A DNA stretch of 64,000 nucleotides from Idiomarina sp. (GTDB taxonomy: Bacteria; Pseudomonadota; Gammaproteobacteria; Enterobacterales; Alteromonadaceae): the NCBI GenBank assembly GCA_020831965.1, contig JAFIFP010000001.1, forward strand, positions 186,001 through 250,000, given 5' to 3'. Under the pieces are notes generated by a model. That model did no database searches. It was not told the DNA's origin and saw only the letters and a list, made by a program, of their open reading frames with translations. The translations under genes and the position numbers were made by a program. Within the stretch, counting starts at the first letter, position 1; every line of letters begins with the position of its first letter. Positions 1 through 64,000 of this stretch are shown in pieces.

Positions 1-133
1 TTACAATGAATTGGCGCCATATCCCCTTGCGCGGGAAGAACTGCCTGATTGGCTGCGCTTGGTCGCGTTGGTGAATCGCATCTGGGACAAAGTGCAAAAT
101 GCCCTACAAAAAAGCGAGCCACATTCAGTGTGA
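1..133 (+). CDS. 3' end of an unidentified protein (5' end outside window)
   Basis: An open frame enters at the window edge (first full codon at 2) and ends with TGA at 131-133, giving the last 43 residues of a protein. The tail holds a tryptophan-containing amphipathic segment (DWLRLVALVNRIWDKV) and ends in SEPHSV. I do not recognise a family from this fragment. Its stop codon lies inside the stem of the terminator used by the convergent flagellin-like gene. It could be a chance frame, but the uninterrupted reading and the convergent terminator favour a real gene end. Confidence 0.5.
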   Translation, partial: YNELAPYPLAREELPDWLRLVALVNRIWDKVQNALQKSEPHSV

Positions 134-142
134 CTCGCTTCA
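106..142 (-). terminator. Rho-independent terminator of the flagellin-like unit
   Basis: Twelve-base arms at 112-123 and 129-140 enclose a 5-base loop. The one imperfect pair becomes a G:U wobble in the minus-strand transcript. On the minus strand the stem runs straight into a T tract (complement of the A run at 108-113). It sits 20 bases past the stop of the flagellin-like gene. Confidence 0.75.
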
Positions 143-161
143 TCCAACCAAACCTTCATCT

Positions 162-965
162 TTAGCTCAGTAAAGATAAAACCTGCGACTGTTGAGCATT
201 CGCTTGTCCCTGCACCGTAATGGCTGCATTTTGTCGAATTTGTCCCTGAATGTTCTCCGATGTAGCCATTGCAAAATCCAAGTCACGAAGACGTGAGCGC
301 GATTCCTGCATATTCACGTTGGTGTTGGCTAACTCCCGTGCTGCTGATTGGAATACATTTTGTTGCGCGCCAAACTCGGCCCGTTGTTCGTTAATGCTAT
401 CGCGCATGTTATCTAGCTCACTGAGCATGTTTGCGCGCGAGTCTGGGTTGGTGAGGTCGAGATTATCTAAGCCACCTAAGCTGCGCTCTCGCACATTGGG
501 AAGCTCAACATTAATATTTTGCCCAGCGCTACTGCCGATGAGGAACTCGCGGGTTTCGTTATTACTGAGCAATGGTGAGCCAGCAAATTCAGTCCGCTCA
601 ATGGTTTGATCAATATTCGAACGTAACTGGTCGACTTCACTTTGCAAAGCGCGGCGATCCGAGTCGCTTAATGCGCCACTGCCTGCTTGAATCGTGAGCT
701 CACGAATGCGATCGAGGTCAGCACTGATATTCTGCATGCCACCTTCGGCCACTTGCAGCAAGGATACGCCGTCGAAGGCGTTCCCTAGGGACCGTTGATA
801 GGCTTCACTCTCTGAAGTTAACCGCTCGATAATTTGCATAGCAGCCGCGTCATCGGATGCTCTATCAATACGATTTCCCGACGCCAACTGCCGCATGCGG
901 TCAGTTTGTTTCTCTTGAATTTGTTGCAAGAGATTCTGAGTGTTGTTGGTATTCTCTATCCGCAT
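162..965 (-). CDS. Short flagellin-like protein
   Basis: A 267-residue protein made almost only of the conserved flagellin ends. Residues 1-140 match the N-terminal D0/D1 helices (LASGNRIDRASDDAAAMQI, then LGNAFDGVSLLQVAEGGM where flagellins usually have RNANDGIS). The last ~45 residues match the C-terminal D0/D1 (RLRDLDFAMATSENIQGQI through SQVLSLLS). The variable surface D2/D3 domain is essentially absent. Flagellins are exported by the flagellar type III apparatus and polymerise into the filament, so it may be a minor filament or junction protein. That role is inferred. No flagellar operon is visible here. The ATG at 965 has a strong GGAGG site, and the gene lies 12 bases after its upstream partner in the same unit. 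Confidence 0.85.
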   Translation of the reverse strand: MRIENTNNTQNLLQQIQEKQTDRMRQLASGNRIDRASDDAAAMQIIERLTSESEAYQRSLGNAFDGVSLLQVAEGGMQNISADLDRIRELTIQAGSGALSDSDRRALQSEVDQLRSNIDQTIERTEFAGSPLLSNNETREFLIGSSAGQNINVELPNVRERSLGGLDNLDLTNPDSRANMLSELDNMRDSINEQRAEFGAQQNVFQSAARELANTNVNMQESRSRLRDLDFAMATSENIQGQIRQNAAITVQGQANAQQSQVLSLLS

Positions 966-977
966 AATGCCTCCGGA

Positions 978-1709
978 TTAACCAAGCAATTGCTGAACTA
1001 AATTCGTGTTCGGCGCTGTTTGTATGGACTGTAACATGGGGGATGACGCATCACGAATAGTCGCGAGCATATCGCCTAAGTCTTCGTTGGACATGCCTCG
1101 AGAGCTTTGTCCCGTGAGCACTTCCATGTCTTGATTATCTTGCCGGTCCAGTACTGACTCTACCCGTTCCGACGCTGTTTGCTGCTGCTCTTGGACGCTC
1201 GCTGACAGTTCTGCAAAGCCGTCTTGAGCCTCGGTTAATAGGTCGTCTAATTCAGTTAATGCGTCGTCATCGAGTTCGTCGAACTCAAATTCATTAAAAC
1301 GTTCAACCCGTTCACTGAGTGCCGCAAACCGGTCGCGATCTTCCTCTGAGAGGTTGTTAAGGCCCTCTGCGGCGGTGAAGTTGTCTACGCTTTGGTTCAA
1401 TTCATCGCGAAGATTGGCTAAGCCTTCGGTATCACCAGGCTCTAGCGTCGAAAAGTCTTCTCGGACTTGTTGGAATCGCCCCTGCAACTCATTGGTTTGC
1501 AGTGTTGCCATACGCGCACGACCTTGATCCGCCATAGCACTGGTAAGTGAGTCTGCTGGTGCTGAAGCGCCGGGTGCTGGCGTGCCGTCTGTTGACGTAC
1601 TACCTGTTGACGCAGGAATATTTTGCGGACTGTTACGCATCGTCAGAGATTCTGACACGATGCTCTGCAACTGAGCGGCCAGTCCTGAGGTACTGGAATC
1701 AATTTGCAT
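978..1709 (-). CDS. Unknown acidic coiled-coil protein paired with the flagellin-like gene
   Basis: I do not recognise the family. The start at 1709 is preferred over an upstream in-frame ATG at 1736 because a GGGGGA ribosome site sits just before it, giving 243 residues (MQIDSSTSGLAAQLQSI...). After a Ser/Thr/Pro/Ala-rich linker (about 30-55) comes a long Glu/Asp/Gln-rich, probably coiled-coil region (about 70-190). The last residues (TNLVQQLLG) resemble the hydrophobic C-terminal end of flagellins. There is no signal peptide. First gene of a two-gene unit with the flagellin-like protein, so it may be a chaperone, cap or co-exported partner. That is inference from position and ends only. Confidence 0.7.
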   Translation of the reverse strand: MQIDSSTSGLAAQLQSIVSESLTMRNSPQNIPASTGSTSTDGTPAPGASAPADSLTSAMADQGRARMATLQTNELQGRFQQVREDFSTLEPGDTEGLANLRDELNQSVDNFTAAEGLNNLSEEDRDRFAALSERVERFNEFEFDELDDDALTELDDLLTEAQDGFAELSASVQEQQQTASERVESVLDRQDNQDMEVLTGQSSRGMSNEDLGDMLATIRDASSPMLQSIQTAPNTNLVQQLLG

Positions 1710-1745
1710 AAGACTCCCCCTACAAGAGTGATGCATTGACCCTTA

Positions 1746-1776
1746 AGTATAGAAGATCCACCCCTGCTTTGTACAA
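1746..1776 (-). promoter_or_regulatory. Possible sigma-70 promoter of the flagellin-like unit
   Basis: On the minus strand TATACT (1746-1751) is preceded by TTGTAC (1771-1776) with a long 19-base spacer. I looked for a sigma-28 flagellar promoter in the same stretch and found only a 4-of-8 match to GCCGATAA. The -10 box is good, the pairing is weak. Confidence 0.3.
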
Positions 1777-1836
1777 TCTTTGGTCGATGTTCACCGAGTC
1801 TTTACTTAAGTGGATGGAATGTATTGAATTCTAGGT

Positions 1837-3198
1837 ATGATAAGGTTTTATGCACGAGAAAATATTGCAGAGTCTGCCATGAGAAATGCGGAACATCCGA
1901 CTACTGAGCGCTTATATCGGTTTCTTGCCGAGGACGAGGATGCCCGCGTCTGCAAGGATATTCCTGATGAAGCATGTGATGAGCAGCCTCGTGCCTTTGT
2001 ATTACATCTACTTGCATTGACCCTCACGAAGCTCGGCGACTCGCTGGTGTCGGCCCGTCTTGTATTACCTTGGATGCTCACAGCGGCCGGTGCGCCTGCA
2101 TTTTTTATTAGTTTACTGGTGCCGCTGCGCGAGTCCTTGTCGTTATTGCCGCAGCTGTTTGTGGCGGCGCGGATGCGCGCTCGCGCCATCCGGAAATGGT
2201 TCTGGGTGCTCGGTAGCCTTGGTCAAGCCTTCTCGTTAGTCGCTATGGCTATGGGGCTTTGGTTTAACTCAGGCGTGGTGTTCGCCTATTGGGTTGTCGG
2301 TTGGCTTATAGTGTTTAGTCTTGCGCGGGGTATTTGCTCGGTGGCGAGCAAGGACGTGTTGGGCAAAACCATCTCGAAGTCTCGGCGGGGACGGTTAACT
2401 GGGCTTGCGGCAAGTATCGCAGGGTTCATGACGTTAGTGACGGCGCTCCTGATCATATGGGTGCCACAGGTCGAAGGAAGCTCATGGGTATTTGCAGGTC
2501 TGTTGCTCGGTGCAGCTTCCTTATGGTCTATTGCCGCTGTCGCTTATGCCGCTATCCCTGAGGCGCAAGGTGCAACAGAGGGAGGAGCGAATGCGATTGA
2601 AGAGGCATTCAAGTCCCTTAAGCTAGTCGCCACCGATAAGGTATTTGGGCATTTTGTATTCACTCGGGCACTGCTGATTTCCTCAGCTTTTGCTATTCCT
2701 TACATGGTGGTGTTAATTCAGCGTCAAAGTGAGAATTTAACCAGCCTTGGCGCGCTGATGTTAGCAAGTGGTCTCGCTGGACTGGTTGCGGGGCGCTTCT
2801 GGGGACATTGGTCCGATCGTGCGAGCCATCATGTCATGGCCGCGGCTGCAATACTGTCGGCTGTGACTATGGTCGCTACCTTAATGATAAATTATTGGTG
2901 GTCTGACGGCTTAGGTCAGATTGCTGTGGGTGGAGCCTTAATTTTTCTTGCCGCGACGGCGCATCAAGGCGCGCGAGTTGGGCGGAAAACTTACCTTGTC
3001 GACATGGCAACACAGGACAACAGAGCTCAATTGACTGCGGTCAGCAACACTCTCATAGGTGGCTTGCTGTTGTTAGGGGGGCTGTTAGGGATTGTGGATC
3101 AGTGGCTGGGGACGCAGACGGTCATGCTACTGTTGGTGGCGCTTAGCCTGTTAGCTGCTTGGCGGGCATTCAGCCTGCCAAGCGTTGCTGCGGACTAA
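1837..3198 (+). CDS. MFS-type transporter permease
   Basis: A 453-residue polytopic membrane protein with a ~50-residue hydrophilic N-terminal tail followed by about twelve hydrophobic helices. The layout and the loop after TM2 (AARMRARAIRKWFWVLG) fit the major facilitator superfamily, with a cytoplasmic central loop around residues 245-265 and a short GRFWGHWSDRASHH loop in the second half. Substrate unknown; nothing nearby hints at one. The start is uncertain: ATG at 1837 or ATG at 1879, neither with a strong ribosome site. It runs convergently into trhO with only 14 bases between stops and no clear terminator. Confidence 0.75.
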   Translation: MIRFYARENIAESAMRNAEHPTTERLYRFLAEDEDARVCKDIPDEACDEQPRAFVLHLLALTLTKLGDSLVSARLVLPWMLTAAGAPAFFISLLVPLRESLSLLPQLFVAARMRARAIRKWFWVLGSLGQAFSLVAMAMGLWFNSGVVFAYWVVGWLIVFSLARGICSVASKDVLGKTISKSRRGRLTGLAASIAGFMTLVTALLIIWVPQVEGSSWVFAGLLLGAASLWSIAAVAYAAIPEAQGATEGGANAIEEAFKSLKLVATDKVFGHFVFTRALLISSAFAIPYMVVLIQRQSENLTSLGALMLASGLAGLVAGRFWGHWSDRASHHVMAAAAILSAVTMVATLMINYWWSDGLGQIAVGGALIFLAATAHQGARVGRKTYLVDMATQDNRAQLTAVSNTLIGGLLLLGGLLGIVDQWLGTQTVMLLLVALSLLAAWRAFSLPSVAAD

Positions 3199-3212
3199 GT
3201 TTACATATTACT

Positions 3213-4139
3213 CTACATTGCACTCTCGCTGCGGCCATCACGAATGTGCTGCTCACCGCGCGCTTTCGCAAGTTGGATTTGCTTTTCGCGCTCGGCAAAC
3301 CGTTGCTTTTGATCCGGCGTTGTTTTGTCGAAGCAGTGCGGGCATGACACCCCTTTCTGGTACTGCTCGGATTGTTTCTCTTCTTCTGTGATAGGCATGC
3401 GACATGCGTAGCACTGATCATAGCTGCCTTGCTCAAGGCCATGCTTCACGGTTACCCGTTGGTCGAACACAAAGCATTCGCCCCGCCAGAGACTTTCCTC
3501 TTCTGGTACTTCTTCGAGGTATTTAAGGATACCGCCGTGTAAATGGTAGACTTCCTCAAATCCGAGGCCTTTCATGTAGGCTGTGGATTTCTCACAACGA
3601 ATACCGCCGGTACAAAACATCGCGACTTTCTTATGCTTGCCTGTATCAAGGTGATTCTGAACGTATTCTGGGAAATCTCGGAAGCTTTCAGTCTTCGGAT
3701 CAACCGCGCCTGCAAAAGTGCCAACAGCCACTTCATAGCCATTGCGGGTATCAATGAGTAGAACATCGGGGTCTTGAATTAGTTGATTCCAGTCTTTTGG
3801 CGCAACATAAGTGCCGACCAGATTTTTGGGATCGACCCAATCTACTCCGAGCGTGACGATTTCCTTCTTGAGCTTTACTTTGGTGCGATAGAAGGCCTGC
3901 TCGGCACTGGGTGACTCTTTGTGCTCAAGGTCCGCTAAGCGGTGGTCAGCACGCAACCAGCCGAGTACCGCGTCGATGGCTTCGCGTTTACCGCAAATGG
4001 TGCCGTTGATGCCTTCGCGAGCAAGGAGGAGCGTTCCTTTCACTTCATGAGAGGCCATGACGTCATACAGGGGCTGGCGGAGTTCAACATAGTCGCTGAG
4101 CTCCACAAATTTGTAGAGTGCTGCACAGATATACTGCAT
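3213..4139 (-). CDS. trhO: tRNA uridine(34) hydroxylase (rhodanese-type, YceA family)
   Basis: TrhO makes 5-hydroxyuridine at position 34 of certain tRNAs, an oxygen-dependent wobble modification in the cytoplasm. The protein of 308 residues has the family's N-terminal acylphosphatase-like domain (about 1-95) and a rhodanese domain (about 115-215) with the active-site motif [11 protein letters not shown], catalytic Cys176. The tail carries two CxxC-type pairs (CYAC, CPHC). Start at 4139 is set by AGAAGGAAA just upstream; a longer in-frame extension to 4205 would overlap the promoter. Single-gene unit. Confidence 0.9.
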
Positions 4140-4194
4140 GGTAGTTTTCCTTCTGCGTGCTGGAACGTAAATCCAGAGCTTAAAATTCGGCGAG

Positions 4195-4200
4195 ATTATA
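4195..4200 (-). promoter_or_regulatory. -10 box of the trhO promoter
   Basis: A perfect TATAAT on the minus strand, 55 bases before the trhO start. The -35 region (TTCCTG at 17 bases) is poor. Confidence 0.5.
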
Positions 4201-4229
4201 CGCATTTTCCCGCAAAACAGGAACCATCA

Positions 4230-4269
4230 GCAACAAAAACGCCCTGCACGGGCAGGGCGTTTTTGTTGG
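4230..4269 (-). terminator. Terminator after dps
   Basis: GCCCTGC / GCAGGGC stem extended by A5/T5 arms, loop ACGG, ending in a T run on either strand. It lies 17 bases past the dps stop and upstream of the trhO promoter, separating the two minus-strand units. Confidence 0.85.
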
Positions 4270-4285
4270 CTAAGTTGTTGGACTA

Positions 4286-4759
4286 TTAATCAAGATAGGC
4301 AGTCAGCATCCAACAGGTTTTCTCTTGCTCTTTAATGTAATCGCCCATCAAAGATGCAGTACCTTCGTCACTCAACTCGCTCGCTGCGTCGAGTAGTTCG
4401 CGTTGTAAGCGAATCAGTATCTTATAGCCTTCGAGTAGAGACTGAACGCACTCGCGGCCTTCGACAATGTTGGTGGCTTCAGCAATAGTGCTTTCTTGCA
4501 GATAAGTGCTGTAGCTATGCTGCGGTTTCTGACCTAGCGTCAAAATGCGTTCTGCGATTTCGTCGATTTTGAGTAGCAGGTCATTGTAGGTCTCTTCAAA
4601 CTTCGCGTGCAGTTCAAAGAAGCGCTCGCCGCGCACATTCCAATGGAAGCCACGAACGTTCATGTAGAGCACCTGGTAGTTCGACAGCAACGCGTTGAGC
4701 CGGCGTGCGAGAACCTTCGTACCTTCTTGGTCTAATCCAATGACGTTGACTTGTTTCAT
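4286..4759 (-). CDS. dps: Dps-type ferritin-like DNA-protection / iron-storage protein
   Basis: Dps proteins form 12-subunit cages that oxidise and store Fe(II) using peroxide and protect DNA in starved cells. The 157-residue length fits. The inter-subunit ferroxidase ligands are visible: His39 in RGFHWNV, His51 in LHAKFEE, and Asp66/Glu70 in DEIAER. The lysine-rich N-terminal tail that binds DNA in E. coli Dps is not evident, so protection may be mainly through iron chemistry. ATG at 4759 has a GAGGGA site. Upstream minus-strand DNA carries a repeated GATTGATTT / GATTGATAT element that may be regulatory. Monocistronic, with its own terminator. Confidence 0.9.
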   Translation of the reverse strand: MKQVNVIGLDQEGTKVLARRLNALLSNYQVLYMNVRGFHWNVRGERFFELHAKFEETYNDLLLKIDEIAERILTLGQKPQHSYSTYLQESTIAEATNIVEGRECVQSLLEGYKILIRLQRELLDAASELSDEGTASLMGDYIKEQEKTCWMLTAYLD

Positions 4760-4874
4760 TATTCCCTCACTTTATGTATGTCTATGAAACCATCTTAACA
4801 TGGCTGTATTTTGACGAAAGTGATTCATATCAATCAAATCAATCGCTTTTTCCTCATACTTGCTGTGGCACTCG

Positions 4875-6692
4875 TCAATTACCGATGACGAGCCGCCGAG
4901 AGTCGAGCTCGATAATAATCGGATCATGGTCTGACGAACGATAAGGCGTTGGTGCATACCAGTCGCGTTGCTGCTGTGGCGTTTTGCCACGCGTCGGGAA
5001 CTCAAAGGCCAGCGGCTCATCGGCGTTAATATGCCAAAAGTCGATGCCAGTGACCGCATCGAGCATAGTGCGATGCGTCAGAATATGATCGAGGCTGCCT
5101 TTCTCACCACGGAACACATAGGAATAGCCTTCTGGCGCCATACGGTCAGCAACATTGATATAACCTTGGCGACGTAATTCAACCATAGGATCTTCCATGG
5201 CATAGGCATTGAAGTCACCGAGTACAATCATGTTGCGATGCTCACGCCCAGTCGGAAAGCCGCGCAGCCAACGCGCGAGCTGCTGAGCACTTTCTACCCG
5301 CATTGCATTCCAACAGGCTTGTCCATCGCCTCGGTTGGCATTTGCTGAGCCGGTTTCACTGGGACAGCGTCCTTTCGACTTGAAGTGGTTAGCAACAACG
5401 GTGAACTCACCACCTGTTTGCCGAACGCGGAAAGTCTGGGCGAGTGGCGGACGGCTGCCCGCATTGAATGGTGCTGTCTCATCAAAGCTCGCCCGACCGA
5501 CTTGTTCAACTCGATCCGAGCGGTAAATGATAGCCTGCGTGATGGCGTCGCTACCGATACGGCTGGCTGACGGTCGCACGAATGCAAAACGTTTGTCTGG
5601 TGCGGCTTGCTGGAGACCACGCGTCAAGTCCGCGATGGCACTGGCACTGCCGAAGCCGTCATTTTCGACTTCCATGAGCGCATACACGTCCGCATCCATA
5701 GTTAACATGGCATTAATGATACGAGTACGTTGGCGCTGAAACTCTTCTGGTGTCGCTGCACCACGAGGTGTTGGAAAACCGCCTCCCTGACCATCGCCAT
5801 TGAAGTAATTCAGTACGTTAAACGCAGCAACCTTTAAGTCACCTCGTCCAGGTAAACTCGGCCTTTCAGGGCGCGGGTTTGTGGCAGTGAAGGTCGGTTG
5901 ACGAACTGGGTGAATATGAAAATTGCCATTTACTTCAACAAGCACCCCTTCGATCTCGTCTACGGTATCGCCGCTACGCACAGGATTGTCGATATGCAAA
6001 CCCGGCGATGGATAGGGTACACGCTCTGGGTATTCAACTTCAGAGCCATCATCTAAAACAATGCGGCGGAGAAAGTTGTAGGTGGTGTGATCACGAGCAC
6101 TCAGGCCGGGTAAGGTGATTTGTGTCGGAATCCACAGACGTTCGGTAGCCAAGTCTAAGGTACCGAAGCGAGCAAGTTGGTAATGGCCGACAACAGTCAT
6201 TGGGTGAGTAAGGCGCACACGCTGGTGCACCAGATTTTCAAGTTGTGCCACATAGTCGATGGGGAGTGACAGTGGCACCGTGCTGTATGCCGCCTGGCGA
6301 CCACACACAGTAACGGCGGTCAGGTTATGTATCTTTAGCCCACCACCATATTCGCCACGTTCGCCTTCAATACGCACGCGATAGCCTGGTTGCACAGTAG
6401 TGCCTTGGTCCGCATCTCGAACAAACACTGCAGGACGCATCGCAGTATTGTCCGAACCTGGCTGCTGTAAGAAGAAACCATTGAGTCGGCGTTCACCTTG
6501 GAAGCTGGCCGACACAACGCCTTCGAGAATAACTTGGTCGCCGAGGTAACGTTCAATGCGATCAAAGGGAACCGAGTCTGCACCGCAACGTTCTGCAATC
6601 GGAATGCTCTCAGGGTCGACTGGGGTCGATTCACAAGCGGCGAGCAGTAACGTGAACAATAGAATGGCGAAGATACGATGAAGCTGTGTCAT
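4875..6692 (-). CDS. ExeM/NucH-family nuclease lipoprotein
   Basis: A 605-residue protein with a lipoprotein signal (LLLAAC, Cys20). Residues ~40-130 and 140-255 look like OB-fold-type domains found in front of the nuclease domain of ExeM/NucH enzymes. From ~280 to the end is an exonuclease/endonuclease/phosphatase domain: KVAAFNVLNYF, MEVEND, ANHFKSKGRC, VLGDFNAY and the terminal SDHDPI. Family members degrade extracellular DNA and help in biofilm dispersal and phosphate or nucleoside scavenging. The lipid anchor suggests a cell-bound rather than free enzyme, and there is no C-terminal sorting helix. No terminator is seen between it and dps upstream on the same strand. Confidence 0.88.
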   Translation of the reverse strand: MTQLHRIFAILLFTLLLAACESTPVDPESIPIAERCGADSVPFDRIERYLGDQVILEGVVSASFQGERRLNGFFLQQPGSDNTAMRPAVFVRDADQGTTVQPGYRVRIEGERGEYGGGLKIHNLTAVTVCGRQAAYSTVPLSLPIDYVAQLENLVHQRVRLTHPMTVVGHYQLARFGTLDLATERLWIPTQITLPGLSARDHTTYNFLRRIVLDDGSEVEYPERVPYPSPGLHIDNPVRSGDTVDEIEGVLVEVNGNFHIHPVRQPTFTATNPRPERPSLPGRGDLKVAAFNVLNYFNGDGQGGGFPTPRGAATPEEFQRQRTRIINAMLTMDADVYALMEVENDGFGSASAIADLTRGLQQAAPDKRFAFVRPSASRIGSDAITQAIIYRSDRVEQVGRASFDETAPFNAGSRPPLAQTFRVRQTGGEFTVVANHFKSKGRCPSETGSANANRGDGQACWNAMRVESAQQLARWLRGFPTGREHRNMIVLGDFNAYAMEDPMVELRRQGYINVADRMAPEGYSYVFRGEKGSLDHILTHRTMLDAVTGIDFWHINADEPLAFEFPTRGKTPQQQRDWYAPTPYRSSDHDPIIIELDSRRLVIGN

Positions 6693-6751
6693 GGCTGAAC
6701 CTGTTGTCTAAAAATCATCAAATGAAGTGGCTACACTATAATACAAATCTA

Positions 6752-7915
6752 CTACTCTGGCTGATCGTTTCGGGGATAAGGTGCATGGGTTGCCTTAATG
6801 CGCTCGTCGGGATAGCACCCGAGTACCTTCACAAAACGTGTCATTGCTGCAAGCTCTCGACTTGCCTCGTGCCACTCTGGTGATTCGACGTTCACCGCCA
6901 GATCAACGTAGAAAAGCTCCTCCCATGGATTACCTGGCATTGGTCTTGATTCAAGCTTGGCCATATTGACTTGGTGTTTTCGCAGCACAATGAGTGCGTC
7001 AACGAGTGACCCCGGTTGGTTATGCGTCGCCATAATCAAACTGGTTTTAGCTGGCAGCTGTTCAGGAACCCGAATGGGATCGCGGCTGACTACGATAAAG
7101 CGCGTATGATTTTCGCGTTGATTCGCCATTTGATCGGCTAAGGCCACCAACTCATAGAGGGCTCCGCCACTTTGTGGGCCAATAGCGGCACTTTGCGGAT
7201 CACTATCCTCTGCTACTCGACGCATGGCATGGGCAGACGAAGGGCTTGCCTCTAGGCGCACGTTATTGAGCTTGCTGAGGAACCCCGAGCACTGCGTGAG
7301 TGCTTGGGGATGAGCATATACCACGCTGACATCATCGAGCGTTGTTCCTGGCTTGACCAAAAGATGATGGTCTACTGGCAGGTAGGACTCACCAATAATG
7401 TGGAGGTGAGTGTGGCGGAGTAAGTCGTACACGTCATTAATGGAGCCAGACGAAGTATTCTCAATCGGCAGTACGCCGAGTGTGGTGCGACCATCTTCCA
7501 CTGCGGCTATCACCGCGGTAAAGGTGTCGCATGAAAAACCTTCAAGAGTGCAGTTGCGGCGCGTGGCATAACTTTGAGCGGTGAGATGCGAATAAGAACC
7601 AGGCATGCCCAAATGGGCGACCGCGAGGGTTCCTTGACCATCGCCAGTTTGCAGCCATGCATGCTGTGTTAACACCGAGTCTTCAATAATAATGCGGTAC
7701 AGGCGCGACAGGTAGCCGGGATCGAGGCCTAAGGCTTGACCATCTGCCATTAGTTTCATTAATAGTTCAGCTTCTCTGCCTGTATCTCGAACGAGTCCTT
7801 GTTGTGCCGCCTTGGAGCGCGCGACGGCCAAAGCAAGTTCACGGCGTTTTGCCAGACAGGTTAATAATTCATGATCTAAATGCTCGATATGCTTGCGTAA
7901 TTCAATTAAGTCCAC
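6752..7915 (-). CDS. pheA: Bifunctional chorismate mutase / prephenate dehydratase
   Basis: Converts chorismate to prephenate and then phenylpyruvate in phenylalanine synthesis. The 387 residues hold an AroQ-type mutase (1-85), a prephenate dehydratase domain (about 97-275, with the TRF motif at 271-273) and a C-terminal ACT domain whose GSLV (302-305) and ESRP (322-325) motifs form the phenylalanine feedback site. The start is GTG at 7915 behind a GGGGGA site. I looked for a Phe-rich leader peptide and attenuator upstream; the only short frame there is not Phe-rich, so control is probably mainly allosteric. Confidence 0.95.
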   Translation of the reverse strand: MDLIELRKHIEHLDHELLTCLAKRRELALAVARSKAAQQGLVRDTGREAELLMKLMADGQALGLDPGYLSRLYRIIIEDSVLTQHAWLQTGDGQGTLAVAHLGMPGSYSHLTAQSYATRRNCTLEGFSCDTFTAVIAAVEDGRTTLGVLPIENTSSGSINDVYDLLRHTHLHIIGESYLPVDHHLLVKPGTTLDDVSVVYAHPQALTQCSGFLSKLNNVRLEASPSSAHAMRRVAEDSDPQSAAIGPQSGGALYELVALADQMANQRENHTRFIVVSRDPIRVPEQLPAKTSLIMATHNQPGSLVDALIVLRKHQVNMAKLESRPMPGNPWEELFYVDLAVNVESPEWHEASRELAAMTRFVKVLGCYPDERIKATHAPYPRNDQPE

Positions 7916-8074
7916 GACTCCCCCAACAACAGACTACTCATGAATTAAAGAATGCCCGCTGGTTGCGCCCTTGGCAAGACAGGAATCCCTTGGTGGATGT
8001 AAGAGCGGTTGCATGCGCAGGTGGCTTAAGCTAGTTTGTCTGAGCGGCCAGTGTACAGCAGAGGATTCGGCACT

Positions 8075-8719
8075 ATGGGCAACCACTCTATGGGCAACCT
8101 AAGATTAATCAGCATCGTGAGTTTGACTGCATTGCTTGGCTTAACGGCCTGCAGCGGGCCCGACGCAGAGGAACAACTTGAGCCATCAGGCCCGTCCATG
8201 TCCGAACCACATGCTGAGTTTTTCGCTGCACTTCAAACCCTGTGCGGTAAAGCGTTTGCGGGTGAGCGTATTGTTGCACGCAATGATGATCGCGAACTGT
8301 TGCAGGGCAACGAAGCGCTCGTGGTGCACTTTAGAGAATGTACTGATACACAGATTTTTGCTCCGTTCCACATTGAACGCCCTGCCGATGGCGACTGGGA
8401 TCGGTCGCGCACTTGGATTTATACCCTGCATGCCGAGCGCCTAGAGATCAATCATGATCACCGAACGCCCAGTGGCGAACCTGACGAACTAACATTTTAC
8501 GGTGGCTACACGGTCGAGCCGGGGAGTGCCGAACGGCAGATGTTTATTTTCACCGAACGGACGGGTGAAGAGGGCGAGGTACTCGGCTGGCGCATCGAGA
8601 TTCAACTGGGGGAGCGCTATACCTATGGCACTATGGCCGATGGTGATTGGACTTGGCGTTTAGACTTTGATTTAACTTCACATATTGAACCACCTCCTGC
8701 ACCTTGGGGGCACGAATAA
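8075..8719 (+). CDS. Unknown predicted lipoprotein
   Basis: I do not recognise a named domain. The start at 8075 is chosen for a CAGAGGA site nine bases upstream; it yields 214 residues with a hydrophobic leader ending in GLTAC (lipidated Cys26). The mature part is hydrophilic, rich in Asp, Glu and Trp, with likely beta structure and blocks such as LQTLCGKAFAGERIVA and HFRECTD; two cysteines in the mature domain could pair. Divergent from pheA, followed by udk after its own promoter. Probably an envelope protein of unknown function. Confidence 0.75.
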   Translation: MGNHSMGNLRLISIVSLTALLGLTACSGPDAEEQLEPSGPSMSEPHAEFFAALQTLCGKAFAGERIVARNDDRELLQGNEALVVHFRECTDTQIFAPFHIERPADGDWDRSRTWIYTLHAERLEINHDHRTPSGEPDELTFYGGYTVEPGSAERQMFIFTERTGEEGEVLGWRIEIQLGERYTYGTMADGDWTWRLDFDLTSHIEPPPAPWGHE

Positions 8720-8786
8720 AAATCCCGGCACCTCAGAGAAACCAAGCTCGAATGCCCTGTTACCGCGCTGTGTTAACAATTTAGTG

Positions 8787-8815
8787 TTTATAAATGGCTG
8801 CGAATTGGCGATAAT
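8787..8815 (+). promoter_or_regulatory. Candidate sigma-70 promoter of udk
   Basis: TTTATA (8787-8792) and GATAAT (8810-8815) with a 17-base spacer, giving a start near 8822 and a 40-base leader before the udk GTG. A following G/C-rich GCGCGGC may act as a growth-rate discriminator. Confidence 0.4.
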
Positions 8816-8861
8816 GCGCGGCAATTGTCCTGTGACAAACACGTTACAAAAAAGGATTACT

Positions 8862-9494
8862 GTGGGAAAGACAACCATTATCGCAATTGCGGGGCCGTCG
8901 GCTTCCGGGAAAAGTCTCTTTGCATCAACGGTCTACCAAGAGCTGGTGGCAGAGTTGGGTGGCGATGGGATCTCGGTATTGTCTGAGGATGCCTATTATC
9001 GAGATCAGAGCCATTTAGCGCTGGATCAACGTGTGCTCACCAATTATGACCACCCGAGTGCATTTGAACACGAGCTTTTAGAGCAACATTTGCAGCAACT
9101 TCGCACCGGCGAAGTGATTCATATGCCGCAGTATAGCTACCGTGAGCACACTCGTGTTGGGGACACTATTAAGGTGAAACCGGCGCGGGTTATTTTAGTG
9201 GAAGGTATCTTGTTGTTGAGTGATGCAAGCCTACGGAAGCAGTTTGATATTTCCGTATTTATGGATACCCCACTCGATATTTGTTTGCTACGTCGCATCA
9301 ATCGCGATATTGAACAGCGCGGCCGCAGCCTCAACTCGATTACCGAACAATACGAAAATTATGTCCGTCCTGCTTTCTTCGACTTCATCGCTCCGTCAAA
9401 GCAACATGCTGATCTTGTGGTGACGCGCGGGGGCCAGAACGAAATCGCCATTGATATTATAAAAACGAAAATTCGTCAGTTGCTGGCAGAGTAA
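8862..9494 (+). CDS. udk: Uridine kinase
   Basis: Phosphorylates uridine and cytidine in pyrimidine salvage. The Walker A motif GPSASGKS lies near the N-terminus, followed by SEDAYYRD, the substrate-binding NYDHPSAFE and the RRINRD lid region. A GTG start at 8862 with AAAGGA upstream gives 210 residues, close to the E. coli enzyme. A longer in-frame extension back to 8685 would overlap the previous gene and is rejected. It precedes a nucleoside permease in the same direction, a natural uptake-and-trap pair. Confidence 0.92.
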   Translation: MGKTTIIAIAGPSASGKSLFASTVYQELVAELGGDGISVLSEDAYYRDQSHLALDQRVLTNYDHPSAFEHELLEQHLQQLRTGEVIHMPQYSYREHTRVGDTIKVKPARVILVEGILLLSDASLRKQFDISVFMDTPLDICLLRRINRDIEQRGRSLNSITEQYENYVRPAFFDFIAPSKQHADLVVTRGGQNEIAIDIIKTKIRQLLAE

Positions 9495-9538
9495 GCTCGT
9501 GTCAGTCTGCACTGCATGAAAATGATTAGGGATTTATT

Positions 9539-10750
9539 ATGATTGGCCTCTTAGGCATGTTGTTTTTGCTTGGCGTGGCGTATGCCTTTTCTTCGTCTCG
9601 CGCCAATATTAATTGGCGAACTGTGGGCGGTGCGTTTGCGCTGCAACTCGGTTTGGGTGCCTTGGTGCTTTACGTACCTTTCGGCCAGGACTTGTTGCTC
9701 GGCATGTCGAACGGCGTGGCCAATGTCATAAGTTATGCAGACGCTGGGTTTGCTTTCTTGTTTGGTGATATTGGCGCCTACTCTCAGGGCTTTATTTTTG
9801 CCATTCATGTGTTGGGCGTCATTATCTTCTTCTCTGCCCTTATCTCTATTTTGTATTACATCGGCGTGATGTCTTGGGTAATTCGCCTAATCGGTGGTGG
9901 TTTACAGCGCCTGTTAGGTACGAGTCGTCCCGAGTCTATGTCTGCAGCAGCAAATATCTTCGTGGGTCAGACGGAAGCGCCGCTCGTGGTGCGTCCTTAT
10001 ATCCCAACCATGACGCGATCTGAATTGTTTGCGGTGATGGTGGGTGGATTGGGTTCGGTATCAGGTTCGGTGCTAGCGGGTTACGCTGGGATCGGAATCG
10101 AGCTTAAGTATCTGATTGCCGCATGTTTCATGGCGGCTCCCGGCGCGTTGTTGATGGCAAAAATCATCATGCCAGAGACCGAAGAACCATTAAATGAGCT
10201 TGTGACCCCACCGGCGGAAGAGAAGCGTGCGAACGTTATTGATGCGGCGGCAGCAGGTGCAGCGAGCGGTTTGCAGCTCGCGATGAATGTGGGTGCCATG
10301 CTGCTTGCGTTTGTGGCACTGATTGCTTTGCTAAACGGTATTTTAGGCTGGTTTGGTGGCTGGTTTGGACAAGATGAACTCACCATGCAGCAAATTTTTG
10401 GCTTTGTCTTCCAGCCACTGGCGTGGTTATTGGGTATTCCATGGCACGAAGCGCAGCTGGCGGGTAGCTTTATTGGCCAGAAAATAGTTATTAATGAGTT
10501 CGTGGCTTACCTCGACTTTGCTCAGTATCGGGAGACGATGAGCGCACAAAGTCAGGTGATCATCACCTTTATGCTGTGTGGTTTTGCAAATATTTCGTCA
10601 ATAGCCATCCTCCTCGGAGGGCTTGGCGGTATGGCACCGAGCCGGAGAAAGGATATTGCCACTTTAGGTGTCCGAGCGTTATTGGCTGCGACACTAGCGA
10701 ACTTTATGAGTGCGAGTATTGCCGGAGTATTTTTCTTCTTAGGCGGATAA
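9539..10750 (+). CDS. nupC: NupC-type concentrative nucleoside transporter
   Basis: A 403-residue inner-membrane protein of the CNT family that imports nucleosides with H+ or Na+. Visible family signatures are [20 protein letters not shown] in the transport core, [15 protein letters not shown], and the second hairpin motif [15 protein letters not shown], with the usual [14 protein letters not shown] near the end. ATG at 9539 has an AGGGAT site. It starts 44 bases after udk, so the two are probably cotranscribed. Confidence 0.92.
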
Positions 10751-10759
10751 ATTCAGGAA

Positions 10760-10859
10760 GTTGAGTGTCTGTAAGTAAAGCGAACTGCACTGGACGACTT
10801 ATTTATTGTGAACCAAAATAGCGTTCAGAACGAATTAGTACGGACATAAGACACTCAAC
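10760..10859. repeat. 100-base element bounded by perfect 11-base inverted repeats
   Basis: GTTGAGTGTCT at 10760-10770 and its exact reverse complement at 10849-10859 flank 78 bases. Inside is a second small palindrome CGTTC-A-GAACG near 10822-10832. It fills the nupC / mlaC-like intergenic gap, and its right end abuts the ribosome site of the downstream gene. It could be a long-range RNA stem, a paired operator or the remnant of a miniature transposable element; no target-site duplication is obvious. Confidence 0.6.
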
Positions 10860-10874
10860 CTGATGGAGAAGTAC

Positions 10875-11540
10875 ATGAGAGTCATCACGATAGGTTTGTT
10901 AGCGTTGGCGCTCTGGTTTACCCCCACAGCGGCCAAAGCCGAAGAAGTAGAGAATCCGTTCACGCTGCTCCAGAACATTGCAGAGCGTGTCATCGAACGT
11001 ATTTCTAATGAGCGTAGCCGCATTGAAGCTGAACCGGCCTTTTTACGCACCATCATGGCCGAGGAGCTTTTACCTCATTCAGATTATCAGTTTGCTTCGC
11101 GGATGGTGCTTGGGCGCAACTGGCAGCGCCTGAACAGTGAGCAACAAACAGCTTTTGAAGAAGCGTTCCGTGATTATCTTGTGACTACCTACGCGCGTGT
11201 ATTTACTCAGTACGACGAAAATAAGCATGCGTTGCGGTTTGGTCGCGAGGGCGAGTATCGCAATGAGCGCAGGGTTGTTGTGCGGGCCCAGTTAATCGAG
11301 GAAGGTGGTCGCCCACCAGTGCGTTTAGACTTTCATTTACAGCGCAGAAGCCCGACGTCACCTTGGATGGCTTTTGATTTAGTAGCGGAAGGTATCAGCA
11401 TGCTCAATACGCAGCAGGCAGAGATGCAGGCAGCGCTACGTCAGCACGGCATAGATGGCACAATTCAGCTGTTGCGTGATCGGGCGAATGTTGAGATTCG
11501 TTTAGACGAAGAGCTTGATTTAGAAGACTTTACCAATTAA
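10875..11540 (+). CDS. MlaC/Ttg2D-family periplasmic phospholipid-binding protein (orphan)
   Basis: 221 residues from the ATG at 10875 (GGAG six bases upstream; an in-frame ATG at 10863 is less likely). A signal peptide ends near AKAEE. The mature protein follows the MlaC pattern: FLRTIMAEELLPHSDYQFASRMVLG, then NSEQQTAFEEAFRDYLVTTYA and the C-terminal MAFDLVAEGISMLN. MlaC ferries phospholipids between outer and inner membranes for an MlaFEDB transporter. None of the partner genes is here, so this is either a paralogue or the sole copy displaced from its operon. Confidence 0.8.
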   Translation: MRVITIGLLALALWFTPTAAKAEEVENPFTLLQNIAERVIERISNERSRIEAEPAFLRTIMAEELLPHSDYQFASRMVLGRNWQRLNSEQQTAFEEAFRDYLVTTYARVFTQYDENKHALRFGREGEYRNERRVVVRAQLIEEGGRPPVRLDFHLQRRSPTSPWMAFDLVAEGISMLNTQQAEMQAALRQHGIDGTIQLLRDRANVEIRLDEELDLEDFTN

Positions 11541-11550
11541 GTGACGCGGT

Positions 11551-12555
11551 TCAACCGCCGTACCACATCTCAATTTCAATGCCGAAGAGCCAGCGAGGTT
11601 TACGTACTTGCTCTGGCTCTTCTCGCGGCCAATGAATACCTCCCCAAAGTTCTAGAAATAGCCATTCCCGTTTGAAGCTGCTGCGATGGATGAGGCGGAA
11701 GCCCGTATCTGTGAGCGATACCGCACGCTTCGTTTCGCCTTGAACCCAGATTTCTCCTGCGATCGCACGTTCATCTTCGTATAAGTGATACGTACTGCCA
11801 GTACTACGCCAGCGGATACCTTCAATTCTTTCGGCTCGAGTGAGATCTAATGACACTCGGCTCAGCCACTCCTCACTCATGCTCGATTCGTGATCGAAGC
11901 GCTGATTAAATCCAAAGCCATCGGAGTCTCGCCAGAATAGACTTGAGCGGGTTCTCAGCTGGGCTGTTTCCGAGAGGCGTCTTTGCCAGAGGTAACGGCC
12001 TTGAAGGTAAGGGTCAGCGCGCAAGCCTCCGCGAATACCGCCCGAAATTGAGAAGCGACTTGTCTCTCCACGATGAGGATCAAAACCGAGTCCTAAAATC
12101 CATTCGGTATCCTCGTCACTGGCACGAATTACGGAGCCGCGGCGAGTGGTGTCATCACCCGTTGTGATATCACTGAAGCTGCCGCGACCAATAATGGCAG
12201 AGAAACGTTCTTCAGCATGGGGTAGGCGAAACTCAGCACGAAATCTTGAACGGACTTTCCAGCCGTCGAAGGCACTCCATTCTGGACCCACACTTAAACG
12301 ACCTTGGCTGTCGTAACCGTCATCAAAGACTCGCCCGTCGCCGAAAAAGCGATCAAACCAGCGCGCGGTGGCGTCGACTGTATTCTCTACACCAAGCTGC
12401 AAGCCATCAATCCAGCCGTCGGTGATGACCTCTTCTTCTGGATCTTTGGGTGGTGGTTCCGCGAAAGCGACAAATGCAGTACACCACAACAATGCGGCAG
12501 CTACGATGCTTGAGCATAACTGTCGGTGTGGTGAGTTACTGCATCCTTTGCTCAC
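11551..12555 (-). CDS. Unknown predicted outer-membrane beta-barrel protein
   Basis: 334 residues with a cleavable signal peptide (hydrophobic stretch to VAFAEPPP). The remainder alternates short amphipathic strands with aromatic ends (RLSVGPEWSAF, KVRSRFRAEFRL, QGRYLWQRRLSE, LFLELWGGIHW) and finishes in IEIEMWYGG, consistent with a 10-14 strand barrel. A Pro/Asp/Glu-rich linker follows the signal. I do not recognise the family. It lies convergent with the MlaC-like gene (10 bases between stops) and divergent from gor. An outer-membrane role is inferred from composition only. Confidence 0.65.
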   Translation of the reverse strand: MSKGCSNSPHRQLCSSIVAAALLWCTAFVAFAEPPPKDPEEEVITDGWIDGLQLGVENTVDATARWFDRFFGDGRVFDDGYDSQGRLSVGPEWSAFDGWKVRSRFRAEFRLPHAEERFSAIIGRGSFSDITTGDDTTRRGSVIRASDEDTEWILGLGFDPHRGETSRFSISGGIRGGLRADPYLQGRYLWQRRLSETAQLRTRSSLFWRDSDGFGFNQRFDHESSMSEEWLSRVSLDLTRAERIEGIRWRSTGSTYHLYEDERAIAGEIWVQGETKRAVSLTDTGFRLIHRSSFKREWLFLELWGGIHWPREEPEQVRKPRWLFGIEIEMWYGG

Positions 12556-12727
12556 GAGAAGCTCCGTTTAAATGATTCTGTATAAAGATAGTATATGGAG
12601 AGTCTGATCGTTCAGCCTCAGAGTGCCGTAAAGAATCCGTAAATACTAGCGTGCAGATTGAATTTGCAGCGTCTGGCGATGAATGAGATCATAAACCCCT
12701 GTTGTTGTAGTTGGTTGAGTGAGCGTA

Positions 12728-14086
12728 ATGAGTTCAAGACATTTTGACTATTTGAGTATTGGTGCGGGTAGTGGTGGTATTGCTTCTGCGAACAGAGCGG
12801 CTATTCGTGGAGCAAAAGCCGCGGTTATCGAGGCGAAGGCTGTTGGTGGTACCTGTGTGAACGTTGGGTGTGTGCCGAAAAAGGTCATGTGGTACGGCGC
12901 TCATGTTGCGGAGGCCTTAAAGTACGCTAAGGCTTATGGGTTCGAGCTCGAGCAGAAAGGATTTGATTGGTCTGAGCTGGTGAAGAATCGTGAGGCGTAT
13001 ATCGAGCGTATTCACGGTGCTTATCATCGAGGATTTGAGGGTAATGGTGTTGAATACATCGAAGGGTTTGCCAAGTTTGTCGGCCCGAATGCTGTTGAAG
13101 TGAATGGTGAGCGAATTACCGCCGATCACATTACTATCGCTGTGGGTGGACGCCCAGTAATTCCGCAGGTGCCTGGGGCGGAGTTTGGTATCGATTCCGA
13201 TGGCTTCTTTGCGCTCACAGAGCAGCCAAAGAAAGCTGTAGTTGTTGGTGCGGGTTACATCGCAGTTGAGATCGCTGGTGTATTGCATGCGCTGGGGACA
13301 AATACTCATTTGCTTGTTCGGCATGACCGACCATTACGAGGATTTGACCGGGACATTATTGATACCTTGCTCGGCTTGCTTGAGCGTCATGGCCCGACCT
13401 TGCATACTTTTTCGGAAGTGAAGGAAGTAGCGAAGAATGACGATGGCTTGCTGACAATTGAGACAGTTAATGGCGAGAAGATTACCGATGTGGATTGCCT
13501 GATTTGGGCCGTGGGTCGCGAGCCTGCGACCTCTTCGATTGGCTTAGATGAAGCTGGCGTTCAGTGTGATGAGCAAGGGTTTATTCGCACGGATAAATAT
13601 CAGAACACAAACGTGAGTGGTATTTATGCCGTTGGCGATATTACGGGTGAAGCTCAACTGACCCCTGTTGCAATTAAAGCTGGGAGACTTCTTGCGGAAC
13701 GCTTGTTTAATTCTGACATGCCGGACGCGCATATGGATTACAGCTTGGTGCCTACTATTGTGTTTAGTCACCCACCAATCGGGACTATTGGACTGACTGA
13801 ACTTGAGGCGATTGAGCAGTTTGGTGAGTCGTCAGTGAAAGTCTATAAGTCTGGCTTTGCTGCCATGTACAACGCAATCACGCCATATCGTGAACTGAGC
13901 ACCTTTAAGCTTATTTGTGTTGGCGAGGAAGAGAAGGTTGTTGGACTTCATGGCATTGGAGAGGGCATGGACGAGATCTTACAAGGCTTTGCCGTCGCGA
14001 TTAAAATGGGCGCAACCAAAGCAGACTTCGACGCCACCATCGCACTCCACCCCACCTCCGCCGAAGAGTTCGTAACCCTCAGATGA
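12728..14086 (+). CDS. gor: Glutathione-disulfide reductase
   Basis: NADPH-dependent flavoenzyme that keeps glutathione reduced in the cytoplasm. From ATG 12728, 452 residues: FAD-binding [15 protein letters not shown], redox pair Cys43/Cys48 in [18 protein letters not shown]-binding [13 protein letters not shown], second FAD motif [10 protein letters not shown], and the C-terminal [12 protein letters not shown] whose His is the active-site base. An in-frame GTG at 12719 is an alternative start. Oddity: the final ~65 bases switch to almost uniformly C-ending codons, and the stop codon is contiguous with the repeat cluster that follows, suggesting that the 3' end was replaced. Confidence 0.95.
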
Positions 14087-14389
14087 GGGTCAGATGAACA
14101 TTTGGTGTTTTTATTTGGGGTCAGATGAAGTTTTTAGTAGCCGTTTGTAGTGTTTCTCTGGGCTTGAGCGTTACTGTTCTGACCCTTAATGAGCTTCTTC
14201 TGACCCCGATGGTTTTATTTCTCCTACTATATCAATAGGTTATTTTTCGGGTGATTAGCGAAGTTAGCAAAGTGAAGGTCATATCAATAACTTAGGGTTA
14301 CATGATCTGACCCTCATCAATGTCATCTGACCCTATACTCTAAACGCCTTTAAAAACGTTACTTAGTGCCATCTTTCTTCATCTGACCC
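14087..14389. repeat. Cluster of seven GGGTCAGATGA-type repeats in both orientations
   Basis: Forward copies lie at 14087-14098 and 14117-14130; inverted copies at 14177-14185, 14194-14207, 14303-14313, 14323-14333 and 14377-14389. The last is an exact reverse complement of the second over 13 bases. A further nine-base ATATCAATA occurs twice between them. There is no coding frame in this ~300-base gap. GGGGTCAGA-type units in opposed orientations resemble the REP-like sequences mobilised by single-strand tyrosine transposases (RAYTs, IS200/IS605-related), but no such transposase is present in the window. Confidence 0.8.
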
Positions 14390-14393
14390 TGTT

Positions 14394-14570
14394 TTATTTG
14401 GGGGTGTTTTCGAGTTTTTCGATTTTTTTCCAAAGCTCTTCGGCTTCGAGGGAGAGTTGGGAGTACGTGCGGATATCGCCTTTGCGTTGGGCGAGCATGC
14501 CTTTCTCTAGTAGTTGCTGATGCTCTTTTCTGAGCTTTTTGGTTGGATTACTTTTAAAAATACCGAACAT
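14394..14570 (-). CDS. Small DUF6435-like protein
   Basis: A 58-residue cytoplasmic protein starting MFGIFKSNPTKKLRK and continuing as a basic then acidic amphipathic helix (LLEKGMLAQRKGDIRTYSQ, then EAEELWKKIEKLE). This matches small proteins annotated DUF6435 in Alteromonadales and Vibrionales, of unknown function. ATG at 14570 is chosen over a TTG two codons earlier; a GAGG site lies upstream. Its stop codon is only four bases from the last unit of the repeat cluster. Confidence 0.75.
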   Translation of the reverse strand: MFGIFKSNPTKKLRKEHQQLLEKGMLAQRKGDIRTYSQLSLEAEELWKKIEKLENTPK

Positions 14571-14640
14571 GTTCAATCCTCAGGTGCGTTATTGCCAATG
14601 AGTACGCACCTGAGTGAGATTAAGTTCTGCCTAGAATGAA

Positions 14641-15195
14641 TTAATCAATATGGTCGCGAAGTGCTTCGGGAAGATCGGCGGGGGTGAAAATCTCGATCCA
14701 ATAGCCGTCAGGGTCTTGAATGAAGGCGATATTTTTCATTTTGCCGTCGTTCGGTCGTTTCACGAAGTTTACTCCATAACGTTCAAACCGAGCGCAGGCC
14801 TCATTAAGATTCGGGACCGCAAAACCGATATGCCCAAAGCCCTTTGGTTCGCTATTGCCGTTATGATAGGCGACGTCCGCGTCGTGCTCATCGCCCCAGT
14901 TGTGGGTAAGTTCTAGCATAGCGGGCCGGCCAAAAGTCTGTTGTAGCCGTTCATCGGCATGCGCTGACCATTCAGACAAACTCTCTGGCGCTATCGATGC
15001 CATAAAGTACAAAGTGAATTTCATTTCAGGAAAGTCGAGTCGCTTGACCAAAGTCATACCTAAGACTTCAGAGTAAAATGCGAGGCTGCGATTCGGGTCT
15101 TTAATACGCAGCATAGTTTGGTTGAATACGTAATGATGGGTGTCAGGGTCATGAACCTCGCTCAGTCCATCGCCTTGGTCGAAATGTCGACTCAT
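14641..15195 (-). CDS. gloA: Lactoylglutathione lyase (glyoxalase I)
   Basis: Isomerises the hemithioacetal of methylglyoxal and glutathione to lactoylglutathione. At 184 residues it belongs to the longer form seen in eukaryotes and some pseudomonads, usually zinc dependent, rather than the ~135-residue E. coli type. Metal ligands appear as Gln26 (NQTMLRIKD), Glu95 (MLELTHNWG), His122 (GFGHIGF) and Glu168 (GYWIEIF). ATG at 15195 has a GGAGG site. Located near gor, which supplies its cofactor in reduced form, though on the other strand and not in one operon. Confidence 0.92.
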   Translation of the reverse strand: MSRHFDQGDGLSEVHDPDTHHYVFNQTMLRIKDPNRSLAFYSEVLGMTLVKRLDFPEMKFTLYFMASIAPESLSEWSAHADERLQQTFGRPAMLELTHNWGDEHDADVAYHNGNSEPKGFGHIGFAVPNLNEACARFERYGVNFVKRPNDGKMKNIAFIQDPDGYWIEIFTPADLPEALRDHID

Positions 15196-15262
15196 GAATG
15201 CCTCCAGTGATCTGTCTATATATTAAATTGCTGGAGGCAAATCCTTTGAGATCAAGGGGCAG

Positions 15263-15979
15263 TTAGAATACTGCGTTGTGATACACCCGTTGAACGTCGT
15301 CACAGTCGTCGAGCATATCGAGGAACTTCTCCATCATTGGCACATCGTCGCCGCTAATTTCTACAGATGTTTGCGGAACAAACTGAATCTCATCTAATTC
15401 GAACTCGATGTTAGGAAAGGCTTCTTGCAGCGCTGTGCGTGTTTTCGCGTACTCAGTATGCGGTGCAAAAACGGTAATCTTACTCCCGTCAGATTCCACA
15501 TCAGTCACATCGACATCTGCTTCCATCAATGCTTCTAGAATGCTGTCTTCGTCGTCACCGGGGAAACTGAAAATTGCGCAGTGGTCGAACATATGACCGA
15601 CTGTACCGGGCGCGCCGATCTTGCTTTTGGTCTTGGTAAAGCAGTTGCGGACTTCGGTAATAGTGCGGTTATTGTTGTCGGTAAGACATTCCACAATGAC
15701 CATGCAATTACCGGGTCCAAAGCCTTCATATCGCGCCGGCTCGTAGTTCTCTCCGCCAACGCCCGATGCTTTGTCCAATGCATTACTGATGACGTGCGCA
15801 GGCACTTGGTCCTTGCGCGCGCGCTCGATAAGTCCACGTAGCGATAAATTAGCATCCGGGTCGGCACCACCTTGCTTCGCGACAACATAGATTTCGCGTC
15901 CATATTTGCTATAAATACGGCTTTTGGCAGTGGCAGTTTTGGCTATTGAATCTTTACGGTTTTGATACGCTCGACCCAT
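15263..15979 (-). CDS. YebC/PmpR-family protein
   Basis: 238 residues with the family N-terminus ([21 protein letters not shown]), [18 protein letters not shown], and the domain 2 block [23 protein letters not shown]. YebC-family proteins have been described as DNA-binding regulators and, more recently, as factors helping ribosomes through proline stretches; the sequence cannot say which applies. It resembles the shorter-headed YeeN-type paralogue more than YebC itself, so the symbol is left empty. Monocistronic, between gloA and yaiI on the same strand. Confidence 0.88.
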
Positions 15980-16058
15980 GGTCTTGTCCCGTGTTGACTA
16001 AAGTTGAATGAATTGCAGGCGCTGATTTTACCCGTCAGCTGCGTTGAATTCGAGTCTT

Positions 16059-16502
16059 TTAAATCTGCGCTAAAATTCGGTCAAGATGGTCCGCGAATTC
16101 CTTTCTATCTCGCGGTGACAGCGGTGGTGGTCCGCCATGGTGTACGCCAGAACTGCGCAGGGTATCCATAAAGTCTCGCATATTAAGACGCTGGCGAATA
16201 TTCTCGGGCGTGAAACGTTCACCTCTTGGGCTCAATACATGGGCACCTTTGGCAATTGCATCGGCGGCCAGCGGAATATCGGCGGAAATCACGAGGTCGC
16301 CAGCCTCACAACGGTCAACTATCTCTTGGTCTGCGACGTCAAAACCATCAGATACGCGGACACTTTGAATAAACTTCGACGGAGGATGTTTGACTAGCCG
16401 ATTGGAGATTAGTATGACCTGAATTTTTTTACGCTCAGCCGCTTTGAATAGTATTTCTCTAATAGTAACCGGGCATGCGTCGGCGTCGACATAGATAATC
16501 AT
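16059..16502 (-). CDS. yaiI: YaiI/YqxD family protein (DUF188)
   Basis: 147 residues opening with [16 protein letters not shown] and containing [22 protein letters not shown], the hallmark acidic residues of this PIN-like family. A nuclease fold has been proposed from similarity, but function is not established. Start at 16502 (ATG ATT ATC). Divergent from the diguanylate cyclase gene, with 155 bases between starts. Confidence 0.85.
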
Positions 16503-16657
16503 AATTTAAGGTACGAATCCTTTACGGAGTGGATTGTGCTTATTATGCACACAAAGGTTTCATCCGTCGTGAATTCGGGCATAATAATTTGTTACAAGCT
16601 AGAGCGTCAGATTGCGCCATAGATTGGCCGTTTGAATGAATGCGACAGGAGCAATAT

Positions 16658-18733
16658 ATGGCTGAGACCGAGCAAAAACAAAGCTTATGGCACTATGTCG
16701 CTCTATGCCTGCTCTGCCTTTTTGCACTCCTTATCATGGCTCCCGCCAGCGCCCAAGTGGCCGAAGACCCTGCATTGGAAACCCGGATTGATCGCTATCT
16801 GGCAATGGTTGACCAGACGCCAGAGGAGGCAGAACGTTTTTTGGATGAAATTCTCGCCGAGATCAATTCTGCAACGCCTGTTGTAACGCGAGTGCGTGCC
16901 TGGGGCTATAAAGCCGTTAACCTTTATTACAATGGCGAGACGGAAGAGGGCTTGCGCTATATGCAGCGTGCTCTCGATGCGGCTGAATCTGCCCGTGTGC
17001 CCGATGCATTGGCAGAAGCCACTGCAGTAAAAATCGAGCTCATTCGAAGCGAAGGCGATACTGCAGAGGCATTGGTCTTGATGCCGCGCCTTGACGAAGA
17101 ACTTGAACAAACACATTCACCGCGTATTCGTTACTACGCGCACAATCTTGCTGCGCGTCTCTATCATGAGATCAATCAGCTCGAAGAGTCACTTCATCAC
17201 TTGTTAGCTGCCTATGAAGCAGTGTCCGAAACTGACGACGAGCGCACTGTGCTGCGGCGCCAATTTTTAAATACTAATATTGCCTACATTCAGTCGGATA
17301 TGCGCAACTACAGCGGCGCGCTTGAGACAAGTCAGCGGGCGATTCGAGTCGCATTAGACGAAGGCTTCACTAATCAGTTACCTGATTTGTATTTATTGAG
17401 AGGGTACCTAGAGGCTCAAATGGAGATGAGCGAGGCCTCGATTCTTTCCCATGAAGAGGCGATTCGCTGGGGTCGCGAATTGGATATGCCTGGTGTTGTA
17501 TTGGTGAGCATGAATAATATTGGTTCTACGTTGATTGCCGATGGTGAATACGACCGAGCTCGTCTGATTCTGGAAGAGGCGCTTGCCGAAGCGCGAGCTC
17601 AAGAAAACGAACGCACGATTTTTTTGCTCTTGTTCAATCTTGGCTATATCGAGGTCATGGACGGTGATCCTGCGGTTGGTATTGAGCAAGTACGGGAAAT
17701 GGAAGCGCGGCTAAAAGAGTTTTACACTGACCGTGAGTATGCCGATTTATTGAAATACAGTGCAGAAGCTTACACCAAAGCAGAGTTATATCTTGAAGCC
17801 ATTGAGGCGTTAACGACTCAGCGTGAGCTCAACGAAGAAATCTTTCGTTCAGATCGCGAGCAAACTCTGAATGAGTTAGCAACGCGCTATGAAGCGCAAG
17901 AACAAGCGCGTCAAATTGAGTTGCTAGAACAACGTAACTCATTGCAAGAGCGTGTCATTGAAAACAGTAAGCTGCAGCAGCGTATTTTTGTGTTGTTTGT
18001 CATTGTGGTAGTTCTGGCCTCAATTCTACTCTTCGTTGCCTATCGTGCCGCGCGCAAAGCGAACCTGCGTCTTCGTGTAGCGAACAAGCAGCTTAAATAT
18101 CAGTCGACCCATGACCCACTGACAGCACTGCTTAACCGCCGTTCATTCCAACATGAAATGGCCGCACGTGCGGAGCGCATTGATCAACATATTGAACAGC
18201 GCTATCCAGACGCTCTGTTGCTGCTTGATGTGGACTACTTTAAGCAAATTAATGACAATCACGGCCACTCTGCCGGTGACACGGTATTGATGGAGTTGTC
18301 TAAAAGGTTGAAAGAAATATCGCGAACCTCGGACATGGTGGTGCGTTGGGGCGGAGAAGAGTTCTTAATCTATTTGCGTGATATGGATCCGAAAAAACTT
18401 CCAGACTTTACTCAGCGTGTTCTCGAAATCATTGGTCAAGAGCCCATCCAGCATGAAGATAAGACCATTCGTGTTACGGCAACCGCTGGCTTTATTTCTA
18501 TTCCTTTTGCGGGCGTTGATGAAGAGACTCTTAATTGGGAACGTCTGTTGCAAATTGTTGATATGGCGCTCTACATCGGTAAGGTTCATGGCCGGAACCA
18601 AGGGCTGGGAGTCATGGGGCTGGAAGTGCCTTATGAACAGGCCAAAGAAATGTTAGAAAAGGATTTGTCGGGTGCTATTGAGCGTGGTTGGGTCCGTTCG
18701 ATTGTGCTGAACGGACCCGATATCCCTGCTTAA
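16658..18733 (+). CDS. TPR-containing membrane diguanylate cyclase
   Basis: Start at ATG 16658, six bases after AGGAG, giving 691 residues. Layout: signal or first membrane helix (10-33), TPR-like helical repeats in the periplasm (about 40-400), coiled coil (about 405-435), membrane helix (about 442-462), then a cytoplasmic GGDEF domain. The catalytic motif is GGEEF at about 565-569 and an RTSD inhibitory I-site sits five residues before it, so it should make cyclic-di-GMP and be product-inhibited. The TPR sensor probably binds an envelope partner or peptide; the ligand is unknown. No EAL domain. Confidence 0.9.
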   Translation: MAETEQKQSLWHYVALCLLCLFALLIMAPASAQVAEDPALETRIDRYLAMVDQTPEEAERFLDEILAEINSATPVVTRVRAWGYKAVNLYYNGETEEGLRYMQRALDAAESARVPDALAEATAVKIELIRSEGDTAEALVLMPRLDEELEQTHSPRIRYYAHNLAARLYHEINQLEESLHHLLAAYEAVSETDDERTVLRRQFLNTNIAYIQSDMRNYSGALETSQRAIRVALDEGFTNQLPDLYLLRGYLEAQMEMSEASILSHEEAIRWGRELDMPGVVLVSMNNIGSTLIADGEYDRARLILEEALAEARAQENERTIFLLLFNLGYIEVMDGDPAVGIEQVREMEARLKEFYTDREYADLLKYSAEAYTKAELYLEAIEALTTQRELNEEIFRSDREQTLNELATRYEAQEQARQIELLEQRNSLQERVIENSKLQQRIFVLFVIVVVLASILLFVAYRAARKANLRLRVANKQLKYQSTHDPLTALLNRRSFQHEMAARAERIDQHIEQRYPDALLLLDVDYFKQINDNHGHSAGDTVLMELSKRLKEISRTSDMVVRWGGEEFLIYLRDMDPKKLPDFTQRVLEIIGQEPIQHEDKTIRVTATAGFISIPFAGVDEETLNWERLLQIVDMALYIGKVHGRNQGLGVMGLEVPYEQAKEMLEKDLSGAIERGWVRSIVLNGPDIPA

Positions 18734-18741
18734 CTTGCTAC

Positions 18742-21030
18742 TTAACGTGGTCCTGCTGGGAGTTTCTCCCACAAGAACTCAGTCATCATAGTGCGAAGGT
18801 GCAGTGATGTGCCTTCACCTTCTGCGATACCGTGAGTACGATTCGGATAGGCCATGAAACGGAATTGTTTCTGGTGACGAATCAACTCGTCGATCAGACG
18901 CTCACTTCCTTGATAATGCACGTTATCGTCAGCAGTACCATGAACGAGCAACAAGTCGCCCTGCAGTCGATGTGCGTGGGTTACGGCCGAAGTCTCTTCA
19001 TAGCTCTCTGCAGCTTCAGGGAGTAAGCCTGAATAACGTTCCTGATAAATGGTGTCATAGAGACGCAGGTCTGGCACCGGTGCCAATGCAATACCCACAT
19101 GGAAGCGATCGGGGTGACGGAACAGGGCATTTAAGGTTTGCGAGCCACCACCGCTGTGCCCCCACATGGCCACTCGGTCACCATCAATCCATGACCAACG
19201 CGCCATCATTTCATCAAGCGCATCGACCTGATCTTGTACTGTGACAATTCCTAGCTGCATATAGATCGAATGCCGCCATTCTTGACCTCGTGGTGAGCGC
19301 GTGCCGCGGTTATCGATAGATACCACAACATAACCTAGCTGCGTGAGATACTCATGCCATAGCCAGCTGTGACCCAACCAGCGGTCGGCTACAGTTTGCC
19401 CCCATGGTTCGCCATAGATGTACATGACGACCGGATATTTCTTCGATTCGTCAAAGTCGCGCGGGCGCATTAGATAGCCGTCTAGCTCTAATCCATCACG
19501 TGCAGTGACAGTAAAGAACTCGGTGTTGCTCGTGATACGTGAAGCCAGCGTTGCCTTTAACCCTTCGTTCAATTCAAGCTCTTGAATGACAGCATGGTCG
19601 GGCAAGGACACCATCCGGGTTTCATGAGGAACGCCGACACGAGAAACACGATGAATCGCAAAGCGACCATCCCGCGACACATTGTAAGCATGGCTACCGT
19701 CCCAATCGCTCGGGGTCAGACGCTCTGGCGCTCGATTACCTTGTAAATCAACACGGAACAAATAACGTTGCAGAGCACTCTCAGGCGAAGCGATAAAGTA
19801 TGCATAGCCTTCGCCTGCGTCATTCGCCACGATTTCTAAGAGTTCAATAACGTCATAATCACCCGACGTTAAAGCTGTTAGTTTCTCGCCTTGAGCATCG
19901 GCGTCGTAGCGATACAGGTGGCGGTAGCCGCTGCGTTCGCTTTGCCAAGTAAAGCTGCGGCCGTCACGGAAGAAACGCACATCGTCCACTTGCTCTACCC
20001 AGGCATTGCTCGATTCAGTGATTAGAATATCGGCATGACCGGTAGCGCGTTGTGCGGCGAAGTAATGCATTTGGTTTTGTGCACGATTCATTTGCTGAAT
20101 CATCAATGTGTCACTATTTCCAGCCCATTCCATCCGCACTAAGTAATGCTCACGCTCATCACCCGGCAACTGCATCCAAGTGGTATCCCCGCCGCTTGCG
20201 GCGATTACACCAACGCGTTTGGCTGAGTTGGTCTCGCCAACTTTAGGATAAGGGAACTCAGTGAGGGTTGGGTAAAGCTCAGACACATTGTCGATCATGG
20301 TGAACATTGGAACGCCATGGGTATCTACTTGCCAGTAAGCAATGTGAGTACCATCGGGCGACCAACGGAAACCATCCCGTAGATAGAATTCCTCCTCGTT
20401 GACCCAATCAAAGGTGCCATTAATCACTCTCTCGTCACCGTCATGGGTCAACTGGCTAATATTCAGCGTGTTGAGGTCTTGCACATAAATATTGTTTTGC
20501 ATGACGTAGGCTACGCGAGTGCCGGCGGGATCGAACTTAGCAAATTGTAAAGTCGACTCAGGGAAGTCTCGGCCTAATTGTACTAGGCGACCATTGTCAC
20601 GATTAAGTACCCAGTAATCACCTAAGGTGTGCGTGCGCCACGAGCGACGGGTATTGGTGAAAATGAGTAACTGACGACCGTCCTCAGACCATTGGTAGTC
20701 TGCAATACGCAGAGGAGAGTTACTGCCAGCGGGAATGAGTTGAGCCGCAGCGACCATGACCTCACGTTCGCCAGTATCGGGCGCGTAGCGCACGATGTCG
20801 CGACCACCGTCAGGAACAACCTCGAGAGTCGTATAACCAGAACCGTCAGCTAGCCACCGAATCACGGGCACTTGAGATTCCCGAAATAGAGTGGAGCCGT
20901 AGATATCTGACAAGCTTACTGTGGTATCGGTCGGCATGGGCGCAGAATATTGCGCAGTACTTGGCACGTTTTGACAGCCCGCGAGTGCGAGGGCCGCCAA
21001 GGTCAGCCATGGAAGCATTATTTTTTTCAT
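18742..21030 (-). CDS. S9 family dipeptidyl-peptidase IV-type lipoprotein
   Basis: 762 residues from ATG 21030. Lipoprotein signal ending LALAGC (Cys19). Residues ~60-500 form a DPP-IV N-terminal beta-propeller, and the C-terminal alpha/beta-hydrolase has the triad: Ser in GHSGGGSQT (~628), Asp in GTADDNVHY (~702), His in NRTHGIAEG (~732). The double-Glu motif that anchors the substrate N-terminus appears as NEEEFYLRDG. It should clip Xaa-Pro or Xaa-Ala dipeptides at the cell surface, in keeping with a peptide-eating lifestyle. Convergent with the cyclase gene (8 bases between stops) and divergent from prlC. Confidence 0.92.
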   Translation of the reverse strand: MKKIMLPWLTLAALALAGCQNVPSTAQYSAPMPTDTTVSLSDIYGSTLFRESQVPVIRWLADGSGYTTLEVVPDGGRDIVRYAPDTGEREVMVAAAQLIPAGSNSPLRIADYQWSEDGRQLLIFTNTRRSWRTHTLGDYWVLNRDNGRLVQLGRDFPESTLQFAKFDPAGTRVAYVMQNNIYVQDLNTLNISQLTHDGDERVINGTFDWVNEEEFYLRDGFRWSPDGTHIAYWQVDTHGVPMFTMIDNVSELYPTLTEFPYPKVGETNSAKRVGVIAASGGDTTWMQLPGDEREHYLVRMEWAGNSDTLMIQQMNRAQNQMHYFAAQRATGHADILITESSNAWVEQVDDVRFFRDGRSFTWQSERSGYRHLYRYDADAQGEKLTALTSGDYDVIELLEIVANDAGEGYAYFIASPESALQRYLFRVDLQGNRAPERLTPSDWDGSHAYNVSRDGRFAIHRVSRVGVPHETRMVSLPDHAVIQELELNEGLKATLASRITSNTEFFTVTARDGLELDGYLMRPRDFDESKKYPVVMYIYGEPWGQTVADRWLGHSWLWHEYLTQLGYVVVSIDNRGTRSPRGQEWRHSIYMQLGIVTVQDQVDALDEMMARWSWIDGDRVAMWGHSGGGSQTLNALFRHPDRFHVGIALAPVPDLRLYDTIYQERYSGLLPEAAESYEETSAVTHAHRLQGDLLLVHGTADDNVHYQGSERLIDELIRHQKQFRFMAYPNRTHGIAEGEGTSLHLRTMMTEFLWEKLPAGPR

Positions 21031-21169
21031 AGGAGTTCCAGAAGCCTTTGTTGTTGGAAGCATTGATTGTACTGTTTTTACAGTGACCTGCCACGTTTGT
21101 CCGGTGATCCTTGAAAAACTTGCGGCGTATCCCAAGATAAGAGAGATAAACGCAAGGAATGAGAGTTGT

Positions 21170-23221
21170 ATGAGCAATCCGTTACTGTCTGATTATGAGT
21201 TACCGCCCTTTTCGCTGATTCGAGCCGAGCATGTTCAGCCTGCTGTTGAGAAGGCCATCACTGATTGCCGTGAGGTTGTCGAACGTGTTGCGACGTTGGC
21301 CAACCCGACGTGGGAAACTTTAGTTGCGCCTCTAGAGGAAGTGGATGATCGCTTGAATAAAGTGTGGTCACCGATTTCCCATTTAAATTCTGTGCTAAGT
21401 TCAGATGAATTGCGTCAAGCCCATGACGCCTGCTTGCCTTTGTTGTCGGATTACGGAACTTACGTGGGACAACACGAAGGCTTGTATCGAGCTTACCAAG
21501 CCCTGCGTGACAGTGAAAAATTTGAACAGCTAACGGTGGCACAACAACGTGTCATCACCGAAACGCTGAAGGATTTTCGCCTCTCAGGAGTCAGCCTGCC
21601 TGCGGATAAAAAGCAACGCTACGGCGAGATTCAATCTCGTTTAGCTGACCTAAGCTCGACCTTTAGTAATCAGTTACTCGATGCGACTCAAAGTTGGCAG
21701 CTCCACCTGACGGATGACTCGCGATTGAGTGGGTTGCCGGAAAGTGCGGTTGCTGGCGCAGCTGCGGAAGCTGAGGAGAAGGGGCTCGAAGGTTATCTGT
21801 TCACACTCGATATTCCAAGTTACCTGCCGATTATGACCTACGCAGACGATCGTGCGTTGCGGGAAGAAATGTATCGAGCGTTCACAACGCGAGCGTCTGA
21901 CCAAGGGCCGAGTGCAGGTGAATTCGACAATACAAAGGTGATCGAGGAAACCTTAAAACTGCGTCATGAACTCGCTCAATTGTTGGGCTTCGAACACTAC
22001 GGGGCCCTCTCGCTCGAGAGCAAAATGGCAGAGAGTCCAGAGCAAGTCGTATCATTTTTGCAGGACTTAGCCAAACGCACCGCGCCGCAAGCAAAAGCGG
22101 ACTTGAATGCTTTACAAGCGTTTGCCGCTGAAGAGGGTGTCACTGAACTTGCAGCATGGGACTTTGCTTATTACTCGGAGAAGTTAAAACAAAAAGCGTT
22201 TTCGGTATCTGACGAAGAGCTCCGCCGTTACTTTCCAGAGGATCAGGTCTTAAGCGGCTTGTTTACCGTGACCAAGCGCTTGTTTGGCGTAGATGTGAAG
22301 GAACGAGACGATGTGGATGCGTGGCATCCTCAGGTTCGTTACTTTGACCTGATCGATGAGTCGGGTGTGGTGCGTGCAGGTTTCTATTTAGACCTCTATG
22401 CAAGAAGCAAGAAGCGAGGTGGTGCATGGATGGCGGATTGCGCGGTGCGCCGTCGACTCGCGGACGGGCAGCTGCAAAAGCCAATTGCGTTTTTGACCTG
22501 TAACTTTAATAAACCTGTGGGTGGCAAACCTGCCTTATTTACACATGATGAAGTGTTAACTCTGTTTCACGAGTTTGGTCATGGCCTGCATCACATGTTG
22601 ACCCAAATTGACGTGGCAGCCGTGTCAGGGATTAATGGTGTCGCTTGGGATGCAGTGGAATTGCCGAGTCAGTTCTTGGAGAACTGGTGTTGGGAGAAAG
22701 AGGCGTTGGCCTTTATCTCGCGTCACTATGAGACTGGCGATGCACTGCCCGAGGAACTTTTGCAGAACATGTTAGCGGCACGTAATTTCCAATCTGCGAT
22801 GCAAATGGTGCGGCAACTTGAGTTTTCACTGTTTGATATGCGTATTCACATGGATGGGAAAGCCTGCGAGCCCGGGCGTGTGCAGGCTATATTGAACGAA
22901 GTGAGGGACCAAGTGGCAGTTGTGAAACCACCGGATTTCAATCGCTTTCAGCATAGTTTCGGGCATATTTTTGCGGGTGGGTATGCCGCAGGCTATTACA
23001 GCTATAAGTGGGCCGAGGTCCTTTCTGCGGATGCGTTTAGCCGTTTTGAGGAAGAGGGAATCTTCAGCCAAAAGGCAGGTAGAGACTTCCTTAAACACAT
23101 TTTAGAACAGGGTGGTAGTCGGGACGTCATTGAATTGTTTAAAGCCTTCCGAGGGCGTGAACCGGATATTCAACCCTTGTTACGCCATTCGGGCATTCAA
23201 GCTACCGAGGCTGTGGCTTAG
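21170..23221 (+). CDS. prlC: Oligopeptidase A (M3 metallopeptidase)
   Basis: Cytoplasmic zinc peptidase that degrades short peptides, including cleaved signal peptides. From ATG 21170 it is 683 residues, matching E. coli PrlC. The zinc motif HEFGH is at 467-471 (LFHEFGHGLHHML), the downstream ligand lies in LPSQFLENWCWE, and the late substrate motif in FGHIFAGGYAAGYYSYKWA is intact. An upstream extension to 21083 lacks family similarity. Ends in a strong terminator. Confidence 0.95.
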   Translation: MSNPLLSDYELPPFSLIRAEHVQPAVEKAITDCREVVERVATLANPTWETLVAPLEEVDDRLNKVWSPISHLNSVLSSDELRQAHDACLPLLSDYGTYVGQHEGLYRAYQALRDSEKFEQLTVAQQRVITETLKDFRLSGVSLPADKKQRYGEIQSRLADLSSTFSNQLLDATQSWQLHLTDDSRLSGLPESAVAGAAAEAEEKGLEGYLFTLDIPSYLPIMTYADDRALREEMYRAFTTRASDQGPSAGEFDNTKVIEETLKLRHELAQLLGFEHYGALSLESKMAESPEQVVSFLQDLAKRTAPQAKADLNALQAFAAEEGVTELAAWDFAYYSEKLKQKAFSVSDEELRRYFPEDQVLSGLFTVTKRLFGVDVKERDDVDAWHPQVRYFDLIDESGVVRAGFYLDLYARSKKRGGAWMADCAVRRRLADGQLQKPIAFLTCNFNKPVGGKPALFTHDEVLTLFHEFGHGLHHMLTQIDVAAVSGINGVAWDAVELPSQFLENWCWEKEALAFISRHYETGDALPEELLQNMLAARNFQSAMQMVRQLEFSLFDMRIHMDGKACEPGRVQAILNEVRDQVAVVKPPDFNRFQHSFGHIFAGGYAAGYYSYKWAEVLSADAFSRFEEEGIFSQKAGRDFLKHILEQGGSRDVIELFKAFRGREPDIQPLLRHSGIQATEAVA

Positions 23222-23237
23222 CCGCATGCGAACGATC

Positions 23238-23266
23238 AAAAAAGGGCAGTCGAACTGCCCTTTTTG
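23238..23266. terminator. Bidirectional terminator between prlC and the DUF2970 gene
   Basis: Arms AAAAGGGCAGT (23240-23250) and ACTGCCCTTTT (23254-23264) with a 3-base loop, A-rich on one side and T-rich on the other, so it can serve both convergent genes. Confidence 0.9.
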
Positions 23267-23286
23267 CTGCGTAGAACTCTAAGCGC

Positions 23287-23502
23287 TTATACGAGACGTA
23301 ATACTAGGGAAACGATGCTTAAGATCGTCAGAACAAAGAGAATAATGAAGAGTGCACCAATAATAATGTAGGGCAGGGGATTTTTCTGATTGAAATCACG
23401 CACACGATTTTTTTCAGTTTGCACACCAAACATGGCGGCGAGAACACTCAAAGTAATGCTGAGAATACCGGGCGATTCTGACGACGCAGGCTTATCTGTC
23501 AT
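23287..23502 (-). CDS. DUF2970 family small membrane protein
   Basis: About 71 residues: a short hydrophilic head, SVLAAMFGVQTEKNRVRDF, then one strongly hydrophobic helix (IIIGALFIILFVLTILSIVSL). This is the DUF2970 pattern, of unknown function. An alternative GTG at 23509-23511 directly abuts the stop of the upstream gene (TAA-GTG), which would translationally couple the pair and add three residues. The ATG at 23502 is used here, but its ribosome site is weak. Confidence 0.75.
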   Translation of the reverse strand: MTDKPASSESPGILSITLSVLAAMFGVQTEKNRVRDFNQKNPLPYIIIGALFIILFVLTILSIVSLVLRLV

Positions 23503-23511
23503 ATGGGGCAC

Positions 23512-23796
23512 TTAGTGGTGGCTATTATTCTCGTTACGATTCGAAGCAGGCTTGGTGTCTTCTGCCTTTGAGAATAGGAGCTCAGCAAAATCGAGGAAAT
23601 GGAATCGTGTTGAAATACTCTTGCCTTGCACCCAAGCGCGCCATGAACCAAGCAGATTGGTCGGTTGCTCTGAACAACTGACTGCTTGAAAGCCATAATA
23701 GACTTCTGGGCATTGCGTACGAGACCCAACGGGAGAAAGAATAATTGCGCCTGCAACACCCACGATGGCGATAGCAGCTAGCATAGAACGACGCAT
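23512..23796 (-). CDS. Unknown small membrane-anchored or exported protein
   Basis: 94 residues from ATG 23796, which has an excellent GGAGG site; frames extending further upstream are not supported. A basic head and hydrophobic helix (MRRSMLAAIAIVGVAGAIIL) form a signal anchor, followed by a short domain with two cysteines (TQCPEVYYGFQAVSCSEQ) and a hydrophilic Asn/His-rich tail. Not recognised. It shares a transcript with the DUF2970 gene. Confidence 0.65.
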   Translation of the reverse strand: MRRSMLAAIAIVGVAGAIILSPVGSRTQCPEVYYGFQAVSCSEQPTNLLGSWRAWVQGKSISTRFHFLDFAELLFSKAEDTKPASNRNENNSHH

Positions 23797-23950
23797 GTTT
23801 CCTCCCTCTGTTGGTTGATTATTGCGCAAATCTAGCACTTTTAGTGGATGAGCGCCAGAGGCAATAGGTGAATGAATGCGTCGGTGTTGATAGAATAGAC
23901 AACAAATTAATGAACTTGCGCTAAATGTGCGTCTCACTCAGGTCAACAAA

Positions 23951-24649
23951 ATGGCTGAAAATATGCGTCTTAACACATCTGAATATTTGATTGCACCTTC
24001 TATTCTTTCTGCAGACTTTGCTCGTTTAGGTGAAGACGTTGAAGCGGTGCTGAGCGCTGGGGCGGATGTAGTTCATTTTGATGTCATGGATAACCACTTC
24101 GTTCCCAATCTGACTTTCGGGCCGATGATATGTGAGGCGCTTCGCAATTATGGCGTGACCGCGCCAATCGATGTGCATTTGATGGTGTCGCCTGTAGATG
24201 ACATTATTCCTCAATTCGCGAAAGCGGGCGCTTCGATTATTACCTTTCATCCGGAGGCATCGGTACATATCGACAGGTCGTTGCAATTGATTAAAGATAA
24301 CGGATGCCAAGCTGGGCTTGTGTTGAACCCAGCAACACCGCTGCATTATTTAGATTATGTGATGGATAAGCTCGACGTGATTTTGCTGATGTCGGTCAAT
24401 CCAGGCTTTGGTGGTCAATCCTTTATCCCATCGACCTTAGATAAATTGCGAGCCGTGCGCCAACGTATTAATGAAAGTGGACGCGATATTCGACTTGAAG
24501 TAGACGGTGGCGTCAAAGTCGATAACATTCGTGCGATTGCTGAAGCGGGCGCGGATATGTTTGTTGCAGGCTCGGCGATATTCAGTCAGCCTGATTATGC
24601 TGCAGTGATTACCCAGATGCGCCAAGAACTTGCGCAGGTGGCGCGTTAA
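23951..24649 (+). CDS. rpe: Ribulose-phosphate 3-epimerase
   Basis: Interconverts ribulose-5-phosphate and xylulose-5-phosphate in the pentose phosphate pathway. The TIM-barrel motifs are all present: [55 protein letters not shown] and FVAGSAIF, including the metal-binding His/Asp residues. 232 residues from ATG 23951, a few more than E. coli because of a short head; an internal ATG at 23963 is an alternative. Followed 47 bases later by trpS, as in many gammaproteobacteria, though gph is missing between them. Confidence 0.95.
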
Positions 24650-24696
24650 TCGAGCGTATTGGTAGTTTTTTATCATTTCAATAAAGAGACCCTAAC

Positions 24697-25701
24697 ATGA
24701 GCAAACCTGTCGTACTCAGTGGCTGTCAGCCGTCCGGACAATTGACCATCGGTAATTATATGGGAGCGCTGCGGCAATGGGTGCAGATGCAGGAGACGCA
24801 TGACTGTCACTTTATGTTAGTGGACCTCCATGCCATTACCGTTCGACAGGAACCCGCAGCTTTACGCTCTGCAACCTTAGATGGGTTAGCTTTGTATCTG
24901 GCTTGCGGCCTTGATCCTCAGAAAAGTACCTTGTTCTTACAGTCGCATGTTCCTCAGCATTCACAACTTGCTTGGGTATTGAACTGCTATACCCAAATGG
25001 GTGAGCTGAACCGAATGACGCAGTACAAGGACAAATCTCAGAAGCAAGAATCGAACATGAATGCGGGCTTATTCACCTACCCGGTGCTAATGGCGGCAGA
25101 TATTTTACTGTACGGTGCAAATGAAGTGCCTGTGGGCAATGATCAAAAACAACACCTTGAGTTGAGCCGCGACGTAGCCACGCGGTTTAACAACATTTAC
25201 GGTGATGTGTTTGTCATTCCAGAGCCGTTCATTCCGCAGCATGGAGCGCGAATTATGAGCTTGCAGGATCCGACTAAGAAAATGTCGAAGTCTGATGATA
25301 ATGCGAATAACTACCTTGGTTTGCTTGAAGAACCGAAAAAGTTAGCCAAGAAAATTAAACGCGCGGTCACGGATTCTGATGAGCAAGCGCGGATTTATTT
25401 TGATCCTGAGGAGAAGCCGGGCGTGTCGAACCTATTGACGCTGTTGTCTGGCGCTACGGGCAAGTCCATCGACAGTTTAGTTCCGGACTACGAAGGCAAG
25501 ATGTATGGTCATCTGAAAGGCGATGTGGCAGATGCAGTGGTGGCAATGTTGGAGCCTATGCAGGCACGCTATCATGAGCTTCGTGCCGATGAGGCGCATT
25601 TGGACAGTGTAATGCGACTGGGGGCAGAGAAAGCGCAAGCACGCGCTGAGCAAGTGCTCGCTCGTGTTTATGATGCGGTTGGATTCGTTCTACCTAAATA
25701 A
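24697..25701 (+). CDS. trpS: Tryptophanyl-tRNA synthetase
   Basis: Class Ic synthetase, 334 residues. The HIGH-equivalent is in [14 protein letters not shown] at the N-terminus and KMSKS is at 195-199. [18 protein letters not shown], typical of bacterial TrpRS, is present. Likely cotranscribed with rpe. Confidence 0.97.
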
Positions 25702-25760
25702 ATATCGAGTAAAGTCCAGATGCTGCTCGCCTCTTCAAATTTGTAACAAAGTATTACATT

Positions 25761-25784
25761 TGCGCCGGTTTCCTCACCGGCGCA
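25761..25784 (+). terminator. Possible terminator after trpS
   Basis: A perfect nine-base stem TGCGCCGGT / ACCGGCGCA with a 6-base loop, 60 bases past trpS. The following DNA is pyrimidine-rich but not a clean T run, so termination may be partial. Confidence 0.5.
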
Positions 25785-26002
25785 GCACCCTTCTTTACTC
25801 TTTCTATTGCATTCGTTATGCATTCCTCCTGCATAATCACCAACTATGATAAGTCGAAGTCTGGAACCACCTTAGGCTTTGGGGTAGTCTGTTGAGTCCG
25901 TACATGCGCAGAGTCTGTACGGCAGAAAAATGCATCAGTCTAGGGCTCGTACGGAAACCTCCCGGCTGGTAAGAATAACAAGGTGTAGAAAGGACCGTGA
26001 TT
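25785..26002 (+). promoter_or_regulatory. Leader region of the subtilase gene with a stem-loop
   Basis: No coding frame is evident. CCGTACA (25898-25904) and TGTACGG (25916-25922) form a perfect 7-base stem around an 11-base loop, and a third CGTACGG follows at about 25948-25954, offering an alternative pairing partner. Three GCAT units occur around 25809-25831. A promoter is probably present but I cannot single one out. Confidence 0.4.
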
Positions 26003-29000
26003 ATGTCACTAAAAACCAAGCCACTGTTGTTGGCATCGTCTATTTCGCTGGCGCTTATGGCTGCCGGTGCGAATGCGACCGACATCGGAGTTGTTGTTGA
26101 GTCAATGGAACGCAGTCAGCAGAACAATGCTGCATTAAAGCGCCAAGGCCGCTCACCTCTCCGTATCGAACAACCGACTTATTACATTGTACAGCTCGAA
26201 GACGCGCCAATTGCCACCTATGAAGGTGGAGTGAGTGGTCTCGCTGCAACTCATCGGTCGGCTACGGGTGCTGACCGTCTCCAAGTGAACTCTATCGCTG
26301 CACGCGAATACGGTGCTTTTCTAACATCACGGCAAAATGATTTTGTATCTCAATTACGCAGCGAGATGCCTGGTGTGCAGGTGCATCAGCAGTTCACTAC
26401 GGTATTGAATGCTGTCGTCGTTAAATCAAAAGACGACAATTTAATGAGTTCACTTCGTGCAATGCCTGGAGTGCGTGCTGTCTATCGCAATGAAATGCGG
26501 TACGAGCAAATGGACTCCTCACTCGATTTGATTAATGTTCCACAGGTTTGGGACATGATTGGTGGTCGAGCGAATGCCGGTGAAGGCGTTCGCGTTGCGA
26601 TAATCGATGGTGGTATTCGCCCTGAGAACCCGATGTTCTCCGGGGATGGGTTTACTGCACCGGCTGATTTGCCAAATGATGACTATTGCTCCACCGAAGA
26701 CCCAACTTTTTGTAACGACAAGCTGATAGTAGCTCGATTTTCGCAGCCGACCTTCACTGTGAATCAAAATGAGTATTTAAGTCCGTTGGATTACGGCGGA
26801 CACGGTACTCACGTTGCGGGAACTGCGGTTGGTAATATTACCGATGCTCAAATCGGTGGTTCTGAATTTGAGATTTCCGGTGTCGCTCCAGGCGCTTACT
26901 TGATGGTGTATAAAGCACTATTCCGTCCACCGACAGGTGCAGGTTCAGGCTCAGACGTAATGTTGTTGGAAGCACTTGAGCACGCGGTAAATGACGGTGC
27001 TGATGTGATCAACAACTCATGGGGTGGCGGCCCCGGTGGTAGTCCAGACAGCTCGGTGTATGCGTCTGTATTTGAAGCAGCTGAAGAAGCTGGTGTGGTG
27101 GTAGTCACTTCGGCTGGTAACTCAGGTCCTAACGAGCGCAGCATTGGTTGCCCAGGCTGTGTGGAAGCGGGTATTACCGTTGCTGCATCATCTACGGGTC
27201 GTATTTTAAGTAACTTCGTGAACTATGGTGACAGCGCTTATACCGCAACACCGGGCTCCGGAAACTTCACTATTACTTCGCGAATTGAAGGCCAATTGGT
27301 GCGTGCCGAGTCGGCTCAAACGGGGAATATTTTGGGTTGTAACAGCTACCCAAGCAATTCTCTGAATGATCGCATTGTGTTGGTGAATCGCGGTACCTGT
27401 ACTTTCACAGAAAAAGCGAACAATGCAGCGGCAGCTGGCGCCATCGGTATGATAGTTGTCAACAATGAAGCCGGCACCATCTCCATGGGAATGGAAGGCT
27501 CGACGTTACCTGCTGTTATGATCTCGGATACAGCAGGACAAGCCATTCGCAATAACTTCTCTTCAGGCCAGTCAGTGACGCTCACGCCGTTTGAAGCGCT
27601 TACTCAAGACAGCGACATTCATCGCTTGGCAAACTTTAGTTCACGTGGTCCAAATGGAGCGAGCCGGTTCTTGAAGCCCGATATTACTGCGCCAGGTGTA
27701 CGTACGTTATCTGCGGATTCACCTGATCTGGTTGGCGATTTCGGCTTGAAATCTGGAACGAGTATGGCGGCGCCTCATGTGGCCGGTGCTGCTGCAATTT
27801 TGAAGCAGGAACGTCCAGAACTGAATGCATTCCAAATGAAGTCAATATTGATGGGCTCCGCGAACAATGCCGTGGTGCAAAATCACAATAATGACAATCT
27901 GGCTAATCCCTTTGGACAGGGCGCAGGCGTGCTCGATGTTGAGGGTGCGTTCGGTGCGATGGCAGCATTAAACACGCCATCTTTTGTAAATAATAGCTGC
28001 ATGTTGTCTTGCGACTTCACGCGTTCAGTAACCAATTTAGGTGATTCTGAGCGAACGTGGAACCTGAGCGTTAACATGCATGAGGGTTCTGCGATTGTTG
28101 AGCTGGATGAAACGTCTCTCACCATTGCAGCTGGCGAATCTGCTGACTTTGTGTTGAGCGTCGACTCACGCTTCATGCCGGAAGGATGGGCATTTGGCTA
28201 TGTGACTCTGACGGATAGCTCGAGTAGCGCAGAACAGACCTTCCCTATTGTAATTTCAACTTCGCGAGCAAGCGACAGCAGCATTTTGAGTACTGTGGTG
28301 ACGTCTGGCGAGCCGAGTTGGGGAAGTCGTGTACGTGTTGAAACGACTATGAACAGTCCCGTTATTAACGAGTTGGTTAGTGTTCGAATTGATCTACCAG
28401 AAAGTCTTGGAATTAACGAAGGCAGCATTGAAGTTGATGCAGTCAATGGTACTGGCGCACTAAGTATTGAAGCAGATCATTTGCTTTGGGAAGGTGAGTT
28501 CAATATGCCAGCGGGTGATAATGCGATCGTGAGCACTACAGCACCATTCGCATCATTGTCAGATGTCCCAGCGGCAAATCTGCAGTTCGAAGCCTCTGTT
28601 GGGTGCAGTGATTCCGATACCATCTGTGATGAGATTCGAATCCCTCTGACGGGAATCGATAGCATAGGCGGACTACCTTTCAACGGTGAGCGGTACTCGA
28701 ACCTCACCATTTGGGAGAATGGGCTGATTGCATTAGGTACCTCAAATGTCGCAGAGACTTGGGTTAATCGTTCGATTCCAAGTGAAGAGCTCCCAAATAA
28801 CATTCTCGCCCCGTTTTGGACCGACTTTGTAGTTGGTGGTCCGCTTGGTGGTGACGTGTACTATGCGGGTGTTACTGTTGGCTCTGACACGTACTTGGTG
28901 ATTGAGTGGCGCGAAGTTCGTCTATGGCGCGAGGAGCCGTCAGTTGACGATCCAAGCTATACCTTTAGCGTGTGGATGCGGGTCGGTGAAGATGCGGAAG

Positions 29001-29653
29001 ACGATATCATCTTTAATTACACTGAAATCCCAAGCATGCCATCGTCCGTAACCATTGGTCTCGAAGATTTCCGTGGCCTTGCCGGTGTGGAATATCATTT
29101 CGATGGCGCGGGTGATTCAGTAACCTCGGGCGACGCACTTGCTGCAAGCTTAGTTACTGCTGAAACGTCGCTCTTTATTGGCTTCGACTTACCATTAGAC
29201 TTTGTGGTGAATGCCGAAGCGACTACGGGTTACAGAGAGGTAGTGACTGTCGATGTGTTGAATATTCAAACCTTCCCGATCTTCTCTGATGTGGTGTCGT
29301 CAAGCTTTACTGCCGGTGGTGAAGACTATATGTCTTTCGCTCCTGTCCTGGTGGAACCGCGTGGCAACCCGCGCTTGCAGTTGGCTAGTACGTCTGAAAA
29401 CGGAATTGTGTCTATCTCTGGGGCGACACAGAATAATATCCGTTATCAGCCAAATGAAGGCTTTGACGGTGTGGACACTGTGCGTTATCGCTTTGTGGAC
29501 GACACGGGTGCGCAAAGTGCGGAAGGAACTCTCACAATTACCGTTGAACCTCGTCGCAGTAGCAAACCTTGGTATCTTGGTTCGTTTGGTATCTTTATCG
29601 GATTATTTATGGTGTTAGTGGGCATGCGCCGCTTTCATCGTATGACCCGATAA
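26003..29653 (+). CDS. Large secreted S8 (subtilisin-like) serine peptidase
   Basis: 1216 residues from ATG 26003 (AAAGGA eight bases upstream). Order: signal peptide to ANA-TD; I9-type propeptide (about 55-170); S8 domain with Asp202 (AIIDGGI), His267 (GGHGTHVAGT), oxyanion Asn in VINNSWGGG and Ser in GTSMAAPHVAG (about 590); a PA domain inserted between His and Ser (NRGTCTFTEKANNAAAAGA); then several beta-sandwich domains, and near the C-terminus an Ig-like repeat (GVDTVRYRFVDDTG). The end is RRSSKPW, a hydrophobic helix and MRRFHRMTR, which looks like a C-terminal sorting anchor. Likely a major extracellular protein-degrading enzyme. Confidence 0.93.
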   Translation: MSLKTKPLLLASSISLALMAAGANATDIGVVVESMERSQQNNAALKRQGRSPLRIEQPTYYIVQLEDAPIATYEGGVSGLAATHRSATGADRLQVNSIAAREYGAFLTSRQNDFVSQLRSEMPGVQVHQQFTTVLNAVVVKSKDDNLMSSLRAMPGVRAVYRNEMRYEQMDSSLDLINVPQVWDMIGGRANAGEGVRVAIIDGGIRPENPMFSGDGFTAPADLPNDDYCSTEDPTFCNDKLIVARFSQPTFTVNQNEYLSPLDYGGHGTHVAGTAVGNITDAQIGGSEFEISGVAPGAYLMVYKALFRPPTGAGSGSDVMLLEALEHAVNDGADVINNSWGGGPGGSPDSSVYASVFEAAEEAGVVVVTSAGNSGPNERSIGCPGCVEAGITVAASSTGRILSNFVNYGDSAYTATPGSGNFTITSRIEGQLVRAESAQTGNILGCNSYPSNSLNDRIVLVNRGTCTFTEKANNAAAAGAIGMIVVNNEAGTISMGMEGSTLPAVMISDTAGQAIRNNFSSGQSVTLTPFEALTQDSDIHRLANFSSRGPNGASRFLKPDITAPGVRTLSADSPDLVGDFGLKSGTSMAAPHVAGAAAILKQERPELNAFQMKSILMGSANNAVVQNHNNDNLANPFGQGAGVLDVEGAFGAMAALNTPSFVNNSCMLSCDFTRSVTNLGDSERTWNLSVNMHEGSAIVELDETSLTIAAGESADFVLSVDSRFMPEGWAFGYVTLTDSSSSAEQTFPIVISTSRASDSSILSTVVTSGEPSWGSRVRVETTMNSPVINELVSVRIDLPESLGINEGSIEVDAVNGTGALSIEADHLLWEGEFNMPAGDNAIVSTTAPFASLSDVPAANLQFEASVGCSDSDTICDEIRIPLTGIDSIGGLPFNGERYSNLTIWENGLIALGTSNVAETWVNRSIPSEELPNNILAPFWTDFVVGGPLGGDVYYAGVTVGSDTYLVIEWREVRLWREEPSVDDPSYTFSVWMRVGEDAEDDIIFNYTEIPSMPSSVTIGLEDFRGLAGVEYHFDGAGDSVTSGDALAASLVTAETSLFIGFDLPLDFVVNAEATTGYREVVTVDVLNIQTFPIFSDVVSSSFTAGGEDYMSFAPVLVEPRGNPRLQLASTSENGIVSISGATQNNIRYQPNEGFDGVDTVRYRFVDDTGAQSAEGTLTITVEPRRSSKPWYLGSFGIFIGLFMVLVGMRRFHRMTR

Positions 29654-29677
29654 AACTAACGTAAAGTTGTCCTGATA

Positions 29678-29708
29678 AGGCCCGGTAATTGACTTACCGG
29701 GCTTTTTT
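29678..29708 (+). terminator. Terminator after the subtilase gene
   Basis: Nine-base stem GCCCGGTAA / TTACCGGGC with a 5-base loop followed by TTTTTTATT. Confidence 0.92.
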
Positions 29709-29768
29709 ATTGACCTAAACTAATGTTATAGTTATGTACTAATTATAAGGTACGCGCAGGGTATAGTG

Positions 29769-30410
29769 ATGGTGCTACTCATCGATAACTATGACTCGTT
29801 CACCCACAACCTTGCTCGCTACTTTGCAGAGCTGGGGCACATGGTGCAGGTGGTTCGCAACGACGTACTGACGGTAGCAGAACTCGCTGCCTTAAAGCCA
29901 GCAGCAGTGGTCATTTCGCCGGGGCCTTGCACTCCAGACGATGCAGGCGTGTCATTGGCAGCGATTGAATATTTTGCGGGCCGCGTGCCATTACTTGGTG
30001 TTTGTCTTGGGCATCAAGCGATTGGTCAGGTATTTGGGGCCAAGGTTGTGCGATCAGCGCGAGTGATGCATGGAAAACGCTCCCAAGTTCAGCATGACGC
30101 AAGAGAGCTATTTGCAGGTGTGTTGAATCCGCTCACTGTAGTTCGCTATCACTCATTGGTGCTGGAGGAGTCGTCGTTACCTGCCGATATAGAGGTAACA
30201 GCACGCGTCGCATGCGTTGGTGAACATGCCGAAGTGATGGCAATTCAACATCGACACCTGCCCTTATATGGAGTCCAGTTTCATCCGGAGTCCGTCATGA
30301 GCCAACAAGGGCATGATTTGTTAAAGAATTTTTGCCGGCTTGCGGGTCTCACCCCAGCCGCGAAGGAATTATCACGCGAAATGCTTGCGGAGCATTCGCT
30401 AAGTGGTTGA
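29769..30410 (+). CDS. pabA: Glutamine amidotransferase of aminodeoxychorismate / anthranilate synthase
   Basis: Supplies ammonia from glutamine to PabB (folate) and often also TrpE (tryptophan). 213 residues; nucleophile Cys79 in [11 protein letters not shown], oxyanion-loop [11 protein letters not shown], and His/Glu in [14 protein letters not shown] 29769 is preferred over a GTG one codon upstream. It precedes the arginine genes, the order known from Shewanella and related to E. coli pabA-argD. PabA and TrpG cannot be separated by sequence alone; neighbourhood favours PabA. Confidence 0.9.
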
Positions 30411-30426
30411 TAAGGAATACGCCAAC

Positions 30427-31614
30427 GTGAACTACCAACATTTTAAGGCAGTTTCAGAGAATCCGGACTCTCGCGATGTTGCATTGCTAGATCGGACGTT
30501 TACGGCGTTTCTTATTAGTCTTAGTTTCGCTCGGAAGCTCGACGAGCAGAGCGTATTTTTGGTTGAAGAGTCACAAGTTCGCCAACGAGAGTTGCTCGCT
30601 GTGGAACAACGTCGCCAGGAAGAACGACAGCGTATTGAAGCCTCTCGTCGTTACCAGCGCGAGGCCATGCATACGGAACTCCACGAGCGTATTTTGGAGC
30701 GCTTCCAGCAGACTCTCAACGACGGCGATTATATTCGTAACCGCGTTCTCGATATTTCATCTAATGCCATGTTGTTGCTGGACAATTTGAATGCGCGCGC
30801 TGTGTCTTTAAGTAAGCTAGAAGACTATGCCGTTTCTTTAAATTGGTTACATGACGGCTTAATTCGAATTGTGAATTTACCGCCATTTGCTGACTTAAGT
30901 GATCAGAAGCGTGTTCGCGTGACGAGTTTGCGCAATGCCATGAGTTTTATCGGTTCTGAAGACCTCCGTATTTTGGTCCCAGCGTTTGCCACGCAAAGCT
31001 GGATCCCAAGAGCCATGGAGCCTTTCAACTTGCTTCGCCGCAAGCTCTGGGAACACTCGCTCGGAACGGGCATTGCAAGTCAGGTGCTGGCGGAGTTGGA
31101 TGGCAACTGCGATCCACTGCTCGCGTATATGCTGGGCTTGTTCCATGACCTAGGGAAAGCCATTGTGGCGCGTCTGTACGCACTCATCTTTGATGAGATG
31201 CAGCGAGAAATGCTGCGTGACCTTCGTGAGGAAGTTCGCTCCGAGCGATACAGTGCATTACTCGAACTCGAGCCTTCGGAATTATTCTTGAGAAATCTGA
31301 TGATGCAGTTTGATCGCCAGGCGACCTTGTCTCTGTTTAATAGCCTCGACTTCAAATTTATTCCATTGCGGAGTCATTTAGAAGTCTATGCAAATACGCA
31401 AGAACTTGACGAGCTCACCGGTTACGCGCGCATCTTGTATCAGGCGAAGAGGTATTCTGAGTTTCGGATGATGCACAGTGCCAACTTGGTCACGACGGAT
31501 CAAGGTAAGTTGATGTGTAAGCACGCAAAATTGGGGCGTCATCAACTCGAAGTACTACGTACAGTCAATCTCAAACGTCTGCGATTAAGCCGCGGAACGG
31601 CCAACGAAGAGTAA
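30427..31614 (+). CDS. HDOD-domain signalling protein
   Basis: About 395 residues. The N-terminal third is a charged coiled coil (from SQVRQRELLAVEQRRQEERQ to about 110). The rest is an HDOD domain, with the degenerate HD motif in YMLGLFHDLGKAIVARLY. HDOD proteins are catalytically inactive HD relatives acting in stress, motility and cyclic-di-GMP signalling. Start is uncertain: GTG 30427 (AAGGA ten bases upstream) is listed; GTG 30403 would overlap pabA by eight bases. Its position between pabA and astC is unexpected, with no metabolic link obvious. Confidence 0.85.
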   Translation: MNYQHFKAVSENPDSRDVALLDRTFTAFLISLSFARKLDEQSVFLVEESQVRQRELLAVEQRRQEERQRIEASRRYQREAMHTELHERILERFQQTLNDGDYIRNRVLDISSNAMLLLDNLNARAVSLSKLEDYAVSLNWLHDGLIRIVNLPPFADLSDQKRVRVTSLRNAMSFIGSEDLRILVPAFATQSWIPRAMEPFNLLRRKLWEHSLGTGIASQVLAELDGNCDPLLAYMLGLFHDLGKAIVARLYALIFDEMQREMLRDLREEVRSERYSALLELEPSELFLRNLMMQFDRQATLSLFNSLDFKFIPLRSHLEVYANTQELDELTGYARILYQAKRYSEFRMMHSANLVTTDQGKLMCKHAKLGRHQLEVLRTVNLKRLRLSRGTANEE

Positions 31615-31620
31615 GTGCTT

Positions 31621-31638
31621 AGCGCATAATTATGCGCT
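31621..31638. other. Perfect 18-base palindrome after the HDOD gene
   Basis: AGCGCATAATTATGCGCT, four bases after the HDOD gene stop region and followed by CTTTCT. It may fold as a weak terminator (7-base stem, AATT loop) or be an operator upstream of astC. Confidence 0.5.
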
Positions 31639-31710
31639 CTTTCTGCAAAACTAATTTTCTTTAAAACCTCTTTTATATCAATGCTTTGCGTAGCAGACAT
31701 TTCAGTTTGA

Positions 31711-33024
<1,314 letters not shown>

Positions 33025-33026
33025 GT

Positions 33027-34040
33027 ATGTTGGTTGTGCGCCCCATTGAGGCGAGAGACTACGACGCGTTGTACCGCTGTGCCGTTGAATCAGGTTTTGG
33101 TTTTACGTCACTTCCGGTGGATGAAGCGTTGTTGCGGAGCCGAATTGGCCGAGCCGAAGAAGCATTTGGTCAGACAACGATAGCGACCCCCGGTGAGGAG
33201 GGCTATCTATTTGTTATGGAAGACCAGGCGACAGGAGAGGTAGTGGGCGTTAGTGGTATCGAAGCAGCCGTCGGTTTGACGGAAGCTTTCTACCATTATC
33301 GGCTGGGTACTGAGGTGCATCACTCGGAACAGCACAAGATTCATAAAGTCCTTAAAACATTAACCTTGTGTAATGACTACACCGGGTTTAGCGAGTTATG
33401 CACGCTGTTTTTGCGAGAGCCTTTTCGCAAGAATCGTAATGGTCGCGTATTGTCTAAGTTTCGACTCTTGTTTATGGCCGAGTTTAAAGCACGATTCGCT
33501 AAAAATGTGATTGCTGAAATGCGCGGTGTCTCTGATCAAGAGGGACGTTCACCATTTTGGACCTGGCTACAGAAGCATTTCTTCGATATGGATTTTGACC
33601 GAGCAGATCATTTGACCGGTATTGGTGATAAGGCATTTATCGCTGAGCTCATGCCGCGGCATCCAGTTTATGTCAATTTGCTCGAGGAATGCGCGCAGCA
33701 GGTAATTGGTGAAGTGCACGAAAATACCTTACCTGCTCTAAAACTACTGAAGTCAGAAGGTTTTAGGTTCCGTGGTTATGTGGATATCTTCGACGCAGGG
33801 CCAACCGTTGAGGCTGAGGTCAGTCAGTTGAAGACCGTCCGTAATAGTCGTGTACTAACGGTGACAATTGGCACACCAGAGAATGGCGAGGCGACCCTGA
33901 TTTGTAATCGCTCACTTGAGAACTTCCGAGCGCTTCAGGCTAAAGTGACAATGACCGACGAAGCCGTAGTGATGAAGCCAGAAGTCGCGGCTGCACTTGG
34001 TGTAAGCGAAGGTGATAAGGTTCGGTTAGCACCCTTATAG
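33027..34040 (+). CDS. astA: Arginine N-succinyltransferase
   Basis: First step of the AST pathway: succinyl-CoA plus arginine. 337 residues with family blocks VRPIEARDYDALYRCAVESG, FYHYRLGTEVHHSE, RFAKNVIAEMRGVSD and DQEGRSPFWTWLQKHFF. Starts two bases after astC, so translation is coupled. AstB and astE are not in this window and must be elsewhere for a complete pathway. Confidence 0.95.
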   Translation: MLVVRPIEARDYDALYRCAVESGFGFTSLPVDEALLRSRIGRAEEAFGQTTIATPGEEGYLFVMEDQATGEVVGVSGIEAAVGLTEAFYHYRLGTEVHHSEQHKIHKVLKTLTLCNDYTGFSELCTLFLREPFRKNRNGRVLSKFRLLFMAEFKARFAKNVIAEMRGVSDQEGRSPFWTWLQKHFFDMDFDRADHLTGIGDKAFIAELMPRHPVYVNLLEECAQQVIGEVHENTLPALKLLKSEGFRFRGYVDIFDAGPTVEAEVSQLKTVRNSRVLTVTIGTPENGEATLICNRSLENFRALQAKVTMTDEAVVMKPEVAAALGVSEGDKVRLAPL

Positions 34041-34083
34041 TGAGCATATTCAGGGCAGTGATGAACGCTGCAACATAGCGTAA

Positions 34084-35577
<1,494 letters not shown>

Positions 35578-35611
35578 TGACTAGCGTCACGCTAGCATAG
35601 GTAGGACATGC

Positions 35612-35962
35612 ATGATTGTTGAAACCAATGGTTACATTGAGTTAGTGCAGTACCTCTCTGAGAATATTGAGGTATTCACGCAACCAGCGCCTGCTGCAGA
35701 GCAGGCGTCCCAAACCGTTCGTGAGATGTTCGAAGAGCAATTATCGAACAGTATTATGGTGGTTTGTCAGCAGCATACTTTGGACCAAGCGCAGCGTTTG
35801 GACATAGTGCGGGAGGCGGATGCTATTCTCTATGATCTTGAGGAAGTGTTGGCGTCGGTCTTAAACACTTATCCAGGCCAACGTCAGCAAGCCTTTATCA
35901 CTGAATTTGTCGGTTTGGTGAAGAACCTAATCGACACCGAATTGAATAGGTACGATGCATGA
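35612..35962 (+). CDS. DUF3802 family protein
   Basis: 116-residue soluble, mostly helical, acidic protein (MIVETNGYIELVQYLSENIE ... FVGLVKNLIDTEL). This matches the DUF3802 family confined mostly to Alteromonadales and Vibrionales, where it also tends to sit after astD. Function unknown. AGGA lies just before the ATG. Its stop overlaps the next start as ATGA, so expression is coupled to the OsmC gene. Confidence 0.7.
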   Translation: MIVETNGYIELVQYLSENIEVFTQPAPAAEQASQTVREMFEEQLSNSIMVVCQQHTLDQAQRLDIVREADAILYDLEEVLASVLNTYPGQRQQAFITEFVGLVKNLIDTELNRYDA

Positions 35963-36372
35963 GTATGGAAGCCCGGGTCCAGTGGTTGAGCGAGCAAACC
36001 TTCGTCGCCACAAGTGGCAGTGGCCATCAAGTGGTGCTCGATGGAAACCAAGGTAAACACGCGCCGAGCCCGATGGAGATGGTGTTAATGGCCGCAGGCA
36101 GCTGCGCATCTGTGGACGTCGTAAGTATTTTACAGAAAGCTCGCCAAGCGGTGACCGCATGCGAGGTTCGCGTTTCTGCCGAGCGCGCGCAAGGAACGCC
36201 TGCGGTGTTCACGGCAATTAATCTGCACTTTATCGTGACGGGGCAGGACGTTGCTGAAAGTCATGTGGAGCGCGCAGTGCGGCTGTCAGCCGACAAGTAT
36301 TGCTCGGTCTCTATTATGCTCGGGCATTGTGCGAAAGTGTCACACAGCTTCGAAGTTAAGACTCCTGACTAA
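35959..36372 (+). CDS. OsmC family protein (YhfA-like)
   Basis: 137 residues. SPMEMVLMAAGSCASVDVVSIL contains the first conserved Cys of the OsmC family and DKYCSVSIMLGHCAKV the second. OsmC/Ohr proteins reduce organic peroxides; the YhfA branch is uncharacterised. In E. coli yhfA lies near prkB and crp; here prkB is convergent with a 17-base overlap at the 3' ends. Starts inside the previous stop codon (ATGA). Confidence 0.88.
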   Translation: MSMEARVQWLSEQTFVATSGSGHQVVLDGNQGKHAPSPMEMVLMAAGSCASVDVVSILQKARQAVTACEVRVSAERAQGTPAVFTAINLHFIVTGQDVAESHVERAVRLSADKYCSVSIMLGHCAKVSHSFEVKTPD

Positions 36373-37240
36373 CAATCCGTCCACGCCGCGACATGAGTTG
36401 TTCGATGAGCGGCGTGAGGATTAACTCCATTGCAAGCCCCATCTTTCCCCCCGGTACCACTAGCGTGTTGATCCGCGACATAAAAGAACCGTCGATCATC
36501 TGGAGGTAGTATGGGAAATCTACGCCTTGTACGCCTCGGAATCGAATTACCACAAAGCTCTCATCCATGGATGGGATATCTTTCGCACTGAATGGGTTCG
36601 ATGTATCCACGGTTGGAACACGCTGAAAGTTAATGTGTGTGCGCGAAAATTGCGGCACGATATGGTGAATATAGTCTTCCATACTGCGCACGATGCTTTG
36701 CGTCACGGCTTCGCGAGAATGCCCGCGTTCTGAGGTATCGCGAATTAACTTCTGAATCCATTCAAGGTTGACGATGGGGACCATACCAATCAGCAAGTCC
36801 ACGTGTTTACCTACATCATAGCCATCGCCACTGACTCCCGCATGAAGGCCTTCATAGAACAAAGCGTCCGTGCCTTCGGGTAGCGCTTCCCAAGGAGTAA
36901 AAGTACCCGGCATTTGGTTATATGGCACTGCATCGTCAAAGCTATGGAGATAGCGCCGGTGCTCACCTTGCCCGTTCTCACCGTACTGCCGAAACAAGGT
37001 TTCCAGTGCTTCAAAGTTATTCGCTTCGGGACCAAAGTAACTAATGTGCTTTCCTTGTTCTTGCGCTTTGCGAATCGCCACGTCCATCTCAGGTCGAGAG
37101 TAACGATGGAAGCTGTCACCTTCAACAAAGGCTGCGTTAACATTCAAATGCCTGAAAATATGGCGAACAGCCTGACTTGTGGTGGTGGTGCCAGAACCTG
37201 AAGAACCGGTCACGGCGATAATAGGGTGACAAACAGACAT
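36356..37240 (-). CDS. prkB: Phosphoribulokinase-like protein (PrkB, non-Calvin type)
   Basis: 294 residues with Walker A GSSGSGTTTTS, substrate-loop EGDSFHRYSRPEMD and the family block DVGKHVDLLIGMVPIVNLEWIQK. Members of this form occur in many gammaproteobacteria lacking RuBisCO, including E. coli, and their in vivo role is not established. No Calvin-cycle gene is in the window. Last gene of a WD40 lipoprotein-slyX-prkB unit with gaps of 7 and 8 bases. The 3' end overlaps the OsmC gene by 17 bases on the opposite strand. Confidence 0.9.
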   Translation of the reverse strand: MSVCHPIIAVTGSSGSGTTTTSQAVRHIFRHLNVNAAFVEGDSFHRYSRPEMDVAIRKAQEQGKHISYFGPEANNFEALETLFRQYGENGQGEHRRYLHSFDDAVPYNQMPGTFTPWEALPEGTDALFYEGLHAGVSGDGYDVGKHVDLLIGMVPIVNLEWIQKLIRDTSERGHSREAVTQSIVRSMEDYIHHIVPQFSRTHINFQRVPTVDTSNPFSAKDIPSMDESFVVIRFRGVQGVDFPYYLQMIDGSFMSRINTLVVPGGKMGLAMELILTPLIEQLMSRRGRIVSQES

Positions 37241-37248
37241 AGTAAATC

Positions 37249-37485
37249 CTAATAATGGGGCGGCTTTTCGTCAGCAGCGTTGTACGGCGTTCCGTCCTGC
37301 TGATCAACGAGTGGAGCAACTTTATCGGCGACGAGGCGGAGATGGCGTTGCAGTATATGAAGCTCCTCGCTTTGGCGGCTGACAAGCTGATTCAGCGAAT
37401 CTATCATATCTTCCTGAAAGGCGACTTGGCTCTCAAGATCGGTCATGCGCTGAGTGAGTTCCTCAAGGGTAGTTTCTTTCGTCAT
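37249..37485 (-). CDS. slyX: SlyX family coiled-coil protein
   Basis: 78 residues, almost all coiled coil (LTQRMTDLESQVAFQEDMID ... LVSRQSEELHILQRHLRLV) and ending in the signature PPHY. Function unknown; in E. coli slyX is divergent from fkpA. Here the WD40 lipoprotein gene is inserted between them. Confidence 0.92.
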   Translation of the reverse strand: MTKETTLEELTQRMTDLESQVAFQEDMIDSLNQLVSRQSEELHILQRHLRLVADKVAPLVDQQDGTPYNAADEKPPHY

Positions 37486-37492
37486 AGGGTAG

Positions 37493-38491
37493 TTAATCTT
37501 CTCTTTTCATAAGCTGGTCGGGAATACGCCACAGTTCACCATAGCCTGCTGAGGTCTCAATTGCGATGGTATTTTCACTTGCGAAACTCGTGCTGAGGAT
37601 CGCTGCACGCGGAGGATGATCGCCTGGACGCCCTTGTACACGCCAAAAGGTAAGCCGATCGCCGTTTTGGACACTCCAAAGTTCCACTTGTCGAGAAGGT
37701 GAGCCCGTGACAAGCCAACGACCATCGGGTGAAAAAGCGGCACTGCTAAATACTTTCTGACGGACATGATAATTCAGATGGGTATGAATTTCGCCTGTTG
37801 TCAGACGTCTGATTTGCGCTTCGACGGCGGATGACACTAAAGCAAACTCACCACCGGGATGCAATCGCACACGAATCACTCGCTGTTCAATCGGGAAATG
37901 ATGCACTATTTGACCATCGCGGGTGCCCCACAGAAATGCCTGATGGTCATTACCTCCACTTAGAACATAGCGACCGTTCGGTGATATATCGACTGTATTT
38001 ACTCGGTCGCGATGCCCGAGAAACTCTAAGCGTCGGCCCGTCTGCGGTTCGAATAAGAGGACCACGCCATCACTTCGCGCAATAGCCACAGCGCGGCCCG
38101 AGTTTGCTACGGCAACATCCAAAATAACGCCATCGTCATTTCGCCAAGCGCCTTTCACTTCGCCCGTAGCGGTATTCCAGAGCACTATAGTCATTCGACT
38201 TGCGGCTATTGCGGTGCCGCCATCATGGGAGAAGTCGACACTGACGATTTGGCTAATGCCTTCGTCGTCCTGTTGCCAATTGTGCAACAGTTGACCCGTT
38301 TGATGGTCATAGAGACGTAGACCTTCCTCATTGGTTGCAATCAGAGAAAATCGGCCGTCGTTAGAGATTGCGGCAGCTTGAACGCGGGAGTTCGAACGCT
38401 CGTGTCGCTGCATGAGTTCAGGATCGGGAGCACAGCCTGATAAAAACAGGGTAAAGAGCCCTAACCAAACGGTGTGCTGCATGATTCTCAT
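37493..38491 (-). CDS. WD40-repeat lipoprotein
   Basis: 332 residues. Lipobox LFLSGC (Cys20). The mature part has about six to seven WD40-like blades (for example VSVDFSHDGGTAIAASRMTIVLWNT read in parts, VNTVDISPNGRYVLSGGNDH, SSAAFSPDGRWLVTGSPSR), so a beta-propeller interaction platform in the periplasm or outer membrane. ATG 38491 is preceded by GGGA. Promoter-proximal gene of the unit with slyX and prkB, divergent from fkpA. Partner unknown; a link to envelope folding is only suggested by proximity to fkpA. Confidence 0.85.
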   Translation of the reverse strand: MRIMQHTVWLGLFTLFLSGCAPDPELMQRHERSNSRVQAAAISNDGRFSLIATNEEGLRLYDHQTGQLLHNWQQDDEGISQIVSVDFSHDGGTAIAASRMTIVLWNTATGEVKGAWRNDDGVILDVAVANSGRAVAIARSDGVVLLFEPQTGRRLEFLGHRDRVNTVDISPNGRYVLSGGNDHQAFLWGTRDGQIVHHFPIEQRVIRVRLHPGGEFALVSSAVEAQIRRLTTGEIHTHLNYHVRQKVFSSAAFSPDGRWLVTGSPSRQVELWSVQNGDRLTFWRVQGRPGDHPPRAAILSTSFASENTIAIETSAGYGELWRIPDQLMKRED

Positions 38492-38542
38492 TAGTCATTC
38501 CCAGTGATTTGTGTTTATTATAGAGCACTCAGATTTTTAGCA

Positions 38543-38565
38543 GCGCAGATGAACAGAGTCTGCGC
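38543..38565. other. Inverted repeat in the WD40 / fkpA divergent region
   Basis: GCGCAGA (38543-38549) and TCTGCGC (38559-38565) form a perfect 7-base pair of arms around 9 bases, midway between the two divergent starts. It could be an operator or a leader stem of fkpA. Confidence 0.4.
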
Positions 38566-38608
38566 ACTGAAGTAACCCTAAGATACCTTTATACTAGCGG
38601 AGAATTCC

Positions 38609-39355
38609 ATGAAATTAATGGCTAAAACAGTGCTTGCATCAGCAATGGCACTGGCCATCGCAGGCTGTGGCAACGGTACAGACGCTTCTGCACAAGAAGT
38701 TGCTTTGGATAATGAAGAAGCGCGTCATGCCTACGCGCTTGGCACAGTGTTAGGTCGTGAAGTACAGGGTAACCTTGAGTACTTAGCCGAGTCTGGCATC
38801 GTTTTAGACAATGAAATTGTGATTGCTGCGCTTGCTGACGTATTGCGTGACAACACGCGTTTAACTGACGATGAAGTGCAAGACGAAATTATGGCATTAC
38901 TTGAGTTAAGCCAAAGTTTGGCAGAGCAAGAACGCAGCAGCACCAGTCAACGCAATCTTGAAGAAGGCTTAGCCTATCAAGCAGAAAATGCGGCACGTGA
39001 AGGCGTAGTGGTGACTGAAACTGGTCTGCAGTATGAAGTATTGCGTGAAGGCAGTGGCGCACGCCCTGGTCCAACGGATACAGTGACTGTGCATTACGAA
39101 GGGCGCCTGATCGACGGCACTGTTTTCGACAGTTCCTACGAGCGTGATGAAACCATTGCCTTCCCACTGAACCGTGTAATTCCTGGCTGGTCTGAAGGTG
39201 TTCAACTAATGAACGTCGGCTCTCAATATCGCTTTGTTATTCCTGCTGAGCTTGCTTACGGCAGCGATGAGCGTCCAGGCAGCCCGATTCCACCGAATGC
39301 AACCTTAGTGTTCGATGTTGAATTATTAGAAATCGAAGCGGACGCGAGCGAATAA
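38609..39355 (+). CDS. fkpA: FKBP-type peptidyl-prolyl isomerase (FkpA-like)
   Basis: 248 residues. Leader ends in AIAGC, so it is probably a lipoprotein (Cys20), unlike soluble periplasmic E. coli FkpA. An N-terminal helical dimerisation domain (about 30-130) is followed by the FKBP domain (about 145-245) with VHYEGRLIDGTVFDSSYERD, VIPGWSEGVQLM and IPPNATLVFDVELLEI. It catalyses proline isomerisation and chaperones envelope proteins. GGAG six bases before the ATG. Confidence 0.93.
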   Translation: MKLMAKTVLASAMALAIAGCGNGTDASAQEVALDNEEARHAYALGTVLGREVQGNLEYLAESGIVLDNEIVIAALADVLRDNTRLTDDEVQDEIMALLELSQSLAEQERSSTSQRNLEEGLAYQAENAAREGVVVTETGLQYEVLREGSGARPGPTDTVTVHYEGRLIDGTVFDSSYERDETIAFPLNRVIPGWSEGVQLMNVGSQYRFVIPAELAYGSDERPGSPIPPNATLVFDVELLEIEADASE

Positions 39356-39375
39356 GTTCGTTTGAGTTTGAAGCT

Positions 39376-39418
39376 AAAAAGCCCGCAATGGAATTTTGCT
39401 TCCGTTGCGGGCTTTTTG
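39376..39418. terminator. Bidirectional terminator between fkpA and rsd
   Basis: AAAAAGCCCGCAA / TTGCGGGCTTTTT with an inner GGAA/TTCC extension, flanked by A and T runs; serves both convergent genes. Confidence 0.93.
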
Positions 39419-39437
39419 TATTTGGTGTGATGCTCGC

Positions 39438-39926
39438 TTAAGACTTATCGGCAATTAGTTCACGGTTGCTTAAGAGTTGCAATAGCTTGTCCTCAAGCTC
39501 GAGTCTGAGCTCAATAGCTTCGCCCAAGGTCGATAATTCTTGATCAAAAGACTTCATAGAGTCCTGGTCAGAGACTTCCGCATATTGATCATTGAATTTT
39601 AACGCCGCCTCCGTTGTGACTGCGATCAATGGATACACATGCTCTGCGACTTCGCGGGTATGTTCGTCATATTCATTGGCTTGTTTGAGAATTTGATCGT
39701 AAAGCTCAAAGTGGCCGGCTGACACATAGTCTACAAGTGTTTCGCAAAAATCATGGATATCGCTGGTGGCTGGAAGTTGAGATTGACCATTTCCACTGCC
39801 GTATGGAGGTAAACCGGCAAGCTGGCAATACTGCACCAACAAAAGCTGCCGTTCTTCTAACCAACGGTCAAGCGCGGTGTCTTGTCCTCCCCAGCGTTGT
39901 TTTGCTTCGGTGTTCCGACGTAACAT
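39438..39926 (-). CDS. rsd: Regulator of sigma D (anti-sigma-70 factor, Rsd/AlgQ family)
   Basis: Rsd binds region 4 of sigma-70 in stationary phase and frees core RNA polymerase for other sigma factors. 162 residues, helical, with TALDRWLEERQLLLVQYCQL, FCETLVDYVSAGHFELYDQIL and LGEAIELRLELEDKLLQLL. Divergent from nudC-hemE exactly as in E. coli, which supports the call. Confidence 0.93.
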   Translation of the reverse strand: MLRRNTEAKQRWGGQDTALDRWLEERQLLLVQYCQLAGLPPYGSGNGQSQLPATSDIHDFCETLVDYVSAGHFELYDQILKQANEYDEHTREVAEHVYPLIAVTTEAALKFNDQYAEVSDQDSMKSFDQELSTLGEAIELRLELEDKLLQLLSNRELIADKS

Positions 39927-40051
39927 GGCATCTCCTTAACGACAGAATATCGATACCTAGAACCACTGTAATGCCCCGAGGCATGCAAGATCAAATTTTT
40001 CTCCGGTCAGTTGGTTTAGTCCGCGACCCAGCAATCGAGTAAGGAGTCTCT

Positions 40052-40864
40052 ATGATTCGACCTGACGTAATGCCGCCGCCGCAAACTCCTGTTTATTGGT
40101 TGCTGGTACTCAATAACCAGCTGATAGATTGTGCTTCCTTAGATAAGGGTTTCGCACCACCATTGATCGCTGTGGAAGAACTAATGGATGCGGAGCAAAG
40201 GTATACTGCTCAAATGGGCGAATACCGAGGTGTGCCTGTATTCTTAATGATTTGTGATGGTACTGAGTCGTTACCAAGTGATTGGCAATGGGTCGCTTTG
40301 CGTCAGTGCCTTTTAAGGTCTGACGAGAGCCTGTTTACGCTGGCTGCGCGTGCATGTCAGATTACAGGATTCTTGCGAACTCATAAGTACTGCGGTGTTT
40401 GTGGGAACGAAACATCGCAAGATCGCGAAGAGCTTGCCGTAGTGTGTGGGCATTGTGGTTTGCAGAGTTACCCGCGAATTTCTCCATGCATTATTGTTGG
40501 CATCTACCGAGACGACGAGATTCTTCTTGCGCGCGGCGTAGGTCACCCTGAGGGTATGTATTCGGTTTTAGCTGGCTTTGTAGAAAGTGGGGAGTCTTTT
40601 GAGCAAACGCTGCATCGGGAAGTCATGGAAGAGGCAGGAATTGAAGTTGAAGCGCTTGAGTATATTGGCAGCCAGCCTTGGCCTTTCCCACACAGTTTAA
40701 TGGCTGGTTTTATTGCCCGCTATAAAGCGGGAACACTGCGCCTTGAACCTACTGAGCTTGTCGATGGTGGCTGGTATAAACTTGATGCACTGCCACACAC
40801 ACCTCCGAAGGGCTCGATTGCTGCGCGCTTGATTAGCGAAGTGAAGCGTCGAGCTGGACTGTGA
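40052..40864 (+). CDS. nudC: NAD+ diphosphatase / NAD-decapping RNA hydrolase
   Basis: Hydrolyses NADH and removes NAD caps from RNA 5' ends. 270 residues; zinc ribbon Cys114, Cys117, Cys132, Cys135; Nudix box at 175-197 with the REVMEEAGI core; and the NudC-specific SQPWPFP motif. AAGGAG before ATG 40052. Followed by hemE. Confidence 0.95.
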   Translation: MIRPDVMPPPQTPVYWLLVLNNQLIDCASLDKGFAPPLIAVEELMDAEQRYTAQMGEYRGVPVFLMICDGTESLPSDWQWVALRQCLLRSDESLFTLAARACQITGFLRTHKYCGVCGNETSQDREELAVVCGHCGLQSYPRISPCIIVGIYRDDEILLARGVGHPEGMYSVLAGFVESGESFEQTLHREVMEEAGIEVEALEYIGSQPWPFPHSLMAGFIARYKAGTLRLEPTELVDGGWYKLDALPHTPPKGSIAARLISEVKRRAGL

Positions 40865-40939
40865 ACACCCGTTATTAACTGACACCAGCGCCCATGCTTG
40901 CTAAAATCGGCGCAGATTTTAATTTGAGATATGAGACGT

Positions 40940-42010
40940 ATGAGCACAGAGTTGAAGAATGATCGTTATCTACGCGCGTTAGCAAAGCAGCCCGTTGATC
41001 GCACTCCAATTTGGATGATGCGCCAGGCTGGACGGTACTTACCGGAATACCGAGAAATCCGCAAAGAAGCGGGCGATTTCATGGCGCTCTGTAAGAACGC
41101 TGAACTGGCCTGTGAAGTGACATTGCAGCCGCTCCGCCGATTCCCACTAGATGCCGCTATTCTGTTCTCAGATATTCTCACTATTCCAGATGCTATGGGT
41201 CTTGGCTTGTACTTTGAGCAGGGAGAAGGTCCTCGATTTGAGCGCCCTATAAGGGATTGGCGTAGCGTTGCAGCACTAGGCATTCCTGACCCAGAAGATG
41301 ACTTGGGTTATGTGATGAAAGCGGTGAGTACGATTCGCCGGGAATTGAAAGGCGAAGTTCCCCTGATTGGCTTTTCTGGGAGCCCTTGGACACTCGCCAC
41401 CTACATGGTTGAGGGTGGCAGCACGAAGAACTTCTCAGAAGTGAAGAAGATGGCTTTCGAAGAACCCGAAGTCATGCATATGCTGCTCGACAAGCTAGCC
41501 AAGTCAGTGATTCTCTATCTGAACGCCCAGATTGCCAATGGCGCGCAGTCGGTCATGATCTTCGATACTTGGGGCGGCGTGTTGTCTCCGCGCGATTATC
41601 GAGAATTTTCACTACACTATATGGCACAGATTGTTGACGGGCTGACACGTGAAGCTGAAGGTCGTCGTGTTCCTGTCACATTGTTCACTAAGAATGGTGG
41701 ACAGTGGCTCGAAACCATGGCTGCGACAGGGTGTGATGCGTTAGGCGTTGATTGGACGACTGACCTTGGTGAAGCGCGTCGCCGTGTTGGCGATCAAGTT
41801 GCACTGCAAGGGAATATGGACCCAAGTGTTCTTTATGCGTCGCCAGAACGTATTCGCCAAGAAGTGCAAATTATTCTAGATAGCTATGGTTCAGGTAGTG
41901 GCCATGTATTTAATTTAGGTCACGGCATCCACCCTGGAGTGAAGCCTGAGCATGCGGAAGCGTTTATTAAAGCGGTAACTGAGTTTAGTCCAGCCTATCA
42001 CCGCGACTGA
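40940..42010 (+). CDS. hemE: Uroporphyrinogen decarboxylase
   Basis: Decarboxylates the four acetate side chains of uroporphyrinogen III in haem synthesis. 356 residues from ATG 40940, aligning with E. coli [13 protein letters not shown]; motifs [43 protein letters not shown] and [14 protein letters not shown]. An ATG three codons upstream (40931) is possible. Separated from nudC by about 75 bases. Confidence 0.97.
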
Positions 42011-42127
42011 TCTTATTTGCGATAAAGCTCGGTATATAAGCGTTAAGGTGTCCTCACGCTGCCGATCATAATCGGTACAATGGGCGTGCTATAACTCACA
42101 GTATATTGACGGAGCATTGAGGGCAGT

Positions 42128-43183
42128 ATGGCAAAGCGATCGTATTTCACTCCATTGACGGTAGTCGTGGTCATTTTGGCGGGCGTCACAGCCTGGTTAT
42201 ATTTCGACGACGGCGATTCCTCAGGCGCACAGCGCCCTCAAGCACAAGTGACTATCGTGGGTGCTCCGGCACGGGTCATGGAGTTTCGGGACACGATTGA
42301 AGGCCTCGGAACTGCCCAAGCCCGGGAATCAGTCAACGTTATGGCGCGCGTTACCCAAAATGTGCGTGAGATTCATTTCACCGATGGCCAAGATGTTGCG
42401 GAAGGTGATTTGCTCGTTGTCTTGAGCGATCGCGAAGAGCGCGCTCGGGTGCAAGAGTTAGAATTCCGACTCGCTGAAAATCGTCGTCAACTCAATCGTT
42501 TGCGTGAGCTAGCTCAAGAAAATGCGGCGTCCCGTTCGATGATTGACGAACAGGAAGTACGCGTTGAACAGACTGCAGCTGAGTTAGAAGTGGCGCGTAG
42601 CCGCTTGGAGGAACTGCGTATTCATGCGCCGTTTTCTGGTCGTCTAGGACTGCGACAAGTCAGCCCCGGCTCACTTGTGCGCCCAGGGGATGTGATTACC
42701 ACGCTTGATGCCCTCGACCCTATCTATGTGGACTTCAGTGTTCCAGAATTTTATCTGCCAAGTCTGCAACAGGGGCAGCGAGTAGCAGCTATTTCAGCGG
42801 CCTACCCGGATCGGGAATTTGCGGGGCGCATTACGAGCTTGGCCTCACGCGTTGATCCCATTACCCGCTCCATTCAGATTCGCGCCGCAATCGCAAATGA
42901 TAACAACGAGCTTCGTCCCGGTATGCTCCTTCGCGTGCAGCTTGAGCGCCGCGTGGACCATACCTTGATGGTGCCTGAGGCTGCCGTAATTCCAATTCGT
43001 AATGAACATTTTGTGTATCGAATTAATGAAGATAGCCGTGTTGAAATGGTGACCGTTTCAGTGGGCCGCCGGCAGCCAGGTTGGGTAGAAATTACCGGTG
43101 GTCTTGAAGAGGGCGAACAGATCGTAGTTGAGGGCGTAATTCGCGTCCGCGACGGCCTGCCTGTCAATGTTGTGGAGCGCTAA
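42128..43183 (+). CDS. RND efflux periplasmic adaptor (membrane fusion protein)
   Basis: 351 residues: N-terminal membrane helix or signal (LTVVVVILAGVTAWLYF), a lipoyl half-motif, coiled-coil hairpin (RVQELEFRLAENRRQLNRLR to ELEVARSRLEELRI), second lipoyl half (HAPFSGRLGLRQVSPGSLVRPGD), beta-barrel and membrane-proximal domain. It bridges the inner-membrane pump and an outer-membrane channel. The pump gene follows after three bases; no outer-membrane factor is adjacent, so a TolC-like protein elsewhere is presumably shared. Confidence 0.93.
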   Translation: MAKRSYFTPLTVVVVILAGVTAWLYFDDGDSSGAQRPQAQVTIVGAPARVMEFRDTIEGLGTAQARESVNVMARVTQNVREIHFTDGQDVAEGDLLVVLSDREERARVQELEFRLAENRRQLNRLRELAQENAASRSMIDEQEVRVEQTAAELEVARSRLEELRIHAPFSGRLGLRQVSPGSLVRPGDVITTLDALDPIYVDFSVPEFYLPSLQQGQRVAAISAAYPDREFAGRITSLASRVDPITRSIQIRAAIANDNNELRPGMLLRVQLERRVDHTLMVPEAAVIPIRNEHFVYRINEDSRVEMVTVSVGRRQPGWVEITGGLEEGEQIVVEGVIRVRDGLPVNVVER

Positions 43184-43186
43184 GCC

Positions 43187-46100
43187 ATGTTGTTGTCAGA
43201 TGTCTCCGTAAAGCGCCCCGTCTTCGCGACGGTTATCAATATTTTGCTAATCATCTTCGGTATTGTGGCCTTCACGTCATTGCCGCTGCGTGAATATCCG
43301 AATATCGATCCTCCGGTCGTTTCAATTAGCACAAATTATCCGGGGGCTAATGCTGAAATTATTGACTCTCAGATCACGCAGGTAATCGAAGAGCGGATTA
43401 GTGGCATTGATGGGATCAAAACGATCAACTCGCGTAGTCGAGATGGAAGCTCGCGTATTACGATTGAGTTTGAACAAAGCCGAGACATTGATGCTGCAGC
43501 AAATGATGTCCGTGAGCGCGTTCAGCGTGTGATCCGCAGCTTGCCCGAGCAGGTCCTTCCCCCGGAAGTGACCAAGGCAAACGCTGACGAAGATACTGTG
43601 GTTTGGTACAACTTGCGTAGCGAGAATATGACTACGCTGGAGCTGACCGACTTTGCCAACCGTTACATTGTCGATCGATTATCCGTCGTTGATGGGGTCG
43701 GTCGCGTGAATATCGGCGGCGAGCGCCGGTACGCGATGAAAATATGGTTGGATCGCAATGCGATGGCCGCGCGTGATATCACCGTGGCAGACATTGAAAA
43801 CCGGTTACGGGCTGAAAACGTTGAGTTACCCGCAGGAACTATTGAGTCGCGTGATCGAGAGTTTTCGGTTCGGGTTACTCGAAGTTTCCTGACGGCAGAT
43901 GACTTCGCGAATTTAACGATTACCTCGGGAGAGGGCGGCTACCTTGTGCGACTGGGCGAGGTCGCGCGGGTCTCACTTGAGGCCGAAAATGACCAATCAG
44001 AATTCCGTGGTAACGGAATTAACATGGTTGGCTTAGGCATTATTCGACAGTCCGACGCGAACACGCTCGAGGTGGTAGACAACGTCGAGCGCGAAATTGA
44101 ACGTCTGCGGGCAACACTGCCGGCAAGTATGATTCTGGTGCCGAGTTACGACAGTTCCATCTTCATTCGCGACTCCATTCAAGAGGTGTACAACACCCTC
44201 TTTATCGCCATGGGTATGGTTATTCTCGTTATTTACTTATTCTTAGGGAATATACGGGTCACCTTGATCCCAGCCGTGACCGTGCCGGTTGCCTTGCTGT
44301 CCTCCTATATTGTTTTGGAAGCCATGGGCTTCTCGATCAACCTATTGACGCTGTTGGCACTTGTACTGGCCATAGGTCTGGTGGTCGATGACTCCATTGT
44401 TGTCTTGGAGAATATCTATCGTCGAGTTGAGCAGGGCGACCCACCTCTACTCGCAGCTTATCGAGGCGCTCGTGAGGTCGGTTTCGCGGTAGTTGCCACA
44501 ACCATGGTCCTTATTTCGGTGTTTGTACCGTTGATTTTCATGGACGGCAATATAGGCCTCTTATTTACTGAGTTTGCCATAGCGCTCGCGGCGGCGGTCG
44601 CCTTCTCAAGTATTACAGCGCTCACCTTATCGCCCATGTTGTGCTCAAAAATATTGAAGAAGCAGGAGCGTAATTCGCGCTTTGGACGTTTTCTTGATAA
44701 TGGCTTCAAGAAGATGGAAGCCAGTTATGAGCGTATGGTTCGAAAAACCATTACCTTCCCTGCAGCCGCTTTTGGTGTAGTCATTCTAGCTGGCGCAGCA
44801 TCTTACTTATTGCTCGACCGACTTGGCCAAGAGTTCGTACCCCCAGAAGACCGCGGCAACTTCTTTATTAGCGTGCGTTCTGCGGAAGGGGCGAGCTACG
44901 AATCCAACTCGCGTAATATGCTGAAAATTGAAGAGATCCTTTTGCCTTATATAGATGAAGGCAAGGTTGATCGTTTGATTATTCGAACGCCGGGTTGGGG
45001 TAATAGTGCTGGGGTTGCAATCGTCGGTACAATCCCTCACGGCGAACGAGACTGGAGCTCATTTGAGTTAATGAACGAGATTCGTCAGAAGCTTGAAGGC
45101 GTGCCCGATGTTATTGCATTCGCAAATATGCGTAGTGGTATTCGCGGAGGTGGTGGAAGCCGTCCGGTTGAATTCGTGCTGCAGGGCAATACTTTTGAGC
45201 AGCTTGCTGAGTATCGCGACATTATTATTGAAAAGGCACAAGACAACCCTGGTCTAGTTCAGCTTGATAGTGACTATAGCGAAACCGTGCCGCAGTTACG
45301 GATTCGCATTGACCAAACTCGCGCGGCAGACCTTGGGGTATCGGTCGGTGACATAGGTCGCACACTCGAGAGTATGCTCGGTACCCGTCGTGTGACGCGC
45401 TTCCAAGATCGCGGTGAAGAATACAACGTGGTACTTGAAGGTGAGCGAGACGACTATCGTACCCCTGAAGCGATTAACAATATCTATGTAAGGTCGCAGC
45501 GGACCGGGCAATTGGTACCGATGTCGAACCTCGTTACCGTCGAAGAGGGTGCAACTGCACGTCAGCTCAACCGTTATAACCGTATGCGCGCGGTTACTAT
45601 TACAGCAAACCTTGAAGACGGCTATTCACTCGGAGAGGCACTCGCCTATCTGGAGGGACTTGTAGCAGAGCATTTACCAGATGATGTGATGATCGACTAC
45701 AAGGGGCAATCGCTGTTGTATCAAGAGGGCGGTAGTACCATCATCTTCATCTTTGCGTTGGCTTTAGCAGTAACCTTCTTGGTACTTGCAGCGCAGTTTG
45801 AGAGTTTTGTGCATCCGTTTGTAATTATATTAACCGTTCCATTAGCAGTCTTTGGTGCGGCGTTTGGGCTTTACGTAACGGGTAACACAATTAACATCTA
45901 CAGTCAGATTGGTATCGTGATGCTGATTGGTTTAGCAGCAAAGAACGGTATATTAATTGTGGAGTTTGCCAACCAGCTGCGTGATGCAGGCATGCGGTTC
46001 GAAGAAGCGCTGGCACGTGCGTCACGGCTGCGTTTACGCCCAATCATCATGACTGCCTTCACTACCTTGATGAGCTCCATCCCACTGGTGTTAGCATCAG

Positions 46101-46327
46101 GACCTGGTGCTGAGAGCCGTATGGTCATTGGTGTGGTGATTTTCTGTGGGGTTGCTTTCTCGGCCTTTATGACGATTTTCCTCGTACCAGCCCTTTATAT
46201 GGGATTGGCGCGTAACACGAGCTCGCCGAAAGCATTGGCTCGTGAACTTGAGGAAATGGAGAAAGAATATCCAGACCGTCGCGCTGAAGATGAAGTTTTA
46301 GCGCAGGTTCAGGGAATCAAGGACTAG
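43187..46327 (+). CDS. RND efflux pump, inner-membrane subunit (HAE-1 type)
   Basis: 1046 residues, typical for AcrB/MexF-like proton antiporters: first helix after SVKRPVFATVINILLI, porter domain 1, helices with the proton-relay Asp pair in LAIGLVVDDSIVVLENIYRR, a second repeat from about residue 530, and GLAAKNGILIVEFANQ in the last helices. Export of drugs, detergents or bile-type compounds is usual; the specificity cannot be read. The stop shares CTAG with the convergent phosphodiesterase gene. Confidence 0.95.
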   Translation: MLLSDVSVKRPVFATVINILLIIFGIVAFTSLPLREYPNIDPPVVSISTNYPGANAEIIDSQITQVIEERISGIDGIKTINSRSRDGSSRITIEFEQSRDIDAAANDVRERVQRVIRSLPEQVLPPEVTKANADEDTVVWYNLRSENMTTLELTDFANRYIVDRLSVVDGVGRVNIGGERRYAMKIWLDRNAMAARDITVADIENRLRAENVELPAGTIESRDREFSVRVTRSFLTADDFANLTITSGEGGYLVRLGEVARVSLEAENDQSEFRGNGINMVGLGIIRQSDANTLEVVDNVEREIERLRATLPASMILVPSYDSSIFIRDSIQEVYNTLFIAMGMVILVIYLFLGNIRVTLIPAVTVPVALLSSYIVLEAMGFSINLLTLLALVLAIGLVVDDSIVVLENIYRRVEQGDPPLLAAYRGAREVGFAVVATTMVLISVFVPLIFMDGNIGLLFTEFAIALAAAVAFSSITALTLSPMLCSKILKKQERNSRFGRFLDNGFKKMEASYERMVRKTITFPAAAFGVVILAGAASYLLLDRLGQEFVPPEDRGNFFISVRSAEGASYESNSRNMLKIEEILLPYIDEGKVDRLIIRTPGWGNSAGVAIVGTIPHGERDWSSFELMNEIRQKLEGVPDVIAFANMRSGIRGGGGSRPVEFVLQGNTFEQLAEYRDIIIEKAQDNPGLVQLDSDYSETVPQLRIRIDQTRAADLGVSVGDIGRTLESMLGTRRVTRFQDRGEEYNVVLEGERDDYRTPEAINNIYVRSQRTGQLVPMSNLVTVEEGATARQLNRYNRMRAVTITANLEDGYSLGEALAYLEGLVAEHLPDDVMIDYKGQSLLYQEGGSTIIFIFALALAVTFLVLAAQFESFVHPFVIILTVPLAVFGAAFGLYVTGNTINIYSQIGIVMLIGLAAKNGILIVEFANQLRDAGMRFEEALARASRLRLRPIIMTAFTTLMSSIPLVLASGPGAESRMVIGVVIFCGVAFSAFMTIFLVPALYMGLARNTSSPKALARELEEMEKEYPDRRAEDEVLAQVQGIKD

Positions 46328-47052
46328 TAACGCCAGAGACGGGTCTCTTGGGAAACTGGGAGACCCTCTAAAACATTACGAGCGAACTGGGGGTGGTTGG
46401 TGAAGATGCCGTCCACGCCCATGTCTCGCAACCATGCAATGTCTTGTGCCTCATCGACTGTGAACACGTATACCCGTATGCCTCGTGCATGCGCGTCCAC
46501 TACCAACTCTGGTTCAATGAAATCAACGCCCACATGGATGGAGTATGCTTGTAGCGTGTCAGCGCATTGAGCATAGTCGAGTAATGAGTTGTAAGTGAGA
46601 GCGCCAATGCGTATTTGCGGTCGCGCGTCTTTCAGTCGTTGTAACCAGTGATGATTAAAGGACGAGACTAAAAGCTGCTCGTGAGTGAAATTGCACTCTC
46701 GAAGTGCGAAGTCGAGGAGTTCGAGTAATAGGGAATGGCTTACTTTGCCTTTCAGTTCAATATTCAGTAGACACTGCCCAGCAAGCGCAACCAAGGTTTC
46801 TTTTAACGTAGGTATGGCTTGTTGCCCGAAGATCCGCAGAGTGGCGATCTGGCTTTGCGACAAGTCTTGTAGCCGCCCAGGTTGGGCGGTTAAACGTTCA
46901 AGATAGCGGTCATGGAAAACATAGATCTGGCCATCGACCTCGTAAATATCAAGTTCAATACCGTCAGCATGCGCTTCGAGAGCCTTTTGAAAAGCGGCAA
47001 GTGTATTCTCTGGAGCAATCGCACTTGCGCCTCGATGCGCAATGATCAACAT
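46324..47052 (-). CDS. ugpQ: Cytoplasmic glycerophosphodiester phosphodiesterase
   Basis: 242 residues without a signal peptide, as for UgpQ rather than periplasmic GlpQ. Metal and catalytic residues are in HRGASAIAPENTLAAF, GIELDIYEVDG and FHDRYLERLT, and the terminal DMGVDGIFTNHP is intact. Releases glycerol-3-phosphate from deacylated phospholipids. It lies five bases after psd in the same direction, a phospholipid-turnover pairing. The 3' end overlaps the RND gene by four bases. Confidence 0.9.
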   Translation of the reverse strand: MLIIAHRGASAIAPENTLAAFQKALEAHADGIELDIYEVDGQIYVFHDRYLERLTAQPGRLQDLSQSQIATLRIFGQQAIPTLKETLVALAGQCLLNIELKGKVSHSLLLELLDFALRECNFTHEQLLVSSFNHHWLQRLKDARPQIRIGALTYNSLLDYAQCADTLQAYSIHVGVDFIEPELVVDAHARGIRVYVFTVDEAQDIAWLRDMGVDGIFTNHPQFARNVLEGLPVSQETRLWRY

Positions 47053-47057
47053 TCGGG

Positions 47058-47927
47058 TTAGCCTATCCAGCGTCCAAGTACTTCACCCATACGGGTAATC
47101 TGTCCAGGAACAACGGTATCGACAAACTCTGTTTGTCCCTCTGCAAATGCTAGAATCACCGTAGAACCGAGTTTAAAACGACCCATCTCTTCTCCCTGCT
47201 CAAGGGTAATTGAGCGCGGACCCGATGCTGCATATTGCCAGCGGTGAACACGTGGACCTCGTGGTGGCGTTACTGTGCCAGCCCAGACGGTCTCGATGCT
47301 GGCTACAATAGTGGCGCCAACCAGGACCATGGCAAAGGGCCCTTTTTCGCTGTCGAAAATAGCAACCACACGTTCGTTGCGAGCAAACAAGTTTGGCACA
47401 TTGTCCGCGGTCAATGGATTAACTGAGAACAGATCGCCGGGAACGTAAATCATTTCACGCAAGGTACCTGTCGCGGGCATGTGAATGCGGTGGTAGTCAC
47501 GAGGTGCCAAGTAAATTGTCGCGAATTCACCATTGTGAAACTCCTTTCCGAGTGTGGAGTCACCGCCGAGTAAAGTGGTCAGACTATAGTCATGGTTTTT
47601 TGCTTGAATGACCGTATCGCCTCGCAGTGGTCCAGCTTGTGACACTGTGCCGTCAACCGGATGTGCGAGTTCACTGGGCCCGCTTAGCAGCGGACGCGCG
47701 CCCTCTTGTAATGGGCGAGTAAAGAAATCGTTGAAGGTCTTATAATGCGTAGGCTCAGAAAACTCAGCTTCGCTCATATTGACACTGTAATTACGAATAA
47801 ATGCGCGAATGGCGACTTGGGTAAACCAGCCGGCGCGAGCCGCTGCAAATCGACCGACTAAGCGTGAAAGCAAATGCTTGGGGGTCATGTATTGAGCTAT
47901 GATTTTTGCGCGGTCAGTACGGGACAC
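47058..47927 (-). CDS. psd: Phosphatidylserine decarboxylase proenzyme
   Basis: Makes phosphatidylethanolamine in the inner membrane. 289 residues; self-cleavage at the LGST motif (253-256) creates the pyruvoyl group on Ser255; the Asp91 (HPVDG) and His147 (YHRIHMP) partners are present. GTG start at 47927 with GAGG seven bases upstream, placed in the 8-base gap after rsgA, so expression follows rsgA as in E. coli. Confidence 0.95.
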
Positions 47928-47935
47928 GATACACC

Positions 47936-48955
47936 TCAGTTTTTGTCCAAAGAATCAATGATGCGATGGTAATTGGCTAGACGGCCTGCGTCTAGCTCTC
48001 CTTCTTCTGCAGCGGTGCGCAGTGCACAGCCGGGATCATCTCGGTGCGTGCAGTCGCGAAACTTACAGGTACCCAGATAGGGATGAAAATCTCGAAATCC
48101 TTCGGTAATTTTGTCGACAGGCAAATGCCACAGACCAAACTCTCGAATGCCCGGCGAATCAATTAGTGCTCCACCACCGGCAAGAGGATACCAGCGCGCG
48201 ACGGTTGTGGTGTGTTGGCCTAAGCCAGAGCCTTCTGATATCGCGCCAATCAGCAGCTCAAGTTCCGGCAATGCGGCTTGAATAAGTGAAGACTTACCGA
48301 CCCCAGACTGGCCCACAAATACCGAAATTCGGTCGACAAACATACTTCTGAGTGATTCGATACCGGTATTGGTGTGCGCGCTGACTTCCACAACGCGGTA
48401 GCCAATCTCTTGATATACCTTGAGCCGTTCACGTACATGTGTGGCCTCTTCGTCCGTTAACAAATCGACTTTATTAAGGACAATGACAGCTTCAATTCCT
48501 GCGTCTTCGCAGGCAACGAGGTAGCGGTCGATAATTTGATCAGAAAAAGCTGGTTGCGGCGATGTCACCACAAAAATTTGGTCGACATTGGCGGCGACAG
48601 GCTTCAGGCCGTCATATATATCGGGACGACATAATTCTGATTCACGAGGCTCCACTGCTTCGACAACACCTTGCAAACCTTGCTCTAGCTCACCTGAGCG
48701 ACGCCAGGCGACGCGATCTCCGGTCACTAATGCTACGACCGTGCGTCGAATATTGCAGCGCACCACAAGCCCCTCTTCGGTGAGCACGTCGGCATGCTGA
48801 CCAAAGCGGCTGACAATACGACCAAACTCCGGTTCGCCAAGCGACGCGTCGGACCAGGTGGTGTCCGTGGCTTCTTGCCGTCGAGCGAGGCGCTTTTCCT
48901 GATTGACCTGCATACGTCGCTGCTGGCCTTTCGTTAACTTGCGTTTTTGACCCAC
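47936..48955 (-). CDS. rsgA: Small-ribosomal-subunit biogenesis GTPase
   Basis: Circularly permuted GTPase that checks late 30S maturation. From GTG 48955 (AAAGG seven bases upstream) 339 residues: basic head [14 protein letters not shown] fold, G4 NKVD (161-164), P-loop GQSGVGKSS (215-223), G3 DSPG (266-269) and a zinc site Cys297, Cys302, His304, Cys310. An in-frame extension to 49201 would overlap orn and has no family similarity. Confidence 0.95.
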
Positions 48956-49103
48956 CGAGTAACCTTTTATTGAGAGAAGCATTGGGGGAAGCATTTTTCT
49001 GTCCCCTATCATACAATATCGCGACCGAAAGTGTGATGAAGTCATCATGAAATGCATTGGCGAGCCGACGCGAGAGCAGCGAGCTGGCCTTGAGGAGTGC
49101 GGA

Positions 49104-49661
49104 ATGAGCGAGCAAAATGGACGATTAATCTGGGTCGATCTCGAAATGACAGGTTTGAGTCCTGAAAATGACGTCATTATTGAGATTGCGACTATTGTCA
49201 CAGATGATCAATTGAATGAGATTGCAGTAGGGCCGGTGATTGCAGTCAAGCAAACGGATGCTCGCTTGGATGCCATGGATGACTGGAATACTCGGACACA
49301 TACAGAATCGGGTTTGGTCGCACGCGTCAAAGACAGCCACCTAGGCGATCAAGCTGCGGAGCAGGCTACGTTGGCATTTCTAAAAGAGCATGTGGCGCCA
49401 AACAGTTCGCCCATGTGCGGTAACAGTATTTGTCAGGACCGCCGTTTTCTTGCGCGTTATATGCCAGAGCTCGAAGCGTTCTTCCACTATCGCAATCTGG
49501 ATGTGAGTACTGTGAAAGAATTGGCAAAGCGTTGGCACCCGACCGTCTCCTCGGGTTTTAAGAAGCAGAATGCGCATACGGCACTGGCGGATATTCGTGA
49601 GTCTATTGAAGAGTTACGCTATTACCGCGAACATTTTTTCGTCGAACAGCCAAAATCTTAA
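49104..49661 (+). CDS. orn: Oligoribonuclease
   Basis: Essential DEDDh 3'-5' exonuclease that degrades 2-5 nt RNA and pGpG from cyclic-di-GMP turnover. 185 residues from ATG 49104 (GGAG upstream). Asp12/Glu14 in [20 protein letters not shown] and [20 protein letters not shown] hold the remaining ligands. Divergent from rsgA-psd as in E. coli. Relevant to the diguanylate cyclase at 16.7 kb. Confidence 0.96.
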
Positions 49662-49671
49662 AAAAAGGGAC

Positions 49672-49699
49672 TTGCAATAGCCCCCAGATTCAGTAAAAT
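49672..49699 (+). promoter_or_regulatory. Promoter of tRNA-Gly
   Basis: TTGCAA (49672-49677) and TAAAAT (49694-49699), spacer 16, followed by a GC-rich GCGCC discriminator typical of stable-RNA promoters under stringent control. A small GCCTC/GAGGC stem lies in the leader before the tRNA. Confidence 0.6.
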
Positions 49700-49732
49700 G
49701 CGCCTCGCAGTTGAGGCAAAGCCCAACACATT

Positions 49733-49808
49733 GCGAGTATAGCTCAGCTGGTAGAGCGCAACCTTGCCAAGGTTGAGGTCACGAGTTCGAACCTCGTTAC
49801 TCGCTCCA
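49733..49808 (+). tRNA. tRNA-Gly (anticodon GCC)
   Basis: 76 bases with the acceptor stem GCGAGTA / TACTCGC, D-loop AGCTCAGCTGGTAGAGC, anticodon stem-loop CAACC-TTGCCAA-GGTTG and T-arm GAGTTCGAACCTC. CCA is encoded. Single gene, followed at once by a terminator. Confidence 0.98.
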
Positions 49809-49815
49809 AATATAA

Positions 49816-49846
49816 GAAAAACGCCACCTTCGGGTGGCGTTTTTCG
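49816..49846 (+). terminator. Terminator after tRNA-Gly
   Basis: AAAAACGCCACC-TTCG-GGTGGCGTTTTT, a stable UUCG tetraloop stem with flanking A and T runs; may also serve the convergent phoX. Confidence 0.93.
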
Positions 49847-49901
49847 TTCTCAAGTCCAAACCGAGGCTTGCAACTGATACTTGCAACTGAGAGTGGAGGC
49901 T

Positions 49902-51875
49902 TTAGCCTCCAATGACACCACCATCGTCTTTGGTGATAATGATCGTTGCAGAGCGGGGGCGACTGGTACCGCCATCAGGCCAATGACTGCTGAGCGCTTC
50001 TGGCTTCGAGCCTTCCCCTGGGTGCTGAACATTTACGAACATCGTACGTTGATCAGGTGTCGTCACAACACCCGTGATTTCACAATCCACTGGCCCTACA
50101 AGAAAGCGTTTCAACTCGCCGGTTTGCGGATTGGCGGCCAACATCGCGTTGTTGCCAAAAGGCCCCTTTGCCAGGGTATCACCAGACATATCGGTTTGAA
50201 TCCATAAGGTACCCTGAGGATCAAACCATAAACCATCTGGGCAGGCGAAATGATTCTCGGTTGTGGCCTGCAAATCTGCATTGGGTTGTGGCTGCCCTAC
50301 ATCACCGCCCATCAAAAACAAATCCCAGTCGAAGGTTCGGCTCTGGTTTGATTCACGCTCGTGCCAGCGAATAATATGACCATGAGCGTTCTCAGCACGG
50401 GGGTTCGCTGGGTCTATTTGCTCATTAGTACGGCGCATATTGTTAGTCAGCGTGAAATACACCGCGCCGGTTTGCGGATCGACAGCGCCCCATTCGGGGC
50501 GGTCCATCTTGGTGGCACCAGCAATGTCAGCGGCTAAGCGGGTGTTCAGTAAAATATCCGCTTGGCTATCGAAGTTGTGGCCTGCCGCTTGAGCTTTGGC
50601 CATAAAGTCCGCGTCTTCAAGACTTAAGGCCAACCACTCGCCCGTACCATCTGCGTTGAACCGCGCCACATAGAGGGTGCCGGAATCGAGTAGGCGACCA
50701 CTGGCAGTTGCTGCCTCATAGGGCGCTGCGCTGACAAATTTATAGATGTATTCAAACCGAGCGTCATCTCCTGAGTATGCAACCAACGGCTCACCTTCAA
50801 CCGCAGGAGCAAAAATTACGCCCTCATGCGCAAAACGCCCCATAGCCGTGCGTTTCACCGGCATACTGTTCGGATTAAACGGGTCAATTTCGACAATCCA
50901 ACCGAAATGATTAGGCTCGTTACGATAGTCTTGAGCTGCAGAGTCAGCACGGGTGCTGGCGTCAAAGCGAGCGATATGATCAGGCGCTTGCTCCACTTCA
51001 TCCCACCGATACCAGCTATGTTGGCGCAAAATGCCATAGCGCTCATGTTCGCGTGGCAGCGAGTCATCACGATTCACGAACGAGCCAGCCCAATTCTCTT
51101 CACAGGTGAGGTAAGTACCCCAGGGAGTGACTCCATGTGAACAGTTGTTAATGGTGCCGCGCGTATGTGTGCCGCCAGGACTGTATTGAGTCACAAGTAG
51201 CGGATGACCGCGCACGGGGCCGCTAATTGCCATGGGTGTGAAACCCGTGATGCGCCGATTGAGCGGACTCTGTTGGACGACATCCCAGTCGCCTGAAGGC
51301 CGCTGCATAATGTGTACAACACTGACGCCGTGAGCATTCAATTCTTTCTCTACCTCGTCGCGTTGCCGTTGCTCTAGGTTGGCACCTTGCGGGTGAATCA
51401 GGTTGAGATCCACGTACTCGTGATTCAGAACTAAAAGTCCTTCTGAGGAATTGCTGCCGCCCCGAGGTAAATCGATGGGAAAATAATGCATACCATCATG
51501 ATGGGAGCCGACTTGCAGGGCTTGGTCTGCAGCATTGTTGCTGGCATCTGGGGCAAATTCAGGCGCATTACCCATGAGTGGCGTACCCCAAGGTATAAAG
51601 GGTCTTGCGTTGTAGCCGGGAGGTAAAGTGATCTGGTCTAAGCGATTGGCGGCAATTGGCTCAAAGGCAAGTGGCCTGGCAGGCATGCTGCCTGATGAAC
51701 AACCACTGAGTGCGGGCGCAAAAAAGCTGGTGATGGCAAGCCCAAGGCTCCCTTTGAGAAAAGTTCTTCGGCTGAATCGCTGATTCATGATCGTATGAAA
51801 ATCAGGGTTCTTCGAATGATTTGCCAAGGGTTCAGAGACCCCGCCGACCGGATGTGTCTTTGTTTGCTGTGCCAC
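49902..51875 (-). CDS. phoX: PhoX-family alkaline phosphatase (Tat-exported)
   Basis: 657 residues. The Tat motif SRRTFLK lies at 35-41, preceded by ANHSKNPDFHTIMNQ, the usual long PhoX head; this supports the GTG start at 51875 over ATG 51788. PhoX is a Ca/Fe phosphomonoesterase releasing phosphate outside the inner membrane. Family blocks seen: LLVLNHEYVD, GTYLTCEENWAG, FAHEGVIFAP, WGAVDPQTGAVYFTLTNN and CPDGLWFDPQGTLWIQTD. A candidate Pho box precedes it. Convergent with tRNA-Gly. Confidence 0.92.
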   Translation of the reverse strand: MAQQTKTHPVGGVSEPLANHSKNPDFHTIMNQRFSRRTFLKGSLGLAITSFFAPALSGCSSGSMPARPLAFEPIAANRLDQITLPPGYNARPFIPWGTPLMGNAPEFAPDASNNAADQALQVGSHHDGMHYFPIDLPRGGSNSSEGLLVLNHEYVDLNLIHPQGANLEQRQRDEVEKELNAHGVSVVHIMQRPSGDWDVVQQSPLNRRITGFTPMAISGPVRGHPLLVTQYSPGGTHTRGTINNCSHGVTPWGTYLTCEENWAGSFVNRDDSLPREHERYGILRQHSWYRWDEVEQAPDHIARFDASTRADSAAQDYRNEPNHFGWIVEIDPFNPNSMPVKRTAMGRFAHEGVIFAPAVEGEPLVAYSGDDARFEYIYKFVSAAPYEAATASGRLLDSGTLYVARFNADGTGEWLALSLEDADFMAKAQAAGHNFDSQADILLNTRLAADIAGATKMDRPEWGAVDPQTGAVYFTLTNNMRRTNEQIDPANPRAENAHGHIIRWHERESNQSRTFDWDLFLMGGDVGQPQPNADLQATTENHFACPDGLWFDPQGTLWIQTDMSGDTLAKGPFGNNAMLAANPQTGELKRFLVGPVDCEITGVVTTPDQRTMFVNVQHPGEGSKPEALSSHWPDGGTSRPRSATIIITKDDGGVIGG

Positions 51876-51926
51876 GATTTAATACACCTATTCTCGAAAC
51901 TTTCGCGTAAGCTGTTTATCTTATTA

Positions 51927-51965
51927 CTTATACAAGTAGTTCAGTGTAACAAAGTCACATGACAG
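51927..51965 (-). promoter_or_regulatory. Candidate Pho box and -10 of phoX
   Basis: On the minus strand CTGTCAT (51959-51965), a perfect Pho half-site, then GTGA, then CTTTGTT (51948-51954, 4 of 7), the 7-4-7 spacing bound by PhoB. TATAAG (51927-51932) follows as a -10. Confidence 0.4.
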
Positions 51966-52040
51966 AGAAATGTCTTTTCGAATGAATCTGAATCATCCTG
52001 ATCCGCGTACTGATGCGATAACCCCAAGGAGTGAATTGCT

Positions 52041-52613
52041 ATGATTCGATTACTACCAATGTTGGGCGCCATGATGATGGGCTCCCTGTTAATGGCTGGC
52101 AATGCAGCAGCTGGACAAGAAGCGACACAATGCGAAGGTCCGCTGAATGGCGAACAACGCATACTGCGCTCGACCGATACGGCAAATCTATGCGAGTTGA
52201 CTCAGAATAAAGTCACTTTAGTTGTGAATACAGCGAGTCAATGCGGTTTTACTGGCCAGTTTGAGGGGCTTGAAGCGCTCTATCAAGAATATAAAGACCA
52301 AGGTTTAACGGTGATTGGTTTCCCTTCTGATAGTTTCCGTCAAGAGCATGCTGATGAGGACGACATCGCTGAGGTCTGTTTCGCGAATTTTGGTGTGACT
52401 TTCCCGATGATGTCGGTATCACCCGTGACAGGTCGTAATGCCAACCCTGTGTTTGCTCGGCTCACTGCTGAGAAAGGCCCTCCAGGTTGGAACTTTCACA
52501 AGTACTTAGTAGGCCGTGACGGTCAGGTCATTGAAGCGTTTTCAAGCCGTGTTCACCCGACCGATGATCGGATTAAAGCTGCGGTTGAAGCAGCATTGAA
52601 CGGTCAAGGTTAA
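52041..52613 (+). CDS. Glutathione peroxidase-like thiol peroxidase, exported
   Basis: 190 residues with a signal peptide (to NAAAG). Peroxidatic Cys68 in NTASQCGFT, and the Trp-Asn pair W150-N151 in PGWNFHKYLVGRDG are conserved. The usual third element, a Gln in a CNQF motif, is replaced: here the segment reads FPSDSF (94-99), with Ser98 at the Gln position. It probably reduces peroxides with thioredoxin-like donors in the periplasm, but activity may be altered. AAGGAG before the ATG. Its stop shares TTAA with the opposite-strand gene. Confidence 0.88.
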   Translation: MIRLLPMLGAMMMGSLLMAGNAAAGQEATQCEGPLNGEQRILRSTDTANLCELTQNKVTLVVNTASQCGFTGQFEGLEALYQEYKDQGLTVIGFPSDSFRQEHADEDDIAEVCFANFGVTFPMMSVSPVTGRNANPVFARLTAEKGPPGWNFHKYLVGRDGQVIEAFSSRVHPTDDRIKAAVEAALNGQG

Positions 52614-52927
52614 GCGCAGACTGAAATAATCCCTGAGCCGCTGTCGATGATTTCATCGGCACCGGCTTCAGTGATCGTAAATTCATATTCACCGGTTCCT
52701 TGCTGGGCAAAATTAATCACTTTGACCGAGACTTTCCCACCGGCCGCGACAACAGCAGTATAAGTGGCTTGTCCCTGCTTGTTATTTACGACTAACTTGG
52801 CATCGAGTTGCGTCACGTTGTTGAACACAACTGCGCCAGATTGTTCGACTGATTCAAAGTCGGGTGTTGAACAGGTTAAGTTGTCACCAATAATTACGCG
52901 GATCTGAGCGGGCACTGCTGGAGTCAT
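52610..52927 (-). CDS. Unknown small beta-rich protein
   Basis: 105 residues, no signal peptide, behind a strong AAAGGAGAGG site. Composition (NLTCSTPDFESVEQSGAVVF, VVAAGGKVSVKVINF, EYEFTITEAGADEIID) suggests a small beta-sandwich; cysteines near both ends could pair. I do not recognise the family. Convergent with the peroxidase gene with a four-base overlap of stop codons, which makes dual terminator function impossible here. Confidence 0.65.
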   Translation of the reverse strand: MTPAVPAQIRVIIGDNLTCSTPDFESVEQSGAVVFNNVTQLDAKLVVNNKQGQATYTAVVAAGGKVSVKVINFAQQGTGEYEFTITEAGADEIIDSGSGIISVCA

Positions 52928-53041
52928 ATTCGCCTCTCCTTTTACATCGAATGTTTATCAGCATAGCACTTTAGGCACGCTCTGGTTAAACCCAAAGATG
53001 ATCAAGTTGAAAGTTTTTCGCGTAATGTTGTTCGAAAACTC

Positions 53042-53070
53042 TTGACAAGAGGGCGACCGCCCTCTATATC
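53042..53070 (+). promoter_or_regulatory. Promoter of maoP with a palindromic spacer
   Basis: Consensus TTGACA (53042-53047) and TATATC (53065-53070) at the optimal 17-base spacing. The spacer is the palindrome AGAGGGCG-AC-CGCCCTCT (53048-53065), so a bound dimeric protein would block polymerase. Confidence 0.65.
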
Positions 53071-53134
53071 GTCACTTGCGCGACAAATCAGTACTGTTGT
53101 TGCTTGGATGGTGTAGCCAAAAAGGTGGAATATT

Positions 53135-53506
53135 ATGGCGACTGTGACCCGCGATACCTTACTTCGGAAGCCCTTTAATGACTTCCGCAATTATCCTTAT
53201 GGCTTTTCTCGCTCTGGAGACTTCTCGATCCGAGAAAGCGATGTACTCTTGCATTATGGCTGCTTAATCACCGCGCTTGTGAATGGTGAATTGGCACCAG
53301 AAACTGACGAAGACAAGGCTCTCCTTGCAGTCGCTACAGGCGCCAAGGAAGCTGAAACGGTCGTAGAAAAGGCTTGGGTAAAATACCTGGGTCGCATCAA
53401 CCGTCCGAAAGTCGGCAGTATGTATGGTCGCTCGAAAGTCGTCGAAGATGACGGTGACTTTGATAGTGCCGGTTCAACCGAAGATGACCTCGTCGTAGAG
53501 GATTAA
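53135..53506 (+). CDS. maoP: Macrodomain Ori organisation protein MaoP (DUF413)
   Basis: 123 residues; the core KPFNDFRNYPYGFSRSGDFSIRESDVL and the later EKAWVKYLGRINRPKVGS align with E. coli YifE/MaoP, with the same acidic tail. In E. coli MaoP acts with a 17-base site, maoS, next to its gene to hold the Ori region as a macrodomain. Upstream of this copy is a palindrome within the promoter. The first block exceeds no motif boundary, so the call rests on the two cores and length. Confidence 0.85.
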   Translation: MATVTRDTLLRKPFNDFRNYPYGFSRSGDFSIRESDVLLHYGCLITALVNGELAPETDEDKALLAVATGAKEAETVVEKAWVKYLGRINRPKVGSMYGRSKVVEDDGDFDSAGSTEDDLVVED

Positions 53507-53510
53507 ACGA

Positions 53511-53537
53511 AGAAGGGGCCCTTGAGGCCCCTTTTTA
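53511..53537. terminator. Terminator between maoP and purD
   Basis: AAGGGGCC (53513-53520) / GGCCCCTT (53526-53533), loop CTTGA, followed by TTTATT on the plus strand; usable by both convergent genes. Confidence 0.88.
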
Positions 53538-53560
53538 TTGGTTGCTATTGATGCGCGAAG

Positions 53561-54865
53561 CTAGTTGTTGCCTTGTTCGCGACGGATTGCTCGGTGAGCA
53601 ATATCGTTGCGGAAGTACACATCTGGCCAATGAATTTCTTTGACCAATTCGTAAGCAGCTTGCTGAGCAGCAGTCACATTATCGCCCAGCGCCGTGCAGC
53701 AGAGAACGCGCCCGCCTTGCGTTACTACCTGACCATTCTCTTGCTTCGTCCCCGCGTGAAAGACTTTTCGTAAAGCACCTTCGCCCGTTGTTGTAACGGG
53801 AGCGAGGCCCTCAATCACGTTGCCCTTACGGTAACTGTCGGGGTAACCGCCAGCCGCAAGCACAACGCCAACCGCTGCCCGCGGATCAAATTCAATGGGA
53901 GTGACGCCGAGTTGGCCTGCAAGTGCATCGAGGCAAAGCGTCACCAAGTCAGATTGCAATCGCATCATGATGGGTTGCGTTTCGGGGTCGCCAAAACGGC
54001 AATTGTACTCAAGTACTTTCGCACTGCCATCTGGGGCAATCATCAGGCCAGCATAGAGAAAGCCCACATAGGTGTTGCCTTCCTTGCGCATGCCATCCAC
54101 GGTCGGTTGCATAATATTGCGCATTACCCAGTGATCGATTTCAGGCGTGAGTACCGGGGCAGGAGAGTAGGCTCCCATACCACCTGTGTTGGGGCCTTTA
54201 TCACCATCGTCGCGCGCTTTGTGGTCTTGGCTTGAGGCAAAGGGTAAAATCGTGTCCCCATCCACCATGGCAATGAAGCTGGCTTCTTCGCCCACCAGAA
54301 ACTCTTCAATAACCACTCGGCTGCCGGCATCGCCAAACTTGTTGCCCGCAAGCATGTCGTCAATTGCGTCATCAGCTTGTGTTAAGGTTTCGGCGATAAT
54401 GACGCCTTTGCCAGCGGCAAGACCATCGGCCTTAATCACGATAGGAAGGGCTTGTGCGCGCACGTAGGCCTTCGCTGGAGCGATTTCAGTGAAGGTTTCA
54501 TAACTTGCCGTCGGAATGTTGTGACGCGCTAAGAAGTCCTTACAGAAGGCTTTAGAGCCCTCTAACTGAGCGGCACCTTGAGTAGGTCCGAAAATGGCGA
54601 GACCTTGGCCCTGGAAGCGATTCACTATTCCCAATACAAGTGGCGCCTCAGGCCCCACGATCGTGAGGTCAATACGCTCACGTTGCGCAAAATCAAGTAG
54701 GCTCTCGATATCTTCGGCATTGATGGCCACGTTGGTTACATGCGGCTCTTCTGCGGTGCCGGCATTACCCGGTGCGACAAACACATGTTCGATCCGCGAT
54801 GATTGCGCCACTTTCCAAGCGAGTGCATGTTCGCGACCACCGCCGCCGACGATTAGTACTTTCAT
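53561..54865 (-). CDS. purD: Phosphoribosylamine-glycine ligase
   Basis: ATP-grasp enzyme of purine synthesis (GAR synthetase), 434 residues. VLIVGGGGREHALAWKVAQS at the N-terminus, IVIKADGLAAGKGVI in the ATP-grasp fold, and KVLEYNCRFGDPETQ are intact. Third gene of a purH-methyltransferase-purD unit; starts eight bases after the methyltransferase-like gene. Confidence 0.97.
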   Translation of the reverse strand: MKVLIVGGGGREHALAWKVAQSSRIEHVFVAPGNAGTAEEPHVTNVAINAEDIESLLDFAQRERIDLTIVGPEAPLVLGIVNRFQGQGLAIFGPTQGAAQLEGSKAFCKDFLARHNIPTASYETFTEIAPAKAYVRAQALPIVIKADGLAAGKGVIIAETLTQADDAIDDMLAGNKFGDAGSRVVIEEFLVGEEASFIAMVDGDTILPFASSQDHKARDDGDKGPNTGGMGAYSPAPVLTPEIDHWVMRNIMQPTVDGMRKEGNTYVGFLYAGLMIAPDGSAKVLEYNCRFGDPETQPIMMRLQSDLVTLCLDALAGQLGVTPIEFDPRAAVGVVLAAGGYPDSYRKGNVIEGLAPVTTTGEGALRKVFHAGTKQENGQVVTQGGRVLCCTALGDNVTAAQQAAYELVKEIHWPDVYFRNDIAHRAIRREQGNN

Positions 54866-54873
54866 TCTTAGTC

Positions 54874-55710
54874 CTATGCTTCAGGTTTGCGGAATTTCAG
54901 AGTAAAACGATTGCTTTCGCCAATCGTTTCATAACGCTCGCGGTCTTCGTCACCATGGCGAAGCGTCGGTGGCAGTGTCCATACCCCACCTGGGTAGTCT
55001 GCCGTATCGCGTGGGTTAGCATTCACCGCACTTTCAGCGACAAATTCAAAACCTGCGGCTTCGGCAAAGGCGATCGCCCAGCTTTTCTTCATGTAGCCTG
55101 AATTAGCCATGTCCTCATCAGGACGATGCTCAGGCAATTCGTGATCGACGATACCCAAAATCCCGCCTGGCTTGAGTGCTGCATAAAAAGCCTCGAACGC
55201 AGCTTCTAGACCATTGCCGCCCTCTTGCATATACCAATTATGGAGGTTGCGGAAGGTGAGTACGCGGTCCGCGGAGCCTGAAGGAGCGATGCCATGCTCA
55301 GAACCGGGAGCGAAGCCAGTGACGATGACGTTCTCATAAACGGCATGCCCCGCTATTTTTTCTTCGAAACGAGCCCGTGAATTACGATACATTTCACGAG
55401 AATGGTCGGCGGGGAAATGAGCCGCATAAAGCTTGCCAGACTCGCTTAAATAGGGCGCAAGGATTTCTGTATACCAACCGCCACCTGGCCAAATTTCAAC
55501 GACTGTCATGTGCGGTTCAACCTCAAAGAAATTGAGTGTTTCGACTGGGTTGCGGTAGCGGTCACGTGCGACAAAGCTCTCGGTGCGATGCTCACCCGCA
55601 ACGGCGGCTTCGAGCGCAGCGTGGCGAGTTTCGGTTTGTGGACCGGGTGAACAGGCTATGAGAATACTTGTTGTAGCGAAAAGCGATAGAGCTCGGGCAA
55701 AGGAAAACAT
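54874..55710 (-). CDS. Lipoprotein with a class I SAM-methyltransferase fold
   Basis: 278 residues from ATG 55710, set by a GGAGGT site. The leader ends LIAC (Cys20), predicting a lipid anchor. The mature part is a Rossmann methyltransferase: motif I VVEIWPGGGWYTEILAPYL, later DRVLTFRNLHNW and LKPGGILGIVDHEL. Similar signal-bearing methyltransferase-like proteins exist in proteobacteria; their substrate is unknown and SAM is not known to be available outside the cytoplasm. It is embedded between purH and purD, where E. coli has nothing. If the leader is not processed the protein would be membrane-tethered and cytoplasmic. Confidence 0.8.
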   Translation of the reverse strand: MFSFARALSLFATTSILIACSPGPQTETRHAALEAAVAGEHRTESFVARDRYRNPVETLNFFEVEPHMTVVEIWPGGGWYTEILAPYLSESGKLYAAHFPADHSREMYRNSRARFEEKIAGHAVYENVIVTGFAPGSEHGIAPSGSADRVLTFRNLHNWYMQEGGNGLEAAFEAFYAALKPGGILGIVDHELPEHRPDEDMANSGYMKKSWAIAFAEAAGFEFVAESAVNANPRDTADYPGGVWTLPPTLRHGDEDRERYETIGESNRFTLKFRKPEA

Positions 55711-55731
55711 CGTCTTACCTCCGTAGCGAAA

Positions 55732-55756
55732 CATGCGCGGCAACATACCGCGCATG
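55732..55756 (-). other. Stem-loop between purH and the methyltransferase-like gene
   Basis: Nine-base arms CATGCGCGG / CCGCGCATG around a 7-base loop, in the 85-base gap, ending shortly before the ribosome site. No T run on the minus strand, so a processing or attenuation element is likelier than a terminator. Confidence 0.5.
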
Positions 55757-55795
55757 GGACTAGCTTAGCTTTTTTACCATGAAAACGACTTAATT

Positions 55796-57367
55796 TTAAT
55801 GACGGAAATGTCGCATGCTCGTGAAGACCATGGCAATACCATGCTCATCAGCGGCGGCTATTACTTCTTCATCGCGAATAGAACCGCCTGGCTGGATAAT
55901 TGCGGTAATTCCGGCTTCAGCTGCGGCATCAATGGTATCGCGGAACGGAAAGAAAGCGTCCGATGCCATGACCGACCCAGCAACTTCTAAGTTCTCGTCG
56001 GCTGCTTTGATTGCTGCAATTTTAGCACTGTATACGCGACTCATTTGACCCGCACCCACACCGATGGTCATTCCATCTTTGACATAAACAATGGCATTGG
56101 ACTTCACAAATTTCACCACATTCCATGAGAACAGCAGATCTTCAAGCTGCTCTGCAGTTGGTTGCGCTTTGGTAACGACTTGCAAATCGGCGGCAGTGAC
56201 ACGCCCTAAGTCGGTGTCTTGTACTAAAAGGCCGCCTTGCACGCGTTTAAAGTCAAGCTGTGCGCTGGCAGGTTGCAATGCTTCAGTCACCAACAGGCGT
56301 ACGTTAGGCTTACTCGCAATGAGGGTTTGAGCCTTCTTGCTGGCGCCCGGTGCAATAATCACCTCGACGAATTGGCGTGAGATAATCGCATGAGCGGTCT
56401 TCTCATCAAGGGGCTGATTAAACGCAATAATACCGCCAAAGGCTGAAGTAGGGTCTGTTTTGTAGGCGCGTTCGTAGGCCGCCAAAATACTCTCACCAAT
56501 TGCAACACCACAAGGATTGGCATGTTTCACAATCACACAGGCAGGCTGCTCAAACGACTTCACACATTCAAATGCCGCATCGGTGTCTGCGATGTTGTTA
56601 AACGAGAGTGCTTTGCCTTGTAGCTGAGTCGAGGTGCTGACTGATGGCAGTACCGCGTCGGCTTCCACATAAAAAGCGGCATCTTGGTGACTGTTCTCGC
56701 CGTAGCGAAGGTCTTGCTTCTTTTCGAACTGAAGATTCAACGTGCGGGCAAAGCGCTCTGGTTGTTCTGGATTCTGAACGCGTTGGCCGAGGTAGTTGGC
56801 AATCATGCCATCGTAGGCTGCGGTGTGCTCAAAAGCTGCCGTGGCTAAGTCAAGGCGGGTAGCTGCGCTCACGCCTTGTTGTGAAGCAAGTTCAGCTTGT
56901 ACCCGCGCATAATCCACTGCGTTCACGATAATGGTGACGTCATTATGATTTTTCGCCGCGGCCCGAACCATCGTAGGACCACCGATGTCGATATTCTCAA
57001 TGGCATCAGCAAATGAGCAATCCGGCTGCGCGACGGTTTGTTTAAAGGGATAAAGATTTACCGCAACAAGGTCAATCGGACCAATGCCTTGCTCAGTCAT
57101 GACTGCTTGATCTTGGTCGCGCCGCGCGAGAATGCCACCGTGAATTTTTGGATGTAAGGTTTTCACCCGACCGTCCATAATTTCTGGTTGACCGGTGTAT
57201 TCAGAAACTTCAATCACGGGAATATTTGCTTGTTGCAGCAGCTTCGCAGTGCCGCCAGTCGAAAGGATCTCCACACCTTGTTGGTGTAGGAACTGGGCAA
57301 AGTCGACAATACCGGTTTTATCGGAAACGCTCAGCAATGCGCGTTTTACAGGACGGATCTGGCTCAT
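55796..57367 (-). CDS. purH: Bifunctional AICAR transformylase / IMP cyclohydrolase
   Basis: Last two steps of IMP synthesis. 523 residues from ATG 57367: an MGS-type cyclohydrolase (1-~200; [28 protein letters not shown]) and a transformylase with [12 protein letters not shown] and the terminal [18 protein letters not shown]. The upstream in-frame extension to 57460 is not family-like. Ribosome site weak. First gene of a unit with the methyltransferase-like gene and purD. Confidence 0.97.
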
Positions 57368-57474
57368 GATGGATGTTGCTCGCTGTTGTCTGTTTCGGCG
57401 GCCTGACGTTGGCCTGGAAGCGTTGCGGACTGTGTGTCGTGGGAGGTCACAGTGCAACACGAATGCGGGGTCAA

Positions 57475-57480
57475 AGTATA
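57475..57480 (-). promoter_or_regulatory. -10 box of the purH promoter
   Basis: TATACT on the minus strand, about 108 bases before purH; the -35 is poor. No clear PurR operator (ACGCAAACGTTTGCGT type) was found in the leader. Confidence 0.4.
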
Positions 57481-57507
57481 CGCGATTTCTAGTTTGAATG
57501 CACCGGA

Positions 57508-57536
57508 AACAAAAACGCTGCCATCAGGCAGCGTTT
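57508..57536 (-). terminator. Terminator after fis
   Basis: AAAACGCTGCC / GGCAGCGTTTT with loop ATCA; on the minus strand it ends in TTTTTG, 18 bases past the fis stop and before the purH promoter. Confidence 0.9.
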
Positions 57537-57554
57537 TATTGAATTCGATACAGC

Positions 57555-57851
57555 TTAGTTCATGCCATATTTTTTCAGTTTCTTACGCAGTGTGCCGCGG
57601 TTAATGCCCAGCATGGTTGCTGCGCGCGTCTGATTACCACGCGTGTAAGTCATCACTTCTTCTAAAAGCGGTGCTTCAACTTCAGCAAGAACCAACTCAT
57701 ATAAATCATCTGGGTCTTGCCCTTCAAGTTGGCTCAAAAAGTTGTTCAGCGCTTGCTTTACGGAGTTACGCAGAGGCTTCGGATTTGCATTCGGGCTCTG
57801 AGTTATCAATGGGTTGGTTACTACTTCACGATTTCCATTTGGGTCAAACAT
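57555..57851 (-). CDS. fis: DNA-binding protein Fis
   Basis: 98-residue nucleoid protein that bends DNA and activates stable-RNA genes in fast growth. The C-terminal helix-turn-helix [20 protein letters not shown] is nearly identical to E. coli; the beta-hairpin arm precedes it. Overlaps the 3' end of dusB by eight bases, the classic dusB-fis arrangement. Confidence 0.98.
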
Positions 57852-58833
57852 AATAGCGCTCTTTTCTCTCTGCTAAATTGACGAAAAAATACTCTAGTGC
57901 GTGCAGCTGGTCATCTGCATTTTCTAGCGCGTTGAACTCGGCTCGAAAGTTTTCCGGGTCTCCAACTCCTTGGAGGTACCAGCCGATGTGCTTGCGAGCA
58001 ATGCGGACACCACGTTGCTCGCCATAAAACTGATGTAACTGTCTCAAATGCTTGCGCATTACCCGCGTCACCTCGTCTGCCGTTGGCGGACTTAAGTGTT
58101 CTCCGGTTGCCAAAAAGTGCACAACTTCGCGAAAGATCCACGGATTTCCCTGTGCGCCGCGACCGATCATGACTGCGTCGGCACCGGTGAAATCTAGCAC
58201 TTCCCGAGCACGTTCTGGCGTGGTGATATCGCCATTAGCAATCAATGGAATGCTAATGGCTGCGCGAATTGCTCGAATGGTTTCGAACTCCGCCACACCT
58301 TTGTACATACAAGAGCGGGTGCGTCCATGCACAGTCAGTGCTTGAATACCCGCCGCTTCAGCTAGCTTGGCGATTTCCACACCGTTGCGTGTCTCAGGAC
58401 ACCAACCGGTACGAATTTTTAGCGTGACAGGCACATCCACTGCCTGGGTGACTGCTGCTAAAATATCGCGAACGAGACCGGGTTCTTTTAATAGCGCAGA
58501 ACCCGCAAGCTTCTTATTTACCTTCTTCGCCGGACAGCCCATATTGATGTCGATGATTTGTGCGCCTTCCTCCACATTGTGTTGGGCGGCACGGGCCATC
58601 AGCTCAGGATCAGACCCCGCAATTTGAACAGAACGAATCCCCGGTTCCTGATCATGGACTCGGCGCTCGCGTGATTTCGTGCTATCCCAAGTTTCAGGAT
58701 TACTCGACAGCATTTCCGAAACCGCCAAGCCTGCACCGAGTTCGGTGCATAAGCGGCGGAACGGTAAGTCTGTCACCCCAGCCATCGGAGCGAGCAGCAC
58801 GTTATTGTTCAATTGGTATTGGCCAATCCGCAT
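57844..58833 (-). CDS. dusB: tRNA-dihydrouridine synthase B
   Basis: Flavoenzyme reducing U17-type positions in tRNA, 329 residues. FMN barrel start [14 protein letters not shown], catalytic Cys100 in [13 protein letters not shown], and LTVHGRTR and [13 protein letters not shown] for FMN phosphate. Cotranscribed with fis. Confidence 0.97.
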
Positions 58834-58995
58834 CGGTTAAAAACTGTTCAGCGAAAGGGGAGAGAATTTTAGGGAATTTGCGCGCGAAAAAAAAGGCGAA
58901 TAAGTGACCAAAACAGAGGTTTTTTACGCTTTTTACGCTTGACTTTAATCGACGAAAGCCATCCATGGCGAGGTGTGTGTTGAGAATATGTTGGA
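58834..58995 (-). promoter_or_regulatory. Leader of dusB-fis
   Basis: No coding frame. The minus strand contains two AGCGTAAAAA units (around 58925-58945), a nine-base T run and a TAAAAT box near 58865-58872 that could be a -10. I cannot place a convincing -35 or Fis autoregulatory sites by eye. Confidence 0.3.
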
Positions 58996-59877
58996 TCAGC
59001 CTCGACAGCGCCCATGGACCAATGTCCATTCTTCTTGGAAGCGTGGTGGCGCAAATTCAATTCGGGGTTGATAGGCTTGCATCACATCGTCGGCTTGACG
59101 GCGCAGAATTCCAGACATAGCAATAGGGCCATTCGGCTTCAGATAGCCTTGAATAATATTTGCAAGATCTTGCAGCGGGCCAGCGAGTATATTGGCAATC
59201 ACTACATCAGCTTCTACTGCGGGTGCGTCTTTAGGGAGATACACTTCAAAACGATCGCCAACCCCATTGCGCTCCGCATTTTCTCGAGTGGATAGGAGTG
59301 CTTGTTGGTCAATATCAGTACCAATACAGCGGGCGGCGCCAAGTTTAAGGGCTGCGATACCGAGAATTCCTGAGCCACAGCCAAAATCTACAATGGTCTT
59401 ACCGGCAAGCTCTTGTTGCGTCAGCCATTCTAAGCACAGCGCAGTCGTGGAATGGGTTCCTGTACCGAAGGCCATCCCCGGATCGAGCAGAAGATAAGGC
59501 GCATCTGGATCGGGGGGTTGGTGCCATGAAGGGACCACCCAGAATCTATCGCCAAAGCACATAGGTTGAAAGCGATCCATCCAAGCACGCTCCCAGTCCT
59601 TATCTTCAAGTTGGTCGGTCTTATACTGTAGCGGCTTCGCTAAGAAACTGACTTTCTTTAAGTTTGCGAGGACGTTACCCATATTGGTTTCGGCAGGATA
59701 TAAACCGGTCACCAGCGTTTGTGACCACAAAGGCACTTCGCCGGGACCGGGTTCAAAGATGGGGGCATCTTTCGCGTCGCGGTAGGTGACAGCTTGTGCC
59801 TGATTCGCCATCAGGATATCCCCGAGTTGCCGCCCATGGGCTTCATCGGTGGTCAGTGTCAGTTGAATCCAAGCCAT
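58996..59877 (-). CDS. prmA: Ribosomal protein L11 methyltransferase
   Basis: Trimethylates L11 residues. 293 residues from ATG 59877 (GAGG upstream): an N-terminal L11-recognition domain beginning MAWIQLTLTTDEAHGRQLG, and a SAM domain with VDFGCGSGILGIAALKLGA and ADVVIANILAGPL. Same order, prmA-dusB-fis, as in E. coli. Confidence 0.97.
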   Translation of the reverse strand: MAWIQLTLTTDEAHGRQLGDILMANQAQAVTYRDAKDAPIFEPGPGEVPLWSQTLVTGLYPAETNMGNVLANLKKVSFLAKPLQYKTDQLEDKDWERAWMDRFQPMCFGDRFWVVPSWHQPPDPDAPYLLLDPGMAFGTGTHSTTALCLEWLTQQELAGKTIVDFGCGSGILGIAALKLGAARCIGTDIDQQALLSTRENAERNGVGDRFEVYLPKDAPAVEADVVIANILAGPLQDLANIIQGYLKPNGPIAMSGILRRQADDVMQAYQPRIEFAPPRFQEEWTLVHGRCRG

Positions 59878-59903
59878 AGTGTCCTCGTGGCAGTAATGAA
59901 ACA

Positions 59904-59932
59904 AGAAAGCTCAGGAAGGTCCTGAGCTTTCT
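59904..59932 (-). terminator. Stem-loop between accC and prmA
   Basis: Thirteen-base perfect stem AGAAAGCTCAGGA / TCCTGAGCTTTCT with a 3-base loop. On the minus strand it is followed by TGTTTC. It can terminate accBC transcripts, but it also lies between a TATAAT box and prmA. Confidence 0.7.
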
Positions 59933-59945
59933 GAATGATGACGCA

Positions 59946-59951
59946 ATTATA
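59946..59951 (-). promoter_or_regulatory. -10 box upstream of prmA
   Basis: Perfect TATAAT on the minus strand, 69 bases before prmA. -35 weak. Predicted start falls just ahead of the 13-base stem-loop. Confidence 0.4.
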
Positions 59952-59979
59952 CCGCAAAGGAGTGGCTGAGCGGAATGAC

Positions 59980-61323
59980 TTAGCTCAGACCGAGTTTCTT
60001 CTCGAGGTAGTGGATATTGGTACCACCATGTTGGAAGTTTTCATCAGCCATAATGTCTTTTTGTAACGGGACATTCGACTTAATACCTTCCAGAATGAGC
60101 TCGCTCAAGGCATTACGCATCCGCGCAATCGCGACATCACGGTTCTCACCGTAAGTAATCAACTTGCCAATCATCGAGTCATAGTTTGGCGGCACACGGT
60201 AGTCCGTATAAATATGAGAGTCCCAACGAATTCCCATGCCACCCGGCGGATGGAACCGCGTGATAGTGCCCGGTGACGGCATGAAATTCTTTGGATCTTC
60301 CGCATTAATTCGGCACTCAATGGCATGACCACGCACGACAACATCTTCCTGGCTGATCGACAATGGACGACCTGCGGCAATGCGGAGCTGCTCTTTGACT
60401 AAGTCGATGCCGGTGACCATTTCGGTCACTGGGTGTTCAACCTGAATCCGTGTGTTCATTTCAATGAAGTAGAACTCGCCATTTTCGTATAGGAACTCAA
60501 AGGTGCCGGCACCGCGATAACCGATTTCCACACAGGCACGGGCACAACGCTCACCGATACTCTTGCGCATTTCTACGGTAATGCCTGGTGCTGGCGCTTC
60601 TTCGACTACTTTTTGATGACGACGCTGCATAGAGCAATCGCGCTCACCTAAATGAATTGCGTTCCCTTGGCCGTCGGCGAGCACCTGAACTTCAATATGG
60701 CGTGGGTTCTCGAGGAACTTTTCCATGTAGACGACTGGGTTACCGAATGCCGAGCGAGCTTCGCTTTGAGTGGCTTGGATCGATTTCAATAGCGACTTCT
60801 CTTCGCGCACTACGCGCATACCACGGCCACCACCGCCACCTGCGGCTTTAATGATCACTGGGTAGCCGATGCGGCGAGCAACTTTGAGGTTCTTCTCATC
60901 GTCGTCGCCCAGTGGGCCACCGGAACCGGGTACACAAGGCACGCCAGCTTTCTTCATGGCTTCAATTGCGGACACTTTATCGCCCATGATGCGAATGACT
61001 TCTGGTGTTGGGCCGACAAAGATAAATCCAGAATTTTCTACTTGCTCAGCGAAATCTGCGTTCTCAGCAAGAAATCCGTAGCCTGGGTGAATTGCGGCGG
61101 CATCGGTAACTTCTGCTGCGCTGATGATGCGCGGAATATTGAGATAGCTCTCGGTCGCTGAGGCTGGGCCGATACAGATCGACTCGTCAGCTAACAAGAC
61201 ATGTTTAAGATTTTTGTCTACCGTGGAGTGGACTGCGACAGTCTTAATGCCGAGCTCTTTACAAGCACGCAGAATTCGCAGGGCAATTTCCCCTCGGTTA
61301 GCAATTACGACTTTATCAAGCAT
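59980..61323 (-). CDS. accC: Acetyl-CoA carboxylase, biotin carboxylase subunit
   Basis: 447 residues: ATP-grasp fold with [30 protein letters not shown] and [26 protein letters not shown] read across its catalytic region. Carboxylates biotin on AccB for malonyl-CoA synthesis. 24 bases after accB. Confidence 0.98.
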
Positions 61324-61347
61324 AGTTTTGCCTTTTATCCGGTCGGT

Positions 61348-61815
61348 TTATTCGATCACAAATAGCGGCTGGTCAAACTCTACAGGCGCTTCATTGTCGA
61401 CCAAGATTTGCTTCACAACGCCTGCTACATCAGCTTCGATGTGATTCATCATTTTCATGGCTTCAACGATGCATAAGGTATCGCCCACGTTGACGCGCTG
61501 ACCGACAGTGATGAACGCTTTCGCCCCCGGGGCTGGTGACTCGTAGTAGGTTCCAACCATAGGTGAGCGAACAACGTGGCCCGAAATTTCTTCCGGTTTC
61601 GCTTCAGCAGCTGGGGCAGGCGCAGGCGCTGAACCTGCTGCTGGAGCCGCTGCAGGCATTTGTGGTGGCAGCTGGTATTGTGCCATCGCAGGCATCATCG
61701 GCTGTTGGCCGTGACGGCTGATCCGTACTGACTCTTCACCTTCGGTGATTTCGAGCTCAGCAATACCAGACTCTTCCACTAACTCAATAAGCTTCTTAAT
61801 TTTACGAATATCCAT
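61348..61815 (-). CDS. accB: Biotin carboxyl carrier protein of acetyl-CoA carboxylase
   Basis: 155 residues: N-terminal dimer part, a Pro/Ala-rich mobile linker (about 45-75) and the biotinyl domain with biotin on Lys121 in EAMKMMN. AccB often autoregulates its operon. The 77-base leader carries tandem 13-base repeats. Confidence 0.97.
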
Positions 61816-61842
61816 AAGCCGTTTAACTCGCCTTTTTTTAAT

Positions 61843-61878
61843 GTTTCAAATTACGGTTTCAAATTACGGTTTCAAATT
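61843..61878 (-). repeat. Tandem 13-base repeats in the accB leader
   Basis: GTTTCAAATTACG occurs at 61843-61855 and 61856-61868, with a partial third copy at 61869-61878 (plus-strand reading). They fill half of the aroQ-accB gap. Confidence 0.85.
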
Positions 61879-61892
61879 TAAAGTTTCTAAAA

Positions 61893-62342
61893 TTAATCTT
61901 TGTTAACACGTTCGAGTGCAGCTGCCAGCGCAAGTTCATAGCCTTTTGCACCGAGCCCGCAAATTACGCCTACAGCGCAGTCCGACAAATAGGAGTGCGA
62001 ACGAAACTCTTCGCGGGCATGAATGTTTGACAGATGTACTTCGATAAAAGGAATGCCGACACCGAGCAAGGCATCGCGCAACGCAATGCTGGTGTGCGTT
62101 AGTGCCGCGGGGTTAATCAAAATGAAGTCGACAACACCGCGCGCATTGTGAACCGCGTCGATCAATTCATGCTCAGCGTTCGACTGAAAAAACTGCACCT
62201 CGGCGCTCTGTTGAGTCGCCTGCGTGCGCAGCGTCTGCTCAATATCCGCCAAGGTTGTAGAACCATACACTTCGGGCTCACGGGTCCCGAGTAAATTCAG
62301 GTTCGGTCCATTAAGGACTAAAATGTGGGTTTTTCCGGCCAT
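61893..62342 (-). CDS. aroQ: Type II 3-dehydroquinate dehydratase
   Basis: Third step of the shikimate pathway. 149 residues from ATG 62342: [19 protein letters not shown], catalytic Tyr26 (VYGS), [18 protein letters not shown] and [17 protein letters not shown]. Extension to 62390 is not supported. First gene of aroQ-accB-accC, the common gammaproteobacterial order. Confidence 0.96.
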
Positions 62343-62411
62343 TGTGTCGCTATTTGTTGTGAACGCTTCATGAAGAGCGAAACTCACCAAGCGTTCTTGA
62401 ATTCATAGGTC

Positions 62412-62417
62412 ATTATA
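62412..62417 (-). promoter_or_regulatory. -10 box of the aroQ-accBC promoter
   Basis: Perfect TATAAT on the minus strand, 70 bases before aroQ. A TTGCTG lies 19 bases upstream, inside the first of two repeated elements. Confidence 0.5.
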
Positions 62418-62429
62418 AAGTTAAAATTC

Positions 62430-62476
62430 CATTTCGCAGCAAAATACTGGTCTTATCAGCGCATTTCGCTGCAAAA
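62430..62476 (-). repeat. Two copies of CATTTCGCWGCAAAA upstream of aroQ
   Basis: 15-base elements at 62430-62444 and 62462-62476 differ at one base and are 32 bases apart, about three helical turns. Each is an imperfect palindrome around GC-N-GC. Confidence 0.7.
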
Positions 62477-62477
62477 C

Positions 62478-64000
62478 TTAGAGGTTCTGCATTTCTTTTA
62501 GATGCGCTTCGAATTCTGAGGCGGGCATAAAGCCGGTCACGCGGCGCTGACTTTGTTCCTCGCCCTGAGGTGAAAAGAACAAGATGGTTGGAAGGCCGAG
62601 TACTTGATAATAAGACAGTAGTTCGGTGTTAGTGGCGTTCACTGCAGTCACGTCAACCTTCACCGTATGAACATTTGCCAAGGCCTGTTGCACGCCTTCA
62701 TCGGTAAAGGTATAGCGTTCGAGCTCTAGGCATGCGACGCACCAATCAGCATAGAGGTCGAGCATCACCCACTCACCACGGGTGTTCGCCTCAGTAATTT
62801 CTGCCTGTAACTCGGTTAACGTCGTTACTTGCGTGAATTGCAGTTGGCGCGCTTCGAAGGTGCCATCCACATAAGGCTTTTGCCACAGCACGCCAGCAAC
62901 TGCTGCAATACATACCGCGCTCATGACAATGATGCGCATGGCGCCTCGGAGTTGCTGGCGTATGGCCCAGACCAGGCCAACACCGGCGCCGGCAAAGAAG
63001 ACAATCCAGAGCCATGCGGCAAATTTCAAGGGAAGCAGACGCTCAAGTAGGAATAGCGCGACGGCAAGTAACAGAATGCCAAAGAGTATTTTGATGGTAT
63101 TCATCCAAGGACCGGAGCGAGGTAAGTACTTCCCACCCGTTGCACCGATAACTAACAAAGGAATGCCCATACCTATGCTCAGCGCGTAGAGCACGGTGGC
63201 ACCGATCATCACATCACCCGATTGCGCAATAAAGAGTAGTGCGCCAGACAGAGGTGCGGTAGTACAAGGAGAAGCGATAAGACCAGACACCGCCCCCATG
63301 CCGAAGACACTCGGATAAGCGCCCCCGCGTTGGTTCTGAGTTAAAGCGGTTAACTTTGCTTTCACCGACTGCGGCACATCGAAGGGAATAAGGTTGAACA
63401 TGGCGAGTGCGAAGATGACAAATAGCGCGGCGAGTACGCCCAAAATTGCAGGGTGCTGCAGCATAGCTTGGTATTGCATGCCCGCAAGTGCGACCAAAAT
63501 TCCTAAAGCGGTGTAGGTAATCGCCATACCTTGCACGTAGACAAAACTAATCAGCAGGCCCTTGCGCAAAGAAAGTGGTCGCTGTTGCCCCATAATAATG
63601 CCGGAAATAATCGGATACATAGGGAAGACGCACGGCGTGAATGCGAGGCCTATGCCAAGAAGGAAGAACAAACCGGTCGTCCAGAGTAAATGCTCCGACT
63701 CAAGTAAGCGGAACAAGCCACTTTGCGAGCGTACACTGCTTTGTTCCGAGAAGTCTGCGAGCGCGTAGGCGTCACCACCTCCAGGACCTGCGCCGGACGT
63801 GGCGCGAAGGTAGATAGTTTTACTGGCCGGTGCGTAGCAAAAGCCGTCATCGGCACAGCCTTGAAAGGTCACTGTGAGTGTTTCGTTCCGGCGTGCGGTA
63901 GCAAGATCAACAATGAGTTCGACGCGATCGCGATAAATAACGGTATCACCAAAAAACTCGTCCGAATGGTCGATGCCTTCTGGAAACTCCCGAACCTGAT
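62478..64000 (-). CDS. dsbD: Thiol:disulfide interchange protein DsbD (5' end outside window)
   Basis: Moves electrons from cytoplasmic thioredoxin across the inner membrane to periplasmic DsbC, DsbG and CcmG. The visible part starts in the N-terminal periplasmic domain (EFFGDTVIYRDR, then TFQGCADDGFCYAP with its two cysteines), continues through about eight membrane helices (CVFPMYPIISG and SPCTTAPLSGAL carry the buried Cys pair) and ends in a thioredoxin domain with ADWCVACLE. The frame stays open to the window edge, so the signal peptide and first ~25-40 mature residues are missing. Confidence 0.95.
   Translation of the reverse strand, partial: QVREFPEGIDHSDEFFGDTVIYRDRVELIVDLATARRNETLTVTFQGCADDGFCYAPASKTIYLRATSGAGPGGGDAYALADFSEQSSVRSQSGLFRLLESEHLLWTTGLFFLLGIGLAFTPCVFPMYPIISGIIMGQQRPLSLRKGLLISFVYVQGMAITYTALGILVALAGMQYQAMLQHPAILGVLAALFVIFALAMFNLIPFDVPQSVKAKLTALTQNQRGGAYPSVFGMGAVSGLIASPCTTAPLSGALLFIAQSGDVMIGATVLYALSIGMGIPLLVIGATGGKYLPRSGPWMNTIKILFGILLLAVALFLLERLLPLKFAAWLWIVFFAGAGVGLVWAIRQQLRGAMRIIVMSAVCIAAVAGVLWQKPYVDGTFEARQLQFTQVTTLTELQAEITEANTRGEWVMLDLYADWCVACLELERYTFTDEGVQQALANVHTVKVDVTAVNATNTELLSYYQVLGLPTILFFSPQGEEQSQRRVTGFMPASEFEAHLKEMQNL

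Follow-up and report, generated by a model that had tools for sequence, protein, structure and literature searches.

The window analysed here, a 64,000-nt stretch that corresponds to C9:186001-250000 of a 2.67-Mb Idiomarina sp. genome in 14 contigs (G000), carries gor, the gene for glutathione-disulfide reductase (455 aa; NF004776, 697 bits), at 12719-14086 on the forward strand. Immediately after the gor stop codon, a TGA at 14084-14086, begins the first of seven copies of an eight-nucleotide box, GGGTCAGA, which together make up an array of 303 nt (14087-14389). On the other side lies a small convergent open reading frame whose profile match places it in the DUF6435/Lacal_2735 family (14394-14576, reverse strand); its stop codon, at 14394-14396, is 4 nt from the last box, and the array fills the whole gap between the two genes.

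Two forward and five inverted boxes had been counted here in an earlier note on this DNA, and the coordinates of all seven bear this out. Box 1 (14087-14094), the left outer box, is followed by TGAAC and points forward, as does box 2 (14118-14125), which starts 31 nt past it, a spacing shared with the left end of the complete element described below. The inverted boxes are box 3 (14178-14185) and box 4 (14199-14206), 21 nt apart; box 5 (14306-14313) and box 6 (14326-14333), 20 nt apart; and the right outer box 7 (14382-14389), 56 nt from box 6. An extended 11-mer, GGGTCAGATGA, is exact at four of the seven (14087, 14118, 14323 and 14379) and present with one mismatch at two more (14196 and 14303), and the box at 14178 has the 8-mer alone in common with the others. 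The exact 13-nt inverted pair already described (14118-14130 with 14377-14389) was found as claimed, together with a longer one of 14 nt, the longest in the array, whose left arm (14082-14095, forward) takes in the gor stop codon and whose right arm lies at 14305-14318 (reverse). The window holds nine GGGTCAGA copies in total, the two outside the array being at 9964 and 19713; whole-window shuffles give a mean of 1.12 and at most 3, and 200 simulated 64-kb windows never placed more than one box in any 303-nt stretch.

A dispersed repeat family and its single complete element

Across the genome the motif is far more frequent than chance would allow: there are 36 copies of GGGTCAGATGA and none of its reversed control, and GGGTCAGA occurs 146 times against 55 for the reversed control. 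Box arrays form 20 loci with 2-11 boxes each, mostly with inward-pointing outer boxes, with recurring spacings of 20/21, 31, 56-60, 67 and 84-88 nt, and with identities between copies mostly of about 75-85%. One of these loci (L032) is a complete element, at C3:239313-240302, in which a transposase gene (open frame of 227 aa, L032:1228-1911) stands between inverted GGGTCAGA-box ends; the other 19, the window array included, have no such gene. The boxes read +31+56+24- upstream of the gene and +23-56- downstream, and a sequence fitting GGGGWSAS, GGGGTCAG, is present on both sides. This open frame is the only match to Y1_Tnp (PF01797) in the genome. It sits on a different contig from the window, in keeping with the earlier statement that the window has no transposase gene, and it supplies the Y1 gene flanked by the same units that the note had proposed as a check.

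The window array resembles both this element and its gene-less relatives. Over 49 nt, its left end (14087-14135, forward) shares 75.5% identity with that of the complete element, and its right 64-nt terminal repeat (14326-14389, reverse) shares 75-81% with the corresponding repeats of five other loci (L042 81%, L036 78%, L034 77%, L044 and L045 75%). The two origins offered before, a non-autonomous array or an eroded copy, are not fully separable, because the identity of its ends to other copies is no more than about 75-82%. Since copies have diverged to this extent across the genome, the activity of the element may be old.

Two other loci show further forms. At L034 (C9:158328-158804; L034:828-1305), full terminal repeats mirror the ends of the complete element, and a 279-nt centre encodes a TIGR03643/DUF2805 protein of 84 aa, as if a passenger, in place of the transposase. 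L045 (C3:308980-309323) contains a multi-box segment duplicated in tandem (194 nt; 92.7% identity over 150 nt), which indicates that arrays also grow by larger units.

The transposase scores 49.3 bits against PF01797 (cut-off 23) and carries the motifs NHVH, WE and YIELNP in an alignment of 14 proteins, in all of which the HUH histidines (H60, H62), Tyr120 and YIELNP are invariant. An AlphaFold2 model (mean pLDDT 82.4, pTM 0.81) has as its best structural match the E. coli TnpA-REP structure 4er8 (E 1.2e-7; by sequence alone, E 0.027), followed by IS608 TnpA (2vjv_A). Two family-level models score below their cut-offs, at 69.2 bits for NCBIfam REP_Tyr_transpos (cut-off 80) and 22.3 bits for the IS200 equivalog NF033573 (cut-off 55). 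The element shares the HUH/Y1 fold with IS200/IS605 elements such as IS608, but it has inverted-repeat ends where those have same-strand hairpins; these ends, the single gene copy and the NF033573 score argue against an IS200/IS605 insertion sequence.

The motifs point instead to TnpA-Y1 subclass 2.1, for which Table 1 of PMC6006769 lists NHVH, W[EQ] and YIELNP; the median length given in that survey, 238 aa, is close to the 227 aa found here, and the C-terminal extension is shared. According to the available text of PMC6006769, 14.9% of strains carry genes of this subclass, which corresponds to the TIRYTs of PMC3733652; the terminal inverted repeats (TIRs) of the latter are described there as having the common consensus GGGGWSAS. 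The fit of both the protein motifs and the TIR consensus identifies the boxes, as far as sequence can, as TIRs of a TIRYT and not as GTAG-type REPs. As in the TIRtrons and TIR families of PMC3733652, so far as that source describes them, a Y1 gene lies between inverted repeats fitting GGGGWSAS, and repeats are also dispersed as singles, dimers or groups; here, instead, several boxes at fixed spacings make up the TIR module, and at some ends host flank is duplicated together with GGGTC. The survey portion of PMC6006769 available to us reports subclass 2.1 genes as free of REP-like structures or sequences, whereas in this genome a dispersed repeat family exists.

The earlier note had likened the boxes to REP-like units tied to RAYT transposases. 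One part of that comparison stands, namely an IS200-like (Y1) transposase flanked by the same units; the units themselves are not REPs as published. That the array consists of canonical REP/BIME elements of a RAYT seems to us highly improbable, even though the boxes lie mostly between genes, form clusters, take both orientations and accompany a Y1 gene. Like REPs and REPINs as presented in PMC2817692, PMC3116915 and PMC8266576, these are gene-less intergenic inverted repeats tied to a single-copy Y1 gene, and the modelled transposase fold is closest to TnpA-REP. Yet there is no canonical REP hairpin, the box contexts listed, read by eye, include no GTAG-tagged stem-loop and no GTAG or GTGG tetranucleotide at a hairpin foot, and NHVH, WE and YIELNP place the protein in another branch, subclass 2.1, which according to the same part of PMC6006769 lacks REPs. 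A covarying hairpin inside the 56-nt module was also rejected: RNAalifold on 13 modules returned 7 pairs, all between boxes and none with both sides changed. Nor does a box in the loop of a stem hold as a general feature, since stems of at least 5 bp occur in 8 of 47 TIRs (shuffles: mean 2.9, maximum 8) and of at least 4 bp in 17 of 47 (mean 9.0, maximum 17), and the complete element has none at either end; such stems are a feature of some lineages alone. As for a REPIN-type unit, in which two inverted copies replicate as one hairpin, arrays hold 2-11 boxes here, and two of the other genomes (G008 and G027) show regular inverted pairs; for REPINs, junctions of excised or circular DNA are reported in PMC3116915.

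We therefore read the window array, with a probability of roughly 0.8, as non-autonomous, a TIR array that belongs to a TIRYT system. The array would be a gene-less relative of a small mobile element whose sole full copy, with its transposase gene, resides elsewhere in the genome. The element is of an ordinary kind, with one unexplained detail at its ends, the flank duplication discussed below.

Box forms in other genomes

A scan of named genomes found the closest relative of the transposase in Aliidiomarina celeris (65%), and GGGTCAGA lies near the gene in 18 of 21 loci of relatives from named genomes, the remaining 3 having no box. A search for inverted repeats in the flanks of the gene in sister genomes, made without use of the motif, gave a longest exact repeat containing GGGTC or its complement at 12 of 20 loci, and one without it at 8. 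In a listing anchored on GGGTC, the letters past this core vary by lineage. What ties gene and repeats together most strongly is that dispersed boxes repeat the spacing of the boxes at their own genome's gene. In G008, a member of the same genus, inverted box pairs with a spacing of 21 nt stand on either side of the transposase gene (C1:2707699), and this spacing returns in many dispersed pairs; among eight of them listed, four carry the letters of the pairs at the gene and four a second tail. In G027, inverted spacing is 15 nt both at the transposase gene and in dispersed boxes, and seven of eight copies listed carry the palindrome seen at the gene. This last genome, from another genus, has a clean REPIN-like TIR family: 89 places hold very regular palindromes, GGGGTCAGAACATGTTCTGACCCC, often as two copies about 110-190 nt apart.

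A simple correlation of gene presence with box number over 58 genomes was not clean. Two genomes have a transposase relative (52% and 48%) and only 6 and 12 boxes, and three have 149, 79 and 128 GGGTCAGA boxes against 59, 36 and 69 for reversed controls, an about twofold excess, with no transposase relative found in those three. Three further genomes contain many weak Y1 matches (34, 11 and 11), most of them in open frames 325-395 aa long; they recall subclass 2.3, a multi-copy group that PMC6006769, in the text at hand, describes for Alteromonadales. One genome (G014, C2:345991-347648) has a 63% relative of the transposase gene adjoining fabV, as in the genome studied here; the match holds one in-frame TAA, and this is a shared locus, apparently in decay.

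Arrays at gene ends

At array ends in this genome that face a frame open for at least 500 nt, scored as open stretches and not as annotated genes, 10 of 14 have the stop codon between -30 and +20 of a box. Both pgi and a Na_H_antiporter (Pfam) gene use as stop the TGA inside GTCAGATGA, and no sister orthologue ends inside a box (0 of 15 for pgi, 0 of 16 for the antiporter gene). Fifteen of 16 sister orthologues of fabV end in Trp-stop; here the protein extends as QQIGV and stops within a flank duplication, in its second copy. The repeats thus rewrite the ends of pgi, the antiporter gene and fabV. For GTAG REPs, the available text of PMC3733652 already documents both the supply of stop codons and locations less than 20 bp from the ends of convergent genes.

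Behind gor itself, which was located in all 17 genus members searched, boxes lie within 400 nt in two: the seven described here, and two in G008. The G008 pair has that genome's own spacing and its second tail, a form typical of G008, and because of this we consider two independent insertions at one gene end likely. By analogy with TnpA-REP and IS200/IS605 enzymes, the transposase, supplied in trans, would recognize boxes in single-stranded DNA with inverted copies folded back, cut the box strand and join the ends, and arrays would thereby be seeded near stop codons and extended box by box. Movement and cutting are steps we infer, as is any effect on gor, at whose 3' end the array may serve passively as an RNA foldback.

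The large foldback downstream of gor that the earlier note envisaged holds up in part. Folding of single sequences from the window region beats shuffles (RNA, forward strand, z -3.7, 0 of 100 shuffles as good; DNA, forward strand, z -2.6, 1 of 100; DNA, reverse strand, z -4.2, 0 of 100), but no covariation stands behind any specific structure. L034 folds more strongly, at z -8.6. In a further alternative, the array is kept for a function, as a terminator or mRNA 3'-end stabilizer for gor and the convergent gene, and its mobile origin is mere history. The way the array fills the convergent gap, the RNA fold and the occurrence of box forms behind gor in two species would suit such a role; we judge it quite unlikely, given the lack of covariation, the 15 of 17 genus members with no box within 400 nt behind gor, and a terminator scan that found one weak 5-pair site (14387-14403, 0.5 expected) alongside an Rfam search with no match at the array. 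Identification of the array as a GTAG REP, an intrinsic terminator or an Rfam family is unsupported, and the reading as a non-autonomous TIR array remains the one we prefer.

Flank duplications at array ends

The detail that sets some of these arrays apart was found by a motif-independent scan for exact tandem repeats (period 6-40) over 56,926 bp of this genome's own loci, all chosen for holding boxes. Ten of the 14 tandem repeats lie near boxes (1.3 expected), and seven of these ten duplicate host flank together with the start of the outer box, GGGTC; of the other three, two take in a whole box and one is unrelated. The joint falls at GGGTC^A in four (L032, L034, L036 and L045) and one base past it in three (exactly so in L041; in both L037 and L100 a joint at GGGTC^A would fit too). 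One base of the unit differs in L032 and L036, and the L034 joint could be one base earlier. L036 shows an eighth, imperfect duplication at its right end, outside the count of seven. In L034, L036 (left) and L041 (right), the first letters of the duplicated unit are the very TAA that ends the adjacent open frame; the arguments from selection or microhomology that we considered do not account for all three. In the literature searched on these elements, to the extent of the text available, we found no description of a duplication of host flank plus GGGTC.

One tentative idea, which we rate as well short of probable, is that the duplications are footprints of the transposase: a nick on the box strand at GGGTC^A, followed by rejoining of the freed 3' end upstream (several at C^T or C^A), would copy host flank and GGGTC. 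Since TnpA-REP enzymes in vitro cut at CT and one also at CA, according to the portion of PMC8266576 at hand, C^A is a plausible cut. The C before the duplicated unit is equally a one-base microhomology, and stalling at a foldback is an alternative.

The duplications are less regular elsewhere. Among relatives, 50 loci gave 44 tandems, of which 19 lie near boxes (1.8 expected), and the 3' limits of these 19 scatter (0, 1, 1, 2, 3, 4, 5, 5, 6, 8, 8, 8, 11, 12, 17, 18 and 21, plus two with no assigned limit), three being at positions 5-6 as measured; the tandem scored 18 (L080) ends at the GGGTC of a GGGTCG box outside the script's box count. As a general signature the duplication fails, for a prediction set beforehand was not borne out in G008, where three of six tandems lie near boxes (0.2 expected) and none ends at position 5 or 6 among the first 30 of 52 matches, or in G027, where the one tandem is not near a box among the first 30 of 89 matches.

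This scatter, the lack of joints at position 5 or 6 in G008 and G027 and the one-base microhomology would also suit arrays and duplications made by the host, through replication slippage at strong foldbacks, or template switching there, with the transposase uninvolved; local amplification of REPINs is probably the work of the replication machinery, according to the text of PMC8049555 consulted. We regard a purely host-made origin as unlikely. It leaves unexplained both the dispersal to about twenty loci and the match of each genome's box form with the ends found at its transposase gene, and in the genome studied here none of the seven flank duplications has its limit more than one base from GGGTC^A.

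If the footprint reading is true, the joints would let a cleavage site of the TIR-associated branch be read from sequence, at CA or CT dinucleotides, and would explain the outward growth of arrays toward gene ends. In the literature text consulted we saw neither a cleavage site nor a substrate for the subclass 2.1 branch, nor data on its mobility. With its single intact gene, some twenty box loci and joints that can be read where arrays end, this genome offers concrete substrates for this branch.
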